DNA of 64,000 nucleotides, taken from Flavobacterium sp. BFFFF2 (GTDB lineage: Bacteria > Bacteroidota > Bacteroidia > Flavobacteriales > Flavobacteriaceae). Positions 1-64,000 of this stretch are shown here, in pieces. The stretch covers positions 32,866 to 96,865 of the forward strand of contig NKJD01000006.1 in the NCBI GenBank assembly GCA_002256385.1, in the 5' to 3' direction. The translations under genes and the position numbers were made by a program. Position 1 is the stretch's first letter, and the number at the start of each line of letters is the position of its first letter. Under the pieces are notes generated by a model, which ran no database searches, was not told the origin of the DNA, and worked only from the letters and a program-made list of their open reading frames with translations.

Positions 1-900
1 GGCACGACTGCCATTGCCAATGGCTTTACATATTCGTTTGCCAATTTACTTCCCTTTGAAAGTAGAAGTTTTACAGTGACAATGAACGTCCCAGCAATAC
101 CAGTTGTGCATATTAACCAATTGCTGACCAATACGGTTTCGGTGTCGGGTCTTGCAGGTGATTTGGTTGGCAGCAACAATAACAGCAGTTGTACTCAAGC
201 AGTAGTAGCGGCTTATGATCCGAATGACAAAATAGAGTCGCATGGGGAACAAATTGTGTATTCAACTTACGATCCTACTGACTATTTGCAATATACCATC
301 CGTTTTGAAAATACAGGTAATGCGGGCGCGTTAGATGTCAAAGTCAGTGACCAATTGGATGCCAAGCTAGATCCCAGTTCCATCAAAATGGTAGGCGCTA
401 GTCATGCCTATACGCTTGACCGAGTAGAAAATCAATTGGTGTGGAATTTTATGAATATCCAATTACCTGTTTCGGTGCCAGATACCGACACTGGCAAAGG
501 TTATGTGACCTTTAAAGTGAAAGTAAAACCGAGTTATGCGATTGGTGATGTAATCCCAAATGCAGCTTCCATCTATTTTGACAGCAACCCAGCCATTGTG
601 ACCAACACCTTCAACACCGAATTTGTGTCTGAATTGCTTGGTACCACCCAGTTTGATGAAAACCATTTGCAGCTTTATCCAAACCCAGCTAGTAGCACTG
701 TTCACATTCACTTACAAGACAGCACAGAGTCGCTGTCAACCATCCATGTTTATGATTTGTTGGGTAAAACGGTCCTTTCGGTTCCATGCAGCAGTAACGA
801 GCAAACGCTTGATGTCGCACCACTTTTAAAAGGCATTTATATGGTTGAAATTAATACCGAAAGTCATATGAAGTGGGTGAAGAAGTTGGTTGTAAATTAA
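1..900 (+). CDS. C-terminal part of a secreted repeat protein with T9SS type A sorting domain (5' end outside window)
   Basis: Frame is open from base 1 (GTTAIANGFTYSFANLLPFESRSFTVT...) upstream of the listed Met. 'DPNDKIESHGEQI...YTIRFENTGNAGA' is a DUF11-like segment. C-terminus 'LYPNPASSTVHIHL...VYDLLGKTV...GIYMVEINTESHMKWVKKLVVN' is a typical type A sorting domain. Confidence 0.85.
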   Translation, partial: GTTAIANGFTYSFANLLPFESRSFTVTMNVPAIPVVHINQLLTNTVSVSGLAGDLVGSNNNSSCTQAVVAAYDPNDKIESHGEQIVYSTYDPTDYLQYTIRFENTGNAGALDVKVSDQLDAKLDPSSIKMVGASHAYTLDRVENQLVWNFMNIQLPVSVPDTDTGKGYVTFKVKVKPSYAIGDVIPNAASIYFDSNPAIVTNTFNTEFVSELLGTTQFDENHLQLYPNPASSTVHIHLQDSTESLSTIHVYDLLGKTVLSVPCSSNEQTLDVAPLLKGIYMVEINTESHMKWVKKLVVN

Positions 901-1274
901 CTTTTAATTCAAAGTTCAAGGTTTGATGCTAATTTTAAAAGGTGCGAGCTGATGGCCGCGTGCCTCAAGCCCGGTGGGCTTTTATGGAGGTCCACTCCAA
1001 ACAATTAGGTCTTTGTCCTAGGGTCATTCGTTAATCTGGAATTCATATTATAAGTGTTTTGTCCGCTAGCTTATGAGGCACAAGCAGGGAAGCAATTCAC
1101 TTTTTACGTTTGCCCTCATTGAACTAGACGTAAGTTTAAGGTCTGTGGTTTTATAAATTTGGTTCGCATACCAAGTAAATCATTCAATTTTAGGTGTGTA
1201 ATCACCTGCTTGTTAGTTTTTTCAATGTTCGACAAACATAAAGATATTTGTTCCTGCAGTACCTTTTTGCCTTA

Positions 1275-1850
1275 CTAGCCCTGCTGCGTTTTCCAACAGC
1301 TCAGCAGGTGGTCATTCACCATCCCCGTGGCTTGCATGTGCGCATACATTACAGTGGAACCACAAAACGCAAATCCCCGTTTCTTCAGATCTTTGCTTAA
1401 AGCATCTGAAAACGCGGAGGTAGCAGGTATGTGCTGCAATTCTGTCGGGGAGTTTACCAACGGTTTATGACCTACAAAGCCCCATATATAATGTGAAAAA
1501 CTACCAAATTCTTCCTGTATTTTAATAAATCCTTTGGCATTTTTGATAGCTCCTTTAATTTTAAGGCTGTTTCTGATAATGCCGGCATTAGCCATTAATT
1601 CTGCTACTTTGTCTTCTGAATATGCTGCTACTTTTTGCACATCAAATCCATCGAATGCTTCTCTGAAATGCACTCTTTTTTTTAAAACAGTATGCCAACT
1701 TAACCCAGCCTGAAATGTTTCTAATATAAGCATTTCAAACAATTTGGCATCTTCATATTCAGGCACACCCCATTCTTCATCATGGTATTGACGGTATAAG
1801 TCGTCTTTTTCGCACCAAGCGCAGCGTATTTTTGGTTCCATTTCGTTCAT
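1275..1850 (-). CDS. tag: DNA-3-methyladenine glycosylase I
   Basis: RCAWCEKDDLYRQYHDEEWGVPEYEDAKLFEMLILETFQAGLSWHTVLKKR is characteristic of Tag. Confidence 0.93.
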   Translation of the reverse strand: MNEMEPKIRCAWCEKDDLYRQYHDEEWGVPEYEDAKLFEMLILETFQAGLSWHTVLKKRVHFREAFDGFDVQKVAAYSEDKVAELMANAGIIRNSLKIKGAIKNAKGFIKIQEEFGSFSHYIWGFVGHKPLVNSPTELQHIPATSAFSDALSKDLKKRGFAFCGSTVMYAHMQATGMVNDHLLSCWKTQQG

Positions 1851-2301
1851 AAGCCAAAATTAATTGAATTCAACCAAAGTGATGATAAACGAAAATTATA
1901 AAATGCAGCTGCATTGAAATTTATACTGTTGTTACATAGCAAGAGCCAACTTTCAGCAGCAATAACTACAATGATATTGATAGAAAAAAGAAGTAACTGC
2001 ACAAGGCACTGACAGCAGCACTGCATGTTGATTTCAAGACAATTGGAGGTCGATTTGTGATAAAAAATCATACTCGAAAGTGAATATAAATGCGTTGTTT
2101 TTGGAAGAACCAACCATTTTACATGGCCATGCTGAGTTAAGCAGCAGTACATGTGAAAAGAAATGACAGAGATTCATTGCTATACTTCACCAAATTATTT
2201 ATCAAGCTCGTTAATTGTGTATAAAATTGACGCTTTGCATGCTTATCTTTGTCGTTAAATGTGACTCAGAACCGGTGATGATAACCAATTATTATAAAAA
2301 C

Positions 2302-2334
2302 AAAAAAGCTGGGAATATGAAACCCAGCTTTTTT
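2302..2334. terminator. Bidirectional intrinsic terminator-like hairpin
   Basis: AAAAAAGCTGGG-aatatgaaa-CCCAGCTTTTTT perfect stem with A/T tails. Confidence 0.75.
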
Positions 2335-2502
2335 CAATCTTAACTAACCTAAACTAAACAAAAGTGCTTCACTTTTTATTCTTGACAAATGTAACTCATT
2401 GGTTTTTAGTTAGCTGTTAATTTTAGGTTAAACTATTTACGGTTTTTTTACAGCATTATTTTATTCGTAATTATTTAAATTATCATCTATATTTGACTTA
2501 AT

Positions 2503-3165
2503 ATGTCGCAGATTGCACAACAAATTGCCCAAATAACTACCGAATTGCTGCCAAATGTGACCTTGGTGGCGGTTTCAAAAACCCAGCCTTTGGCAGCATT
2601 AGAAAGTGCTTACCAAGCAGGTCAACGCCATTTTGGCGAAAACAAGGTGCAAGAAATGACGGCCAAATGGGAACAATTGCCCAAAGACATTCATTGGCAC
2701 ATGATTGGGCATTTGCAGCGCAACAAGGTCAAATACATGGCGCCTTATGTGGCCTTGGTTCATGGGGTTGATTCATTGGCATTATTGGCTGAAATTGACC
2801 GCCAAGCCCAAAAATGTGGCCGCATCATTCCGTGTTTGCTGCAAGTATTTATCGCCCAAGAAGAAACCAAGTTTGGCTTTGACCAAGTGGAGTTAATAGC
2901 AGTGTTAACTTCCGAATTGGCTACTCAATTTCCAAACATCCGCATTAAAGGGCTGATGGGCATGGCCTCCAACACCGATGACCAAGCGCAAATCCGCAAA
3001 GAGTTTGCCGGGCTTAAGCAATTATTTGACCATTTTGCGCACATGAATCCAACCGCTTTTGACATGACCATTTTATCGATGGGGATGAGTGGTGATTTTC
3101 ATATCGCAATGGAAGAAGGGAGTACGCTTATTCGGGTGGGAAGTCGTATATTTGGGGGGAGGTAG
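2503..3165 (+). CDS. YggS/PLPBP-family pyridoxal phosphate homeostasis protein
   Basis: VAVSKTQP...GQRHFGENKVQEM...WHMIGHLQRNKVKYMAPY...LSMGMSGDFHIAMEEGSTLIRVGSRIFGGR. Confidence 0.93.
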   Translation: MSQIAQQIAQITTELLPNVTLVAVSKTQPLAALESAYQAGQRHFGENKVQEMTAKWEQLPKDIHWHMIGHLQRNKVKYMAPYVALVHGVDSLALLAEIDRQAQKCGRIIPCLLQVFIAQEETKFGFDQVELIAVLTSELATQFPNIRIKGLMGMASNTDDQAQIRKEFAGLKQLFDHFAHMNPTAFDMTILSMGMSGDFHIAMEEGSTLIRVGSRIFGGR

Positions 3166-3331
3166 TAATTGGAATTTTGAATTCTAAATTTTGAATTCTA
3201 AATTTTGGATTTGAAAAATTGGACTCGACAAACTACTCGTTTTTTGATAATTTGACAAATCATTTTTTTTATTTATAAATATTACAAGCATTACATCTTT
3301 ACAAACATTACAACTTTACAAAAACAAGAAT

Positions 3332-4717
3332 TTGTACGCAATACTCGACATAGAAACCACTGGCGGTGCTTATAACGAAGAAGGAATAACCGAAATTGCT
3401 ATTTATCAATTTGACGGGCACGATACGACCGACCAGTTTATTAGTTTAATCAATCCTGAAATTCCGATACAGCCGTTTGTGGTGAAGTTAACGGGCATCA
3501 ACAATGCCATGTTGCGCAGTGCACCTAAGTTCTATGAGGTGGCCAAGCGCATTTTAGAAATTACACAGGGTTGTACATTGGTGGCGCACAATGCCTCTTT
3601 TGACTACCGCATTTTGCAAATGGAGTTTGCCCGTTTGGGCTATCCTTTTGAAATGCCGACTTTGTGTACGGTTGAATTGGCCAAAAAAACCATACCCGAC
3701 ATGCCGTCTTATAGCTTGGGCAAGTTGGTACGGTCGTTGGGGATTCCGATTACCGACCGCCATCGGGCCAGTGGTGATGCCTTGGCTACGCTCAAATTGT
3801 TTCAAATGATTTTGGCCAAAGACACCACCAAATCCATTTTGTCGGGCATGGTCAAAGAGCAAGCAAAAAAAGGCATTTCGCCCAAATTGCTTGATATTTT
3901 GGCTGAATTGCCCAATGAAACGGGCATATATTACATCCACAACGAAAAAGGCACCGTCATTTATATTGGCAAAAGCAAGAGCATCAAAAAGCGGGTGACC
4001 CAGCATTTTACGGGTTCCGACCGCAAATCGATGCGCATTCAGGCGGAGGTGTTTACGGTAACTTTTGAAGAAACGGGCAGCGAACTGATTGCTTTGCTCA
4101 AAGAAAGCCAGGAAATCAAGGTCAATAAACCCATTTACAACCGTGCCCAACGCAAAAGTATTTTTCCGTGGGGCATTTATTTGCATACACCAACAGATGG
4201 CTATTGGGCTCTATATATTGAAAAAATCGATGGCCGCAAACGCGAGATGTTGGCTTGTACTTCGATCCAAGAAGCCAAAAGTTTGTTGTTTAAATTAACG
4301 GGCGAATTTGGTTTGTGCCAAAAAATCAATGGCTTATATGACCATACGGGGGCTTGTTTTCAGTTTAGCATCCGCGAATGTGCGGGGGCTTGCATTGGTC
4401 AAGAGCCTGTTGAAATGTACAACCAAAGGGTACAACAACTCATTGATCGGTATGGCAATGACCACGAATCGATGATCCTGATTGACCGCGGACGCTACGT
4501 TGAGGAACGCTCGGCCGTTTGGATTGAAAATGGGGTGTACAAAGGCTATTGTTTCTACGATTTGAACTTTCAGATTTCCCGCCCCGACATTTTGCGCAAC
4601 TTGTTGATTCCGATGGAAAACAACCGCGACACCCAACGGATTATTCGGGGGTATTTGCGCAAAAATAAAGTGTTAAAAGTGCTGCCGCTTGGGCAAGATG
4701 CTGACCCAGATGCGTAA
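3332..4717 (+). CDS. DnaQ-like 3'-5' exonuclease fused to GIY-YIG (UvrC N-terminal-like) nuclease domain
   Basis: N-terminus YAILDIETTGGAYNEEGITEIAIYQ...HNASFDYRIL (exonuclease). Middle NETGIYYIHNEKGTVIYIGKSKSIKKRVTQHF (GIY-YIG). Apparent TTG start. Confidence 0.88.
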   Translation: MYAILDIETTGGAYNEEGITEIAIYQFDGHDTTDQFISLINPEIPIQPFVVKLTGINNAMLRSAPKFYEVAKRILEITQGCTLVAHNASFDYRILQMEFARLGYPFEMPTLCTVELAKKTIPDMPSYSLGKLVRSLGIPITDRHRASGDALATLKLFQMILAKDTTKSILSGMVKEQAKKGISPKLLDILAELPNETGIYYIHNEKGTVIYIGKSKSIKKRVTQHFTGSDRKSMRIQAEVFTVTFEETGSELIALLKESQEIKVNKPIYNRAQRKSIFPWGIYLHTPTDGYWALYIEKIDGRKREMLACTSIQEAKSLLFKLTGEFGLCQKINGLYDHTGACFQFSIRECAGACIGQEPVEMYNQRVQQLIDRYGNDHESMILIDRGRYVEERSAVWIENGVYKGYCFYDLNFQISRPDILRNLLIPMENNRDTQRIIRGYLRKNKVLKVLPLGQDADPDA

Positions 4718-5858
4718 CACACTCATTGCCACTGCCAAACGAATTCGGCCCTTTTTGCATAGTGAACAAGCAGGGGGGAGGTTGCTCATGTTGGCCACCG
4801 CCCTTTCGGTCTTGCTGGCTAACAGCCCGTGGAGTTCGTCATACATCGGTTGTTGGGACCAGGTGGTTTTTCATCATTCGTTGTCGCAATGGATCAATGA
4901 TGCCGTGATGGCTTTTTTCTTTTTGTTGGTGGGCCTCGAACTAAAACGCGAAGTGTTGTTTGGCTTGCTGTCTAAGTGGCAATTTGCCGTGATGCCCATG
5001 GCGGCAGCCATTGGCGGCATGCTGGTACCCGTACTAATTTTTGCGGTTTTTAATTACAATACAACCACCTTATCGGGGGCTGGCATTCCGATGGCAACTG
5101 ACATTGCATTTGCCTTGGCCATATTGGCTTTGGGTGGCAAAGCTGTACCTTATGCTTTAAAAGTTTTTTTAACCGCCTTGGCAGTCATTGACGATTTGGG
5201 CGCGATCGCCGTAATCGCTGTGGGCTATACCAAAAACATCCAAAGCGTGTATTTGGGTTTGGCAGGCGGGTTGATTCTTTGCTTATACTTGTTACACCGC
5301 AAGCGCGTTTCCAAAAGTTGGCCTTACATGATTTTGGGCTTACTGCTTTGGATTGCCTTGTTTCAATCGGGGGTACATGCCACTTTGGCCGGGGTTATTT
5401 TGGCTTTATTTATTCCTTTGAACAATAATGAAGAACCCGCTTTAGCGAGTCAATGGCAACATTTTTTGCATGTGCCCGTGGCACTGTTGGTGTTGCCGTT
5501 GTTTGCATTGGCCAACACGGCTTTGCCGCTTGGTGACATCAAATGGGCAACATTAACTGCGCCTTTGGCAATGGGTATCTTTTGGGGTTTATTTTTAGGC
5601 AAACCGCTTGGCATATTGGGTGGTGTTTGGGTCGTTCAAAAAGCTAAATGGGGCCAATTGCCTGCTGAACTTTCCATGAAACATATTTTACTTGTTGGCA
5701 TCATGGGCGGCATTGGCTTTACGATGTCGTTGTTTATTTCCATGTTGGCATTGGATCAAGCTTCGCTGATTCAAGATGCGAAAATGGTGGTGTTATTGGC
5801 GGCGGTGTTTTCGTCAGTAGCAGGCATTGTTGCCATGAAGCTCTTTTTGAAAAGGTAA
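4689..5858 (+). CDS. nhaA: Na+/H+ antiporter NhaA
   Basis: LLMLATALSVLLANSPW...AVMAFFFLLVGLELKRE...GIPMATDIAFALAILALGGKAVP...LAVIDDLGAIAVIA. Confidence 0.95.
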   Translation: MGKMLTQMRNTLIATAKRIRPFLHSEQAGGRLLMLATALSVLLANSPWSSSYIGCWDQVVFHHSLSQWINDAVMAFFFLLVGLELKREVLFGLLSKWQFAVMPMAAAIGGMLVPVLIFAVFNYNTTTLSGAGIPMATDIAFALAILALGGKAVPYALKVFLTALAVIDDLGAIAVIAVGYTKNIQSVYLGLAGGLILCLYLLHRKRVSKSWPYMILGLLLWIALFQSGVHATLAGVILALFIPLNNNEEPALASQWQHFLHVPVALLVLPLFALANTALPLGDIKWATLTAPLAMGIFWGLFLGKPLGILGGVWVVQKAKWGQLPAELSMKHILLVGIMGGIGFTMSLFISMLALDQASLIQDAKMVVLLAAVFSSVAGIVAMKLFLKR

Positions 5859-5946
5859 TTGGTCGGTTGACAAACTTGATTAATTGTTGTAGTTGTAAAT
5901 TTGTTAAAAATGAGCCCATTACATTCAATTGATTTACATTTGACCC

Positions 5947-6357
5947 ATGAGCCAACCCGTAACATCGGGCCATTTGAAGCACCTTCATCTGGCCATTACT
6001 ACTGCCGTCGTAATACCGATTGCCTTTATGTATGGCTTTTATCCGAATGTATTATTTGACCTCCGTCCAACCACCACCGACGAACTGAATGTGTACAAAG
6101 CCATCATGGGATTGTACATTGCCTTTGGCGGTTTTTGGATTTTGGGCATGCTGCTGCCGCGATTTTGGCAACCAGCCACCCAATCAAATATGCTCTTTTT
6201 GTTTGGTTTGGCCGCTGGGCGAACTTTGAGTATGTGTGTTGACGGCATCCCTTCCGTGCTTTTTTGCCTTGGTACTTTTGGCGAATATGTACTTGGGTTT
6301 TATGCTTTATATCAGTTGAGTCGGCAACCAATTCATCCAGATGAAAAACGACATTAA
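5947..6357 (+). CDS. Small four-helix membrane protein, DUF4345-like
   Basis: 136 aa, several hydrophobic segments; pattern 'YGFYPNVLFDLRPTTTDELNVYKAIMGLYIAFGGFWILG'. Confidence 0.6.
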   Translation: MSQPVTSGHLKHLHLAITTAVVIPIAFMYGFYPNVLFDLRPTTTDELNVYKAIMGLYIAFGGFWILGMLLPRFWQPATQSNMLFLFGLAAGRTLSMCVDGIPSVLFCLGTFGEYVLGFYALYQLSRQPIHPDEKRH

Positions 6358-6375
6358 AAGACTTAGACGTAGTTT

Positions 6376-6689
6376 ATGAAATCAATTGTCTGCTTTTTGA
6401 TTGTATGTCATTTCACTATGTCAACTGCGCAAATACAGGTAAGTCATTTCAATACGGAACCAAAACCGACCATTGACCATAAACCATGCGAAGTGTGTGT
6501 CCGATATATTGGCAAAACCTACAATTATATAGCGCCTATTGTTAAAATGGTGTCTGCAACCATTGAACCCACGCAAGGTGGATTAGCAAAAATAAGATCG
6601 GTACACATTTCCCCAATACCGACAGCTATTCATGGCAAGTGAAAGGGAAAACGGTCGTTAAAAATTACAAAGTCAAAGAAACCAAATGA
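6376..6689 (+). pseudogene. Probable frameshifted small secreted protein gene
   Basis: Frame 1 gives signal-like MKSIVCFLIVCHFTMSTAQ...GGLAK. After the AAAAATAAG stretch at about 6587-6595 the natural continuation is in another frame: KIGTHFPNTDSYSWQVKGKTVVKNYKVKETK*, whose stop overlaps the next start as ATGA at 6686-6689. Confidence 0.5.
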
Positions 6690-7789
6690 AACGCATTGCA
6701 TTATTGATCAGTTGCTTTTTTTGTTTGCACACATTGTGGAGCCAAACTACCGATTTTGATCCTAATAAGGCCAAACAGATTTGGGGCGTCGGACACACGA
6801 TTTCTGATAAAGGCGAAGAAAATTTTCTCGCTTTATATCCTGCTAATATAAAACCGTTACCCGAGAATATCAAGGCGCTTTTAGCAGCGATTGCCGTGTT
6901 TGCTCCAGTTGATGTATTGTATATAAACGAATTAGCGACCATGTTGGGATATGCCAGCTTGGAGGCAGCCAATCAACAGCTCGCTACAAAATGGCTCGCA
7001 GACAGTGGGCGAATCAATCAAGATTTGTTTTTTAGTGGGTTGTCATTAATTTATTCCAAAAAAAACATCTACTTGTTGAGCGGGGGTTGGGATACCCATG
7101 TTTTGGTATTTGAACAAAACAAAAAAGGCGTCATCACTTTCAAAGAAAAATACGACAGCAGCGAAATGAACCGGACAGCGTCGGACATTGATAGGCAAGC
7201 GCGGTTAAAATACGAAGCAAGTAAATCGGCCATTTCAGACAAAGGCGTGGTCATTAATGGGTTAAAATGGGCCAGTCGGAATGTGGGAACGCCTCATACG
7301 TTTGTCAAAAAGCGCCAAGATGCGGGGATGCATTATCAATTTAATAGAAAAACTGGTTGGAACCAGTACAGCCATGCAGCATGGGATATGACCATGGACG
7401 AAAGCAGGACTTGGACATCACCAAACGATCCGTGTCCGAAAGGCTGGCGGGTTCCTAGCTACCAAGATTTTTTAACCTTATTAGATTCCAGCAAAGTAGC
7501 CCAAAGTTGGACCAACCAGCAAGGCGTCCGTGGGATACAATTTACCGATAAGCAGACCAAAAATTGGTTGTTTCTGCCGTTTGCAGGGTATCGACGCTAT
7601 GAAGATGGCCGATTGGGCAATGATGATGGCCATTATTGGACCAGTGAGCAAAGCAAACCAGGGCCAACCGATTGTACGGAGGCACCCGAATGCAACCTGA
7701 TGTTTTATTTATACCTATCAGCCGATGGCGCCTATTTGAGTAAAAACGGCCCGAATTATGGATTTACTGTGCGTTGTGTGGGGGAATGA
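6686..7789 (+). CDS. Secreted protein with C-terminal FISUMP-like (Fibrobacter succinogenes major paralogous) domain
   Basis: NGLKWASRNVGTP...DPCPKGWRVPSYQDFLTLLDS...LPFAGYRRYEDGRLGNDDGHYWTSE...GFTVRCVGE; N-terminal signal peptide. Confidence 0.7.
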   Translation: MKRIALLISCFFCLHTLWSQTTDFDPNKAKQIWGVGHTISDKGEENFLALYPANIKPLPENIKALLAAIAVFAPVDVLYINELATMLGYASLEAANQQLATKWLADSGRINQDLFFSGLSLIYSKKNIYLLSGGWDTHVLVFEQNKKGVITFKEKYDSSEMNRTASDIDRQARLKYEASKSAISDKGVVINGLKWASRNVGTPHTFVKKRQDAGMHYQFNRKTGWNQYSHAAWDMTMDESRTWTSPNDPCPKGWRVPSYQDFLTLLDSSKVAQSWTNQQGVRGIQFTDKQTKNWLFLPFAGYRRYEDGRLGNDDGHYWTSEQSKPGPTDCTEAPECNLMFYLYLSADGAYLSKNGPNYGFTVRCVGE

Positions 7790-7919
7790 ATTTTAAAATA
7801 AACAGCCGTTTTTCGGATAATGACGGATTAACAAGACGGAGGGATCAAGCTTTCTAATGCTCATTTTTATTTTAAATTTATCGCGGTGGTATACCGACTG
7901 AAATAGAAATGAAAAGTAT

Positions 7920-8465
7920 ATGAAAAATAGAGAATTTATAAGTTATGGTTTTTTCCTCTTTATTGTACTGCTTTCTTCTTGTGCAACAATAAAAAAATAC
8001 GAAGGCATCGATCAAAAGAAAATAAGTGACGTAAAAGAAATTGAAGGTGAATACGAAAATGGGGCAGCTCAAAATAAAAACGTATCATTTAGAAGCATTA
8101 AAAGTTACATTGACTTTTTAGATAAAGTTAAAGATACAGCCGCTGTAAAAAGTGTGAAAATTGCAGTTTTAAATGACAAGAAAATTCAATTCATTTTTAA
8201 AACCGAAAATGGAACTGAAAACAAATATGAAACGGGATATAAACTGGGTAAAAATGGATTTATTTTTTTAAAAAACAAAAACTTTAGGTTCACAGGGTTA
8301 CCATATATTTTTGGTGGTTTTACAATTAACAAAACAGAAATTGGCTTAACAAAACAGAATCATTTAATTTTAAACGGTGTAAAAGTTGATGAAGGAGCAA
8401 TTTTATTGATTCTGCCTGCCTCTTTCCCCAAAATTAACTTTACCGAACAATATAATAAAAAGTAA
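7920..8465 (+). CDS. Hypothetical lipoprotein
   Basis: MKNREFISYGFFLFIVLLSSCATIKK lipobox-like N-terminus. Confidence 0.65.
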   Translation: MKNREFISYGFFLFIVLLSSCATIKKYEGIDQKKISDVKEIEGEYENGAAQNKNVSFRSIKSYIDFLDKVKDTAAVKSVKIAVLNDKKIQFIFKTENGTENKYETGYKLGKNGFIFLKNKNFRFTGLPYIFGGFTINKTEIGLTKQNHLILNGVKVDEGAILLILPASFPKINFTEQYNKK

Positions 8466-8687
8466 GATATCTGCCGGTTACAATCTAATAAAATGTAGGT
8501 TTTTATATTTTCAAATCAACAACTGCTTTAACTGCTAAATCCTTGCAGTGTGTTAAACCTAATTATAAATTTAGCGGGATCATTGAGTCGAAAAAAAAAC
8601 AATGATTGCCAGAATGGACAATTCAATTGGCAAATTCAAATTCAAAAGGAAGTAACGCCCGGTGATTAAATACAAAAGTATAATCCA

Positions 8688-9626
8688 CTAATTTACCAGT
8701 ACAACCTTCCCCTGTATTCCAACAGAACATTCGTGCGCACTTTGCACCCAGTACTTTTTTTGATTTTCACCAAGCACGCTAAGCAAATAATAGCCACCTC
8801 TAAAAAAAACTTCCTGTATCTGGCAATCGCCTTTTGGTTCTGCTACAAAGATTAATTGATGTGGAAATACATATTGTTCCTTTTCTTGGTCTTGCCAGAC
8901 CGAATATTCCCCAAATAAACCTGCTACATACTCATTCGGTGGGTTTTGGTATAATGGTTTCACGGCATCAAAGGCCAACACTTCGCCATTGTGAAGTACC
9001 ATGACTTGTTCTGCAAAGGAGAGCACATCAGTCATGTCATGGGTGGCAATAAGACAAGTGATTTGTTGCTTTTGTAGGTAGGCAAACAAATTTTGACGCA
9101 ACGCATTTTTCCGAAAACTGTCAATGTGGCTAAAGGGTTCGTCCAACAACAGCACTTCAGGTTCCACCGCCAAGGCACGTGCCAATGCCACGCGTTGCAT
9201 TTGACCCCCACTCAAAAATTGCACTTTGGTTTCGGCCCACTGTGTCATGTCGACCACCTCGAGGAGTTCATCAACTCGGGCTCTTTTGAGCGCGGGATAA
9301 ATATTTGACAAAAATTTACCCACGTTTTCACGTACGGTAATGTAGGGCATCAAATCAAAATCTTGAGCCAAATATTTCATCTGCTCCATGCCAGGAATTA
9401 AATTTTTGGATGGCCCCGTAATTTGGTCTTCGCCCCAATACAAGGCGCCTTGGTTGGCATCAAGCAAGCCGTAAATCAATTTGAGCAGCGTACTTTTCCC
9501 ACAACCACTTTCGCCAATAATAGCAGATACTTGACCTGCTTTAAAAGTGGCCGTCACTTTTGAAATGCTGGGTTTAATGCTTTTCGGATATTGAAACGTA
9601 ACTTGGTTCAGTTGAATTGTTTTCAT
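8688..9626 (-). CDS. ABC transporter ATP-binding protein
   Basis: IGESGCGKSTLL (Walker A), LSGGQMQRVALARALAVEPEVLLLDEPFSHID. Confidence 0.92.
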   Translation of the reverse strand: MKTIQLNQVTFQYPKSIKPSISKVTATFKAGQVSAIIGESGCGKSTLLKLIYGLLDANQGALYWGEDQITGPSKNLIPGMEQMKYLAQDFDLMPYITVRENVGKFLSNIYPALKRARVDELLEVVDMTQWAETKVQFLSGGQMQRVALARALAVEPEVLLLDEPFSHIDSFRKNALRQNLFAYLQKQQITCLIATHDMTDVLSFAEQVMVLHNGEVLAFDAVKPLYQNPPNEYVAGLFGEYSVWQDQEKEQYVFPHQLIFVAEPKGDCQIQEVFFRGGYYLLSVLGENQKKYWVQSAHECSVGIQGKVVLVN

Positions 9627-9762
9627 GGAACATTTAAAAAATTGACTGTATCAATCACAATGCATTCAGATTGATTTGTTTGCACATTAAAATCAAATGA
9701 TCCCTTGCTAAATCAAGCGATAAATGTAGTTTATGACATTATTTTACGTTGAGCAAAATACT

Positions 9763-9805
9763 AAAAAAAAGGCAGCTTTCACCGCAATGAAAACCACCTT
9801 TTTTT
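9763..9805. terminator. Terminator-like imperfect hairpin
   Basis: AAAAAAAGGCAGCTTTCA-ccgcaa-TGAAAACCACCTTTTTTT. Confidence 0.5.
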
Positions 9806-9823
9806 GAATAGTACAATTAAAAT

Positions 9824-11131
9824 CTAAATCAGTTGCAAATACTGTTGGGTATCTATGTTCGCTTTTAAATCATGAAGCAATTGGTACAGACCAAAAAAAG
9901 TACGATTGATGTATAAAAAATGCGCTGATCCACGGTTGCCGTTCATTTTACGGAGCTTGGAGTCCTTGGCCAAACGCTCGCCCAATGCAGCCATGCGACT
10001 AAAAAATTGGTCGTCCGAAAAATCAAAAGTCTCTGACTGTAAAGGCTTTGAAAATAGCATTAACAATTCTTGAAATATGCTTCTATAATAATTGATTTCG
10101 TCTGGCGTATCGTCAGGACGTACAATTTCTAGGGCAATAAGCGGCTTCATCATCGCTTCCACATCAGCCAGTACTTCTGGCTTGGCCAATTCAAAATACG
10201 GAATATAAAAATCGTCTGGAATGCGTTTAATGCAACCAAAATCAATGGCTACGAGTTTGCCAGCAGTATCCACCAAAAAATTACCGGGATGCGGATCGGC
10301 GTGCACCGCTTTTAAATGGTGAATCTGAAACAGATAAAAATCCCACAAGGCCTGACCCAGTTGGTTAGCTTGATCTTGGTTGGTGTTTGCTTTGCAAAAC
10401 TCCGACAAATGAACCCCATCAATCCATTCCATGGTTAAAATTTTGGGTGATGACCATTCTGGATAGTATTCAGGGAACCTAATGTTAGTCAACTTTTTGC
10501 AAGCCTCTGTATGTTCAATACTTTGCTTGAGTTCAAGCGTGTAGTCGGTTTCTTCGAGTAATTTATTTTCCACTTCAATAAAATACTTTTCAGAATCTTT
10601 TCCCTTTAAGTTAAACATCCTAGTAGCAAATGGTTTCACCATCGCCAAGTCACTTTTGATGCTGTCGGCCACACCTGGATATTGGATTTTCACCGCTATT
10701 TTTTTTCCATCTTTTTCTGCCAAATGCACTTGGCCAATGCTGGCTGCTTGCACCGCTTCGGCCGAGAAAGTTTCAAACAGTTGTTCTGGATAAATGCCTA
10801 AATGATTTTTAAATGTTTTACGGGCCAATGGCCCAGAAAGTGGTGGCACCGAAAATTGAGACAATGAAAATTGCTCCACATACGCCTGCGGCATGATGTT
10901 CTTATCCATGCTCAGCATTTGAGCTACTTTGAGCGCACTGCCTTTTAGCTGTTGCAGGCCCTCATAAATATCACCGGCATTTTCTTGGTGCAATTTTTCT
11001 TTGGTCAAAGAGGGATTGATCACTTTTTCACCATAATAGGCAGCATAATTGCCACCTACTTTAAAGCCCGTTTTTACCAATTGGCCAGCACGGGCAATTT
11101 TGCTGGTGGGAATTCGATCGAGTGATTTCAT
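9824..11131 (-). CDS. AarF/UbiB (ABC1) family atypical kinase
   Basis: KGSALKVAQMLSMD...AASIGQVHLAEKDGKKIAVKIQYPGV...AVHADPHPGNFLVDTAGKLVAIDFGCIK. Confidence 0.92.
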   Translation of the reverse strand: MKSLDRIPTSKIARAGQLVKTGFKVGGNYAAYYGEKVINPSLTKEKLHQENAGDIYEGLQQLKGSALKVAQMLSMDKNIMPQAYVEQFSLSQFSVPPLSGPLARKTFKNHLGIYPEQLFETFSAEAVQAASIGQVHLAEKDGKKIAVKIQYPGVADSIKSDLAMVKPFATRMFNLKGKDSEKYFIEVENKLLEETDYTLELKQSIEHTEACKKLTNIRFPEYYPEWSSPKILTMEWIDGVHLSEFCKANTNQDQANQLGQALWDFYLFQIHHLKAVHADPHPGNFLVDTAGKLVAIDFGCIKRIPDDFYIPYFELAKPEVLADVEAMMKPLIALEIVRPDDTPDEINYYRSIFQELLMLFSKPLQSETFDFSDDQFFSRMAALGERLAKDSKLRKMNGNRGSAHFLYINRTFFGLYQLLHDLKANIDTQQYLQLI

Positions 11132-11133
11132 GT

Positions 11134-11802
11134 TTAAAATTTGCGTTCATTCCATAAAAACTTCCCTAAATCAATGAGGTGGTTTAATGGGGTGGTATCC
11201 GTGAGTGCAAAGGCAGTTTGCACTGATTTTTCAATAAAGGCGTCTGTCTTTTCAAAGCCAGCCGAGGAATCTTTGCGCCAAAACTGCACAATCATTCCCC
11301 AAAGTACCCAATACGATTCGCGCATGAGTGGGTCGCGGAAACGACTGAGTTGTTCGCTCATTTTTGACGTGGACTGGGCATTCATCGTTGATGTAAATTG
11401 CAAAAACTTTTTTCTAAATTCGGCACTTTCGGCCATCATTTCGGCTGGATTTTTTAAAGAATCAAACATCAAAATCACATAACTGCGGTTTAAAGTAAAC
11501 ACCTCAATCAGTGTAAAATACAAACTAAGCAATTGATTTTGAGCGGTTGCCTCTACAAATTGCGGGTCATTTTCAAGCAATTGTTGCGCCTGTTCAAAAA
11601 ACCGCACCCAAATGGCTTGTCGAATCCCCTTCAGTGATCCGAAAAATTGATAAAATTCAGCTTCTTCCATTTGGCTGTCCTTGCAAAACCGGTACACCGT
11701 GTCGGCAGGTTTATTATGTTCGAGTGCCCATTCCATGTAGGCACTAATTACTGCGTCAGCATCAACGACCTTTGTTTTTTTGGTGGATTTTGTGGTTCCC
11801 AT
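11134..11802 (-). CDS. TetR-like transcriptional regulator, coupled to the UbiB-family gene
   Basis: N-terminal HTH-like region (ADTVYRFCKDSQMEEAEFYQFFGSLKGIRQAIW) and a 3-bp gap to the downstream kinase. Confidence 0.65.
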   Translation of the reverse strand: MGTTKSTKKTKVVDADAVISAYMEWALEHNKPADTVYRFCKDSQMEEAEFYQFFGSLKGIRQAIWVRFFEQAQQLLENDPQFVEATAQNQLLSLYFTLIEVFTLNRSYVILMFDSLKNPAEMMAESAEFRKKFLQFTSTMNAQSTSKMSEQLSRFRDPLMRESYWVLWGMIVQFWRKDSSAGFEKTDAFIEKSVQTAFALTDTTPLNHLIDLGKFLWNERKF

Positions 11803-11884
11803 TTCACTTGAATTTTGAGGTGTAAAGATAGTGTTTTGTTTAACTATTATTTTAAAATGTTAAACAAAAATTTTAGGTTGAAAG

Positions 11885-12290
11885 GCGTAAGTCCAAAGTC
11901 GAAAGTCGAAAGTCAAAAGTCAAAAGTCAAAAGTCGAAAGTCAAAAGTCGAAAGTCAAAAGTCGAAAGTCCAAAGTCCAAAGTCCAAAGTCGAAAGTTGA
12001 CCCGAGACCCATCGGAACGAATGGGGCGAACGGAGCGAAGCTAAAGTCGAAAGTCGAAAGTCAAAAGTCGAAAGCCAAAAATCGAAAGCCAAAAATCGAA
12101 AGCCAAAAGTCAAAAGGCAAAAGTTGAAAGTCGAAAGTCAAAAGTCGAAAGTCGAAAGTTGACCCGAGACCCATCGGAACGAATGGGGCGAACGGAGCGA
12201 AGCTAAAGTCAAAAGTTGAAAGTCAAAAATCGAAAGCCAAAAGTCAAAAGGCAAAAGTTGAAAGTCAAAAATCGAAAGCCAAAAGTTGAT
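11885..12290 (+). repeat. Heptanucleotide repeat array (AAAGTCG/AAAGTCA/AAAGTCC) with two embedded TGACCCGAG...GAACGGAGCGAAGC hairpin elements
   Basis: Direct reading: aaagtcgaaagtcaaaagtcaaaagtcaaaagtcgaaagtc...; embedded elements at ~11998-12042 and ~12160-12204. Confidence 0.95.
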
Positions 12291-12407
12291 TCTCAGATCT
12301 TTTCAATCTTTTTAATCCTTCAATCTTTTAATCCTTCAATCTTTCAATTACAAAGAGAAACTAAAAAAACACTTCATACCTTTGCTCCCAATAAAATTTG
12401 CTTGACT

Positions 12408-13400
12408 ATGTTTCCATTGCAACGTCCCCGCCGTTTACGTACCAACGAAAGCATCCGTGCTTTGGTTCGTGAAACCCTGCTTGTCCCAACCGATTTTATG
12501 TTTCCGATGTTCATTGCAGAAGGCAGTGGGTATCAGTCCGAAATTCCGTCAATGCCTGGCATTTATCGGCGATCGATTGATTTAACGGTGATAGAAATTA
12601 AAGCTTTGTACCAATTGGGCATTCGTGCGGTGAACATTTATGTGAAAGTAAATGAAGGGCTTAAAGACAATACAGGCAAAGAAGCTTGGAACCCCAATGG
12701 GTTGATGCAAAACGCCATTAAGGCCATCAAAGACGCTTGTCCAGAAATGATTGTAATGCCCGATGTGGCGCTAGATCCGTACTCTGTTTTTGGGCACGAT
12801 GGCATCATTGAAAATGGCAAAATTACAAACGATGCCACCAATAGGGCCTTGGTCCAAATGAGTGTGAGCCATGCAGCAGCTGGGGCTGATTTTGTGGCAC
12901 CGTCCGACATGATGGATGGGCGGGTTTTGGCCATTAGGCAAGCATTGGAAGCCGAAGGGTATTCGGATGTGGGCATCATGAGTTATGCCGCCAAATATGC
13001 CTCTGGCTTTTATGGGCCATTCCGTGAAGCCTTAGATAGTGCGCCCGTTGAGGCATCCGATATTCCGCAAGACAAAAAAACCTATCAGATGGATGTGGCC
13101 AACCGCATTGAAGCAGTGCGTGAAGCACTCCTTGATGTGGAGGAGGGCGCCGATATGGTGATGGTTAAGCCAGGCATTGCCTATTTGGATATTGTACGAG
13201 AAGTAAAAAATGCCGTGCATGTACCCGTTTCGGTTTTTCATGTTTCTGGCGAATATGCGATGGTGAAGGCCGCAGCTGAAAAAGGCTGGATTGACCACGA
13301 CCGTGTCATGTTGGAGCAATTGTTGTGTATAAAAAGAGCGGGTGCCAGTTTGATTTCCACTTATTTTGCCAAGGAAGCAGCTATTTTGCTCAATCAATAA
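12408..13400 (+). CDS. hemB: Delta-aminolevulinic acid dehydratase (porphobilinogen synthase)
   Basis: MFPLQRPRRLRTNESIRALVRETLL...DVALDPYSVFGHDGII...VAPSDMMDGRV...MVKPGIAYLDIVR. The 64-aa upstream extension in the ORF track is translated heptad repeat. Confidence 0.95.
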   Translation: MFPLQRPRRLRTNESIRALVRETLLVPTDFMFPMFIAEGSGYQSEIPSMPGIYRRSIDLTVIEIKALYQLGIRAVNIYVKVNEGLKDNTGKEAWNPNGLMQNAIKAIKDACPEMIVMPDVALDPYSVFGHDGIIENGKITNDATNRALVQMSVSHAAAGADFVAPSDMMDGRVLAIRQALEAEGYSDVGIMSYAAKYASGFYGPFREALDSAPVEASDIPQDKKTYQMDVANRIEAVREALLDVEEGADMVMVKPGIAYLDIVREVKNAVHVPVSVFHVSGEYAMVKAAAEKGWIDHDRVMLEQLLCIKRAGASLISTYFAKEAAILLNQ

Positions 13401-13405
13401 TAAGT

Positions 13406-13798
13406 ATGAAACAGCTAATCTTCTTATTAGGCGTTGTATCGATATTGTTTATTTCATGTAAAAAAGAGGCGGAATCTGCTTCAGCAACGCCCATGAACAA
13501 GCAGGTGCGCATGGGAGAATCCATTTTCAGAAATGAAGGAAACTGCCAAAGTTGCCACCGGCCCGATCAGAAAATAGTGGGGCCAAGTTTACAAGAGATT
13601 GCCCAGATTTATACCCAAAACAAGGCTAGTATCGTGCCATTCTTTCAAGGAAATCAGGACCCAATTGTCGATCCCTCGGAATACGAATCGATGAAGGTTA
13701 ATTTGGAACTCACCAAAAGCATGTCGGAAGAACAATTAAAAGCACTTGAAGCCTATATGCTGTCATTTTTGCCCAAAGCCAGTAAAAATCTGGATTAA
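13406..13798 (+). CDS. Cytochrome c (class I) lipoprotein
   Basis: MKQLIFLLGVVSILFISCKKE lipobox; GESIFRNEGNCQSCHRPDQKIVGPSLQEIA (CxxCH haem motif). Confidence 0.88.
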   Translation: MKQLIFLLGVVSILFISCKKEAESASATPMNKQVRMGESIFRNEGNCQSCHRPDQKIVGPSLQEIAQIYTQNKASIVPFFQGNQDPIVDPSEYESMKVNLELTKSMSEEQLKALEAYMLSFLPKASKNLD

Positions 13799-13861
13799 GA
13801 GGTTGAAGTACTTGCTTGTTTACCAAAGTTTTTTGTTTCTTTGGGTTCAAACTTTTTGGGC

Positions 13862-15301
13862 ATGGTATTAAGTAGATTTTGGTTGACCATTTTTATCGCT
13901 TCACTTTTATTTGTGGGCTATGAAGTGATTTCGGGTAACATTTATTCGGTGGATTCCTTATTAAATGGCAAAAAAGACGACCCTGTTCAATTGTCTGAAC
14001 TGTATTTGGACCACCTGCCCAAAGCCCTACAAGATTCGTTGGTCGTTGCCCCGGAAAAAACGATCACCATTGACCGTGACACCCTGAACCCCGACACGAC
14101 CTATGTGTACGCCAACAAAACCGTTCGGGTTTTTAGCGGCAAACAAAAATCGGATGGTTTATTGCCCACTTGTAAATCGAGTTTGTTTGACCTGATTTTG
14201 CCATTGATGGCCTATTTGGCCTTTTTCTGCGGCTTGATGCAATTGTTGATTCAGTCGGGTGCCGCTGAAAAATTAGCTCGTTGGTTGAGCCCTGTTTTTG
14301 TCCATGTGTTTCCAACAGTTCCCAAAAACCATCCGTCCATTTCGTATATGACTTTGAATTTTGCCGCCAACTTTTTGGGGCTCGATTCTGCTGCTACTCC
14401 TTTTGGGCTCAAAGCGATGGAAAGTTTGCAAACCATTAACCCCGACAAGGAGAAGGCGAGCGATGCCCAAATTATGTTTATGTGTCTGCATGCAGCTGGT
14501 TTGACTTTAATTCCGACCTCCATTATTGGTTATCGAGCTGCCGAAAATGCGCAAAACCCTGCCGATGTCATGTTGCCTTGCATAGTAACTTCGTTTATTG
14601 GGACTCTTGCCGCCTTGCTGATTGTAGGTATTCGGCAACGCATTCGGTTTGGAAGCGCCGTTTTACTATTAAGCATTTTTTCAATTGTTGGACTCATTGC
14701 TGGGCTGTTTTGGTACATTTCGGGCCTCGATTTTATTGAGAAAAATGTGTTCACTTCCAATTTATCAGGCATTTTATTGCTCGGCATTATATTATTGACC
14801 CTTGTTTTTTCATGGAAGCAAGAAAAACGTTTTACCGCCGCCCAAACCACCATTTTTGACAGTTTTGTAGAAGGGGCCCGCGAAGGCTTGCAAACGGGCG
14901 TAAAAATTTTCCCGTATGTATTGGGGATGTTGGTGGCCATCTCATTTTTCAGAAATAGCGGCTTGTTCGAATACATCAGTCAAGGAATTGCCATTGGCTT
15001 TTCGCAAATTGGGGTATCAAAAGAAATCACCGACTCATTGCCCGTGGCCTTGTTGCGCCCGTTCAGTTCCGGCGGATCAAGGGGTTTTATGATTGACGCC
15101 ATGCGCCAATTGGGCCCCGATTCATTGAGCGGCAGGCTCAGTTGCATCTTTCAATGCAGCGCCGAAACCACCTTTTACGTAATAGCAGTGTATTTTGGAT
15201 CGGTTCAAATTAAAAACACCCGTTACACCTTGTCGACCATGCTGTTGGTTGATTTCATCTGTGTGTTGGCGGCCATTGGGGTGGCATGTTGGTTCTTTTA
15301 A
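13862..15301 (+). CDS. Nucleoside recognition (Gate) domain membrane protein, SpmA/SpmB-like fusion
   Basis: FAANFLGLDSAATPFGLKAMESLQ...LRPFSSGGSRGFMIDAM...SCIFQCSAETTFYVIAVYFGSV. Confidence 0.88.
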   Translation: MVLSRFWLTIFIASLLFVGYEVISGNIYSVDSLLNGKKDDPVQLSELYLDHLPKALQDSLVVAPEKTITIDRDTLNPDTTYVYANKTVRVFSGKQKSDGLLPTCKSSLFDLILPLMAYLAFFCGLMQLLIQSGAAEKLARWLSPVFVHVFPTVPKNHPSISYMTLNFAANFLGLDSAATPFGLKAMESLQTINPDKEKASDAQIMFMCLHAAGLTLIPTSIIGYRAAENAQNPADVMLPCIVTSFIGTLAALLIVGIRQRIRFGSAVLLLSIFSIVGLIAGLFWYISGLDFIEKNVFTSNLSGILLLGIILLTLVFSWKQEKRFTAAQTTIFDSFVEGAREGLQTGVKIFPYVLGMLVAISFFRNSGLFEYISQGIAIGFSQIGVSKEITDSLPVALLRPFSSGGSRGFMIDAMRQLGPDSLSGRLSCIFQCSAETTFYVIAVYFGSVQIKNTRYTLSTMLLVDFICVLAAIGVACWFF

Positions 15302-15404
15302 ATCGGCCGGTTCACTATTACAAAGAATAATTTACACGTCCCGATTAATCATACAATCGGCAAGCAAGCTGTTGTCTTATGTTTGAATTCAGAGTAGTTT
15401 GTAT

Positions 15405-15505
15405 TTTTTCGCACTGAATGGCAGCCATATGGCTTAATAGAAAGGTGCAATATGCCGAACAAAGACTATTTTTCATTGAGTTGAAAATAGTTTAAATCAC
15501 TTCAT
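15405..15505 (-). repeat. Diverged copy of the dispersed element also found at 33040-33218
   Basis: CGCACTGAATGGCAGCCATATGGCTTAATAGAAAGGTGCAATATGCCGAACAAAGACTATTTTTCATTGAGTTGAAAATAGTTTAAATCACTTC compared with the 33-kb copies. Confidence 0.6.
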
Positions 15506-16049
15506 CATCCGTGAAATGTCTTTTTTCTTTTGGCTTAGAAAATTTACCCGCATTGTATACCTCAGAATTGCCTTTTGGAATAGATAGTGAGTCCCATTGG
15601 GCAGCACACATTTTACCAATAAAAACGATTTGCCCAATGTGATAGGGGTAGTGTGCTAACTGCCTGTTAATGGCCTCCAAAACGGTATGTCCTTGATTGC
15701 GGATATATATTATTTTTTCGAGGTCGTCCTCTTTTAACGATTTTAATGTTTCTAAAAAGACGTGCCAACCTTCGTCCCATTTTTGCATCATTTCTTGCTT
15801 TGATGCGATGCCATTTTCAAATTCCGCATCACGGTTTCGCCAATCTTTTTCGCCATCAGTTGTTAAGAAATCTGTCCAACGACTGACCATATTACCACAA
15901 AGGTGTTGAACGATGGTGGCAATACTGTTGCTGTCTTCGTTGAATTGCGTAAACAATTTGTCAGCTGGAATTTGATTAAATGTTTTTTCACCTAACAGTT
16001 TATAATATTCAAACTGTTTGACCACACTTTCTAAATAGTTTGTGTTCAT
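15492..16049 (-). CDS. DUF1572/DinB-like family protein
   Basis: MNTNYLESVVKQFEYYKLLGEKTFNQI...IVQHLCGNMVSRWTDFLTTDGEKDWRNRDAEFE...AHYPYHIGQIVFIGK. Confidence 0.8.
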   Translation of the reverse strand: MNTNYLESVVKQFEYYKLLGEKTFNQIPADKLFTQFNEDSNSIATIVQHLCGNMVSRWTDFLTTDGEKDWRNRDAEFENGIASKQEMMQKWDEGWHVFLETLKSLKEDDLEKIIYIRNQGHTVLEAINRQLAHYPYHIGQIVFIGKMCAAQWDSLSIPKGNSEVYNAGKFSKPKEKRHFTDDEVI

Positions 16050-16243
16050 GATTTTATCTTTTATGGAGAACAATTATTGGCAATTTTTCAAAAGTAATTC
16101 GTTCCAATGGACAGGGAACTGAGTTTGTTTTGCTGTGTCGTCTTCTTTGAGTTTTTAGAGATATCCGATTAAAAATCTATCACAATTTGACCGAAAAGTA
16201 AGATTTGGTTACCCCATGGTGCTTTTAACCAAAGGCAAGCCAT

Positions 16244-17209
16244 TTACGAAAACCCTATTTTTTCCATCGCATTCAATTTGTCTAAGTGCAAAATGGTTTT
16301 GCTATTGGCGACGTCGCGGGTAAACATGGGCAAAAAGCGTGCGCCGTATACCACTTCTGAAAATAAATACGAAGTACGTCGGACCACGGTGGTGCTGTAC
16401 ATGTCGTCAAAAACTTTAAAGAAGATCAAGATTTCGCCCTCTACGTTTTGATAATCTTGATCGGTAAATGAGTACAATGGGCTTTCGGGGGTAATTTTAT
16501 GCACCAACGTCCAGCTTAAAGGCAATGAGTTGATTTTGCTGTATTCCAAATCGAGGCTGTAAAATCGGTTTACTTTTTGGCCGTTTTCTTCTATGTGCAA
16601 GCTCAAGGTAACTTTCACTTCGGCATCAGTCAAATGGGTGTTTTTGTAGGGTGATAAGCGCAGCATCAATGCTTTTCCACCTTCGAATGGCGCAATAACT
16701 GCGTTTTCTGAAAACATCACATAAGCCCGAGGTTTGCTAAATCGGCCATAAAATAAACCGGTAGCAATAGCAAAACTTAACAAGCCAAACAACGCTTCAA
16801 TAGCCGCGACCAAACTGGTCCAAAAACCCGACGGACTGATGTGGCCATAGCCCACCGTAGTAAAGGTTTGAATACTAAAGAAAAATGCTTGTCCAAAGGC
16901 TTCTAAGGTATTTGCAGGAGAAATGCCCTTGAGGTGTTCCACGCCAATGAACCAATACATACTGGCGAAAATCATGTTGACCAAGAAATAAAAAATCAAG
17001 ATGATCAGCATAAACTTCCAACGTGGAATGTTGAGCAAGGTGTGAAACCAACTAATGGTTTCTAAAAAGGGGAGCCCTGTTTTATGCACATTTGACTTGC
17101 CACTTTTATGCAGAAAACGCCCGCCATAGTTGGAGGAGTTGCTGCCAAAACCCGTATTAATTTCCGCTTGTACGGGACTTTTAAAATTCTTTAAAAATGA
17201 GCGTGCCAT
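16244..17209 (-). CDS. Inward-rectifier-type potassium channel (KirBac-like)
   Basis: Pore motif FSIQTFTTVGYGHISPSG followed by a Kir-like cytoplasmic domain (AVIAPFEGGKALMLRLSPYKNTHLTDAEVKVTLS). Confidence 0.9.
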   Translation of the reverse strand: MARSFLKNFKSPVQAEINTGFGSNSSNYGGRFLHKSGKSNVHKTGLPFLETISWFHTLLNIPRWKFMLIILIFYFLVNMIFASMYWFIGVEHLKGISPANTLEAFGQAFFFSIQTFTTVGYGHISPSGFWTSLVAAIEALFGLLSFAIATGLFYGRFSKPRAYVMFSENAVIAPFEGGKALMLRLSPYKNTHLTDAEVKVTLSLHIEENGQKVNRFYSLDLEYSKINSLPLSWTLVHKITPESPLYSFTDQDYQNVEGEILIFFKVFDDMYSTTVVRRTSYLFSEVVYGARFLPMFTRDVANSKTILHLDKLNAMEKIGFS

Positions 17210-17215
17210 ACCTCT

Positions 17216-19081
17216 TTATTCCCCTTCTTCTAATTTTAAATTCAGCTCGAACCAACGGGTTTCATAACTAGCTAAGGTATTCAAAAGTTGCTGAAGTGCA
17301 GCCGATTGCGCCTGAATTTCTTCTGGCTTGTGATCTGGAGCCACAAACCATTCTTCTAATTTTATTTTTTGTGCTTCCAGATCCGCGATGTTGCGTTCCA
17401 GCTTGCTCAACTCTTTTTGTTCAGGATGTGATAGAGAGGTGCCCGCTTTTTGTTGCTGCTTCCAATTGTTTTTTTCTTTTGGCGCCGACTTTTCGGGTTC
17501 TTGGCTGTCTTCATAAGCCCTGAAATCGGAATAATTGCCAGGGAAATTCTCAACGACGGCTTGGCCACGGAACACCAATAATTCATCGACAATTTTGTCC
17601 ATAAAATAGCGATCATGCGACACAACGACCAAGCAACCTGGGTAATCCAACAAAAAGTTTTCCAACACATTGAGGGTCACAATATCTAAGTCGTTGGTGG
17701 GTTCATCAAGAATCAAAAAGTTCGGATTCTGAATAAGCACCGTACACAAATACAAGCGTTTTAATTCGCCCCCACTCAATTTTTCAATGTAGTCAAATTG
17801 TTTTTTGGGGTCAAACAAAAATCGTTCCAACAGCTGCGAGGCCGACAAGGTGCGGCCTTTGGCCAACGGAATGTAGTCGCCAAAAGTTCGAATCAGTTCA
17901 ATGACTCTTTGTCCTGGAATCGGGGTGATGCCCCCTTGGCGGTAGTAGCCCACACGCAGGGTGTCACCGACCACCACTTTACCCGCATCGGGCGGAAGTT
18001 GCTGGCTGATGAGGTTTAAAAAAGTGGATTTTCCGGTGCCATTTTTACCGATAATGCCAATCCGGCTGCCGCGTTGAAAATCATAACTGAAACCATCAAG
18101 AATGCGTGTTTGGTCAAATGATTTGCCCACTTTGTGCAATTCGATGATTTTGCTTCCCAAACGTTCCATATTGATTTCCAATTCCAACACGCGGTCTTTT
18201 CGACGGCTTTCGGCCAAAGCTTTAATTTGGTAAAAATCTTCTTGACGCGATTTGGACTTGGTGGTACGGGCTTTGGGTTGCCGACGCATCCATGTTAATT
18301 CTTTTAGAAACAAGTTTTGCGTTTTCTCTTGAGTGGCTTGTTCCGAAATGAGGCGTTCCTCTTTCTTTTGCAGGTAATAGGAATAATTTCCTTTGTAGCT
18401 ATATAACTTTCCGTTATCTAATTCTAAAATTTCGGTGCTGACGCGTTCTAAGAAAAAACGGTCGTGGGTCACCATAAACAAGGTGAGGTTTTCTTTGGCA
18501 AAATAATTTTCGAGCCATTCAATCATTTCCAAGTCCAAATGGTTGGTAGGTTCGTCCAATACCAGCAAATCGGGTTGTTGAATGAGTGCAATGGCCAGGG
18601 CTACCCGTCTTTTTTGTCCCCCAGAAAGTTCTCCAATTTTCTGTTTGAGTTTGTCCAGTTTGAGCTTGAAAAGAATTTGCTGAAAGCGGGTTTCAAAATC
18701 CCAAGCCTGAAACTGATCCATCTCTTCAAAAGCCTTTTGGTAGGCTTCTTGGTCATCGGGGTTTTTCAATGCATTTTCGTAGCGTTCAATGACTTTTAAC
18801 ACAGGATTGTCCGAGGCAAAAATGCTGTCTTCAATGCTTAAATCTTCTTGCAAACGCGGTTCCTGCGGCAAAAAGGCCATTTTGATGCCTTTTCGGCTGA
18901 CTACTTGGCCTGTGTCCGATTCGTCTTCGCCCACCAATATGCGCATGAGGCAGGTTTTACCCGACCCATTTTTGGCAATAAAAGCAATCTTTTGGTCTTT
19001 ATTAATGCCAAATGAAATGTCTGAAAATAGGGTGCGTTCGCCAAATGACTTGGAGACGCCTTCAACGGAAAGGTAGTTCAC
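17216..19081 (-). CDS. ABC-F family ATPase (Uup-like)
   Basis: Two Walker A/signature sets (AKNGSGKTCLMRIL, GKNGTGKSTFLNLI; LSGGQKRRVALA, LSGGELKRLYL) and no TM region. Confidence 0.92.
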   Translation of the reverse strand: MNYLSVEGVSKSFGERTLFSDISFGINKDQKIAFIAKNGSGKTCLMRILVGEDESDTGQVVSRKGIKMAFLPQEPRLQEDLSIEDSIFASDNPVLKVIERYENALKNPDDQEAYQKAFEEMDQFQAWDFETRFQQILFKLKLDKLKQKIGELSGGQKRRVALAIALIQQPDLLVLDEPTNHLDLEMIEWLENYFAKENLTLFMVTHDRFFLERVSTEILELDNGKLYSYKGNYSYYLQKKEERLISEQATQEKTQNLFLKELTWMRRQPKARTTKSKSRQEDFYQIKALAESRRKDRVLELEINMERLGSKIIELHKVGKSFDQTRILDGFSYDFQRGSRIGIIGKNGTGKSTFLNLISQQLPPDAGKVVVGDTLRVGYYRQGGITPIPGQRVIELIRTFGDYIPLAKGRTLSASQLLERFLFDPKKQFDYIEKLSGGELKRLYLCTVLIQNPNFLILDEPTNDLDIVTLNVLENFLLDYPGCLVVVSHDRYFMDKIVDELLVFRGQAVVENFPGNYSDFRAYEDSQEPEKSAPKEKNNWKQQQKAGTSLSHPEQKELSKLERNIADLEAQKIKLEEWFVAPDHKPEEIQAQSAALQQLLNTLASYETRWFELNLKLEEGE

Positions 19082-19109
19082 AGCTGGGTTGTATGATTAG
19101 GTGGAAATA

Positions 19110-20456
19110 TTATTTCCCGGTAATAAATTTAAATAAATCGTTGCCATTGGCAAAAAGCAATAAGGCAATCAGCATGAAGAATCCAACCATTTGGGCTTTT
19201 TCTAAGAATTTGTCGCTGGGTTTGCGTCCTGAAACAATTTCATACAACAAGAACACCACATGACCACCATCAAGCGCCGGAATGGGAAGCAAGTTCATCA
19301 CGCCTAACATGATGGATAAAAAAGCGGTGATTGACCAAAAAGCCAACCAACTCCAAGTTTGTGGGAATACATTAAAGATGGCTGCAAAACCGCCCACGCC
19401 TTTGTAGGCACCTGTACTCGGATTAAAAATGGCTTTTAATTGTCGTCCATAACTGGTCAATTGGTTCCAGCCGTGCGAAATGCCGATGGGAATGGATTCA
19501 ACAAAGCTGTATTCTTTTTGGTGAATTTTGTATAGCCCTAATTTTTCAAGATTGTCTGGAGGCAACATTACGGCGTATTGCAATCCAAATTTACCCTTAT
19601 TGTTTACTTGCGCATTGACGTCAATGGTTTGTTGATCCCTTAACACCTTACAAGCAATGGTTTTGCCCGCATATTGCGGCAGCATTTCAATGAGCTGGTC
19701 GGCATATTGAATGTCTTTTCCGTCAAATTGGAGCAATTGGTCTTTGGGTTTAAAAACGTTTACATTAGCAGAACCAGGCGTCATTTCTTTGACAATAAAA
19801 GGAATTCTGAGTTGTACTAATGCGCCCAATTTCGCTTTCATGATTTGGTCTGGAAAATCGACAGGGATATCCAAAGTGATCTCCTTATTTGCCCGTATCA
19901 CGGTTACATGATGGGCCAACAGTATTTTTTCGTTTAATTCATAAAATCGTTCCACAGGCTCGCCATCGACAGCAACAATTTGGTCTCCCGTTTGAATACC
20001 CACACTTTTTAAAGCAGGATTTGCCACCCAAACGCCATTGGTCACATCTTTGTTATCTATATATTGTTCGCCGTAAAATGCGGTAATACCAATGTAAATG
20101 ACAAAAGCCAAAATAAAATTCACCAGCACCCCACCCAACATGATGATGAGGCGTTGCCAAGCTGGTTTTGACCGAAATTCCCATGCTTGCGGTTCGCCAT
20201 TGAGTTGTTCGGTGTCCATGCTTTCGTCAATCATGCCAGCAATTTTTACGTAGCCACCCAAAGGCAGCCACCCAATGCCATATTCCGTTTCGCCTATTTT
20301 CTTCTTTAATAGGGAATATTTTATGTCAAAAAAGAGGTAAAACTTCTCAACGCGGGTTTTAAATAATTTGGCCGGAATAAAATGACCTAACTCGTGCAAG
20401 ACAATTAGTAGGGAGAGGCTTAATAAAAATTGCCCCAATTTGATTACGATTTCCAT
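19110..20456 (-). CDS. rseP: Site-2 / RIP metalloprotease with PDZ domains
   Basis: LIVLHELGHFIPAKLF (HExxH), VGIQTGDQIVAVDGEPV PDZ, LLPIPALDGGHVVFLLYE. Start at Met56 of the listed ORF. Confidence 0.9.
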   Translation of the reverse strand: MEIVIKLGQFLLSLSLLIVLHELGHFIPAKLFKTRVEKFYLFFDIKYSLLKKKIGETEYGIGWLPLGGYVKIAGMIDESMDTEQLNGEPQAWEFRSKPAWQRLIIMLGGVLVNFILAFVIYIGITAFYGEQYIDNKDVTNGVWVANPALKSVGIQTGDQIVAVDGEPVERFYELNEKILLAHHVTVIRANKEITLDIPVDFPDQIMKAKLGALVQLRIPFIVKEMTPGSANVNVFKPKDQLLQFDGKDIQYADQLIEMLPQYAGKTIACKVLRDQQTIDVNAQVNNKGKFGLQYAVMLPPDNLEKLGLYKIHQKEYSFVESIPIGISHGWNQLTSYGRQLKAIFNPSTGAYKGVGGFAAIFNVFPQTWSWLAFWSITAFLSIMLGVMNLLPIPALDGGHVVFLLYEIVSGRKPSDKFLEKAQMVGFFMLIALLLFANGNDLFKFITGK

Positions 20457-20619
20457 GTAAAATATTTCAATGCCCGCAAAAGTACCAAATTCAACTAACT
20501 TTCCATGATAATTAAGTGGTTTTAAAACGAATTTAACCAAAAGGGTTAAACCGTCAAATTCTACATTTTGACCCATTTCACTGCCAATATTATTTGTAGG
20601 TTTGTGGCAAATTTGCACC

Positions 20620-22191
20620 ATGCCTTTTGAACTTTCTCTTCAAGTGAGCCCTGAGGTAGCCGAAAACGAGGTCCTTTTAAAACAGGCAGTATCTCGTTTG
20701 GTTTCGGTTCCAACTGCTGGTATTGCTACTGTGTTACCTTTAAAACGCTCTATTGATGCCCGCCAACGCTTGGTGAAAATTAATTTAAAAGTATTGGTTT
20801 TTGAAACTGGCGAACTGGTTCACACCACTCCTTCATTTGATTTACCTTTTAAAAATGTAACTCAATCTGAGCCCGTTGTCATCGTTGGCGCTGGACCTGC
20901 GGGCTTGTTTGCTGCCTTGCGGTGTTTGGAATTGGGCATCAAACCCATTGTTTTGGAACGGGGCAAAGACGTAAGAGGCCGCCGCCGCGACCTAAAAGCC
21001 ATCAACCAGCAACATGTAGTAAACGAAAATAGCAATTATTGTTTTGGCGAAGGTGGGGCCGGAACGTATTCCGATGGCAAATTATACACCCGCTCCAAAA
21101 AGAGAGGTGACATTGACCGCATACTCCAACGTTTGGTGGCATTTGGGGCTCATCCAGATATCTTGGTAGACGCCCATCCGCACATTGGCACCAATAAACT
21201 GCCTCAACTCATTGAAGCCATTCGCGAGAAAATCCGTGAACTGGGTGGCGAAGTGCGCTTTGACAGCCAAGTGACTGATTTTGTTTTAAGTGGAAACCAA
21301 ATCAAAGGCGTCACTTTGCAGCAAGGCGAAACGATTCAAGCGCGTGCGGTTATTTTGGCCACAGGACATTCGGCCCGCGATATTTTTGCGTTGTTGCACC
21401 ACAAAAAGATAGCCATTGAATTAAAGCCATTCGCATTGGGTGTCCGCATTGAACATCCACAAACTTTGATTGATCAAATTCAATATCATTGCGCGGAGCG
21501 AGGTCCTTATTTGCCTCCTGCGCCTTATTCCATCGTAAAACAAGTTCAAGGACGTGGCATGTATTCGTTTTGTATGTGCCCGGGTGGGGTGATTGCGCCC
21601 TGCGCCACTGCCCCAGGCGAAGTAGTCACCAATGGGTGGTCACCCTCTAAACGCGACCAAGCCACTTCCAATTCGGGCATCGTAGTGGAATTGAAACCCG
21701 AAGATTTCAAATCGTACCACAAATTTGGCCCATTAGCTGGCATGTACTTTCAGCAACACATTGAACAAACCGCTTGGAAATTAGCAGGCGAAACCCAGCG
21801 GGTACCCGCCCAACGAATGGTCGATTTTACCCAAAAACAACAGTCAACGAGCATTCCTGCCACTTCTTATGTGCCTGGAACCACTGCGGTAGAATTGGGC
21901 AAAGTATTCCCTGAATTTATCACCAGCATCCTCCGCGAAGGATTTGTAGCATTTGGCAAAAGCATGCGGGGTTATTTGACCAATGAGGCCATTTTGCACG
22001 CCCCCGAAAGCAGGACGTCCTCGCCAGTGCGCATTCCACGTGACCCAATCACTTTAGAACACATTCAAATTAAAGGCTTGTATCCGTGTGGTGAAGGAGC
22101 CGGCTTTGCGGGTGGTATTGTTTCGGCAGCTATTGATGGCGAAAAATGCATCGAAAAAGTAGCGCAGGAGTGGGGGATTTCTATTATTTAA
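20620..22191 (+). CDS. FAD-dependent dehydrogenase/oxidoreductase
   Basis: VVIVGAGPAGLFAALRCLELGIKPIVLERGKDVRGRRRD...NYCFGEGGAGTYSDGKLYTRSKKRG. Confidence 0.88.
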   Translation: MPFELSLQVSPEVAENEVLLKQAVSRLVSVPTAGIATVLPLKRSIDARQRLVKINLKVLVFETGELVHTTPSFDLPFKNVTQSEPVVIVGAGPAGLFAALRCLELGIKPIVLERGKDVRGRRRDLKAINQQHVVNENSNYCFGEGGAGTYSDGKLYTRSKKRGDIDRILQRLVAFGAHPDILVDAHPHIGTNKLPQLIEAIREKIRELGGEVRFDSQVTDFVLSGNQIKGVTLQQGETIQARAVILATGHSARDIFALLHHKKIAIELKPFALGVRIEHPQTLIDQIQYHCAERGPYLPPAPYSIVKQVQGRGMYSFCMCPGGVIAPCATAPGEVVTNGWSPSKRDQATSNSGIVVELKPEDFKSYHKFGPLAGMYFQQHIEQTAWKLAGETQRVPAQRMVDFTQKQQSTSIPATSYVPGTTAVELGKVFPEFITSILREGFVAFGKSMRGYLTNEAILHAPESRTSSPVRIPRDPITLEHIQIKGLYPCGEGAGFAGGIVSAAIDGEKCIEKVAQEWGISII

Positions 22192-23152
22192 GCGGCCTTT
22201 TCTTAATCATTCCGCCCTTGGTGTCTTTAATGCGGTGCATGACCACAAAAGCATTGGGTTCAATTTTTTCAATTTCAGTGGTTAATTTATTGACTTCGAG
22301 TCGGGTAATTACCGTGAAAATGATGTCCACATCGCGGGTTTCCCCCCTTTTTCCATGCCCACTTTTGCCACTGTACACAGTGACCCCTCGTCCCAATTTA
22401 TGGGTAATCATGTGCCGCATTTCGTCGTGGTACGAGGCAATAATGGTGACGCCAATATATTCATCAATCCCTTCCACCAAAAAGTCAAGGGTTTTAGAGG
22501 CTGCTAAATACGTAATCATGGAATAAAGGGCTATTTCAATACCTAAAAAATACGCGGCTGCCGAAAAAATAAACACATTGATGAAAATGACGACATCGCC
22601 AATTGTTACGCCGACTTTGCGCGACAAGTAAATGGCCAGAATTTCGGTGCCATCAATCACACAACCGCCCCGAATGGCAAACCCAATGCCTGCGCCCAAG
22701 AAAAACCCGCCAAAGATGGCTACAAGCAACTTGTCATGGGTTACTTGTGGATACGGAACCACAGCCAAACAAAGTGCCAGCCCAATCATGGCCAAAGCCG
22801 TTTTTATGGCAAACGTTTTACCCATAATTCGGTAGCCCAAGTAGACAAATGGAGCATTCACCATGACGATTAACAACCACAAGGGCAAATGAGTTAAAGC
22901 GGAGAGCAGCAATGAGATACCCGTTGCACCCCCATCAATAAATTGATTGGTCACCAAAAAACCTTTAAAACCAAATCCTGCACAACCAATGCCAGTAATG
23001 ATCAACAGCGTGTCTTTACTATATCGGCGTAGTAATATCAAAAAAATGCGATAGGCTTTTGCAAACACATACCCGCTGGGCACTTCTTGAGGTTTGTTTT
23101 TGTTTTCCCTCAATATGGTTTGCAACAAGATGTTTTTAATAAAATGCTTCAT
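22184..23152 (-). CDS. YitT family (DUF2179) membrane protein
   Basis: Multi-TM N-terminus with GGCVIDGTEILAIYLSRKVGVTIGDVVIFINV; C-terminal YSGKSGHGKRGETRDVDIIFTVITRLEVNKL. Confidence 0.9.
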   Translation of the reverse strand: MKHFIKNILLQTILRENKNKPQEVPSGYVFAKAYRIFLILLRRYSKDTLLIITGIGCAGFGFKGFLVTNQFIDGGATGISLLLSALTHLPLWLLIVMVNAPFVYLGYRIMGKTFAIKTALAMIGLALCLAVVPYPQVTHDKLLVAIFGGFFLGAGIGFAIRGGCVIDGTEILAIYLSRKVGVTIGDVVIFINVFIFSAAAYFLGIEIALYSMITYLAASKTLDFLVEGIDEYIGVTIIASYHDEMRHMITHKLGRGVTVYSGKSGHGKRGETRDVDIIFTVITRLEVNKLTTEIEKIEPNAFVVMHRIKDTKGGMIKKRPLK

Positions 23153-23446
23153 GGTTGATTATTTCCAATAGGTGGCATGGGTAAAGTTAAACAATTTTAT
23201 GCGGTGAAAAGGCCATGAAATCGAATTAGATACATTTTAAATGCGCAACCTGTTGTTCCTTTATTATGTCAAAATCTTTTGCCTTGAGTATTTTTAATGA
23301 TCATGATTCGTCTGCCGATTTGAAATGGGAATTTTTAAAAGAAATAAAACCAAAAGTGTAACTTGATTGAACGCTTTGTGGCTACTTTTGAATGTGATGA
23401 GTGGCGCTTGTATTTTTCAAGTTTCCAATGGCATTAATTAAAAATC

Positions 23447-24283
23447 ATGGATACACCCATTTTTAACCCAAACTCTTGGCTCAGGACTCAACAGAACAAT
23501 GCATTAACCCAAAGGTTGCCTGTGCTTTTTGTAGGTCATGGCAGCCCGATGAATGCCTTGTGGGACAATACCTTTACCCAACAATTGCAGCTTTGGCCAG
23601 CACAATTTGAGCAGCCGCAATCAATTTTGGTGATTTCGGCCCATTGGTTGTCAAAAGGTACTTGGATTAGCACCACGGCACATCCAACAACCATTTATGA
23701 TTTTGGCGGCTTCGACGAACGATTGTATCAGATAAATTATGGCGCTCCCGGCGACCCTGCACGTGCGCAAGCATTGGTCACCAAGCTAAGTGAGTTCGAT
23801 GCCCTAGCTGATCCACAACACGGATTCGATCATGGAGCATGGACCGTGCTCAAATTTTTATACCCGAAAGCGAATATACCCGTGTTTGAAATGAGCATTG
23901 ATTATTACCAACCGCCTTCTTACCATTATCAATTGGCCAAAGACATTCAGCAGCTTAGGGACAAGGGTGTTTTAATTATTTGCAGTGGCAACATTGTACA
24001 CAATTTGAGAAACCTCAATTTTCAGCATGTGGATGCAGCGCCATTTGACTGGGCCGTTTCATTTGATGAATTCATCAAAAAGCAGCTGCTTGATCGCAAC
24101 GACCAAGCAATGATACATTATGAAAAAATGGGTGCAATAGCGGAAATAGCCGTGCCCACCAATGACCATTATTTACCTTTGATTTATGCCTTAGGTGCCA
24201 CCAACCCCGACGAAAAGATTGTTTTTTGGCACGAGGGTTTTCAGCATGGCAGCATCAGTATGCGCTGCATTCAATTTGGGTAA
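23447..24283 (+). CDS. 4,5-DOPA dioxygenase extradiol (YgiD)-like protein
   Basis: LPVLFVGHGSPMNAL...ILVISAHWLSKGTWI...DPQHGFDHGAWTVLKFLYP. Confidence 0.9.
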   Translation: MDTPIFNPNSWLRTQQNNALTQRLPVLFVGHGSPMNALWDNTFTQQLQLWPAQFEQPQSILVISAHWLSKGTWISTTAHPTTIYDFGGFDERLYQINYGAPGDPARAQALVTKLSEFDALADPQHGFDHGAWTVLKFLYPKANIPVFEMSIDYYQPPSYHYQLAKDIQQLRDKGVLIICSGNIVHNLRNLNFQHVDAAPFDWAVSFDEFIKKQLLDRNDQAMIHYEKMGAIAEIAVPTNDHYLPLIYALGATNPDEKIVFWHEGFQHGSISMRCIQFG

Positions 24284-24316
24284 TCAGGATGTGAATTAAT
24301 CAACACGAATGTGTGA

Positions 24317-27300
24317 TTACCGTTTCAAGGCAAAATGTCCTTTGTAAACTTGCCCGTTTTCACGGTAAACTACAAACCAGTAATCGTCTGCTGGGCATTC
24401 TAAGCCGTTGTATCGGCCATCCCAGCCAATGCTGTTGTAGGGTAGCTCTTGTAAAAACTTCCCAAATCGGTTAAAAATGTGTACTTTAAGTCCAGGTTTG
24501 AAGTTTGCAAAGTCAACTTGCCAATAATCGTGAAAACCATCGTTGTTGGGCGTAAAATAGACCGGATGATACAGCAAGAAAACCCGTTCTATGTGACTAA
24601 TGCCACATAAATTCAGGTCTTTCACATACACCATATATTCGCCGGTATCTAATCCGGTGAATGTATTACTCGTCTGATAATTAACCCCATCAAGCGAATA
24701 AACATAATTGCCAACGCCCCGAACAGTCACTGTAATACTATTGTCGTGTACAGTCCAGTCTTGGGTATCAATATGTGCAATTACAGCCGGATTTGATAAA
24801 AACAAGGTGAAATTATGTGTGGTAAAGCACTGCAAAGCATGGTTGTTGTGCCATTCAGAAACCTTCACCCAATAATTCCCGAAATGGTTGAAAGTACTGG
24901 TTTGTGTCGTGGATAGATTGGTCCATAAATAACTTTCAAATCCTGGGCCGGCATCTAAAGTGATGGGGAAATTTTCACAGATCGGAAATTGATCTAACAT
25001 AGAAACCCTTGGTGCATCAAAGAAGGTGAAATTCAATTTTACGACTTTATAACATTGAAATAGATCTGAAATGCGAACATAAATAGTGGGTTCGGTGGTC
25101 GAAACTAAAGCAGCTGCTGCTGGTGTATATTGCAGCGCATGGTCAAGTTGAATGGCCGCATTCTCGCTTTTGTAAAAATTGAAATTATATCCGGCCGCAT
25201 TTAAAATATATTGGCTGTTGTAAGCGGTCAGGTCAACGGTTTCTTGTAAATCATTGAAAGTGTCACAATACAACGTGGAGGAATCATGTCCATTTGGAAT
25301 GTCATGATAGGTCGTGTTAAAATTGGCGGTTGATTGTAATGACTCACAACTGCCATGTCGAACAATTATTTGATACGTGTTAGGAACTAAAATATCTGGT
25401 AAAATGGGTGAATTGCTCCAATTTTGTCCCCCATCAAATGAAAAGGAATCACCAAAGGTTTTTACAGTGATACTCCCTTTTATGCCACAACTTGCATCGG
25501 AAATCAGAAAAGAAGGTCTAACATTTTCAAAGTCAACCAAGTATAGGTAGTTGGTTGGTGAAGTGCAGCCAATGTTGTCTTTAATTTTCAGAATATAACT
25601 TCCTGTATTCAAATTGGTAAATACCGGATTCGTTTGCCAAGTATTTCCCCCGTCAATGCTAAATTCTGCTGCTGCCGAAGTGAAATTAATGGCACCAGAA
25701 TTACCACAATAAGGATCAATTTTATCGGCTTCGGGCGATGCTAAAAACTCTCCTTCTAGCGTGATGTCATTTGCATTTGACATACATCCATCCGCATCTT
25801 TTGTGCGAATGTGGTAGGTTCCCAATGGCAATTGATCTATAGTGTTACTAGTTGTCCATGTTATTCCATTGTCAAAACTATATTCAGGGGCTGTTGACGT
25901 TACTGTAATGGATCCGAATCCGCCACAAAAGGTAGGGTTGACAAATGTAGCTCTCGGAAAAGGTCCATTAAATGACGTAATATAAACGGTTGAAGGATAG
26001 GACTCGCATCCAGAGGCTGTTCTAATTTTAATATGGTAAGTCCCTACATCTGCTTGGCTTAAACTTGGGTTTGATTGCCAATTAGCACCCCCGTCAAAAC
26101 TCACCTCTGACATAATTGATGTTACTGTGATGCTGCCATAAGAATTTAAACAGCCAGGCCTTATCACCGACAGCGTGGGGTTCACAGCAATGCCATTTGG
26201 TAATATGGTGGCTGAGGTTTGTGCTAAACAGCCATCGGTGTCGGTTACAGTAACATGAAAAGTACCAGGAGTATTCACCGTAATAGCAGCCGTTGTCGCT
26301 CCTGTGCTCCATGCGTAATGGGTTCCAGTTGAAGCTGTTAAAACTGTGTCGCCAGCGCAAACATTTAAGATGCCTGAAATGGTGGCAATGGGATTTCGGA
26401 CTTGAATGGTAATTGGAATAATTTTAAAACAATTGGGTGTAGTATTACTCACCCTTACATATACTATACGGCTAGCACTTACATAAGCAGCCGGAGTCGC
26501 AATCGGATTATAATTTAAGACCGCATCATTTAATTGCTCAAAATAGGCAAACGTTAAACCAGGTTGATTGACTGCAATAATGGGTTGTGCCAGCAATAAG
26601 TTAAATATTTCAGTGCCATTTTTGTCGGTATCACAACTTTTAAGTTTAGTTGTCACTAACTGAATGGGGCAATTGACACAATTTAAATACCAAATATCCC
26701 AACCAGGATTGGCATCGTCATCCATGACATCGTTGAAGTGCGTTCCCGTACAATCCGTTTGCGAAACCTTATAGGACAGTTTAACTGACACATTATAAGT
26801 GCCCGAAACTAGGTTGGGTAAACTTCCAAGTGGCAAATCAAAGCAAAAACGAAGGTTGGTCAAATCCACGTTTGCGGGTACCACTGAAGTGTAAACAGTC
26901 AAGTTGTTTTCATCGGAAACGGTTAAGGTAAAGGTGTCTACAGCGGCCAAAATACCTCCAGAACCGGGAACAGTAAACGATCCACAAATTGAAACTGGCA
27001 ATGTCGGACAATTTAAATACAAGGGATCTAGTTCAATGCTTCCTTGTAAATTTTCGGCTGCATGTAAATTGCAAATATCATCAATGTAGGCATACCCAAA
27101 ATGACCTCCCAAACCGCAACGTGAAGCCATGAATTCAATGGTAAATGGTTCGTTATTTGGAATGGATGAAATATCTAAATACCCTGCTTGCCAATTGTTT
27201 GTAAACAATACCACACTGCCCACTACCAAATTTGGTGCCTGGGTAAAAACGCAGTTTTTGGGATCGCCAATTAAACAAAATTCATTGACCACATCACCGT

Positions 27301-27952
27301 TCATATTTAATATTCTTGCTTTAAAAAAGGGTTGTTCCTCATCGTGATCTGTTCCGTTAATACTTTGTAAAACAGCCTTGTAATTAAATTTCACCCATTT
27401 TTCGTTATCTGTTTTAACTCTCAGCGCTTGAGCAGTGGCCAAGCCAATTCCAAATTGGTGTTTGTAATTGATTTTCAGTGCATATTGATCGTAAGCTTGG
27501 ATGTTTCCGATGTATTCGTCTTGGTAATTTGCAGGAACCGTAGTTGCATCTAAGTCCGGATTGCTTGGATTGTATTCAGGGATTAGGTTTGTCTGCGGAT
27601 TATTGGAAGGAACACACTGAACAGGATTGTCGGGAGTGTCTGAAAAACAAGTATAATCAATCAGTTTTTGGCTGTTGTCAAATGTTTCAAAATTGCCGTT
27701 TTCACAAAGTGGAACAGGATTTTGTAAGGTTGATTTTTGCTGATTGGTTTTATTTCTAGCAGTTGCCAATTCAATGCTGCGTTGCGCGTATATTTTTTGC
27801 AATACAGCATGATCTGTAATGCGATTGCCAAATTTGTCTTCAGCTTTAAATGATTCTTTATATTGACGTACAGGTTGATGTTGGGCTTGCAAATACATGC
27901 CCCAAATCAAGAAAAGATATAAAATAGAAGGTCGCAGCATAGAAGGCATCAA
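24317..27952 (-). CDS. Large secreted repeat protein with type B (gliding motility-associated) C-terminal domain
   Basis: SprB-like ~80-aa repeats (SFDGGANWQSNPSLSQADVGTYHIKIRTASGCES...). C-terminus VYFTPNNDGFHDYWQVDFANFKPGLKVHIFNRFGKFLQELPYNSIGWDGRYNG. Confidence 0.88.
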   Translation of the reverse strand: MMPSMLRPSILYLFLIWGMYLQAQHQPVRQYKESFKAEDKFGNRITDHAVLQKIYAQRSIELATARNKTNQQKSTLQNPVPLCENGNFETFDNSQKLIDYTCFSDTPDNPVQCVPSNNPQTNLIPEYNPSNPDLDATTVPANYQDEYIGNIQAYDQYALKINYKHQFGIGLATAQALRVKTDNEKWVKFNYKAVLQSINGTDHDEEQPFFKARILNMNGDVVNEFCLIGDPKNCVFTQAPNLVVGSVVLFTNNWQAGYLDISSIPNNEPFTIEFMASRCGLGGHFGYAYIDDICNLHAAENLQGSIELDPLYLNCPTLPVSICGSFTVPGSGGILAAVDTFTLTVSDENNLTVYTSVVPANVDLTNLRFCFDLPLGSLPNLVSGTYNVSVKLSYKVSQTDCTGTHFNDVMDDDANPGWDIWYLNCVNCPIQLVTTKLKSCDTDKNGTEIFNLLLAQPIIAVNQPGLTFAYFEQLNDAVLNYNPIATPAAYVSASRIVYVRVSNTTPNCFKIIPITIQVRNPIATISGILNVCAGDTVLTASTGTHYAWSTGATTAAITVNTPGTFHVTVTDTDGCLAQTSATILPNGIAVNPTLSVIRPGCLNSYGSITVTSIMSEVSFDGGANWQSNPSLSQADVGTYHIKIRTASGCESYPSTVYITSFNGPFPRATFVNPTFCGGFGSITVTSTAPEYSFDNGITWTTSNTIDQLPLGTYHIRTKDADGCMSNANDITLEGEFLASPEADKIDPYCGNSGAINFTSAAAEFSIDGGNTWQTNPVFTNLNTGSYILKIKDNIGCTSPTNYLYLVDFENVRPSFLISDASCGIKGSITVKTFGDSFSFDGGQNWSNSPILPDILVPNTYQIIVRHGSCESLQSTANFNTTYHDIPNGHDSSTLYCDTFNDLQETVDLTAYNSQYILNAAGYNFNFYKSENAAIQLDHALQYTPAAAALVSTTEPTIYVRISDLFQCYKVVKLNFTFFDAPRVSMLDQFPICENFPITLDAGPGFESYLWTNLSTTQTSTFNHFGNYWVKVSEWHNNHALQCFTTHNFTLFLSNPAVIAHIDTQDWTVHDNSITVTVRGVGNYVYSLDGVNYQTSNTFTGLDTGEYMVYVKDLNLCGISHIERVFLLYHPVYFTPNNDGFHDYWQVDFANFKPGLKVHIFNRFGKFLQELPYNSIGWDGRYNGLECPADDYWFVVYRENGQVYKGHFALKR

Positions 27953-28029
27953 TCAATCATTTACAGTTACAAAGATTACAAATCAATTTCACATATTTGA
28001 TAAAAAAAGTTATAATTCGTACATTTTTT

Positions 28030-28340
28030 TTAAGTTGAAAGTTGAAAGTTGGAAAGTCGAAAGTCCAAAGTTGGAAAGTCGAAAGTCAAAAGTCCAAAGT
28101 CGAAAGTCCAAAGTCGGAACTTGAAACCTGACCCGAGACCCGAAGGGGCGAACGGAGCATATGATATATAGAGGAGGACTGCCAATGGCAGTCAGGTACG
28201 CAAGCTTCAGCTTGACAAAAATTAAACTTGAAACCTGAAACCTGAAACTTGAAACATGAAACATGAAACATGAAACTTGAAACCTGAAACCTGAAACCTG
28301 AAACTTGAACTGAAACTTGAAACCTGAAACTTGAAACAAA
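28030..28340. repeat. Composite intergenic repeat: AAAGTC heptads, TGACCCGAG hairpin element, two-hairpin element, GAAACYT heptads
   Basis: gttgaaagttggaaagtcgaaagtcc...; tgacccgagacccgaaggggcgaacggagc; atatgatatatagaggaggactgccaatggcagtc; aacctgaaacctgaaacttgaaac... Confidence 0.9.
28159..28214 (+). repeat. Two-hairpin element copy R1
   Basis: GAGGAG-GACTGCC-AAT-GGCAGTC-aggtacg-CAAGC-TTCA-GCTTG. Confidence 0.85.
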
Positions 28341-28420
28341 ATAATCGATGGCCTCATTTTCAAATTCATAAACAATGAAATCGTTTTCGTAACTTTGCCA
28401 CTAGCACAAAACCCAATCCT

Positions 28421-30049
28421 ATGGACCTTACGTTTAACAAAAACGAAGATTTTAACAAACTCGCTCTTTCTGAACTCAAACAACGCTTGGTAAAAGTAAA
28501 ACTTGGCGGCGGAATCAAACGCATCGAGAAGTTGCATGCCGAAGGCAAAATGACTGCTCGTGAGCGCATCGATTACTTGTTAGACGAAAACAAGCCTGCC
28601 ATTGAAATTGGCGCTTTTGCTGGCGAAGGCATGTATGCCGAGCACGGCGGCTGTCCGTCGGGTGGGGTAGTGGTAAAAATCGGATACATTCAAGGTAAAC
28701 AATGTATTGTAGTGGCCAATGACGCCACCGTGAAGGCAGGTGCTTGGTTTCCAATTACAGGTAAAAAGAATTTGCGTGCCCAAGAAATTGCGCTCGAAAA
28801 CCGCTTGCCAATCATATATTTAGTGGATAGTGCAGGGGTGTATTTGCCATTGCAAGATGAAATATTTCCGGACAAAGAACATTTTGGCCGTATTTTCAGA
28901 AACAACGCCCAAATGAGCAGCTTAGGCATTACGCAAATTGCTTGTGTCATGGGGAGTTGTGTGGCTGGTGGGGCCTATTTGCCCATCATGAGCGATGAAG
29001 CTTTAATTGTGGATAAGACGGGAAGTATCTTTTTGGCTGGAAGCTATTTGGTAAAAGCGGCCATAGGCGAAAACATCGATAATGAAACCTTAGGCGGTGC
29101 TACCACGCATTGTGAAGTTTCTGGTGTAACCGATTACAAAGCCAAAGACGACAAGGATGCGTTGGAGCGGATCAAACGCATTGTAGGTAAAATAGGTGAT
29201 TATGACAAAGCAGGGTACAACCGAATAGCCGCTGAAGCACCACAAAGTGACCCTGCAGAAATTTATGGCATTTTACCCAAAGCCCGAACCGAACCTTACG
29301 ACATGAAACAAATCATTGCGCGTTTGGTTGATCAATCGGAATTTGACGAATACAAAGCCGGTTATGGGCAGTCGATTATTACAGGCTATGCACGCATAGA
29401 TGGCTGGGCGGTTGGCATTGTAGCCAATCAGCGCTTGGTGTCAAAAACCAAAAAAGGAGAAATTCAATTTGGCGGGGTCATTTATTCAGATAGTGCCGAT
29501 AAGGCCACACGTTTTATTGCCAATTGCAACCAAAAGAAAATTCCATTGGTTTTTTTACAAGATGTTACCGGATTTATGGTGGGTTCAAAAAGTGAACATG
29601 GCGGCATTATTAAAGATGGCGCCAAAATGGTAAATGCCGTGAGTAATTCGGTGGTGCCGAAATTTACCATAGTTATTGGTAATTCGTATGGAGCCGGAAA
29701 TTATGCCATGTGTGGCAAAGCATACGATCCGAGGCTCATTGTGGCTTGGCCAAGTGCCGAATTGGCCGTGATGGGCGGTTCACAAGCGGCCAAAGTACTT
29801 ATGCAAATTGAAGCGTCCTCACTTAAAGCCAAAGGCGAAGAGGTAGATGCCCAAAAAGAACAAGAGTTATTCGATAAAATCAAAGCCAAATATGACGCGC
29901 AAGTGTCACCGTATTATGCCGCAGCCCGATTGTGGACTGATGGCATCATTGATCCACTTGATACGCGTACTTGGATTAGTATGGGGATTGAAGCGGCCAA
30001 TCATGCACCGATTGCAAGGCCTTTTAATATGGGGGTTTTACAAGTGTAG
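28421..30049 (+). CDS. Acyl-CoA carboxylase carboxyltransferase (beta) subunit
   Basis: IYLVDSAGVYLPLQDEIFPDKEHFGRIFRNNAQMSSLGI...CVMGSCVAGGAYLPIMSDEALIV...GSYGAGNYAMCGKAYDPRLIVAWPSAELAVMGGSQAAKVL. Confidence 0.92.
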   Translation: MDLTFNKNEDFNKLALSELKQRLVKVKLGGGIKRIEKLHAEGKMTARERIDYLLDENKPAIEIGAFAGEGMYAEHGGCPSGGVVVKIGYIQGKQCIVVANDATVKAGAWFPITGKKNLRAQEIALENRLPIIYLVDSAGVYLPLQDEIFPDKEHFGRIFRNNAQMSSLGITQIACVMGSCVAGGAYLPIMSDEALIVDKTGSIFLAGSYLVKAAIGENIDNETLGGATTHCEVSGVTDYKAKDDKDALERIKRIVGKIGDYDKAGYNRIAAEAPQSDPAEIYGILPKARTEPYDMKQIIARLVDQSEFDEYKAGYGQSIITGYARIDGWAVGIVANQRLVSKTKKGEIQFGGVIYSDSADKATRFIANCNQKKIPLVFLQDVTGFMVGSKSEHGGIIKDGAKMVNAVSNSVVPKFTIVIGNSYGAGNYAMCGKAYDPRLIVAWPSAELAVMGGSQAAKVLMQIEASSLKAKGEEVDAQKEQELFDKIKAKYDAQVSPYYAAARLWTDGIIDPLDTRTWISMGIEAANHAPIARPFNMGVLQV

Positions 30050-30172
30050 TTGAGAGGAAAGTGGAAAGAGGAAAGGGAAAAGATTGAAGGATTTGAGATT
30101 TGAGATTTGAAATTGAAAGATTGAAGGATTGACCCGAGACCCATTAGAACAAATGGGTCGAACATTTGAGAT

Positions 30173-30220
30173 TAAGAGGAGGAAGTCCAGTGGACTTCCG
30201 GAAAGCGAACTTTAGTTCGC
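30173..30220 (+). repeat. Two-hairpin element copy R2
   Basis: GAGGAGGAAGTCC-AGT-GGACTTCCGGAAA-GCGAAC-TTTA-GTTCGC. Confidence 0.9.
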
Positions 30221-30459
30221 AAATCAAAAAAATATCTATTCCGATCAAGCTTTAGCTTGCCTCAACAAACCTGAAACCTGAAACTTGAAACCTGAAACTT
30301 GACCCGAGACCCGAAGGGGCGAACGGAGCGAAGCTAAACCTGAAACCTGAAACTTTAAACCTGACCCGAGGCCAAAGGGCGAACGGTGCGAAGCTAAACC
30401 TGAAACCTGAAACTTTAAACCTGACCCGAGGCCAAAGGGCGAACGGTGCATTTGAAATT

Positions 30460-30508
30460 AAAAGGAGGAAGCCCGGTGGGCTTCAGGTACGCGAGCTTTA
30501 GCTCGCCT
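30460..30508 (+). repeat. Two-hairpin element copy R3
   Basis: AGGAG-GAAGCCC-GGT-GGGCTTC-aggtac-GCGAGC-TTTA-GCTCGC. Confidence 0.9.
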
Positions 30509-30610
30509 TAACAAAACCTGAAACCTGAAACCTGAAACCTGACCCGAGGCCAAAGGCCGAACGGTGCGAAGCAAAACCTGACCCTAGACCGAAGGTCGAA
30601 CTGTATGGAG

Positions 30611-30670
30611 CATATGATATATAGAGGAGGACTGCCAGTGGCAGTCAGGTACACAAGCTTTAGCTTGTGC
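30611..30670 (+). repeat. Two-hairpin element copy R4
   Basis: atatgatatatagaGGAG-GACTGCC-AGT-GGCAGTC-aggtac-ACAAGC-TTTA-GCTTGT. Confidence 0.9.
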
Positions 30671-30723
30671 ATACAAACAGATAAGACTTTTTGATTAAGC
30701 CCAGTTGGCTTCAGATTTGATAT

Positions 30724-30772
30724 TAAGAGGAGGAAGTCCAGTGGACTTCCGGAAAGCGAACTTCAGTTCGCA
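30724..30772 (+). repeat. Two-hairpin element copy R5
   Basis: GAGGAGGAAGTCC-AGT-GGACTTCCGGAAA-GCGAAC-TTCA-GTTCGC. Confidence 0.9.
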
Positions 30773-30873
30773 AATCAAAAAACAATTAATCCGATCGAGC
30801 TTTAGCTCGCCAATTTTTTCAACCTTAAACAAAAGACTTTTAACTTTCGACTTTTGACTTTCGACTAAAATAA

Positions 30874-30913
30874 AAAACCGTAAACACCTAATAATTAGAC
30901 TGTTTACGGTTAA
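30874..30913 (-). terminator. Terminator-like hairpin downstream of the tRNA pair
   Basis: AACCGTAAACA-cctaataattagac-TGTTTACGGTT with T-rich tail on the minus strand. Confidence 0.75.
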
Positions 30914-30919
30914 TACTTG

Positions 30920-31005
30920 TACTCAAGGCGGGACTTGAACCCGCACGAACATTACTGTTCACTGGATTTTAAGTCCAGCGTGTCTACCAATTCCACCACT
31001 CAAGC
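30920..31005 (-). tRNA. tRNA-Leu (anticodon TAA)
   Basis: Minus strand GCTTGAGTGGTGGAATTGGTAGACACGCTGGACTTAAAATCCAG...GCGGGTTCAAGTCCCGCCTTGAGTA; class II variable arm. Confidence 0.93.
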
Positions 31006-31016
31006 CTTGGTATTCG

Positions 31017-31089
31017 AGCGAAAAACGGGATTCGAACCCGCGACCTCGACCTTGGCAAGGTCGCGCTCTACCAACTGAGCTATTTTCGC
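31017..31089 (-). tRNA. tRNA-Gly (anticodon GCC)
   Basis: Minus strand GCGAAAATAGCTCAGTTGGTAGAGCGCGACCTTGCCAAGGTCGAGGTCGCGGGTTCGAATCCCGTTTTTCGCT. Confidence 0.95.
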
Positions 31090-31129
31090 CTATACAACTT
31101 CGGAGCATATAACCCCTTGGTTGCGGATG

Positions 31130-31160
31130 CAAATGTATGACAAAATTTAAAACTGCCAAA
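31130..31160 (-). promoter_or_regulatory. Bacteroidota-type -33/-7 promoter for the tRNA-Gly/Leu operon
   Basis: Minus strand TTTG-N19-TACATTTG; matches the known TTTG/TAnnTTTG consensus with exact spacing. Confidence 0.8.
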
Positions 31161-31351
31161 TAAAATTTATCAAATTTTTGAATAAATTCTGCTCATTGCC
31201 CCCTAAAACAAAGGGATTCGGAGCTACTGAACTGAAAATCAGCTTCGATTTGAACAATCAAATCATAGTGAAATATTATTTTCCACTAAAAAAAATAGTT
31301 GAGATTGTGACTTTACAAGAAGTTTGATCAATTACACCAATAAAATAGCCT

Positions 31352-32560
31352 TTAATTAGGCTTTTCTAAAAACCGACCCCTGATGCGGCTGCATGCAATG
31401 GCCGACGCCAAGGCACCTAATACCACAATGGTTGCCAATACCACAAAAGCATTTTCATAATGCCATTCAATCGGGTAGGGGAGCGATTCGGTAATCATAA
31501 TCCAATGAAAGTGTGCTTGTCCTAGTACCAAGCCCATTCCTAAAATCAGGCCGATCAACCCGCCATAAACACTTAGTAAAGTGCCTTGAAACCAAAATAT
31601 CGCACGCAAGCCCGAAACCGTCATTCCGAGTGCCGAAAGGGTTTGTAAATGGTGTTGTTTTTCTATAATTACCATGAGTAGGGCGCCGACCAAATTGAAC
31701 AAAGCAATAATGAGCACTAAGGTAAAAATCAAGTACACCGCCAAATTTTCGGTGTTCAACATGCGGGTAAGGGTTTCGTTGAGCTCTTGTCGGGTTTGCA
31801 CTTTGCATTTGCTGCCCAATTTGTTTTGAAGCTGTTGTTGCACTGCCAACACATCGGCGCCCTCTTTTACGCTGATTTCAACATGCGAAAACTGTTTTGA
31901 ACCATAACCCATCAATGATTGGGCCTGTACCAAATCGCAAAAAACATACTTTCCGTCTAATTCTTCGTTAATGGCATAAACACCGATTGGGAGTAGCACT
32001 TGGCTCCTGAAAGCTTCTGATTCCGATTCAATGAGACCTTCGCCTGGTTTGGGGACAAATACTTCAAACGGGTGTTGAAAATCGAGCACACCCAACGATA
32101 ATTTATTGGAGATGCCATAACCGGCCACACATTGGCTTGTACCGGGCTCCAACCATTGGCCTGTGAACATCCGTTTGTTGATGCCATTGACACGGACATA
32201 ATTGGCATCGACCCCTTTTAAATAGGCCACCGCTTCTTTGCTATCGTAACAAAACAACACGCGTTCTTCAACAACTTGCGACCAACAAGCAATATCTGGA
32301 TTACTCTTTAATAATTGGTCTAAATCATTTGACCATGGGAGGATTTTTCCAGCTTTAGCAGAAATTTTTAAGTCTGGATCAAAGTCTTGTACAAACGACA
32401 AACTAAAACCACGAAGCCCGCTAAAGACGGACAATACCACAAAAAGAGACATGCTGCCGGCAATGATTCCCAAGGCAGTAATAGCAGTAATGATATTGAT
32501 GGCGGTAGAACGGTTCCAATGAAACAAATACCGTTGTGCGATGTACCAAGACAGGTTCAC
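31352..32560 (-). CDS. FtsX/LolC-LolE-like ABC transporter permease
   Basis: MNLSWYIAQRYLFHWNRSTAINIITAITALGIIAGSMSLFVVLSVFSGLRGFSLSFVQDFDPDLKI plus three C-terminal TM helices. Confidence 0.88.
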   Translation of the reverse strand: MNLSWYIAQRYLFHWNRSTAINIITAITALGIIAGSMSLFVVLSVFSGLRGFSLSFVQDFDPDLKISAKAGKILPWSNDLDQLLKSNPDIACWSQVVEERVLFCYDSKEAVAYLKGVDANYVRVNGINKRMFTGQWLEPGTSQCVAGYGISNKLSLGVLDFQHPFEVFVPKPGEGLIESESEAFRSQVLLPIGVYAINEELDGKYVFCDLVQAQSLMGYGSKQFSHVEISVKEGADVLAVQQQLQNKLGSKCKVQTRQELNETLTRMLNTENLAVYLIFTLVLIIALFNLVGALLMVIIEKQHHLQTLSALGMTVSGLRAIFWFQGTLLSVYGGLIGLILGMGLVLGQAHFHWIMITESLPYPIEWHYENAFVVLATIVVLGALASAIACSRIRGRFLEKPN

Positions 32561-32562
32561 TA

Positions 32563-32955
32563 CTAGGCTTTTTTGCGTTTAATAAGCAAAGACGGATCGG
32601 CAATCGGGTTTTCGGTTCCTTTTAGGGCGTTATCAATGGTTTCAAGGTAATCCAAACTGTCATCGATAAAAAAATGCAATTGAGGCACTTTGCGCAATTG
32701 GTGGCGCACCCGTTGTGCCAAGTCATGACGGATCATGATGGTATTTGCTTGGATTCCCTTTAACAAAGGCAAAGCCTCAGACGACGGGAAAATACTCAAA
32801 TACACTTTGGCAATGGACAAATCGGATGTGACATTTACTTTTGAAACGGTGATTACTAAGTTAGTAATGCCGTTTTTGCGAATTTCACCTTGCAATATAT
32901 CAACAATATCTTGTTGCAATACTTGTCCGATTTTCTTTTGTCTATTGGTTTCCAT
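32563..32955 (-). CDS. rbfA: Ribosome-binding factor A
   Basis: METNRQKKIGQVLQQDIVDILQGEIRKNGITNLVITVSKVNVTSDLSIAKVYLSIFP...PQLHFFIDDSLDYLETID. Start at Met35 of the listed ORF. Confidence 0.9.
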   Translation of the reverse strand: METNRQKKIGQVLQQDIVDILQGEIRKNGITNLVITVSKVNVTSDLSIAKVYLSIFPSSEALPLLKGIQANTIMIRHDLAQRVRHQLRKVPQLHFFIDDSLDYLETIDNALKGTENPIADPSLLIKRKKA

Positions 32956-33039
32956 GCGGCAAAGGTAGTTTTTTTTAAAAAGAAGTGGTTTAGACTTTTT
33001 TGATTGAAGCGAAAAATGTGGATTTTTGTTCCAGATTGT

Positions 33040-33218
33040 CACTTTTTTGCACTGCATAGCAGCGCTACGGAGTAATAAAAAGAGGCAATATGGGGCGAAA
33101 AGACCATTTTGCAGCCAATTGAAAAAAGTTTAAACCACTTCAATAATAAAAAGCTGAAATATGGGGCGAAAAGACCATTTTGCAGCCAATTGAAAAAAGT
33201 TTAAATCACTTCATAGTA
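33040..33218 (-). repeat. Tandemly duplicated intergenic element (GAAGTGRTTTAAACTTTTTTCAATTGGCTGCAAAATGGTCTTTTCGCCCCATATT)
   Basis: The same ~54-bp segment occurs twice (~33090-33148 and ~33159-33218 on +), with a diverged copy at 15405-15505. Confidence 0.85.
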
Positions 33219-33239
33219 AAAAACGACAATGAAGGGAGG

Positions 33240-33953
33240 TTACTTTTCACGATGAAGCCCCAATACATCTTTCATGCTGAAAACCCCTTTTTTGCCCGCC
33301 ATCCATTCGGCTGCCAAAACGGCGCCCAACGCAAAACCCTCGCGGCTGTGTGCGGTGTGCGTAAACGACATCGAATCAATGGCCGAACGATAAAACAAGG
33401 TATGGGTGCCCGGCACCTCGGGTTCGCGCAGTGCCCGAATGGGGATTTTACCCGCTTGTGGTTTTCCCAAAACCCAGCCGTCGATATCATCAGTTTGTGA
33501 TGCTACAATCTCTGCCATGGTAATGGCGGTACCGCTTGGCGCGTCTTTTTTTTGGGTATGGTGAATTTCATCAATCGAAACATGGTACTCGGGTCGGTTG
33601 TTCATTAATTGGGCAACATATTGCGTAACCTCAAAAAACAAATTCACCCCCAAGCTAAAATTGGACGCATACAACAAAGCCGCATCTGCTTTGTGGCACC
33701 GATCAACCATTTTTTCGTAGTCATGCAACCAGCCTGTAGTGCCGCAAACCACTGGAATGCGCTGATCAATGGCCCATTCTAGGTTTGTCACTGCCGCTTC
33801 TGGGGTGCTAAATTCGATGGCTACATCGGCCAAATCGGCCGCTTCAAAAGGCGTAGTACTTGTTTTGCGGGCAACAATTTCGTGGCCTCGGCGTTGCGCA
33901 ATGTCTTCAATGGCTCGGCCCATTTTACCATAACCCAATAAAGCAATTTTCAT
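33240..33953 (-). CDS. dapB: 4-hydroxy-tetrahydrodipicolinate reductase
   Basis: MKIALLGYGKMGRAIEDIAQRRGHEI...VAIEFSTPEAAVTNLEWAI...VVCGTTGW...DEIHHTQKKDAPSGTAITMAE. Confidence 0.95.
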   Translation of the reverse strand: MKIALLGYGKMGRAIEDIAQRRGHEIVARKTSTTPFEAADLADVAIEFSTPEAAVTNLEWAIDQRIPVVCGTTGWLHDYEKMVDRCHKADAALLYASNFSLGVNLFFEVTQYVAQLMNNRPEYHVSIDEIHHTQKKDAPSGTAITMAEIVASQTDDIDGWVLGKPQAGKIPIRALREPEVPGTHTLFYRSAIDSMSFTHTAHSREGFALGAVLAAEWMAGKKGVFSMKDVLGLHREK

Positions 33954-34257
33954 GTTGTAAAACAATTAGTGATGATTTGCAAGCTTTCAGAAATACGTTA
34001 TTTGAATTAATAGTTTGATTTTCAGTGGCATTTCACGCAAGCAATCCATCCTGGTTGGTTGGTTGATTCTTTGCTCAAATATAAATGAATTAATGATTCT
34101 TTTTCCTATTTTGATTCTGTTCCATTTTAACGGTCAATTTTGGTTTGATTTTGCCATTTTATTTGAATCGATTCGCCATGATGTCAAGCAAATCGCAAAG
34201 GCAATATTAAGCGTGAAATTGACGAAAGTTACAGTATATTTGGTAAAATTCTACAAG

Positions 34258-36324
34258 ATGAAAATGATCTTTAAAACTACCCCCAACCATTTTTTAGTCT
34301 TATTATTACTCTTCATCATTGGCGGGTTGAAGGCCCAGACTTTTACCGACAGCAATTTACCCATAGTCCTTATTACGACTGACACTGATCCGGGAACCAG
34401 CCAACCGTATGAAATTGTCGATAGCGGCGTGGTGTTGGGTGCCATGAAAATCATTTACCACACAGATGGTTCCAGAAACTATGTGACTGACCAGAACACC
34501 ACTACTTATTTAAATTATAATGGCCGTTTCAGCATCCAAATTAGGGGTTCTTCGTCGCAAGCGGCACCCAAAAAAGGCTATGGTTTTACCACGCTTTTAT
34601 CGGATAATGTGAGCAACAACAATGTGAAATTACTTGGGATGCCGTCTGAAAATGATTGGATTTTAAATGGTTTGGCCTTTGATCCGTCTTTGATTCGCGA
34701 CTATTTGGCCTACTACATGTCACGTGAAATGGGCAATTACGCATCCCGGACGCAATATTGCGAGGTGGTGGTTAACGGTGAATACATGGGGCTTTATGTG
34801 CTGCAAGAAAAAATAAAAGCAGATTCCAATCGGGTGAATATTCTTAAAATTACAACTGCTGATACAAGCGGCGAGAATTTGACTGGGGGCTACATTACAA
34901 AAGCCGACAAAACGACGGGCGGTGATCCTATTGCTTGGTCTACAGTTCCTTATGTAGGAAGCACGGTGAATTTTATCCATGAGTTGCCAAAGCCTGTCGA
35001 TGTCACAACCGAACAAGGCTCCTATATATATGGGCAATTTACCAGTTTGCAAACCGCCGCAACAGCCAATAACACGAGCTTGTTGAATGGCTACACCACG
35101 GTCATTGATGTGCCTTCTTTTGTCGATTTTATGCTGTCGAACGAATTTGCTGCCAATGTAGATGGCTACCAATTTAGCACCTTTTTTCATAAAGATAGAA
35201 ATGGCAAATTGAGAGCAGGCCCCATTTGGGATTTTAATTTAACCCTTGGCAATGATTTGTTTTCTTGGGGATTTGACAGAAGTAAAACCTATAATTGGCA
35301 ATTTTCGAATTACGACAACGAAGGATCCAAATTTTGGACCGATTTGTTCAATAATTCAACCTTTAAATGTTATTTGTCAAAGCGTTTTCACGAATTGACA
35401 CAAGCTGGAAAGCCCATGAATGCGGCTTTTTTAAACACTTTTATTGACAATACCATTACTTTGATTAGCGAAGCAATGGTTCGTGAAAATCAAAAATGGG
35501 GCACCATTCAGAATAACCCATTGGAAATTGCCAACCTTAAAACGTTTATTACCAATCGCATTGCTTGGATGACCCCGCAATTAGGAAGCTACAATGCCTG
35601 TTATAACATCACTGTTCCGCCGTTGGTTATCACTAAAATTAATTACAACCCTGCTACTTCAGTGTCTTTTCCAGTGAGTAATGACCAAGAATTTATTGAA
35701 ATAACCAATACCGGTGCCGCAACAGTGGATCTTTCAGGGATTTATTTTAAAGAACTTGGCCTCACCTATCAATTCCCATATAATTCAACCATTTCTGGAA
35801 ATTCAAGTTTGTATTTATGTGCGAATTCCAGCATTTTTCAAACCCAAAATGGCATCACCCCTTTTGGACAATATACCAGAAATTTATCAAACAAATCACA
35901 AAAAATAGTGCTGGCAGATGCCTTTGGCAACACCATTGATGAAGTGACGTATTTTGATTCGGCACCGTGGCCCACCGCGCCTGATGGAAATGGCAGTTAT
36001 TTGCAGCTCACAAGCACCAATTTAGACAACAACATCGCTTCCAGTTGGGTGGCAAGCACCACTTCATTGGCTGTACAAGAACCTGTTTATAATGATTCGT
36101 CGGTTGTCATTTATCCAAATCCGGCCAAACAGCAATTGACCATTACCTCAGCAAAAACTATTGATGCTATTGAATTAATGGATGTGTACGGCAAAAAGTT
36201 AGTAGCCACTCAGGTTCATGCTTCCGAAACAAATTTGGACGTTTCATCGTTGTCAGTTGGCATTTACTTCGTGAAAGTGTACAGTGAATTGGGCGTGAAA
36301 ATTGAAAAACTGGTGAAGGAATAG
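34258..36324 (+). CDS. Secreted CotH-kinase-family protein with lamin-tail-like domain and T9SS type A sorting domain
   Basis: Signal peptide MKMIFKTTPNHFLVLLLLFIIGGLKAQ; FSIQIRGSSSQAAPKKGYGF...NDWILNGLAFDPSLIRDYLAYYMSREMG; VIYPNPAKQQLTI...GIYFVKVYSELGVKIEKLVKE. Confidence 0.88.
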   Translation: MKMIFKTTPNHFLVLLLLFIIGGLKAQTFTDSNLPIVLITTDTDPGTSQPYEIVDSGVVLGAMKIIYHTDGSRNYVTDQNTTTYLNYNGRFSIQIRGSSSQAAPKKGYGFTTLLSDNVSNNNVKLLGMPSENDWILNGLAFDPSLIRDYLAYYMSREMGNYASRTQYCEVVVNGEYMGLYVLQEKIKADSNRVNILKITTADTSGENLTGGYITKADKTTGGDPIAWSTVPYVGSTVNFIHELPKPVDVTTEQGSYIYGQFTSLQTAATANNTSLLNGYTTVIDVPSFVDFMLSNEFAANVDGYQFSTFFHKDRNGKLRAGPIWDFNLTLGNDLFSWGFDRSKTYNWQFSNYDNEGSKFWTDLFNNSTFKCYLSKRFHELTQAGKPMNAAFLNTFIDNTITLISEAMVRENQKWGTIQNNPLEIANLKTFITNRIAWMTPQLGSYNACYNITVPPLVITKINYNPATSVSFPVSNDQEFIEITNTGAATVDLSGIYFKELGLTYQFPYNSTISGNSSLYLCANSSIFQTQNGITPFGQYTRNLSNKSQKIVLADAFGNTIDEVTYFDSAPWPTAPDGNGSYLQLTSTNLDNNIASSWVASTTSLAVQEPVYNDSSVVIYPNPAKQQLTITSAKTIDAIELMDVYGKKLVATQVHASETNLDVSSLSVGIYFVKVYSELGVKIEKLVKE

Positions 36325-36517
36325 TTTGAGTCGAAAGTCAAAAGTCAAAAGTCGAAAGTCTTTGAAACTCTTCGAAACTCTTCAATCAAATAGAGGCAAT
36401 AGGCAATAGCCACAAGGCAATAGTTTTTTTGTTTGAAGTTATTTTTATCACTCAATTTTATATCTCAAATCTTTCAATCTTTAAATCCTTCAATCTTTAA
36501 ATCACTAAATTTGCTCC

Positions 36518-36898
36518 ATGAAAACAATCATCCACACCCCCAACGCCCCTGAGCCCATTGGTCCATACAGTCAGGCTGTCATGGCTTACGGCGTTTTATA
36601 CACTTCAGGTCAAATTGCTATTGACCCGAGCACTGGCCATTTGAACATGCCAAACATTGAGGCAGAAACGACCCAAGTGATGCACAACCTGCAAGCGGTT
36701 TTAGAAGCGGCAGGCATGGGGTTTGAGCATGTGGTGAAAACCACCATTTTTTTGAATGACATGGCCGATTTTGCTAAAGTGAATGCCGTTTACGCTACTT
36801 ACTTTGATCCTGCAATGGCACCAGCTCGTGAAACCGTTGCTGTGAAAACTTTGCCCCGCGAAGTGAATGTTGAAATTTCCATGATTGCCACCAAATAA
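36518..36898 (+). CDS. ridA: RidA family reactive intermediate deaminase
   Basis: PIGPYSQAVMAYGVLYTSGQIAIDPSTG...AAGMGFEHVVKTTIFLNDMADFAKVNAVYATYF...PARETVAVKTLPREVNVEISMIA. Confidence 0.93.
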   Translation: MKTIIHTPNAPEPIGPYSQAVMAYGVLYTSGQIAIDPSTGHLNMPNIEAETTQVMHNLQAVLEAAGMGFEHVVKTTIFLNDMADFAKVNAVYATYFDPAMAPARETVAVKTLPREVNVEISMIATK

Positions 36899-36900
36899 GC

Positions 36901-37068
36901 ATGTTTTCACCGAAATTGAAAAAGCGGATTTTTAAGGCGTTGGCCCAAGTAAACAAAAAGATGTTACCCAGTTTGACCGTGCAGCGTTTGGATCCAATCC
37001 AAATGAACAAGACACAAAAAATACTGTTGGCTTGGCGCTACTACGTCACTTGTAGGGCTTTAGATTAG
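36901..37068 (+). CDS. Small basic 55-aa protein absent from the ORF track
   Basis: ATG TTT TCA CCG ... TTA GAT TAG gives MFSPKLKKRIFKALAQVNKKMLPSLTVQRLDPIQMNKTQKILLAWRYYVTCRALD, starting 2 nt after the ridA stop codon. Confidence 0.7.
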   Translation: MFSPKLKKRIFKALAQVNKKMLPSLTVQRLDPIQMNKTQKILLAWRYYVTCRALD

Positions 37069-37580
37069 TAGGTAATTCCTGAAAAGACGGGCACTTCTGG
37101 AAAACGTTGGGCAGCTTGTAAAAAGCCCAATTCAATAATCACATGAACCGCCACGGTGGAAGCCGAAGCCTGCTTGATGAGTTGTTGGGCAGCCAAAGCC
37201 GTTCCTCCGGTGGCCAACACATCGTCGTGAACCAACACGCGTTGGTTGGGTTTTAAAGCATCTTGGTGCATTTCGAGCACATCGGTGCCGTATTCCAACG
37301 CATATTCCACTTGGTACACTGCAGCAGGTAGTTTCCCTTTTTTGCGAATAGGTACAAAAGGACATTGCAAAGCTTGCGCCAATAACATGCCAAACAGAAA
37401 TCCCCTGCTTTCAATTCCTGCTACTGCTTCAATCTGCAATGGCCGTAAAATGTCCGCTTGGTCTTGCACCCATTGGCTGCAAAAAGCAGCATCTTGCAAC
37501 AAAGGCGTAATGTCTTTAAATTGGATGCCTGGCTTTGGAAAGTCAGAAATAGTGCGAATTAATTCATCAATGGAACGCAT
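37065..37580 (-). CDS. apt: Adenine phosphoribosyltransferase
   Basis: MRSIDELIRTISDFPKPGIQFKDITPLLQDAAFCSQWV...AGIESRGFLFGMLLAQAL...RVLVHDDVLATGGTALAA. Start at Met44 of the listed ORF. Confidence 0.94.
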   Translation of the reverse strand: MRSIDELIRTISDFPKPGIQFKDITPLLQDAAFCSQWVQDQADILRPLQIEAVAGIESRGFLFGMLLAQALQCPFVPIRKKGKLPAAVYQVEYALEYGTDVLEMHQDALKPNQRVLVHDDVLATGGTALAAQQLIKQASASTVAVHVIIELGFLQAAQRFPEVPVFSGITY

Positions 37581-37639
37581 GAGATTCAGGGAGTTAAGAA
37601 CACAAAGATAATTTTTTAAATCAAACTTTAAAATTTTAC

Positions 37640-37669
37640 TTGTATAGCATAAAAAAATCCATATATTTG
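37640..37669 (+). promoter_or_regulatory. Bacteroidota-type promoter for tRNA-Arg
   Basis: TTG (37640-37642)-N19-TATATTTG (37662-37669), 13 nt before the tRNA. Confidence 0.75.
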
Positions 37670-37681
37670 CACCCGCAAAAA

Positions 37682-37755
37682 GGCTTCGTAGCTCAATTGA
37701 ATAGAGCATCAGATTACGGCTCTGAAGGTTATAGGTTTGAATCCTATCGAGGTCA
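37682..37755 (+). tRNA. tRNA-Arg (anticodon ACG)
   Basis: GGCTTCGTAGCTCAATTGAATAGAGCATCAGATTACGGCTCTGAAGGTTATAGGTTTGAATCCTATCGAGGTCA. Confidence 0.94.
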
Positions 37756-37766
37756 CAGATTCATGC

Positions 37767-37800
37767 AAAAAGCAGTACCGAAGGTGCTGCTTTTGTTTTT
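37767..37800 (+). terminator. Intrinsic terminator of tRNA-Arg
   Basis: AAAAGCAGTACC-GAA-GGTGCTGCTTTTGTTTTTT. Confidence 0.8.
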
Positions 37801-38000
37801 TAAAAAAGCGTCAAAAGCTTGCTTTTGTAAGCGTTTAAAAAACAAAAGCAACAAACCCCCTTGGGGTTTTGTTGCTTTTTGCATGTTCAGAATGGAGCTG
37901 TATAGGATCACGCAAGCGAAGCGCCGCGTAATCCTATTCGTTTTCACTATTGTTCCTTAGTGTATTAGTGAAAAGCTTGCTTTTGTAAGTGGCTAAAAAA

Positions 38001-38375
38001 TATATGATATATAGAGGAGGAAGTCCAGTGGACTTCCGGAAAGCGAACTTTAGTTCGCAAAAAACCCAAGGGGTTTTGTTGCTTTTAGCATATTCAGAAT
38101 ATATGATATATAGAGGAGGAAGTCCAGTGGGCTTCCGGAAAGCGAACTTTAGTTCGCAAAAACCCAAGGGGTTTTGTTGCTTTTAGCATGTTCAGAATAT
38201 ATGATATATAGAGGAGGACTGCCAGTGGCAGTCAGGTACGCAAGCTTTAGCTTGCCAACTAAAACCTTGATGCCCGTTTGAAATGCAGGTACACAAGCTT
38301 TAGCTTGTGCAAACAAACAGATAAGACTTTCTAATTAAGCCCAGTGGGCTTCAGTTACGCGAACTTTAGCTTGCT
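38001..38375 (+). repeat. Three tandem ~98-99-bp units (two-hairpin element + AACCCAAGGGGTTTTGTTGCTTTT) followed by partial copies
   Basis: tatatgatatatagaggagg starts at 38001, 38100 and 38198. Partial element copies at ~38285-38310 and ~38336-38375. Confidence 0.92.
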
Positions 38376-38613
38376 CTATTAGTTATAAAGTTGAATGTTG
38401 CAAGTTGGAAAGTTGCTCTCCTGCTACAACTTCTTCATTTGCTTGCACAAAGAAATCTGAAAACTTCTTAGATTTATGTCCTGAAAATCGGCTGTGGCTG
38501 TTGCCGTAAAGTCTGCCGACTTTGCACAAATGGTTCTACATATTCAGAAAATAGACCTCAACTCCAGTTCCAAATATATAATGGGAAAAATACTAATCCT
38601 TAACAAAAAATTC

Positions 38614-39099
38614 ATGAAAAAACTGAATTTATACCTAGTTAATGTAATAATGCTGTTTGTCTGCAATTGCGGCATTGCGCAAATTAATTCTTCGGAGAAA
38701 AAAGCAACAGAAATGTTGTTAGCATATTATTTAAAACACTTCAAGATTTGGGAAACGACCTCATTGAATTATAGTTCACGATTTAGGAAATTAGATTCCC
38801 TTATGGAAAAAAAATGTACTGTATTGCTTCGAAATAAAGCCACAGAAACATACAGAAATGTTGGAATCGATTTTTTGACTGATGACTCTATTGGAAATTT
38901 AAATGAAAACCTAAAAGTTGAAAAGGATCCAAACATTAAAAATGGTTATATAGTATCTTTTATATCAGATATTCAAACTTACGCAGACACACCAGGTGTT
39001 ATAACAAAAAAACAAATTAAACTGCTAGTAATACTAATTAAGCAAGCGGTTAACTATAAAATAGCTGAAGTGAAAAGATTGTCAATGACCCAAATCTAA
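38614..39099 (+). CDS. Hypothetical secreted protein (cassette cargo)
   Basis: MKKLNLYLVNVIMLFVCNCGIAQINSSEKKATEMLLAYYLKHF signal peptide. The listed upstream extension lies in repeat sequence. Confidence 0.55.
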   Translation: MKKLNLYLVNVIMLFVCNCGIAQINSSEKKATEMLLAYYLKHFKIWETTSLNYSSRFRKLDSLMEKKCTVLLRNKATETYRNVGIDFLTDDSIGNLNENLKVEKDPNIKNGYIVSFISDIQTYADTPGVITKKQIKLLVILIKQAVNYKIAEVKRLSMTQI

Positions 39100-39176
39100 T
39101 GATTTCAAGGGTAATGTTTAACGTTAATGATTACCTGTTTTTTTAAATCCGAAATGAGGTGATGTTCCAAAGTTAG

Positions 39177-39632
39177 TGATGATATAATTTTCCCACCCAA
39201 CCACCTGAAAACCAATAAAAAAAAGCAGTTTTGATTGTTATCACTTGTCTTTTCGAGCATTGACAAGCTCATAAACACCATGAAATTAGGGATTTAGAAT
39301 ACCCTGCGGGAACTAGGTGCCTGGTTTTAATAGGTGCTGTTCGTAAAAAAACTTTAAACTTTAAACTTTTCAACTTTAAACTAAAATCGCGTGAGGGATG
39401 GCAGTGGCATCCTCCGCCTTGGCGGAGATATAACGGACAGCCCGACCCGTTCCTGAACTAAACCTTCTGTTATTGGAAAAAGTAGTGGAACGGGGCACGC
39501 CCAAAGCTGAGTTGGAAAGTTGAATGTTGCAAGTTGGAAAGTTGCTCTCCTGCTTAAACTTCTTCATTTTCTTGCACAAAGAAATCTGAAAACTTCTTAG
39601 ATTTATGTTCTGAAAATTGGATTTGGCTTTGA
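39177..39632 (+). repeat. Long structured repeat, copy A
   Basis: From gtgatgataattttcccacccaaccacctgaaaacc-like start to ctgaaaattggatttggctttg; near-identical to copy B. Confidence 0.9.
39388..39502 (+). ncRNA. Putative structured RNA core, copy A
   Basis: CGCGTGAGGGATGGCAGTGGCATCC-TCCGCCTTGGCGGA-GATATAACGGACAGCCCGACCCGTTCC...GGAACGGGGCACGCCC; nested complementary stems. Confidence 0.5.
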
Positions 39633-39719
39633 CAGGAAAGTTGGGTGCAATTTGCTATCTGGCTTGTAGAGCAGACACTTGGATTGATGAAAAAATGATG
39701 TTAATTGTAACAGAGGTAG

Positions 39720-39950
39720 GTGATGGAAACATATAGTTATGAAAGTTTAGCAGGTTTGATATTCTTGTTCTTGATTTGTTTTTATTTTTTAAGAGATTTA
39801 TATTATGAATACAAACGGGAGGGGTTTAAGAATAAATCTATTGTTGGTAAATCAAATTTTATTAGAGGAGTAATGTTATGTTCGACTGGGGTGATAATTT
39901 CGACATTACTCATAATGAAATGTGTATTGCATTTAATTAATAATAAGTAA
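39720..39950 (+). CDS. Small two-TM membrane protein (paralog 1)
   Basis: METYSYESLAGLIFLFLICFYFLRDLYYEYKREGFKNKSIVGKSNFIRGVMLCSTGVIISTLLIMKCVLHLI; paralogous to the next ORF. Confidence 0.6.
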   Translation: MMETYSYESLAGLIFLFLICFYFLRDLYYEYKREGFKNKSIVGKSNFIRGVMLCSTGVIISTLLIMKCVLHLINNK

Positions 39951-40226
39951 TATTTAAAAGCTAATGATGTGGTGGTTTATATGTTCAACAATTGAAAATC
40001 ATCAATAAAATCAAGTTGGATTCCAAGTGTTTTTTAGTTTTAATCTGCTATTAAATTACAAGAAGTTTGGGCTTTGGATCTTTGCGATTTTTTTATGTAT
40101 ATTTAAATTCTATGTCAAAAATTTCATAAAAGAAGGTATGGATTTCGCAATACTGCAATTAAGCTCGCCAAGGTCTGGAATTTGGATTGATAAAATGGAT
40201 GATGTTAATAATAATAGAGGTAAATA

Positions 40227-40457
40227 ATGGAAACATATAACTACCAAAGTTTAATTGTGATATTTGTTTTAATATTATATTCAATTGTTGAAATTAGAAG
40301 GTTATACATTGAATATAAAAAAGAAGGCTTTAGAGATAGATCAAGTATGGATAAATCAATGTTCATAAGAGGAATTATGTTATCCTCCGCTGGAGTTATA
40401 ATTTCAATTATACTTTTCATAAGATGGCTTAATCATTTGGCATTGTTTAAAAGTTAG
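40227..40457 (+). CDS. Small two-TM membrane protein (paralog 2)
   Basis: METYNYQSLIVIFVLILYSIVEIRRLYIEYKKEGFRDRSSMDKSMFIRGIMLSSAGVIISIILFIRWLNHL. Confidence 0.6.
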   Translation: METYNYQSLIVIFVLILYSIVEIRRLYIEYKKEGFRDRSSMDKSMFIRGIMLSSAGVIISIILFIRWLNHLALFKS

Positions 40458-40473
40458 CGACGCCCTATTTTAC

Positions 40474-40918
40474 CAACCCAACCACCTGAAAACCAACAAA
40501 AAATTGAATCAGTGACGCGTGTTGTCACTTGTCTTTTCGAGCATTGACAAGCTCATAAACACCATGAAATTAGGGATTTAGAATACCCTGCGGGAACTAA
40601 GTGCCTGGTTTTAATAGGTGCTGTTCGTAAAAAAACTTTAAACTTTAAACTTTTCAACTTTAAACTAAAATCGCGTGAGGGATGGCAGTGGCATCCTTTT
40701 GCTTTAGCAAAAGATATAACGGACAGCCCGACCCGTTCCTGAACTGAGTTTTCTTTTATTGGAAAAAGTAGTGGAACGGGGCACGCCCAAAGCTGAGTTG
40801 GAAAGTTGAATGTTGCAAGTTGGAAAGTTGCTCTCCTGCTTAAACTTCTTCATTTTCTTGCACAAAGAAATCTGAAAACTTCTTAGATTTATGTTCTGAA
40901 AATTGGATTTGGCTTTGG
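40474..40918 (+). repeat. Long structured repeat, copy B
   Basis: Same order and near-identical sequence to copy A; core 40672-40788 with the CTTTTGC-TTTA-GCAAAAG hairpin variant. Confidence 0.9.
40672..40788 (+). ncRNA. Putative structured RNA core, copy B
   Basis: CGCGTGAGGGATGGCAGTGGCATC-CTTTTGCTTTAGCAAAAG-ATATAACGGACAGCCCGACCCGTTCC...GGAACGGGGCACGCCC. Confidence 0.5.
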
Positions 40919-41055
40919 CCACAAAGTCGGGCTCCAATAGCCATCAAGCTTGCGGAGCAGGGATATTATCAAAGACAATTTTGGAGCGGGGAATTTCAAT
41001 ATTACTGGATACATCGCTATGGACCATTTTTAACATAGAAATTAAAATAAAGTTT

Positions 41056-41415
41056 ATGCCTCAAGAATTTAAAGCCCCATTAGGATTAAAAGTATTTTTA
41101 GTAGTTGTTGTTATTGTATTGTTTTTTTATAATTTTTATTATGTAGGATATAGACAAAACAAAAACAAGAGTGAGTTTTTTAAGAGAGCTTTCACTACAA
41201 AGGTTATAAGTTCAGATTCGTATGAAGGTCGAACTATTGAATATCAACTTGAAAATGGATTGAAAATATATTTTCTACTGCCAATTGATAGCAAAATCGA
41301 ATTACAAGATCTTGTCCAAAAAAGCAAAGAAACTTACCTATACAATGTGTACAGAAAAAACAATGAAAATGAATATAAATATTATACGACATATAACTTT
41401 GGTAAAATGCAATAA
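41056..41415 (+). CDS. Small single-TM hypothetical protein (cassette cargo)
   Basis: MPQEFKAPLGLKVFLVVVVIVLFFYNFYYVGYRQNKNKSEFFKRAFTTKVISSDSYEGRTIEYQLENGLKIYF. The upstream part of the listed ORF lies in repeat copy B. Confidence 0.55.
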   Translation: MPQEFKAPLGLKVFLVVVVIVLFFYNFYYVGYRQNKNKSEFFKRAFTTKVISSDSYEGRTIEYQLENGLKIYFLLPIDSKIELQDLVQKSKETYLYNVYRKNNENEYKYYTTYNFGKMQ

Positions 41416-41436
41416 AAGGGTATTGTTTCAAATTTC

Positions 41437-41815
41437 GTGATGATGTAATTCTACCCACCCAACCACCTGAAAACCAATAAAAAAAGTAGTTACGAATGTT
41501 ATCACTTCTCTTTTCTGGCGTTGATCTGCTCTTAAATGCAATGAAATATTGGCTTTAAACCAGCTTTCGGGAATAGAACACCTTGCTTTAGAAGCAGGTA
41601 TTCGAAAAAAAACTTTCAACATTCAACATTACAAACTTGAAACAAAATCCCGCGTGAGGGATGGCAGTGGCATCCTTTTGCTTTAGCAAAAGATATAACG
41701 GACAGCCCGACCCGTTCCTGAACTGAGTTTTCTTTTATTGGAAAAAGTAGTGGAACGGGGCACGCCCAAAACTAAGTTGAAAGTTGTAATGTCAAAAGTT
41801 GTAAAGTTGCGCGCT
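41437..41815 (+). repeat. Long structured repeat, copy C (diverged)
   Basis: gatgatgtaattctacccacccaaccacctgaaaaccaat...CGCGTGAGGGATGGCAGTGGCATCC...GGAACGGGGCACGCCC. Confidence 0.88.
41651..41767 (+). ncRNA. Putative structured RNA core, copy C
   Basis: Same stems as copy B. Upstream hairpin GAAT...ACCTTGCTT-tag-AAGCAGGT-ATTC differs from copies A and B but remains paired. Confidence 0.5.
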
Positions 41816-41952
41816 CAGTCAATCTTATTTTTTATTTTACGCAACTTAGTCTGGAGACTACAAAACATTACATCCTGAAAAACAGCAGTCACTATTGTTG
41901 CAAAGTCATGGATTGCGGCGTGTTTACATCCCCCATCACCCCCCACCTAATC

Positions 41953-42726
41953 TCACTTTCGCAGACTAATTTTTTTGCTCAAAGCCGAAAAATCTTGTCG
42001 AATTCCCTGTAGCACATCTTTTACGTTAATCGCGCCCAGATCGTCTTGTTCAAATTCTTGGGTGGCAATGCTACACGCGTACCGCCAGATTTCCAATACT
42101 TCTGAAGTGTTCACCTCATATGGGTCATAAATCGGATTGTCCGATTTGGCCAATAACACATTACTGCCTTTTTTTACCAGCCGTTTGTAGGCAATGCCAT
42201 TCGTTTTGGTCACCAAGACATAGGTTTTGTTGTCCACCACGTCGGCCAAGCGTTCAATATATTCCCCAATGACAAACGAGCCTTCTTTGTGAGGAGGCAT
42301 CGAGTCGCCGGTAACTGGAAACGCCCGGTATTTCCCATTTCTCAAAAACGGCAGTGAAATATGCTGCAAGGCCTCAATAAATTCAGGATCGCTGTAGCCC
42401 ATCAGATAACCCGCCTGCGCTTTTTCGGGCACCAATTCAATCTTGTTTTCGCCCGCGCTGTCAACGGTAATGGGCAGCAAAATGCGATTTTCCTCCAACT
42501 GAATCAAATTTTCATAAGGCACCCGCCTGATATCAAAAGACAACAGCAAATCAATGCTGACATGAAAGTACCGTGAAATCTTTTGCAGGCAGTCGAGCGG
42601 CGGGTCGGTAGTGCCTTCATACTTGGCGTAACGCTCGCGCGGGATGAGCAATACATCCGCTAACTTTTGCTGTGTCATGCCACTTTTGACACGCAGGTAC
42701 CTCAGATTATCAGAAAATATGGACAT
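41953..42726 (-). CDS. XRE-HTH / S24 (LexA-like) transcriptional regulator
   Basis: N-terminal HTH (LRYLRVKSGMTQQKLADVLLIPRERYAKYEGTTDPPLDCLQKISRYFHVSIDLLL); C-terminal S24 region (FPVTGDSMPPHKEGSFVIGEYIERLADVVDNKTYVLVTKTNGIAYKRLVKKG). Confidence 0.9.
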   Translation of the reverse strand: MSIFSDNLRYLRVKSGMTQQKLADVLLIPRERYAKYEGTTDPPLDCLQKISRYFHVSIDLLLSFDIRRVPYENLIQLEENRILLPITVDSAGENKIELVPEKAQAGYLMGYSDPEFIEALQHISLPFLRNGKYRAFPVTGDSMPPHKEGSFVIGEYIERLADVVDNKTYVLVTKTNGIAYKRLVKKGSNVLLAKSDNPIYDPYEVNTSEVLEIWRYACSIATQEFEQDDLGAINVKDVLQGIRQDFSALSKKISLRK

Positions 42727-42733
42727 GTGTTAA

Positions 42734-42750
42734 TGTGAATTTAATTCACA
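42734..42750. promoter_or_regulatory. Candidate operator 1 in divergent promoter
   Basis: TGTGAATT-T-AATTCACA, perfect 8-bp inverted repeat. Confidence 0.6.
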
Positions 42751-42788
42751 ACAAATATAAAAATCTTTGGGAATATGGTTCTAGTTTT

Positions 42789-42805
42789 GTGAAATAATTT
42801 TTCAC
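42789..42805. promoter_or_regulatory. Candidate operator 2 in divergent promoter
   Basis: GTGAAA-TAATT-TTTCAC, sharing the GTGAA/TTCAC half-site with operator 1. Confidence 0.55.
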
Positions 42806-42824
42806 CTCAAAATATAAAAGCACG

Positions 42825-44006
42825 ATGTCACGGGCAATTGTACACATGGATTTAGACACGTTTTTCGTGTCTTGCGTCAGGCTTGAAAACCCGCAACTCA
42901 CTGGTATTCCACTCATTGTAGGAGGTGGCGAACGGGGCGTTGTCGCTTCTTGTTCCTATGAAGCGCGGTACTTCGGGGTGCGTTCCGCGATGCCCATACG
43001 CATGGCCATGCAACTTTGTCCGCAGGCTAAAATTGTCAAAGGAGACATGGAATTGTTTTCGAAAAAATCGCATGAAGTAACCGAAATTATTGAGGAATAT
43101 GCGCCCATCGTGGAGAAGGCAAGTATTGACGAATTTTATCTAGACATTACGGGGATGGACAAATTTTACGGTTGCTATAAATGGACCAACGAACTGATAC
43201 AAACCATTACAAAAGAAACGGGACTGCCCATCAGTTTTGCTTTGTCGGTGAACAAAACGGTGTCCAAAATTGCCACAGGCGAAGGCAAGCCCAAAGGCAA
43301 TCTGGAAATTCCACAAAATAGGGTCAGGCCGTTCTTAAATCCGTTGTCGATCCGTAAAATCCCCATGGTAGGCGAAGTGACTTTCAACCTGCTTTCGCGG
43401 CTCGGCATCCGCAACATCGAAAAATTATCGGAAACACCGGCCGAAGTGCTCCAAAGTATGATTGGCAAAAACGGATTGGAATTATGGAAAAAAGCCAACG
43501 GCATCGACAACAACCCGGTGGAACCGTACACCGAAAGAAAATCCCTTTCCACGGAACACACCTATTTACAGGATACCATTGACCTCAAAAAAGTAGAATC
43601 ATTGATTTTGGGGATGGTTGAAAAACTCTGTTACCAGGCTAGGTCCGAACAGTGGCTGGTGTCGACGGTTGCGGTAAAAATCAGGTATGCCAATTTTGAC
43701 ACCGAAAATGTGCAAAGAAAGGTGGCTTATACCTCTTACGACCACATACTCGGAAAATTGGCCTTGGAATTATTCCGCAAATTATACAACCGGCGCATGC
43801 GCATCCGACTGGTCGGGGTGTCGTTTATGGGGCTGGTCCGAGGAACCTATCAGATCAATATGTTTGAAGACACCGAAGAACTGTTGGCGTTGTATCAGGC
43901 CTTAGACAAAATGAAAACCCGCTACGGCTTCCACGCGGTGGGTCGGGCCGATGCCATGTTAAAAGCAAAGAGCATTCCCACAAAAGGCGAAAACCCTAAT
44001 TCCTAA
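42825..44006 (+). CDS. dinB: Y-family DNA polymerase (DinB / Pol IV)
   Basis: MSRAIVHMDLDTFFVSCVRLENPQLTGIPLIVGGG...VVASCSYEARYFGVRSAMP...KASIDEFYLDITGMD...SFALSVNKTVSKIATGEGKP. Confidence 0.93.
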   Translation: MSRAIVHMDLDTFFVSCVRLENPQLTGIPLIVGGGERGVVASCSYEARYFGVRSAMPIRMAMQLCPQAKIVKGDMELFSKKSHEVTEIIEEYAPIVEKASIDEFYLDITGMDKFYGCYKWTNELIQTITKETGLPISFALSVNKTVSKIATGEGKPKGNLEIPQNRVRPFLNPLSIRKIPMVGEVTFNLLSRLGIRNIEKLSETPAEVLQSMIGKNGLELWKKANGIDNNPVEPYTERKSLSTEHTYLQDTIDLKKVESLILGMVEKLCYQARSEQWLVSTVAVKIRYANFDTENVQRKVAYTSYDHILGKLALELFRKLYNRRMRIRLVGVSFMGLVRGTYQINMFEDTEELLALYQALDKMKTRYGFHAVGRADAMLKAKSIPTKGENPNS

Positions 44007-44028
44007 TTCCAAATTCTTTATTTTTCCG

Positions 44029-47000
44029 ATGTACCTCAACTGCCATTCCTTTCATTCGCTCCGCTTTGGCACCATTCCTTTAGACGATTTGGTGGCCCAA
44101 GCCGTTGGTTATGGGGTCACAGCCATGGCATTGACCGATCTGAATACCGTAACGGGCATCTACGATTTTATAAAGGCATGCAAGAAAGTAGGCATTAAAC
44201 CACTCGTCGGAATCGACTTCCGGAACAACGGCAAGCAACTGTATATTGGGCTGGCCAAAAACAGGGCCGGACTCGCAGAAATGAACCGTTTGGTGACCAA
44301 GCACCATTTTGAAAACACCCTGCTGCCTGAAGTAGCGCCCCCTTTTGACCACGTGTTTGTGATTTATCCGTTTAATAACGTCCCCGACGAACTGAAAGAA
44401 CATGAATTTATAGGCATCGGGGCCGACCAATTGCCCAAGTTGTATAACTACGTTTGGAAAAGAAGAATTTCCAAGATGGTCATTTTGCATTCGGTGACTT
44501 ATCGGACCAAGAAGGAGTTTAACCTACATAAAATACTAAGGGCCATTGACTTAAACATCATCGGATCTAAATTGACCGAAGCGGATTACTGCAAAGTATC
44601 GGAAGTCATGATTCCGATAGATCAACTTTTACAGCGATTCAATGATTTTCCGCAAATCATTCAAAACACGGAGGCCATCATAGCAGGCTGCCATTTTGAA
44701 TACGATTTTTATACGCCAAAAAACAAAAAACACTTTACCGGGAATTCACAAGACGACATGGAATTGCTGACAAAACTGGCTTATGAAGGCATGATTCGCC
44801 GTTATGGCGCCGAGCATGCCGAAGCCAAAGCCAGGGTGGAAAAGGAATTGAAAGTCATTCATGAGTTGGCATTTAGCGGGTATTTTCTGATTACGTGGGA
44901 TATTATTCAATACAGCCTGAACAAAGGTTTTTTACACATTGGTCGGGGCAGCGGCGCCAATAGTATTATTGCCTATTGTTTAGATATCACAAACATTTGC
45001 CCTTTGGAACTCGACTTGTATTTTGAGCGCTTTTTGAACGTCAATCGAAAAACGCCGCCCGATTTTGACATCGATTGGTCATGGCGTGAACGGGACACCA
45101 TTTTAACCTACATTTTCGATAAATATGGTCAAGATCATGTGGCGTTCTGTGGCACCAATGTCGAATTTAAATACCGTTCCATTTTCCGTGAAGTGGGCAA
45201 AGTGTTTGGTTTGCCCAAAGAGGAACTCGATGAATTGGCAAAAAAACCCATGAAAAAGCACCATAAAAACAACGTCGTGATGATGGTGCAAGATTATGGA
45301 ATGATGCTCGAAAAATACCCGAATCAGAGAAGTATGCACTCTTGTGGCATTATCATTTCAGAAGAACCAATCACCCATTTTACGGCTTTGGAAATGCCGC
45401 CAAAAGGGTTTCCGATTGTCCAATTTGACATGCACGTGGCCGAAGATATTGGCTTTGACAAATTCGATATTTTGAGCCAACGAGGCATTGGCCACATCGA
45501 TGACACCGTCAAATTAATCAGGGAAAACCAAGGAATCGAAGTCGATATTCGCGACACGTCGATTTCCAAAGATGAACCAACCTGCAACGAGCTGCTAAGC
45601 CAAGGAAAAACCATTGGGTGTTTTTACATTGAAAGCCCCGCCATGCGCGGCTTGCTCCGACGACTGAAGTGTGACAATTACAAAGTGCTGGTAGCCGCTT
45701 CGTCCATTATCCGTCCGGGCGTGGCCCAATCGGGCATGATGAAAGAATATATTTTCAGGCACAACCACCCCGACCGTTTCGAGTATTTTCATGAGGTGTT
45801 CAAAGAGCAATTGGGCGAAACATACGGCATTATGGTGTATCAGGAAGATGTCATCAAAATTGCTTTGCATTACGGTGGCCTTCCTGCCGCCGATGGCGAC
45901 ATCTTGCGTCGGGCCATGAGTGGCAAAGGGCGGTCAAAAGCTGCGCTGCAAAAGGTAAAAGACGACTTTTTTACTTCCTGTGCAAAACAGGGGCACCCAC
46001 TCGCATTAAGTCAGGAAATTTACCGCCAAATAGAATCCTTTGCGGGCTACTCCTTTTGCAAAGCGCATTCGGCCTCCTATGCGGTGGAGAGTTACCAAAG
46101 CCTGTACTTGAAAACGTATTACCCGATTGAGTTTATGACCGCGGTGATCAACAATTTCGGGGGTTTTTACCGCACGGAAGTGTACATCCATGAAGCGCGC
46201 ATGTCAGGCGCCAAAATCAATTCCCCCTGTGTAAACAAGAGCGATTATCAGACAAAGGTGTATGGCAAAAACATCTATTTGGGCTTTCAGCATCTGAAAA
46301 GTTTGGAATCAAAAACAGCGGAACTGATCACCAAGGAACGAGCAGAAAATGGCCCTTTCAATTCCCTAGAAGATTTTATCAACCGCATTCCCATCGGCAT
46401 TGAAGCGATCCAAATCCTCATTTTCATCGGTGCTTTTCGGTTCACCCGCAAGCCCAAAAACGAATTACTGATCATCGCCCGGCTGATTCTCATTAATTTC
46501 AGGCCCGAAAACCGCGACCTCCTGCTGCTGCAAGAACCGGTGAAGGAATATCAATTACCCGTTTTGGAGCGCTCGCCCTTTGAAGATGCTTTCGACGAAA
46601 TTGAACTGCTCGATTTTCCGGTGTCGGTGACCCCTTTCAACTTGTTGCAAACACGCTACAGGGGCGATGTCATGGCGAAGGATTTAACCAAACACCACAA
46701 GAAAACCGTGAAAATGCTGGCTTATTTGATTTCCAGAAAACACGTGCCCACCAAAAGAGGCGACATGTTTTTTGGCACCTGGATTGATGCGGAAGGCGCA
46801 TTTTTCGACACCGCACATTTTACCGACAGCCTGCAAAAATACCCCTTCAAAGGCGGCGGCTGTTATTTGTTACTAGGCCAAGTGGAAGTCGATTACCACT
46901 TTCCAACCGTTACCATTTCAAAAATGGAGAAAATGCCCTTTATCCCAGACCCCCGTTATTCCGCTACCGATGAAAAACGGTTTCAAACCCAACAACAAAT

Positions 47001-47085
47001 CCGCGAAGATGTCAGCCTAACCCACCGCGCCCCCTATCCGCAGGAACACGAAATTGGGCTGCCGAGGCAGAAGATGAAGCCGTGA
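44029..47085 (+). CDS. dnaE: DNA polymerase III alpha subunit (DnaE-type, probably the error-prone paralog)
   Basis: GRGSGANSIIAYCLDITNICPLELDLYFERFLNVNRKTPPDFDIDWSWRERD...YGIMVYQEDVIKIALHYGGLPAADGDILRRAMSGK; adjacent to dinB. Confidence 0.9.
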   Translation: MYLNCHSFHSLRFGTIPLDDLVAQAVGYGVTAMALTDLNTVTGIYDFIKACKKVGIKPLVGIDFRNNGKQLYIGLAKNRAGLAEMNRLVTKHHFENTLLPEVAPPFDHVFVIYPFNNVPDELKEHEFIGIGADQLPKLYNYVWKRRISKMVILHSVTYRTKKEFNLHKILRAIDLNIIGSKLTEADYCKVSEVMIPIDQLLQRFNDFPQIIQNTEAIIAGCHFEYDFYTPKNKKHFTGNSQDDMELLTKLAYEGMIRRYGAEHAEAKARVEKELKVIHELAFSGYFLITWDIIQYSLNKGFLHIGRGSGANSIIAYCLDITNICPLELDLYFERFLNVNRKTPPDFDIDWSWRERDTILTYIFDKYGQDHVAFCGTNVEFKYRSIFREVGKVFGLPKEELDELAKKPMKKHHKNNVVMMVQDYGMMLEKYPNQRSMHSCGIIISEEPITHFTALEMPPKGFPIVQFDMHVAEDIGFDKFDILSQRGIGHIDDTVKLIRENQGIEVDIRDTSISKDEPTCNELLSQGKTIGCFYIESPAMRGLLRRLKCDNYKVLVAASSIIRPGVAQSGMMKEYIFRHNHPDRFEYFHEVFKEQLGETYGIMVYQEDVIKIALHYGGLPAADGDILRRAMSGKGRSKAALQKVKDDFFTSCAKQGHPLALSQEIYRQIESFAGYSFCKAHSASYAVESYQSLYLKTYYPIEFMTAVINNFGGFYRTEVYIHEARMSGAKINSPCVNKSDYQTKVYGKNIYLGFQHLKSLESKTAELITKERAENGPFNSLEDFINRIPIGIEAIQILIFIGAFRFTRKPKNELLIIARLILINFRPENRDLLLLQEPVKEYQLPVLERSPFEDAFDEIELLDFPVSVTPFNLLQTRYRGDVMAKDLTKHHKKTVKMLAYLISRKHVPTKRGDMFFGTWIDAEGAFFDTAHFTDSLQKYPFKGGGCYLLLGQVEVDYHFPTVTISKMEKMPFIPDPRYSATDEKRFQTQQQIREDVSLTHRAPYPQEHEIGLPRQKMKP

Positions 47086-47140
47086 AGCGAGAAGTGGGGG
47101 TGTAATGGTTTCAAAAACAGCTTTTTTTACCAATGCTTTG

Positions 47141-47229
47141 GGCGTGCCCCGCCTGCCTAAGGCGAGGCGGGTCGGGCTGTCCGTTATATCTCCGCCAAGG
47201 CGGAGGATGCCACTGCCATCCCTCACGCG
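47141..47229 (-). ncRNA. Putative structured RNA core, copy D
   Basis: The terminal stem is changed to CCCGCCT...AGGCGGG (CCGTTCC...GGAACGG in copies A-C) and stays complementary. Confidence 0.5.
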
Positions 47230-47505
47230 GGATTTTTGTTTCAGGTTTTCCTTCGGACCGTTCGCCCCTGAGGGTCTCGGGTCAAGTTTAGCTTCGCTCC
47301 GTTCGGCCTTTGGCCTCGGGTCAGGTTTCAGGTTTGTTTTTTAAGAACACTACCAACTTAAACCAGACACCTAGTTCCGCGGGGCGGCTCGCACAATCTA
47401 ATTTCATAGCGTGTACGAGCAGATCAAAACTAAAAAAGACAAGTAATAGCACTGGTCTATTATTGTGAAATTTATTTTTTACTGATTTTCAACTGGTTAA
47501 CTTTT
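47141..47505 (-). repeat. Long structured repeat, copy D (inverted orientation), carrying inserted TGACCCGAG hairpin elements
   Basis: Minus strand: aaccagttgaaaatcagtaaaaaa...CTTGTCTTTT...GAACTAGGTGTCTGGTTTAAG...CGTGAGGGATGGCAGTGGCATCC...CCCGCCTCGCCTTAGGCAGGCGGGGCACGCCC. Confidence 0.85.
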
Positions 47506-47585
47506 TAAAACACGGAATCATTAACTTTGAAAGTAACGAATGCTAAAGTTGAAAAGCGACAAGGTACTTTTTAAATAAAACTAGT

Positions 47586-47801
47586 TTATCGTGAAATGAC
47601 CACATCTAAAATTTCTCTAAAAACATTTAAAAGGTTTATCATACCAAGAAGCGAAATAACACTAAGATAGATGAATCCGAAACCTGCTATATAACCTTTA
47701 AGATCTGTACTTGACAATCGAGATGGTTTTTTATAGGTGTCAAAAACAAAATAAAAACCAACTAAAAATAGTAGTAAACTAAATATCAAATTCATTATCA
47801 C
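47586..47801 (-). CDS. Small two-TM hypothetical protein upstream of repeat copy D
   Basis: MIMNLIFSLLLFLVGFYFVFDTYKKPSRLSSTDLKGYIAGFGFIYLSVISLLGMINLL. Confidence 0.5.
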   Translation of the reverse strand: MIMNLIFSLLLFLVGFYFVFDTYKKPSRLSSTDLKGYIAGFGFIYLSVISLLGMINLLNVFREILDVVISR

Positions 47802-48069
47802 AGGGTGAAATTATTTTTAAGCAAAAAATATTGTTTAGGTATTGACAACATTATGAATTTCAGTATTTTGAAACCAAAAGATAAACCAACACCCATGTCA
47901 AATATAGCGAAAAATATTACCGCATTTACGTCGTTTTACATTCTTTGTTAGGAGCATAGCGAATCGACGAGGCAATTACAACAACAAACAACTTGTTACA
48001 GTTGGTTTGTTGTGCTTAGATGGGTGAGGGTATAGAATTAGAGGGGCAATTACTTCGACACATTACGTT

Positions 48070-48504
48070 TTATTCTTTTGCTAACAATTCATTTGAATAC
48101 CACAACTGCCATTTTAGTGGTTTGATATTATCAATCAACAAATAATCATATTTGCAGTCAATCAAAATATCTAATCTTTTGTATGAATCTAGAATTACTA
48201 AAAGATGCTTTTGTTCTTTTTTATTAAAAACACAACTAATCGAAAAATTAGTACAACCACTAGATTCCTCGATTCTAAGATGTGTTTTTGCTACCATTTT
48301 ATCATCAATATAAATAACAGCGTTATTATCAAATCCCGTTTCAAAAAAAATCTTTAGAGTATCTCTATTCGACTTATTCTTAACACTGTTGTCAAAACGC
48401 GTTTCAACTTTAACCAAAACAGCTAGTATGATATCAAAATTCATCAACGTAACAGTAAAAAGTAGTACAATTAATCCCCACTTAATTACTGGTGTTTTTT
48501 TCAT
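48070..48504 (-). CDS. Hypothetical protein with one N-terminal TM/signal
   Basis: MKKTPVIKWGLIVLLFTVTLMNFDIILAVLVKVETRFDNSVKNKSNRD... Confidence 0.5.
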   Translation of the reverse strand: MKKTPVIKWGLIVLLFTVTLMNFDIILAVLVKVETRFDNSVKNKSNRDTLKIFFETGFDNNAVIYIDDKMVAKTHLRIEESSGCTNFSISCVFNKKEQKHLLVILDSYKRLDILIDCKYDYLLIDNIKPLKWQLWYSNELLAKE

Positions 48505-48662
48505 AGTTAAAATTTAAGAGTCAGCAAGATAAGATAAATTTTATGAAGTTCCAATTTCAACGCTTTCAGACACCTTCCAAACTTCCAACATTAATCAAGC
48601 CAAAAAAACAAAATATAGGGAAGCTCGCAATAGCTCCCTACAAATTCTATTTAATACACATT

Positions 48663-48732
48663 TCAATTCTTAAACCTTAAACCTTAAACCTTAAACCTTA
48701 AACTTTAAACTTTCGACTTTCGACTTTCCAAC
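48663..48732. repeat. Heptad array (TTAAACC / TTAAACT / TTTCGAC)
   Basis: taaaccttaaaccttaaaccttaaaccttaaactttaaactttcgactttcgactttcc. Confidence 0.9.
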
Positions 48733-48787
48733 TGAACCCCGACTGGCATCAAAAAATAGCTTAAATTTGCCAATCATATTTCCAAAA

Positions 48788-49396
48788 ATGAGTTTGAAAA
48801 AATATTTGACTAGTAAGGTGTTTATTGCGCAGTCCATTGCGGCTTTGGGCATTGTTGGCGCGTTGTCCTTTGCTTTTTTTAGTTGGATCACTTTTGCCAC
48901 GCGGCATGGCGAAGAAATCCCAGTTCCCGACCTGACTAAATTGTCGGTGGAGCAAGCCGAAGAAAAATTGGACGCGCTCAATTTAGATTATAAAATTCTA
49001 GATACCGTTGATTTTCGGCCCGATATCCCAAAATTGGGTGTCGTAGAACAAGATCCCAGACCGGGCAGCAAAGTCAAAGAAGGCCGTAAAATTTACCTTA
49101 AACTCAATTCGTCTACTTACACCATGGTGAAAGTGCCTGAGTTGATTGAAAAAACATACCGCCAAGCCGTTCCAACCCTTGAAGCTATTGGGCTTAAAGA
49201 AGGGACCATTACTTATAAACCATACATTGGCAAAGACATGGTGCTTGAAATGCTTCAAAATGGCAAAAAATTGAAAGCAGGCGACAAAGTGCTCAAAGCC
49301 TCCAAAATTGATTTGGTGCTGGGCGATGGCAAACAATCATTTGAAGAAACACAAGTTGACAGCACCGCTGTTGACTCTATTCAGCCCGAACCTTAA
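48788..49396 (+). CDS. PASTA-domain membrane-anchored protein
   Basis: IPVPDLTKLSVEQAEEKLDALNLDYKILDTVDFRPDIPKLGVVEQDPRPGSKVKEGRKIYLKLNSSTYTMVKVPEL. Confidence 0.88.
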   Translation: MSLKKYLTSKVFIAQSIAALGIVGALSFAFFSWITFATRHGEEIPVPDLTKLSVEQAEEKLDALNLDYKILDTVDFRPDIPKLGVVEQDPRPGSKVKEGRKIYLKLNSSTYTMVKVPELIEKTYRQAVPTLEAIGLKEGTITYKPYIGKDMVLEMLQNGKKLKAGDKVLKASKIDLVLGDGKQSFEETQVDSTAVDSIQPEP

Positions 49397-50433
49397 TGGA
49401 AACCATACATGATGGGTTTGAACCCGAAGAAGAACTCTTTGAACATCACCGTTTTACGGTTACCAAAGGACAATCATTGCTGCGCATTGATAAATTTTTG
49501 ATGCAATTGATTGAAAATGCCACGCGCAACAAAATTCAACAAGCGGCCGCCACCGGAAATATTTGGGTGAATGACTTGCCTGTGAAATCAAATTATAAGG
49601 TAAAACCCTTTGATGTCATTCGGGTGATGCTATCCCATCCGCCTTACGAACATTTATTGGTGCCTGAAAATATTCCTCTTGACATCGTCTATGAAGATGA
49701 GGCGCTGCTGGTAATCAACAAGCCAGCGGGCATGGTGGTTCACCCGGGCCATGGCAATTATTCAGGTACTTTGGTCAATGCATTGGCTTATCATTTTGAG
49801 CATTTACCTATGAATTCGAGTAATCGACCAGGACTTGTGCATCGGATTGACAAAAATACTTCTGGACTTTTAGTGGTGGCCAAAACTGACTGGGCCATGG
49901 CGCAATTGGCCAAACAGTTTGAAGAAAAAACCTCGGAGCGCGAATACATTGCCTTGGTTTGGGGAAGCGTAACCGAAGAGTCGGGCACCATTACGGGCCA
50001 TATTGGACGCCACCCAAGAGAACGCATGCAAATGACTGTTTTTCCAGATGGTGAACAAGGCAAACATGCCGTTACGCATTACAAAGTGCTTGAACAATTG
50101 GGCTATGTCACTTTGGTTTCATGCCAATTAGAAACAGGGCGCACCCACCAGATTCGGGCGCATATGAAATATTTGGGACACACCCTATTTAATGATGAGC
50201 GCTACGGAGGTGATCGAGTACTAAAGGGCACTACTTTTACCAAATACAAACAATTTGTAGAAAATTGCTTTCAAATTTTACCCCGACAGGCTTTGCATGC
50301 AAAAACCTTGGGCTTCGTTCATCCGATTACAGGCGAAAAGTTGCAATTTAACACCGAATTGCCGCAAGACATGGTGAGTTGCATTGAAAAATGGCGTAAC
50401 TATGCACATGCCTCGATTCAAACCGAGGTATAA
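49396..50433 (+). CDS. RluA-family (RluD-like) pseudouridine synthase
   Basis: VINKPAGMVVHPGHGNYSGTLVNALAYHF...RPGLVHRIDKNTSGLLVVAKTDWAMAQLAKQFEEK...LETGRTHQIRAHMKYLGHTLFND. Confidence 0.95.
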   Translation: METIHDGFEPEEELFEHHRFTVTKGQSLLRIDKFLMQLIENATRNKIQQAAATGNIWVNDLPVKSNYKVKPFDVIRVMLSHPPYEHLLVPENIPLDIVYEDEALLVINKPAGMVVHPGHGNYSGTLVNALAYHFEHLPMNSSNRPGLVHRIDKNTSGLLVVAKTDWAMAQLAKQFEEKTSEREYIALVWGSVTEESGTITGHIGRHPRERMQMTVFPDGEQGKHAVTHYKVLEQLGYVTLVSCQLETGRTHQIRAHMKYLGHTLFNDERYGGDRVLKGTTFTKYKQFVENCFQILPRQALHAKTLGFVHPITGEKLQFNTELPQDMVSCIEKWRNYAHASIQTEV

Positions 50434-50454
50434 TATCTATTAAAACGACTGTTT

Positions 50455-51309
50455 ATGACTAGATTGCGCATAGTCGGAGTTCCCGAACATTTTAACACCC
50501 CTTGGTACGACGCCATTAAACAAAATCATTTTACCCAAAATGGCATTGATTTGCAATGGTCTGATGTGCCAGAAGGGACGGGTAGAATTTGCCAAATGCT
50601 GCGTGATGGTTCCACAGACGTGGCCGTTTTACTTACCGAAGGTATTGTCCGAGATATTGCATTAGGCAATCCAGCTAAGATTGTGCAGGTATATGTTCAA
50701 AGCCCACTATTATGGGGGATCCATGTGGCGGCGAAATCCAATTACACGCAAATTGATCAGATAAAAAATGGACGTGCTGCCATTTCTCGATTTGGCTCTG
50801 GTTCGCATTTAATGACCTACGTGTTGGCCGAACAACAAGGCTGGCCTCTGGATCAACTGCATTTTGAATGTGTTCATACTTTAGAAGGGGCGAAGCAAGC
50901 ATTGCCTTTTGACGAGGCCGATTATTTTTTATGGGAACAATTTATGACCCAACCCGTTGTGGACGAAGGGATCTTCAGAAGGTTGGATATTTGTCCAACG
51001 CCTTGGCCTTCTTTTGTCATTGCAGTCCGAAACGATGTGCTGCAACAAAACCAAGAAGCCATTGACACCATGTTGCGTGTGATCAATGAGTATACCGCTG
51101 GTTTTAAAAACCAATTGAATGCGTTGCAATTATTGAAATCTACTTTTCCAAAACAACATAAAGTATTGGCTGAATGGTTAACCCATACAGCGTGGTCACA
51201 AGAAAAGCCAACCAAAGAAATGATTTCAATGGTGCAAGATTGGTTGCTAAAAATGGCCCTCATTCCCAAAAAAGTAGATGCACAACAGTTGGCTATTTTT
51301 GCAGAATAA
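50455..51309 (+). CDS. Periplasmic-binding-like substrate-binding protein
   Basis: MTRLRIVGVPEHFNTPWYDAIKQNHFTQNGIDLQW...GTGRICQMLRDGSTDVAVLLTEGIVRDIALGNPAKIVQVY; NMT1/SBP-like layout. Confidence 0.75.
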   Translation: MTRLRIVGVPEHFNTPWYDAIKQNHFTQNGIDLQWSDVPEGTGRICQMLRDGSTDVAVLLTEGIVRDIALGNPAKIVQVYVQSPLLWGIHVAAKSNYTQIDQIKNGRAAISRFGSGSHLMTYVLAEQQGWPLDQLHFECVHTLEGAKQALPFDEADYFLWEQFMTQPVVDEGIFRRLDICPTPWPSFVIAVRNDVLQQNQEAIDTMLRVINEYTAGFKNQLNALQLLKSTFPKQHKVLAEWLTHTAWSQEKPTKEMISMVQDWLLKMALIPKKVDAQQLAIFAE

Positions 51310-51321
51310 CCAGTTCAATTC

Positions 51322-52254
51322 ATGGTATCGGAATCCAATCAGACAACTAAAAAGTGGCATCAGTACGTAACGGTTCCAAAGCCTTGGGATGAATTGATTT
51401 TATTGGTTATTTCCATATTATTGACGGTCCCCACTTTTTTAATTGTTCACCGAAACCTACCCGATTTCCAATGGCGGCTCTACGCCCAAGAAGTGGTCAC
51501 CGCGCTATTGATTATTTGTTTTTACTTGTATGTTTTACAGCGGTTTCGGAAAGTGGTGCTCATTTGTTTAATGCTTTATTTTCTAATCTTAATATATGGC
51601 ACGCTGCTAGGTGGTTATGGCTTTCGGCGGGTAACCAATGATTATGCCTCCTTGCTGTATTCATTAAACGACAGCCCTTTTCCGCAAGATGTTTTGCTCG
51701 ATCGGGTGATGCCATTCCCAAACAAATCGGAAGTGTTAGCGGCCATTGATTACCAGAATCCAGTGGTTCGCGATTTTGCAGTGATGGCTGCGCGTGAGTA
51801 TGGGCAAGATATAAAAGGATATGAATCGTTTTACCGCATTGTGCAATGCTTTGCCGTTTTTAAAAAAATCAATGCCAATTGGTTTTATGTGAGCGACCCA
51901 AAAGGACAAGAATATTTTGCATCAGCCAGCGAGTCGGTGCATTTGCTTTCGGGCGATTGTGACGACCATGCCATTTTGATGGCCGCCGCCACCCGTGCCA
52001 TTGGCGGAACCCCAAGGCTGATTCATACCAATGGACATTTGTACCCCGAATTGCTCATCGGAAATAAACACGATTTAGAAACCATCAATTTCCTGATAAA
52101 AACCAAATTATTTCCCATAGAATCAAAACATAAAAAAGTACACTATCACATTGATGAACGAGGTCAAATTTGGCTCAATTTAGATTATACTGCGCATTAT
52201 CCTGGCGGGCCATTTATGGAAAAACCCATTTTAGGAGAATTGTATATTCAGTGA
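51322..52254 (+). CDS. Membrane protein with transglutaminase-like domain
   Basis: N-terminal TM helices, then LSGDCDDHAILMAAATRAIGGTPRLIHTNGHLYPELLI. Confidence 0.8.
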   Translation: MVSESNQTTKKWHQYVTVPKPWDELILLVISILLTVPTFLIVHRNLPDFQWRLYAQEVVTALLIICFYLYVLQRFRKVVLICLMLYFLILIYGTLLGGYGFRRVTNDYASLLYSLNDSPFPQDVLLDRVMPFPNKSEVLAAIDYQNPVVRDFAVMAAREYGQDIKGYESFYRIVQCFAVFKKINANWFYVSDPKGQEYFASASESVHLLSGDCDDHAILMAAATRAIGGTPRLIHTNGHLYPELLIGNKHDLETINFLIKTKLFPIESKHKKVHYHIDERGQIWLNLDYTAHYPGGPFMEKPILGELYIQ

Positions 52255-52327
52255 TTTTAAAATGATTAATTTTATGGTTAAAGTTATTAAAAAATAATTT
52301 TTACCTGTTTAAAAAAATAGTTGAATT

Positions 52328-52735
52328 ATGAATTTTCTATTAGACCAGCCAGTTACAGCCAATATCGAAACCACACTTTACAAAGTAACCATTCAATGGC
52401 GCAATGGCATTTTAATTGCCGATGAGCCTGCAACGGTAGGCGGTCAAGACTTGGGACCCGATCCGTACACGTTGTTTTTGTCTTCGTTGGCTGCTTGCAC
52501 ATTATCTACTTTGCGCATGTACATTGACCGAAAAGGGTGGGAGATCCCTTCCATTTCCATAAATTTAAACATGTATCAGACCGTTGATGGTACCGTAACC
52601 ACCCACATCGTCCGAAACCTGCAATTTGATCAGACCATCACGGAGGAACAAAAAGAGCGGTTGTTGCTAATCGCCAAAAAATGTCCCATTTCAAAAATAT
52701 TGGAAAATAATATAATCATAAATACCGCTATATAA
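52328..52735 (+). CDS. OsmC family protein
   Basis: GGQDLGPDPYTLFLSSLAACTLSTLRMYIDRKGWEIPSI...AKKCPISKILENNI. Confidence 0.92.
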   Translation: MNFLLDQPVTANIETTLYKVTIQWRNGILIADEPATVGGQDLGPDPYTLFLSSLAACTLSTLRMYIDRKGWEIPSISINLNMYQTVDGTVTTHIVRNLQFDQTITEEQKERLLLIAKKCPISKILENNIIINTAI

Positions 52736-53014
52736 ATGGATATTTTGCATCAAGATGACTCAAAAAAAGGCATGTTTTACGTGGTTAAAGACGATAAAAC
52801 TTTAGCCGAGATGACGTATGTTTGGGCTGGAACCAATCAAATTATTATTGACCATACTGCGGTTGATTCATCCCTTTCAGGAAAAGGGGTGGGCAAACAA
52901 TTGGTGGTCAAAGCAGTTGACTTTGCCCGATCAAAAGGGATTAAAATCATCCCTTTATGCCCTTTTGCTAAAAGTGTTTTTCAAAAAATAACCGAATTTA
53001 ACGACGTACTTTAA
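52736..53014 (+). CDS. Small GNAT-type N-acetyltransferase (YidJ/YjdJ-like)
   Basis: IIIDHTAVDSSLSGKGVGKQLVVKAVDFARSKGIKIIPLCPFAKSVFQK. Confidence 0.92.
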   Translation: MDILHQDDSKKGMFYVVKDDKTLAEMTYVWAGTNQIIIDHTAVDSSLSGKGVGKQLVVKAVDFARSKGIKIIPLCPFAKSVFQKITEFNDVL

Positions 53015-53024
53015 TTATTTTACC

Positions 53025-53243
53025 ATGGATAAAAACAACCTCACCAAAGAATACACAAACGGGGAAACCACCGTTGTCTGGCAATCGGGCAAATGCATAC
53101 ATTCAGCCAACTGTGTGCGCAATTTAAGCGCAGTGTTTAACCCAAAAGAACAGCCTTGGATCAAGATGGATCAAGCCTCCACTGCTGAAATAATAGCTAC
53201 TGTGGGCAAATGTCCTTCTGGGGCGTTAAGCATCAAGGAATAA
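53025..53243 (+). CDS. Divergent 4Fe-4S mono-cluster (Fer4_19-like) protein
   Basis: VVWQSGKCIHSANCVRNLSAVFNPKEQPWIKMDQASTAEIIATVGKCPSGALSIKE. Confidence 0.9.
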   Translation: MDKNNLTKEYTNGETTVVWQSGKCIHSANCVRNLSAVFNPKEQPWIKMDQASTAEIIATVGKCPSGALSIKE

Positions 53244-53299
53244 TAAGTATCTCCGCAGCTCATTGCACAATTGCTCGACTTTTGAATTGTTAGAAAAAA

Positions 53300-53328
53300 A
53301 AAATGGCTGCCTTTTGGGCAGCCATTTT
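53300..53328. terminator. Bidirectional terminator-like hairpin between convergent genes
   Basis: AAAATGGCTGCC-ttttg-GGCAGCCATTTT. Confidence 0.8.
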
Positions 53329-53347
53329 CTATTTATGGAATAAATCC

Positions 53348-56300
53348 TTAGCGTTTGATTACACGCACTACGCGGTTTTCATCGGCTTGTTGAATAAATA
53401 CATTGTAAACACCCGCTGGCAATTCAGCACCAAAATTGGTTTGTGCTAAATCGGCTGGGTTGTACGAACCTTGAACTACTACTTTGCCTAACATATCGTA
53501 AACCAAGATAGAAACTGGCTCTGCTGATGGCGTGTCAAGTGCCAAAGTAAAGCTACCTTCAAATGGGTTTGGATAAGCATAAGCGGAGAAGTCGTTGTTG
53601 TAAACTACTTGTTGTTTGTGTGAACCAGTTGTTACCGTACATGGCGTGCCATAAGTTCCAGTTCCTGAGCTAAATATAGGCGCAACTTGTATGGTGTAAG
53701 TAGTTCCTGCAGAAGCACCGCCTGGCAACAACATCAAGTTGAAGTTGTTGGTTGAACGGGTAATGGTTGCAGAATTTGAAACACCCCAAGTTACCAAGAA
53801 ACTATAACCGGTTGCACCAGCTATTTGTCCACTGTACAAAGTAGTCCAGAATGATGACAATGAAACCCCACACTGACTTGGGTTAAGTGCAGTGGTTGGT
53901 GTTGCTTGCGCTGGCGTAGTAAAGGTACAAGCTGCACCATACGATTGTAAAGTCCCATTGTAAACTACGGCTACACGCACACTGTAAGTGGTGTTGTAAG
54001 CAGCACCACCTGAAAGTTGCATCAAGTTAAACGCGTTAGTTGACGCATCAAAAGTGCGGACATTGCTACCAACAGTTACTTCAAATCGGTATCCGCTGAT
54101 GTAATTTAACGAACCTGCGTAAATAGTGGTGTACAATGACGCAAGCGTTGAACCACAAGTTGGAGCTGCAATGGCTGTAACCGGTGCTGGAGTTGTTACC
54201 ACACATGCAGAACCAAATCCAGTCCAAGAACCATTTGCAAATGCATTTACCCGAACAGAATAAGATGTGCTATAAGCAGCTCCACTTGTTAATTGGGTTA
54301 AATTAAATGCACTGGTTGAACTTGTAACCGAAGAAGTTGCGTTTGTTGTATTGTTGGTTACTTCAAACTCATAACTAGTAGCTGTATCAACAGCAGTACA
54401 ATATAAACTGGTTTCAATACTTGCTAAAGTAGTTCCACACACAGAAGTAAGTAAACTAGTAGTAGGTATTTGACGAATGGTAACGGTACAACTAGCACCA
54501 TACTGATAAACTACGCCACTATAAATAGGCGCAACACGCACAGCATAAGCGGTACCATACGAAGCACCACCGCCATTTAAGTTTGACAAACTAAATGAGT
54601 TACTAGAAGAATCGTACGTACGAACGGTTGAACCGTTTGTTACTTGGAAACGATAGCCAGAAGCACCTGTAACAGGATTAGCAAACAATGGCGATGAAGG
54701 TTGTAAAATGGTTGCACCACAATAAGATGACTGAAGTGAGGTGGTTGGTGATGTTACGGTACAAGTGTTGCCATAATAACCTTGCCAAACACCTTGGAAT
54801 TTAATAGCTACGCGAACTGTGTAAAGCGCTGCAAATTTAACCCCAGAAATATACGACAGGTTGAAATAGTTGGTAGTACTATCGTAAGTAGCCGTAGTTG
54901 TTCCATCAGACACTTCAAAACGATATGCTTGCGCTACTGAAACAGCATCAGCATAAATTGGTGTAGTTAAAGAAGAAACAGTAGTACCACATTGGGCTGT
55001 TTGAACTTGTGTAGAACAAACCTCATCAATGCGACCATCGCAGTTGTCATCGATACCATTACCACAAATTTCAGTGGCACCAGGGTAAACAGCACTTCTT
55101 GTATCGTCACAATCGGTGTTATTGGCTACATAGCCCGATGGCGTTCCAAAACAAGAAACTTGCGTGGTTGTAGCGTCACCATACGTATCAAAATCATTGT
55201 CTCTGTAGTACGTTACATTGGCGTTAACACCAACATAAGAAGAACCTGAAAGTCCACCAGTAGCCACTGCCAAACCGTAAGCATCTGTCACCGATGACAA
55301 AGTATAAGTAGTGGAGGTAGTTGGAGAAACAGCAAAAGGATACGTGCTCGTATAATTAGTAACTGGCGCTATAGTTGTAGTGCCGTTTGATAATACTACG
55401 GTATATGGAGCCGTTCCACCTGTAATATTCACCGCAAGGTTCGTTGATGATCCATTACAAATGGTGTTAGTACCACTTAATGCTGCAGCAGTTGGCGCGG
55501 TAACTACCAAGCCATAAATAGTGAAATCGTCTAAACGGAAAGTACCCGTTGCAGAGGCAGTACCTCCAGCTAAGTCGGCACGTTGTGTACCATAAGGATA
55601 TACTCTAAAAGTAACGGTTCCAGCAATTGGGGTTGTAAAATCGGTAAAATCCCAGTTTGCAACTGCCAATGTAGTGGTTGTTAATGGCGCAGCACCCCAC
55701 GATGTAGATGTTGCGAAGTTGTCAGTGCTGTAACGTACTTCTACTTGGTTTGGCGCTGTGTTACTTCCACTGCGACCAAAAGAAATAGATGAAATACGCA
55801 TCGCATAACCAGCAGCAGCAGCAGCTGAAAACTCAATGTATGACGTATTGCTCACAGTACCGGTGTTGTTTAATGTGGTTGAATTCATTAAATTGGCAGT
55901 AGTTGAGCAAGTGATGGTGCTTCTAGAAGCAGCAGCTCCCGTTACATTGGTTGCGGCAACGGGTGTGTTTCCTTGCGTTGGGCATGCCGCAGTACCAGTA
56001 AATTGGTTCAAGTACAAAGCTCTTGCAACGGTTAATACTTGTGTGGCAGAAGTGAAAGAGTAATTTTGACTTTCCGCTTGAACAGCTGTAATGGTTGTAG
56101 TTCCGATACCTTCAATATGAATTAATCCACCAGTAGCAATAGAAGCAACGCTTGTATCTGAACTGGTAAAATAGATCGCATTAGTAGCCGAAGTGGCTGA
56201 GGTTGCAGTTGGTGCAAAATCAGGATCTAATAAGGTTTTTGTAGTAAAGGCTGTAAAACTGATAGTCTGTGATGCCTTTACAATGTCACCTGTAATGGTT

Positions 56301-59300
56301 GGCTGTTGCAAAGTATATTTACCTGCATTGGCCCCACCTAAAGTAAATGAAGTTGTAATGGCAATGCCAGTTGCAGCATTGACATCATTGTAAATACCAC
56401 CTCCTGAAAGAGTCACTACATCTGAACCAACAATTCCTGACAAAGAAGCTCCAGTAATGTTAGCAATATTGGTACCGTCATATGCTTTGATCGCAACTGT
56501 AGCACCTGTAACTGTCAATTGTTTTTTGTTTACAGTTAAGATCTGAGTCACGTTAGCAGCTGGATTGTATTGTGCATTTCCAGATTGGAAAGAGGTAATG
56601 GTAGAAGTACCAGGACCAACAATCGTTACAGTGTTTCCGTTGATTGTAGCCACCGAAGTGTTTGAGCTGATGTAAGAAATAGCCAAACCTGAAGTAGAAG
56701 TAGCTCCTAAGTTAAAAGTGTCATCACCATAACTCACAGCCGACAATGCATCAAAAGTAATGGTTTGGTCTGTTTTCGAACTATCAATTACGTTTAACGG
56801 TTGCGTAACATCAGAAGCAGCAAAATAATTGTCATTACCCGCTTGTGAAGCAGTAATTACAGTAGTTCCAGTACCAACTAAGGTAACAGTTGAGCCAACA
56901 ATAGTAGCCACATCCGTATTTGAACTGGTATAAGTAATGGTGTTAACTGCAGAAGTAGCAGAAGTAGCTGCTAAATTGAAAGTAGTTACTTGGCTAATGT
57001 CTTTGGTTGAAATAGTACCGAAAGTAATAGACTGATTCGCTTTAGCAATTGAAATAGCTAATGTTTTTGTACTATCGCTTCCAGCTGAATTTGAAGATGT
57101 AAGTGTCACATTAAAATCGCCCGCTACTGTTGGCGTACCTGAAATAACACCAGTCGTGGCGTTAATGGTTAAACCTGCTGGTAAGCCTGTTGCACCGAAG
57201 ATATCTGGGGCATTATCTGCAGTAACCGTATATGAAGTAAAAGATGCATCAACAGTGCCGGTTGCAGTAAGCGTTGAATTGGTTACCACTGGTGCAATCA
57301 ATTTTGGTGCAAATGCCAAACCTCTGTAAACACTTCCTGAAGCTACCGTTTTCAGAGTTGAAATGGTACCTGTCATGGTCGCATTGTAAGCGGCTGTGTC
57401 TGTTAATTTGATAATCGTAGTTGAAGTGGTAGCATATACATCTACATTGCTGCCATTTACTTGTGCTACAATACCAATAATTCCAGCTGTATGTGTTACA
57501 GAACCACGAGCTGTCCAAGTATCTCCACCGTCGGTTGAAGAAAATTTATAAATACCGGCATTTGTTCCGTATGCTACATAACAGTTCCAATTTGAACCAC
57601 CTCTATTTACCATATAAAACCCGTAAGGATCTGGCGATGGCGTGGTACCTGTCATGGCAGCAGTTGACGAAGAAACAGTGCTTGTTGGCAAACTTGTACC
57701 AGGTATCCGGTAAATACCAGTTGGACTAGACCCTGTACCATAGTACAATTTATTATTATAGATACCTACTGATCTTAAGTTAGTTGTACCTGTAAAAGCA
57801 AAAGCTGGTGTTACAGCAGTCGTATTACCCGCATGTTGAATATACCCGACACCACTTGTACTTCCAGAAGTATAATAGGCTTTTCCATTGGCCGTCGCAA
57901 CTGAACGTAGCACAGTATGTGTCGCTGAACTAAATGAAGTAGTAGCTACATTTCCTTTGTAATCGACACGGGCAATAACACGGTTACCACCAGCAGTTCC
58001 GCCAGCAGCTACATCGTATCCACCAAAGGTCAAATACTGTCCATCAGCAGAAAGCAACAATTGGCCTTCTGTAGCAGAACCGCCACTGATCGTAACACGG
58101 TTGATGTTTCCTGAGGTAGTAACTGGCAATGTATAAGTAGTTCCAGTTGCGCCAGAAGTTGAATATTCATCAAAGCTAATAGCTGCCGTAGTTGTCGAGG
58201 TTGAAGCTACACGAGCAACCACCAAACGACCGTCAGTGTAAGGAGCAGCAGTTACCGTTAAAGTTTGATTAACAGAAGTAGCTGCATTATAATTGGTGTC
58301 ACCAGCCTGCGAAGCTGTGATGGTAGAAGTACCAGCCCCAACAATCGTAATGTTTGAACCTGAAACGGTTGCAACGGCAGTATTTGAGCTCACATAAGTA
58401 ACTGTTAAACCAGAAGAAGCAGTAGCACCTGGGTTAAAGGCTGCATCCGAAGTATTTTTGGAAGCTATAGCATTAAAAGTAATTGTTTGATTTCCTTTAG
58501 TAACTGTACCAGTTAAAGCTGTTGGTTGTAAAACAGCATAGTTCGTTGCATCAGCACCAGCTATATCATAGCCACTCACAGTTACCGCTTTATCAGTTCC
58601 TACAGCAGCCGTAGTAAAGACCGCAACAGGTGTACCAGCGACAGTTACTGTATCACCAGAAACAATGCCATTTAAAACAGCCGTACCTTGAATGGTAGCT
58701 GCGGTAGTTCCGTCATAGCTTTTAGAAGCAATACTAATACCGCTAATCGTTAAAGGAGCTGCAGTAATAGATCCAGTAACTGTTGGCAATGAACTGTTAT
58801 TAATTGAATAGTTTCCAGCATCGGCACCACTTAAGCTTAATGAGTAAGAAACAGCTAAACTACTTCCGACTGCTGTTTGAGAGAAAGTTCCTGACCCAGA
58901 AACTGTTACTACATCAGGAGAAATAACACCAGTAAGTGACGTACCTGTAATAGTAACGTTTGCATTTCCGTCATACACTTTAGTAGCGGTCATTGAAGAG
59001 GGCGTAAGTGTCTTTTTGTTGATCAATGCACTTAAACCAGTTGGTTGTGTTGTGAAAGAATAGTTAGCTGCTTTTGTCCCTGTAAGGCTAATTGAAGCAG
59101 TTACGCCGATAGCACTCGTTGAAGCATTTACACTAGCAAAAGAACCAGAACCTACAAATGACACATCGTCTGAACCAACCACACCAGTTAATGTACCAGT
59201 AATGGTTGCGGCGTTTGTGCGGTCATATTCTTTAGCTTGTGCAGTTGCCCCATTTAACGTAAGTGATTTTGCATTTACCGTTAAATTCTGAGTAACATTC

Positions 59301-61384
59301 ACGGCTGCATTGTAAGTAAATGGGTCAGCTACACCACCCGCTTGTGAAGCGGTAATGGTGGTGCTTCCAGCGCCTACGATCGTTACGGTGTTTCCACTAA
59401 TGGTCGCTACCGCTGTATTTGAACTGTTGTAAGAAACAGTTAAACCAGAAGAAGCAGTTGCTGTTAAATTAAATGAACTGTCACCATAAGTAACGGCTGA
59501 CAAAGAACCAAAAGTAATCGTTTGGCTAACTGCCGCAGGTGAATTGATATTTGCTGTTAAACCAGTTGGCTGCGTCAAAGAATAGTTCCCTGCATCAGCA
59601 CCACCTAAAGTAGCGGTTGAAGTGATCGCTACATTGTTAGCTACTGCCTCACTAGCAAAAGTACCTGTTCCATTTAAAGTAACTACATCTGGCGAAATAA
59701 TCCCCGATAAAGTACCTGTAAATGTAGCATCGGTAGTGCCGTCATATGTTTTGTCAACGCCGGCCGCACCTGTTACGGTTAAAGCTTTGGCGGTAATGTT
59801 GGCAGATAAACCTGTAGGCTGCGTTAATGAGTAGTTACCTAAATCGGCACCACCTAAAGTAGCAGTAGAAGTAATTCCAATTCCGTTGGCTACATTGGCA
59901 GAAGCAAAAGTACCTGTTGCACTTAAAGTAACTACGTCAGGCGAAATAATACCTGATAAAGAACCTGTAAAAGTGGCAGCATTGTTGCGGTTGTACACTT
60001 TATTTACGCCTGCTGGGCTAGAAACAGTTAAAGCTTTTTGTGAAATATTGGCACTTAAACCAGCTGGCTGAGCCGATAAGGTATAGTTAGCGGCATTAGC
60101 TCCGCCTAGGGCAAAACCTGTAGCGGTAACAGCAATGCCATTGGCAACGCCCGTACTTGCAAAAGTAGCAGTACCAGCAGTAACGGTTACTACATCACTT
60201 CCAACTACGCCAGAAACAGCAGCAGATCCTGTGTTTAAGGATGCAGTGTTAGTACGATCATATATTTTATTACTAGCAGTTACGCCGGTAATTGTTACTG
60301 ATTTTGCAGAAACAGTATTTCCTGTTGAAGGAGTGGTGATTGTTTTATCTGTACCACTAGTTGTTGAAAAAGTAATGGCTTTTGAATTGTATGAACCTGG
60401 TGTGGCTGAAGCCGCCAAACGCGCATAAAAATTACTTGAACTTAGCGTACCAGAAGTTGGTGCGTACGATAACGTAGTACTAAAAGTTGAATTGTCTTTA
60501 GAGAATTCAAAACCAGCCAAAGCACCAACGGTTACGTTAGCTGATAAATTCGTGCCAGATACCGTAAATGATTGTGAAGTAGAAGCCGTACCATAAGTAG
60601 TGGTTAAAGCAGTAGTTGCAGTAGCACTCAAAGTAATGGTCGGTACAGAAGCTGAGGCAGTCACACTAGCCCAAGTTGTACCAATGCGGATGGCATCAAG
60701 GGTACCAACTGGTGTTGAAGATCCTTGACGGATTGTAACCCCTGTAATTGAAGTTGGATCTGTTCCGGTAGTAGGTGCAGATAAAGTGGCAGAACCAGGT
60801 TCAGAACCACCTAATGCAGGCTCAATGAATAAACCAACAGTATCATTGGTTGTCCCCGCAACAATAGTATATTTAATAACAATTAAATAAGTAGTACCAA
60901 AAGCACGAGCAGTCCCTTCATAACTAGGTGATGTACCAGATTTCTCAATACCTAGCATATAACCTGTCCCACTTGACTTGGCATACAAACGAGAGGAGAA
61001 TGTGGTTGTACCTCCAGATAATGTGAAGAAATAATCACCAGTTCCAGCTGATGTAATGTTGATAAGTGCAGACATATATACAGTGCCCGAAGTCACCGCC
61101 GTAAATGTCTTTTGGTTGTCATCGCCAGTGGTGGAAATACCCACTGCTTTTCCGACACCAGAACCTGGGTGGCCGGTGTAGGTTAAACCTGAACTGGATA
61201 CTGTCAAGTTGTTGGTACCTGTACCACTGACAGAGGTCCAACCATTGACTGCAAGCGTCTGGCCGCTAGTGTAGCTAAAATCTTCGGTCAATGGCAGCGC
61301 CTGCGCAGATCCCGAAAAAGTAGCCAACAAAAAAATCGCTAAGATTCCCAGAAGGCTCTTCACGAAATGTAGTTGTGTTTTCAT
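53348..61384 (-). CDS. Giant (2678 aa) secreted repeat protein: YDG repeats, Ig-like (ATISGNTVTIVGAG..) repeats, MopE-like motif, T9SS type A sorting domain
   Basis: At least seven YDx[TN]-type repeats (e.g. GAAGVDKTYDGTTDATFTGTLSGIISPDVVTL); YYRDNDFDTYGDATTTQVSCFGTPSGYVANNTDCDDTRSAVYPGATEICGNGIDDNCDGRIDE; C-terminal YPNPFEGSF...VVRVIKR. Confidence 0.92.
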   Translation of the reverse strand: MKTQLHFVKSLLGILAIFLLATFSGSAQALPLTEDFSYTSGQTLAVNGWTSVSGTGTNNLTVSSSGLTYTGHPGSGVGKAVGISTTGDDNQKTFTAVTSGTVYMSALINITSAGTGDYFFTLSGGTTTFSSRLYAKSSGTGYMLGIEKSGTSPSYEGTARAFGTTYLIVIKYTIVAGTTNDTVGLFIEPALGGSEPGSATLSAPTTGTDPTSITGVTIRQGSSTPVGTLDAIRIGTTWASVTASASVPTITLSATATTALTTTYGTASTSQSFTVSGTNLSANVTVGALAGFEFSKDNSTFSTTLSYAPTSGTLSSSNFYARLAASATPGSYNSKAITFSTTSGTDKTITTPSTGNTVSAKSVTITGVTASNKIYDRTNTASLNTGSAAVSGVVGSDVVTVTAGTATFASTGVANGIAVTATGFALGGANAANYTLSAQPAGLSANISQKALTVSSPAGVNKVYNRNNAATFTGSLSGIISPDVVTLSATGTFASANVANGIGITSTATLGGADLGNYSLTQPTGLSANITAKALTVTGAAGVDKTYDGTTDATFTGTLSGIISPDVVTLNGTGTFASEAVANNVAITSTATLGGADAGNYSLTQPTGLTANINSPAAVSQTITFGSLSAVTYGDSSFNLTATASSGLTVSYNSSNTAVATISGNTVTIVGAGSTTITASQAGGVADPFTYNAAVNVTQNLTVNAKSLTLNGATAQAKEYDRTNAATITGTLTGVVGSDDVSFVGSGSFASVNASTSAIGVTASISLTGTKAANYSFTTQPTGLSALINKKTLTPSSMTATKVYDGNANVTITGTSLTGVISPDVVTVSGSGTFSQTAVGSSLAVSYSLSLSGADAGNYSINNSSLPTVTGSITAAPLTISGISIASKSYDGTTAATIQGTAVLNGIVSGDTVTVAGTPVAVFTTAAVGTDKAVTVSGYDIAGADATNYAVLQPTALTGTVTKGNQTITFNAIASKNTSDAAFNPGATASSGLTVTYVSSNTAVATVSGSNITIVGAGTSTITASQAGDTNYNAATSVNQTLTVTAAPYTDGRLVVARVASTSTTTAAISFDEYSTSGATGTTYTLPVTTSGNINRVTISGGSATEGQLLLSADGQYLTFGGYDVAAGGTAGGNRVIARVDYKGNVATTSFSSATHTVLRSVATANGKAYYTSGSTSGVGYIQHAGNTTAVTPAFAFTGTTNLRSVGIYNNKLYYGTGSSPTGIYRIPGTSLPTSTVSSSTAAMTGTTPSPDPYGFYMVNRGGSNWNCYVAYGTNAGIYKFSSTDGGDTWTARGSVTHTAGIIGIVAQVNGSNVDVYATTSTTIIKLTDTAAYNATMTGTISTLKTVASGSVYRGLAFAPKLIAPVVTNSTLTATGTVDASFTSYTVTADNAPDIFGATGLPAGLTINATTGVISGTPTVAGDFNVTLTSSNSAGSDSTKTLAISIAKANQSITFGTISTKDISQVTTFNLAATSATSAVNTITYTSSNTDVATIVGSTVTLVGTGTTVITASQAGNDNYFAASDVTQPLNVIDSSKTDQTITFDALSAVSYGDDTFNLGATSTSGLAISYISSNTSVATINGNTVTIVGPGTSTITSFQSGNAQYNPAANVTQILTVNKKQLTVTGATVAIKAYDGTNIANITGASLSGIVGSDVVTLSGGGIYNDVNAATGIAITTSFTLGGANAGKYTLQQPTITGDIVKASQTISFTAFTTKTLLDPDFAPTATSATSATNAIYFTSSDTSVASIATGGLIHIEGIGTTTITAVQAESQNYSFTSATQVLTVARALYLNQFTGTAACPTQGNTPVAATNVTGAAASRSTITCSTTANLMNSTTLNNTGTVSNTSYIEFSAAAAAGYAMRISSISFGRSGSNTAPNQVEVRYSTDNFATSTSWGAAPLTTTTLAVANWDFTDFTTPIAGTVTFRVYPYGTQRADLAGGTASATGTFRLDDFTIYGLVVTAPTAAALSGTNTICNGSSTNLAVNITGGTAPYTVVLSNGTTTIAPVTNYTSTYPFAVSPTTSTTYTLSSVTDAYGLAVATGGLSGSSYVGVNANVTYYRDNDFDTYGDATTTQVSCFGTPSGYVANNTDCDDTRSAVYPGATEICGNGIDDNCDGRIDEVCSTQVQTAQCGTTVSSLTTPIYADAVSVAQAYRFEVSDGTTTATYDSTTNYFNLSYISGVKFAALYTVRVAIKFQGVWQGYYGNTCTVTSPTTSLQSSYCGATILQPSSPLFANPVTGASGYRFQVTNGSTVRTYDSSSNSFSLSNLNGGGASYGTAYAVRVAPIYSGVVYQYGASCTVTIRQIPTTSLLTSVCGTTLASIETSLYCTAVDTATSYEFEVTNNTTNATSSVTSSTSAFNLTQLTSGAAYSTSYSVRVNAFANGSWTGFGSACVVTTPAPVTAIAAPTCGSTLASLYTTIYAGSLNYISGYRFEVTVGSNVRTFDASTNAFNLMQLSGGAAYNTTYSVRVAVVYNGTLQSYGAACTFTTPAQATPTTALNPSQCGVSLSSFWTTLYSGQIAGATGYSFLVTWGVSNSATITRSTNNFNLMLLPGGASAGTTYTIQVAPIFSSGTGTYGTPCTVTTGSHKQQVVYNNDFSAYAYPNPFEGSFTLALDTPSAEPVSILVYDMLGKVVVQGSYNPADLAQTNFGAELPAGVYNVFIQQADENRVVRVIKR

Positions 61385-61577
61385 AAAAAATGAGGTTTAT
61401 AATTCGGTTCCAAAATTACTAAGCCTATACCAATTAAGAATATTTTAAGATTATGTAATTGTTAACAAAACGAATGTATTTTTAGGCAATTGTTAATAAG
61501 CCCAGTTGAATGGACTCAGCTAGTACGAATACTATTTTTACTTGATGTATATTTGAAAACGCATAAATGAGTTAAAA

Positions 61578-62069
61578 ATGAAAGTCTCTTTGTTGATTTT
61601 AAGTGCATGCTTGACACTTTTTACCCCTGCTAAACCCCATAAATATTATGTGGGCCATTGTCAAATAGAAACCAACAGCTCCAAAAAAAGACTCGAAATC
61701 ACCATTCGCTTATTTGACGATGATGTGGAAAAGGCCTTTGAAAAAAATGGCAGAACATTGCAATTTATCAACCGCCAACCCGACCGCCATTCCTTTACTT
61801 TATTGCAAGATTATTTAACCACTCAATTTAAAATATACATCAACCAAAAACCAACTTTATATAAGTTGCATAGCGTTACAAACGAAGACCAAGTGATCGT
61901 GTTTTATTTATCTGTTTCAAATTGCACCCAATTTGTTCCATTGCAAATTAGGAACACCCTATTGACAGAAACATTTCCAGATCAACAACACTTGATCGTT
62001 TTTAAAAACGGAAACACTTCTCAATCGGAAACATTAAACCGCGATCAGGTTGAATGTACCTTTTTGTAA
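61578..62069 (+). CDS. DUF6702-like secreted protein
   Basis: MKVSLLILSACLTLFTPAKPHKYYVGHCQIETNSSKKRLEITIRLFDDDVEKAFEK. Confidence 0.75.
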   Translation: MKVSLLILSACLTLFTPAKPHKYYVGHCQIETNSSKKRLEITIRLFDDDVEKAFEKNGRTLQFINRQPDRHSFTLLQDYLTTQFKIYINQKPTLYKLHSVTNEDQVIVFYLSVSNCTQFVPLQIRNTLLTETFPDQQHLIVFKNGNTSQSETLNRDQVECTFL

Positions 62070-62130
62070 ATTAGTTGAATGTTGGAATGTTGAATGTTGG
62101 AATGTTGAATGTTGAATGTTGGAATGTTGA
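62070..62130. repeat. Heptad/octad array (GTTGAAT / GTTGGAAT)
   Basis: gttgaatgttggaatgttgaatgttggaatgttgaatgttgaatgttggaatgttga. Confidence 0.92.
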
Positions 62131-62149
62131 CAAGGTTATAGTTTAGTAA

Positions 62150-63060
62150 AAAGTCATTTTTCTTTTCTCTTTCTTCTTTTCTCTTTCCTCTGAACTTGGG
62201 CCAGCAAAGAAAATGAACAAAATGCCCTATCAATAGAAATACGTCTGGCAGAAAACAATAGGCCGTATGAATAGAATTCTAAAATATTCAATCAATGTGT
62301 AATGTTCTGCGAAGCTTAGCAGGTGCCGGCCCGCATTTATCGAAGTGCCCTATACTTTCTGCTATTGGTTGTAAAATGGGCTATTGCCCCAAGTCATTTC
62401 TATAATTCTGATAAATGCAGGAAAGTATAGGCCACTTCGTTGTCATAGGTTTTCAAGCCGGCAAAATTTCTGAAACCTATGATATATAGAGGAGGACTTC
62501 CAGTGGAAGTCCGGGACTATACTTCTTTTAAAATGCATAGTTGAAATTTTAGAAAGTAGTTTTTAGTAAAAGGGATTTTCGGCTTGAAAGGAAAGAACAA
62601 AGATATCTTTTCTCTTTCTTCTTTCCTCTTTCTTCTGAACTTGGGCCAGCAATGAAAATGAACAATGTTGTTTCAACAGAAATACGCCTGGCAGAAACCA
62701 ATAGGTCTTATGAATAGAATTCTAAAATATTCAATCAATGTTAAGTTTTGTGCGAAGTCACGTAAGTGCCGGCCCGCATATGTAGTCATAGGTTTCGCTA
62801 GCCGCATAAAATCCTGAAGCCTTGGAGGGATTTTCGGCCAAGCGAAACTGGTTTTGCCGCAGGCAAAAATGACCTTTTATGCGGGCCAAAAGGGCCCTTT
62901 CTTTTGGTTCGTTTTCTTTGGGCCAGCAAAGAAAATGAACAAAATCGTGAATCAACAGCAATAGGTCATGTAGAAACCAAAACATCTTATGAAAAGCATT
63001 ATAAAAACAATGAACCAATTGTTCTAGGCAACAGCGGGCAAAAACGTATTTGCGACCTCT
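62150..63060. repeat. Three diverged copies of a ~180-bp repeat
   Basis: ctctttc...gaacttgggccagcaaagaaaatgaacaaa...tctggcagaaa.caatagg..tatgaatagaattctaaaatattcaatcaatg at ~62157-62340 and ~62600-62780; third, more diverged, at ~62890-63040. Confidence 0.85.
62478..62514 (+). repeat. Two-hairpin element copy R11 (first hairpin only)
   Basis: tatgatatatagaGGAGGACTTCC-AGT-GGAAGTCCggg. Confidence 0.85.
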
Positions 63061-63088
63061 TTCTTCTTTCCTCTTTTCTCTAAAAGAA

Positions 63089-63118
63089 AAAACCACCCCA
63101 GTTTCCCGAGGTGGTTTT
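63089..63118. terminator. Terminator-like hairpin
   Basis: AAAACCACC-ccagtttcccga-GGTGGTTTT. Confidence 0.7.
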
Positions 63119-63236
63119 CAATTTAAAAGATGTTATTGAAATGGAGCTTTGTCAAAATGTTGAACCTTGACAAGGTACTTAAAATGCAACATTACAAACA
63201 TGTCACATTACAAACATTCCAACATATTAAAAAAAA

Positions 63237-64000
63237 CTATTTCTTAATAATCCGAACAACCTGTTGGTCGTCACCTTGCGAAATCATGACATTATAGATG
63301 CCACTTGTATAATTGGTGCCTAAACTGCGGTTTTCAAGCTCATTAGCTTCTACGCTGAATTGCTCCACTTGTTTGCCAAGCATGTCATACACAGCAACTT
63401 GAACTGGGGTTTGATTCCCACCTTGTGCCATTAAAACGTATTCGGTTTCAAATGGGTTTGGAACGGCTTTAACAGTTAATGAAACCGTTTCTCCTGCATT
63501 TTGACGAGCAAAAGTTGCTGGCGAAGTGATATTACAAGCAGTTCCATAAGCTTGCCATGTACCACCAAACTGAACGGCCACACGTACTGAATAAATAGTG
63601 TTTAAAGCCCAGCCTGTAAAGTTACCCAATTGCATGTTTGAAGTCGTTGAGTTGAATGTAAGAACGGTTCCGCCGTTAGTCCACTCAAAACGGTAAGCGG
63701 TAGCTCCGGTCACTGCGGCGCAGTACACAACATTCCATTTGCTTGCTAAAACAGTACCGCACTGATTGGTTCTAATTTGGGTGCTGGCAGCAGGTGTGGT
63801 CACGGTACATGCCGTTCCAAAAGCTTGCCATGAACCGGCCACTTGTGCAGCCACTCGTACTGAATAAGCAGTGCCAAAGGCTGGGCCACCAGCTAAGTTG
63901 CTTATTTGAACACTATTGGTTGTGTTGTCAAGAGTGCGTGAAACACCTCCAGTTGTAAATTCAAAACGGTAAGCCTGAGCGCCAACAATTTGACCGCTGT
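63237..64000 (-). CDS. C-terminal part of a second secreted repeat protein with T9SS type A sorting domain (N-terminus beyond window)
   Basis: Frame stays open from 63854 to the window edge (SGQIVGAQAYRFEFTTGGVSRTLDNTTNSVQISNLAGGPAFGTAYSVRVAAQVA...); C-terminus VPNPFETEYVLMAQGG...GIYNVMISQGDDQQVVRIIKK. Confidence 0.88.
   Translation of the reverse strand, partial: SGQIVGAQAYRFEFTTGGVSRTLDNTTNSVQISNLAGGPAFGTAYSVRVAAQVAGSWQAFGTACTVTTPAASTQIRTNQCGTVLASKWNVVYCAAVTGATAYRFEWTNGGTVLTFNSTTSNMQLGNFTGWALNTIYSVRVAVQFGGTWQAYGTACNITSPATFARQNAGETVSLTVKAVPNPFETEYVLMAQGGNQTPVQVAVYDMLGKQVEQFSVEANELENRSLGTNYTSGIYNVMISQGDDQQVVRIIKK

Follow-up and report, generated by a model that had tools for sequence, protein, structure and literature searches.

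Introduction

One survey ranked heptanucleotides as the most abundant long simple sequence repeats (LSSRs) in the majority of genomes, with a proposed explanation in slippage tied to a 7-nt polymerase contact (Mrazek et al. 2007, as cited in PMC4679880 and PMC4692102). That bacteria carry too many 7-bp repeats has been on record since 2007 without a tested cause, and the question 'why 7?' is a long-standing one. Several heptads may occur in one genome: three different ones are known in Calothrix (PMC4692102), and, reported incidentally, mixed heptamer assemblages in Elizabethkingia and other heptamers beside TAACTGA in Gramella forsetii and a second member of the Bacteroidetes, A. sublithincola (PMC4679880). 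A first-pass annotation of a 64,000-nucleotide stretch of Flavobacterium sp. BFFFF2 DNA (the window; contig NKJD01000006.1, positions 32,866 to 96,865) had taken its multi-consensus heptad arrays for a form not previously described, a view that the Calothrix, Gramella and Elizabethkingia reports leave only partly right. The source genome is a 3.72-Mb draft, 98% complete. It falls into one genus with hundreds of other genomes, and both the neighbouring genes and the Rfam Flavo-1 hits agree with Flavobacterium.

Results

Heptad arrays in the window

All arrays listed in the first-pass annotation were recovered by Tandem Repeats Finder, at the same positions or a few bases off, although the list, while real, was incomplete, having missed arrays at 3172-3212, 28032-28126, 30835-30866, 36329-36360, 39349-39382, 40633-40666 and 62161-62191. 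Of the listed arrays, the one at 63188-63222 was recovered weakly (67% matches). The region upstream of hemB, read initially as one continuous array at 11885-12290, does consist of heptads (7-bp arrays at 11880-12159 and 12205-12286), but these form three blocks parted by two identical 43-bp repeats, termed S below. When up to one mismatch was allowed, AAAGTCRAAAGTCR gave 42 matches against 0.16 expected. The features of the window are as follows.

3172-3212 (+), 14/7-bp array (AATTTTGAATTCTA) in a codirectional gene junction (Tandem Repeats Finder)
3272-3322 (+), 8/9-bp array (ATTACAAC), sharing a junction with the 3172-3212 array (Tandem Repeats Finder)
11134-11802 (-), TetR-family regulator gene (Pfam TetR_C_23)
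11880-11999 (+), heptad block 1, (AAAGTC[GAC])17, between the divergent TetR-type and hemB genes
12000-12042 (+), S repeat, 43 bp, hairpin-bearing, lineage-specific, between heptad units
12043-12161 (+), heptad block 2, 17 units
12162-12204 (+), S repeat, second copy, identical to the first
12205-12289 (+), heptad block 3, 12 units, with an internal 42-bp duplication
12301-12348 (+), period-8 array (TTTCAATC) (Tandem Repeats Finder)
12377-12384 (+), TACCTTTG, probable hemB promoter, fitting the Bacteroidota -7 consensus
12408-13400 (+), hemB, delta-aminolevulinic acid dehydratase (Pfam ALAD)
28032-28126 (+), AAAGTTG array passing into AAAGTCG, ending in AAACCTG and an S-plus-hairpin element (from 28131)
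28224-28337 (+), AAACCTG/AAACTTG array with 14-bp alternation (Tandem Repeats Finder)
30267-30542 (+), AAACCTG/AAACTTG arrays broken by S repeats and a hairpin element (Tandem Repeats Finder)
36329-36360 (+), AGTCAAA array, immediately past a stop codon
36467-36503 (+), period-8/16 array, immediately before a gene for an L-PSP (RidA-type) protein
48669-48733 (+), CTTAAAC array running in phase into CTTTCGA (Tandem Repeats Finder part, 48669-48710)
62074-62130 (+), GTTGAAT / GTTGGAAT array, 7/8 bp, immediately past a stop codon

The -7 promoter consensus of Bacteroidota is TAnnTTTG, and the predicted hemB promoter TACCTTTG lies downstream of the hemB-upstream arrays. The arrays at 30267-30542 comprise sub-arrays at 30267-30302, 30336-30364, 30396-30424 and 30514-30542, with S copies at 30302-30335, 30364-30395 and from 30424, and a further S copy follows directly at 30542-30573. 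The junction holding the 3172-3212 and 3272-3322 arrays is only 7 bp long in the relative G069. On the minus strand, 53348-61384 is occupied by a 2678-aa open reading frame with internal 249-bp repeats, perhaps encoding a large secreted or surface protein.

A step between 6 and 7 bp in the period spectrum

Tandem repeats were counted in 1.52 of the 3.72 Mb, the contigs being partly picked for holding arrays. A genome-wide tandem-repeat check had been proposed with the first-pass annotation, and enrichment at periods 7 and 8 was indeed found beyond the window in the 1.52 Mb sampled. In intergenic DNA the autocorrelation peaked at lags 7, 14, 21 and 28 and had a shoulder at 8. The coding DNA of the same sample gave no lag-7 series, only the codon period. 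Tandem Repeats Finder identified 158 intergenic arrays of period 7, against 9 in coding DNA, together with 43 intergenic arrays of period 8 and 1, 0, 3 and 3 at periods 5, 6, 9 and 10, respectively. There were 28 distinct period-7 consensuses, among them AAAGTCG (36), AAACTTT (21), AAACCTG (19) and AAAATTC (10). Exact intergenic repeats of at least three copies, counted in 1.5 Mb, numbered 78 at period 7 (approximately 0 expected) and 18 at period 8, with 2, 0, 1 and 0 at periods 5, 6, 9 and 10; in these exact counts of intergenic DNA, units of 6 bp or less showed no excess over chance. Expressed per chance two-copy seed, arrays of at least three copies amounted to 0.008, 0.007 and 0 at periods 4, 5 and 6, 2.7 at period 7 and 2.25 at period 8. 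The rise between 6 and 7 bp is abrupt and independent of the unit. Chance as the explanation of the arrays was rejected on the exact-repeat counts and the 42 matches to AAAGTCRAAAGTCR.

Exact counts in 58 stretches of other Flavobacterium gave 8 repeats at period 7 and 4 at period 8 versus 0 and 1 at periods 5 and 6, and per-seed growth was 0.3-0.5 at 7-8 bp, the same spectrum in a weaker form. The repeat length, not the sequence, seems to be the conserved property. As the source genome is a draft in 118 contigs, the arrays might be artefacts of assembly; this was rejected as highly improbable because the same spectrum holds in the other-species samples, which are mostly closed genomes, and one array is present at the orthologous place in several independent assemblies.

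Gain and loss of arrays between species

Presence variation was compared between species, each represented by one genome, with spacer lengths at the L139 and L177 junctions and variation at L172 taken from alignment coordinates plus AAAGTCR pattern matches. The L139 gene pair of F. zhairuonense is separated by a 95-bp spacer containing (AAAGTCR)6 and an ATAATTC run, whilst the same genes lie 3-10 bp apart in 15 other species (7 bp in the closest, at 86% identity) and 363-649 bp apart in three. At L177 the spacer measures 126 bp in F. denitrificans and approximately 97-118 bp in five other species, in three of which (G099, G120 and G068) AAAGTCR matches fall exactly in the spacer; it measures 14-42 bp in 16 species and 274-489 bp in three. 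The tight form predominates among informative species at both junctions. Judged from these sequence comparisons, the arrays at L139 and L177 are species-level gains or losses, the direction depending on a species tree. The whole match length at the L172 junction varies by up to approximately 60 bp between species. A further 66 conserved codirectional junctions have a tight form in one species and a long form elsewhere, and their pooled long spacers have excess identity at lags 7, 8 and 14. For the window junction at 3166-3331 (166 bp), rough estimates from alignment coordinates in 131 genomes gave mostly shorter spacers elsewhere; the neighbour genes of hemB differ between species. Taken together, the comparisons suggest that heptad growth is one source of new intergenic DNA.

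Internal structure and placement of arrays

Variation within the arrays of this genome was concentrated by position, as in AAAGT[C/T][G/A/C/T] and AAAC[C/T]T[G/T]. Purine/pyrimidine class was block-structured along arrays (lag-1 z of 3-8.7 at variable positions), and the most variable transition sites had little, zero or negative lag-1 correlation with an excess at lag 2 (14 bp; z up to 4), a pattern of transition mixing and transversion blocks that has exceptions. This structure fits one- and two-unit duplication, with misalignment still possible across transition differences, and faster transition mutation may contribute to it. No word of at least seven units was shared between any of the 51 AAAGTC loci of this genome, so the arrays look locally made, and copying from locus to locus was rejected on the same ground.

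Arrays were equally frequent beside stops and starts, the main predictor being spacer length, and divergent, convergent and codirectional spacers were used without preference and with no strand bias; an orientation-linked function was rejected accordingly. In the orthologous L177 array the AAAGTC core is kept in F. denitrificans, G099, G120 and G068, with the seventh base reading GAGAGAGA, AAGAGAAAA, AAAAAAA and GGAAAGG in the four species. Such intact core bases across approximately 15% gene divergence, and the position-specific conservation within units, would be expected if arrays were spacing-dependent elements under selection, whether protein-binding or regulatory at the RNA level. That reading, which the first-pass annotation had raised, is nevertheless improbable, given that no spacer orientation is preferred, as a promoter or terminator role would lead one to expect, that 15-16 related species lack the array at the orthologous junction, that the predicted hemB promoter is downstream of the array and that units at one junction differ between species. 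Analysis of orientation, strand and promoter position gave no evidence in the sequence for a regulatory role.

Inverted heptad arms capable of forming hairpins were enriched in the gained spacers of relatives (4 of 9 heptad spacers with a score of at least 14, versus 2% of cross-pairs). They were not enriched in the genome of the window (7% versus 21% of cross-pairs) and are thus not a general explanation. Gained spacers taking the form of hairpins with heptad-periodic arms were observed at L083 (16589-16663 and 17228-17320), L081 (approximately 8960-9040), L090 (approximately 14830-14908) and L317 (approximately 11860-11938); the arms in other Flavobacterium include TTTCAGG.../...CCTGAAA and GTTGATG.../...CATCAAC, and in some of these hairpins the variant units on both arms follow the same, not the inverted, order. 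A palindrome, AACCATTAAGAAATTAAG ... CTTAATTTCTTAATGGTT, recurs in the L076, L085, L091 and L093 junctions of several Flavobacterium species, and a second, ACCATATAAGTTATATAAG ... CTTATATAACTTATATGGT, in L081, L083, L090 and L303.

The S repeat and other hairpin elements

The S repeat gave 103 strict matches in this genome and 0 in 120 congeners; AAAGTYR heptads are present in 31 of 121 genomes. Complete S copies are followed by AA in 41/41 cases and preceded by G in 39/41. The units flanking S agree at 6.17/7 positions versus 4.89 in shuffles (z 8.3), approximately as ordinary adjacent units do. The matching flanks and the single phase indicate that S occupies heptads that already existed and is not their source, and S appears to be a lineage-specific insert, lying mostly inside heptads at a fixed heptad phase. 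A 7-bp target duplication was not seen, since the flanking 7-mers are no more alike than ordinary neighbours, and the birth of arrays as target-site duplications of S was rejected for that reason. A search of this genome (98% complete) for a Y1 (RAYT-type) transposase, PF01797, gave no match, with positive controls.

Dispersal of the arrays along with S, as mobile or gene-converted modules, would accord with the abundance of S here and its absence from congeners, with the like units on both its sides and with two loci that each carry S copies 162 bp apart. It is nonetheless improbable, as heptads are present in species without S, AAAGTC loci share no words of at least seven units and their shared 6-unit words are no commoner within the genome than against other taxa, and neither the identity across S nor the transposase search points to transposition.

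Other hairpin elements were observed in the window. A repeated element, made up of ATATGATATATAGAGGAGG and, after it, two hairpins with variable stems in which pairing is kept (AAGTCCAGTGGACTT, AAGCCCAGTGGGCTT and CTGCCAGTGGCAG), occurs at 28159-28215, 30166-30220, 30460-30510, 30617-30670, 30720-30775 and 37999-38218; it gave 42 matches in a simple search of 1.5 Mb and is often joined directly to S. Four copies of Rfam Flavo-1 are located at 39381-39451, 40665-40737, 41643-41716 and 47166-47237, and at least the first two have AAACTTT-type heptads on the 5' side and AAGTTG-type heptads on the 3' side, forming roughly complementary arms.

Heptad arrays in cyanobacteria and other phyla

AAAGTCR arrays were found in many Flavobacterium among the named records, in many cyanobacterial records and in distant phyla too. 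Loci from other phyla were picked for their AAAGTCR arrays, which were masked before counting; absolute densities are biased by this selection, the comparison between periods not obviously so. With AAAGTCR masked, the cyanobacterial loci held 27-28 arrays at period 7, built from many units, but no arrays at periods 5, 6, 8 or 9; equal per-seed growth would predict approximately 19 at period 8. The lack of arrays at period 8 makes the step in these loci look fixed rather than a minimum. A strict period of 7 in cyanobacterial loci, combined with the same units in distant phyla, is beyond what slippage with a minimum step explains alone. One speculative reading, which we consider rather unlikely, is that an activity blind to sequence, whose step is fixed at 7 nt and which is common to Bacteroidota and Cyanobacteria, continually writes heptads into junctions and is a main source of their new intergenic DNA.

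The strict period with many units, the identical units in distant taxa and the near-random state of the most variable transition positions between adjacent units could also reflect a dedicated or unusual enzyme, be it template-carrying, reverse transcriptase-like or an alternative polymerase or primase, writing fixed 7-nt steps into junctions. This genome has a single gene with a reverse transcriptase domain (G000:C59:48907-49518, a 349-aa open frame). Such an enzyme is unlikely in view of the many unit families, a per-seed yield of period 8 nearly that of 7 in this genome, the 14-bp lag structure and transversion blocks, which point to duplication of existing units, and the lack of any template RNA or enzyme linked to the arrays.

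Discussion

A constant period with changing sequence had been taken in the first-pass annotation as the sign of a common generating mechanism, and this is strongly supported because the exact counts rise abruptly at 7 bp regardless of unit, and do so too in loci of cyanobacteria and others whose units differ. Of the mechanisms it had named, slippage fits once a minimum step is added, and templated copying, though conceivable, is not needed to explain the arrays. On balance we lean towards the view that the arrays are heptanucleotide LSSRs produced by slippage-type growth, with a minimum step of approximately 7 bp set by the replication machinery, into which the lineage-specific S repeat was inserted.

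Under slippage with such a minimum step, arrays would be made repeatedly and independently in intergenic DNA, each from a chance tandem pair of 7, 8 or 14 bp in a gene junction that acts as a seed. During replication the growing strand would re-anneal one or two units back, and extension would succeed only where at least approximately 7 bp of duplex separate the primer end from the looped-out unit. The polymerase would grip approximately that length of duplex, so that units of 6 bp or less would fail to grow, and 7 would have an advantage over longer units, whose chance seeds are approximately 3 times rarer with each added base. Repeated events would extend an array by single units or by unit pairs (14 bp). 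Transition variants (C/T, A/G) would mix freely since the misaligned duplex can still pair there by G.T wobble, and transversions would act as barriers and stay in blocks. The 7-bp threshold, the gain and loss of the arrays between species as near-neutral filler and the spread of the S hairpin repeat in this lineage, mostly within heptads and in one phase, are borne out by the counts and comparisons; chance seeding, the polymerase footprint as cause and the wobble argument are inferred. The recurrence of AAAGTCR in distant phyla and the uneven conservation within units (AAAC[CT]T[GT]) speak against slippage that is wholly sequence-blind.

The 7-bp effect can be given as a clean number, with no growth at 6 bp or less and strong growth at 7-8 bp for any sequence. 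This clean threshold, together with named junctions that carry either an array or nearly nothing, makes the mechanism behind 'why 7?' testable.

The S repeat and the adjacent AGGAGG double-hairpin elements resemble REP/BIME-type repeats in being short, repeated, intergenic and palindromic, but no Y1 (RAYT) transposase was found here and S is mostly limited to heptad junctions. The TAACTGA repeats of Beggiatoaceae, Cyanobacteria and some Bacteroidetes (MacGregor 2015, PMC4679880) are likewise tandem intergenic heptamers in overlapping phyla, with other heptamers alongside in Gramella and Elizabethkingia and with shorter, repeat-free intergenic regions in relatives. Here the units differ, TAACTGA being absent from the 28 period-7 units of this genome, and in place of forward-oriented clusters a few nucleotides upstream of starts the arrays lie near stops and starts alike. 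The STRR of Calothrix and the GGGNATC and GGGGA(T/C)T heptads of Xanthomonas and Nostoc also have heterogeneous units, and their length varies between close relatives at one gene pair (PMC4692102), as it does here. The Xanthomonas and Nostoc units are of G-quadruplex type (PMC4692102), whereas those described here are AT-rich, and period 8 also occurs in this genome. The STRR comparison is based on AAAGTCR, present in many cyanobacterial records, not on the original STRR units.

In the part of the literature searched, no precedent was found for the 6-to-7 step measured against chance seeds, the transition/transversion blocks, the two junction polymorphisms or the heptad-linked S. The closest likeness is to the heptanucleotide LSSRs of Mrazek et al. 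(2007), which, as far as they are represented in later citations, share over-represented 7-bp units and an intergenic location with these arrays. Compared with that representation, the present data add a 6-to-7 step measured against chance seeds, the coexistence of many units in one genome and species-level gain or loss at named junctions. With 7-bp units above chance, an intergenic location and presence variation between species, the arrays are of the heptanucleotide LSSR kind, a variant of it and not a separate class.
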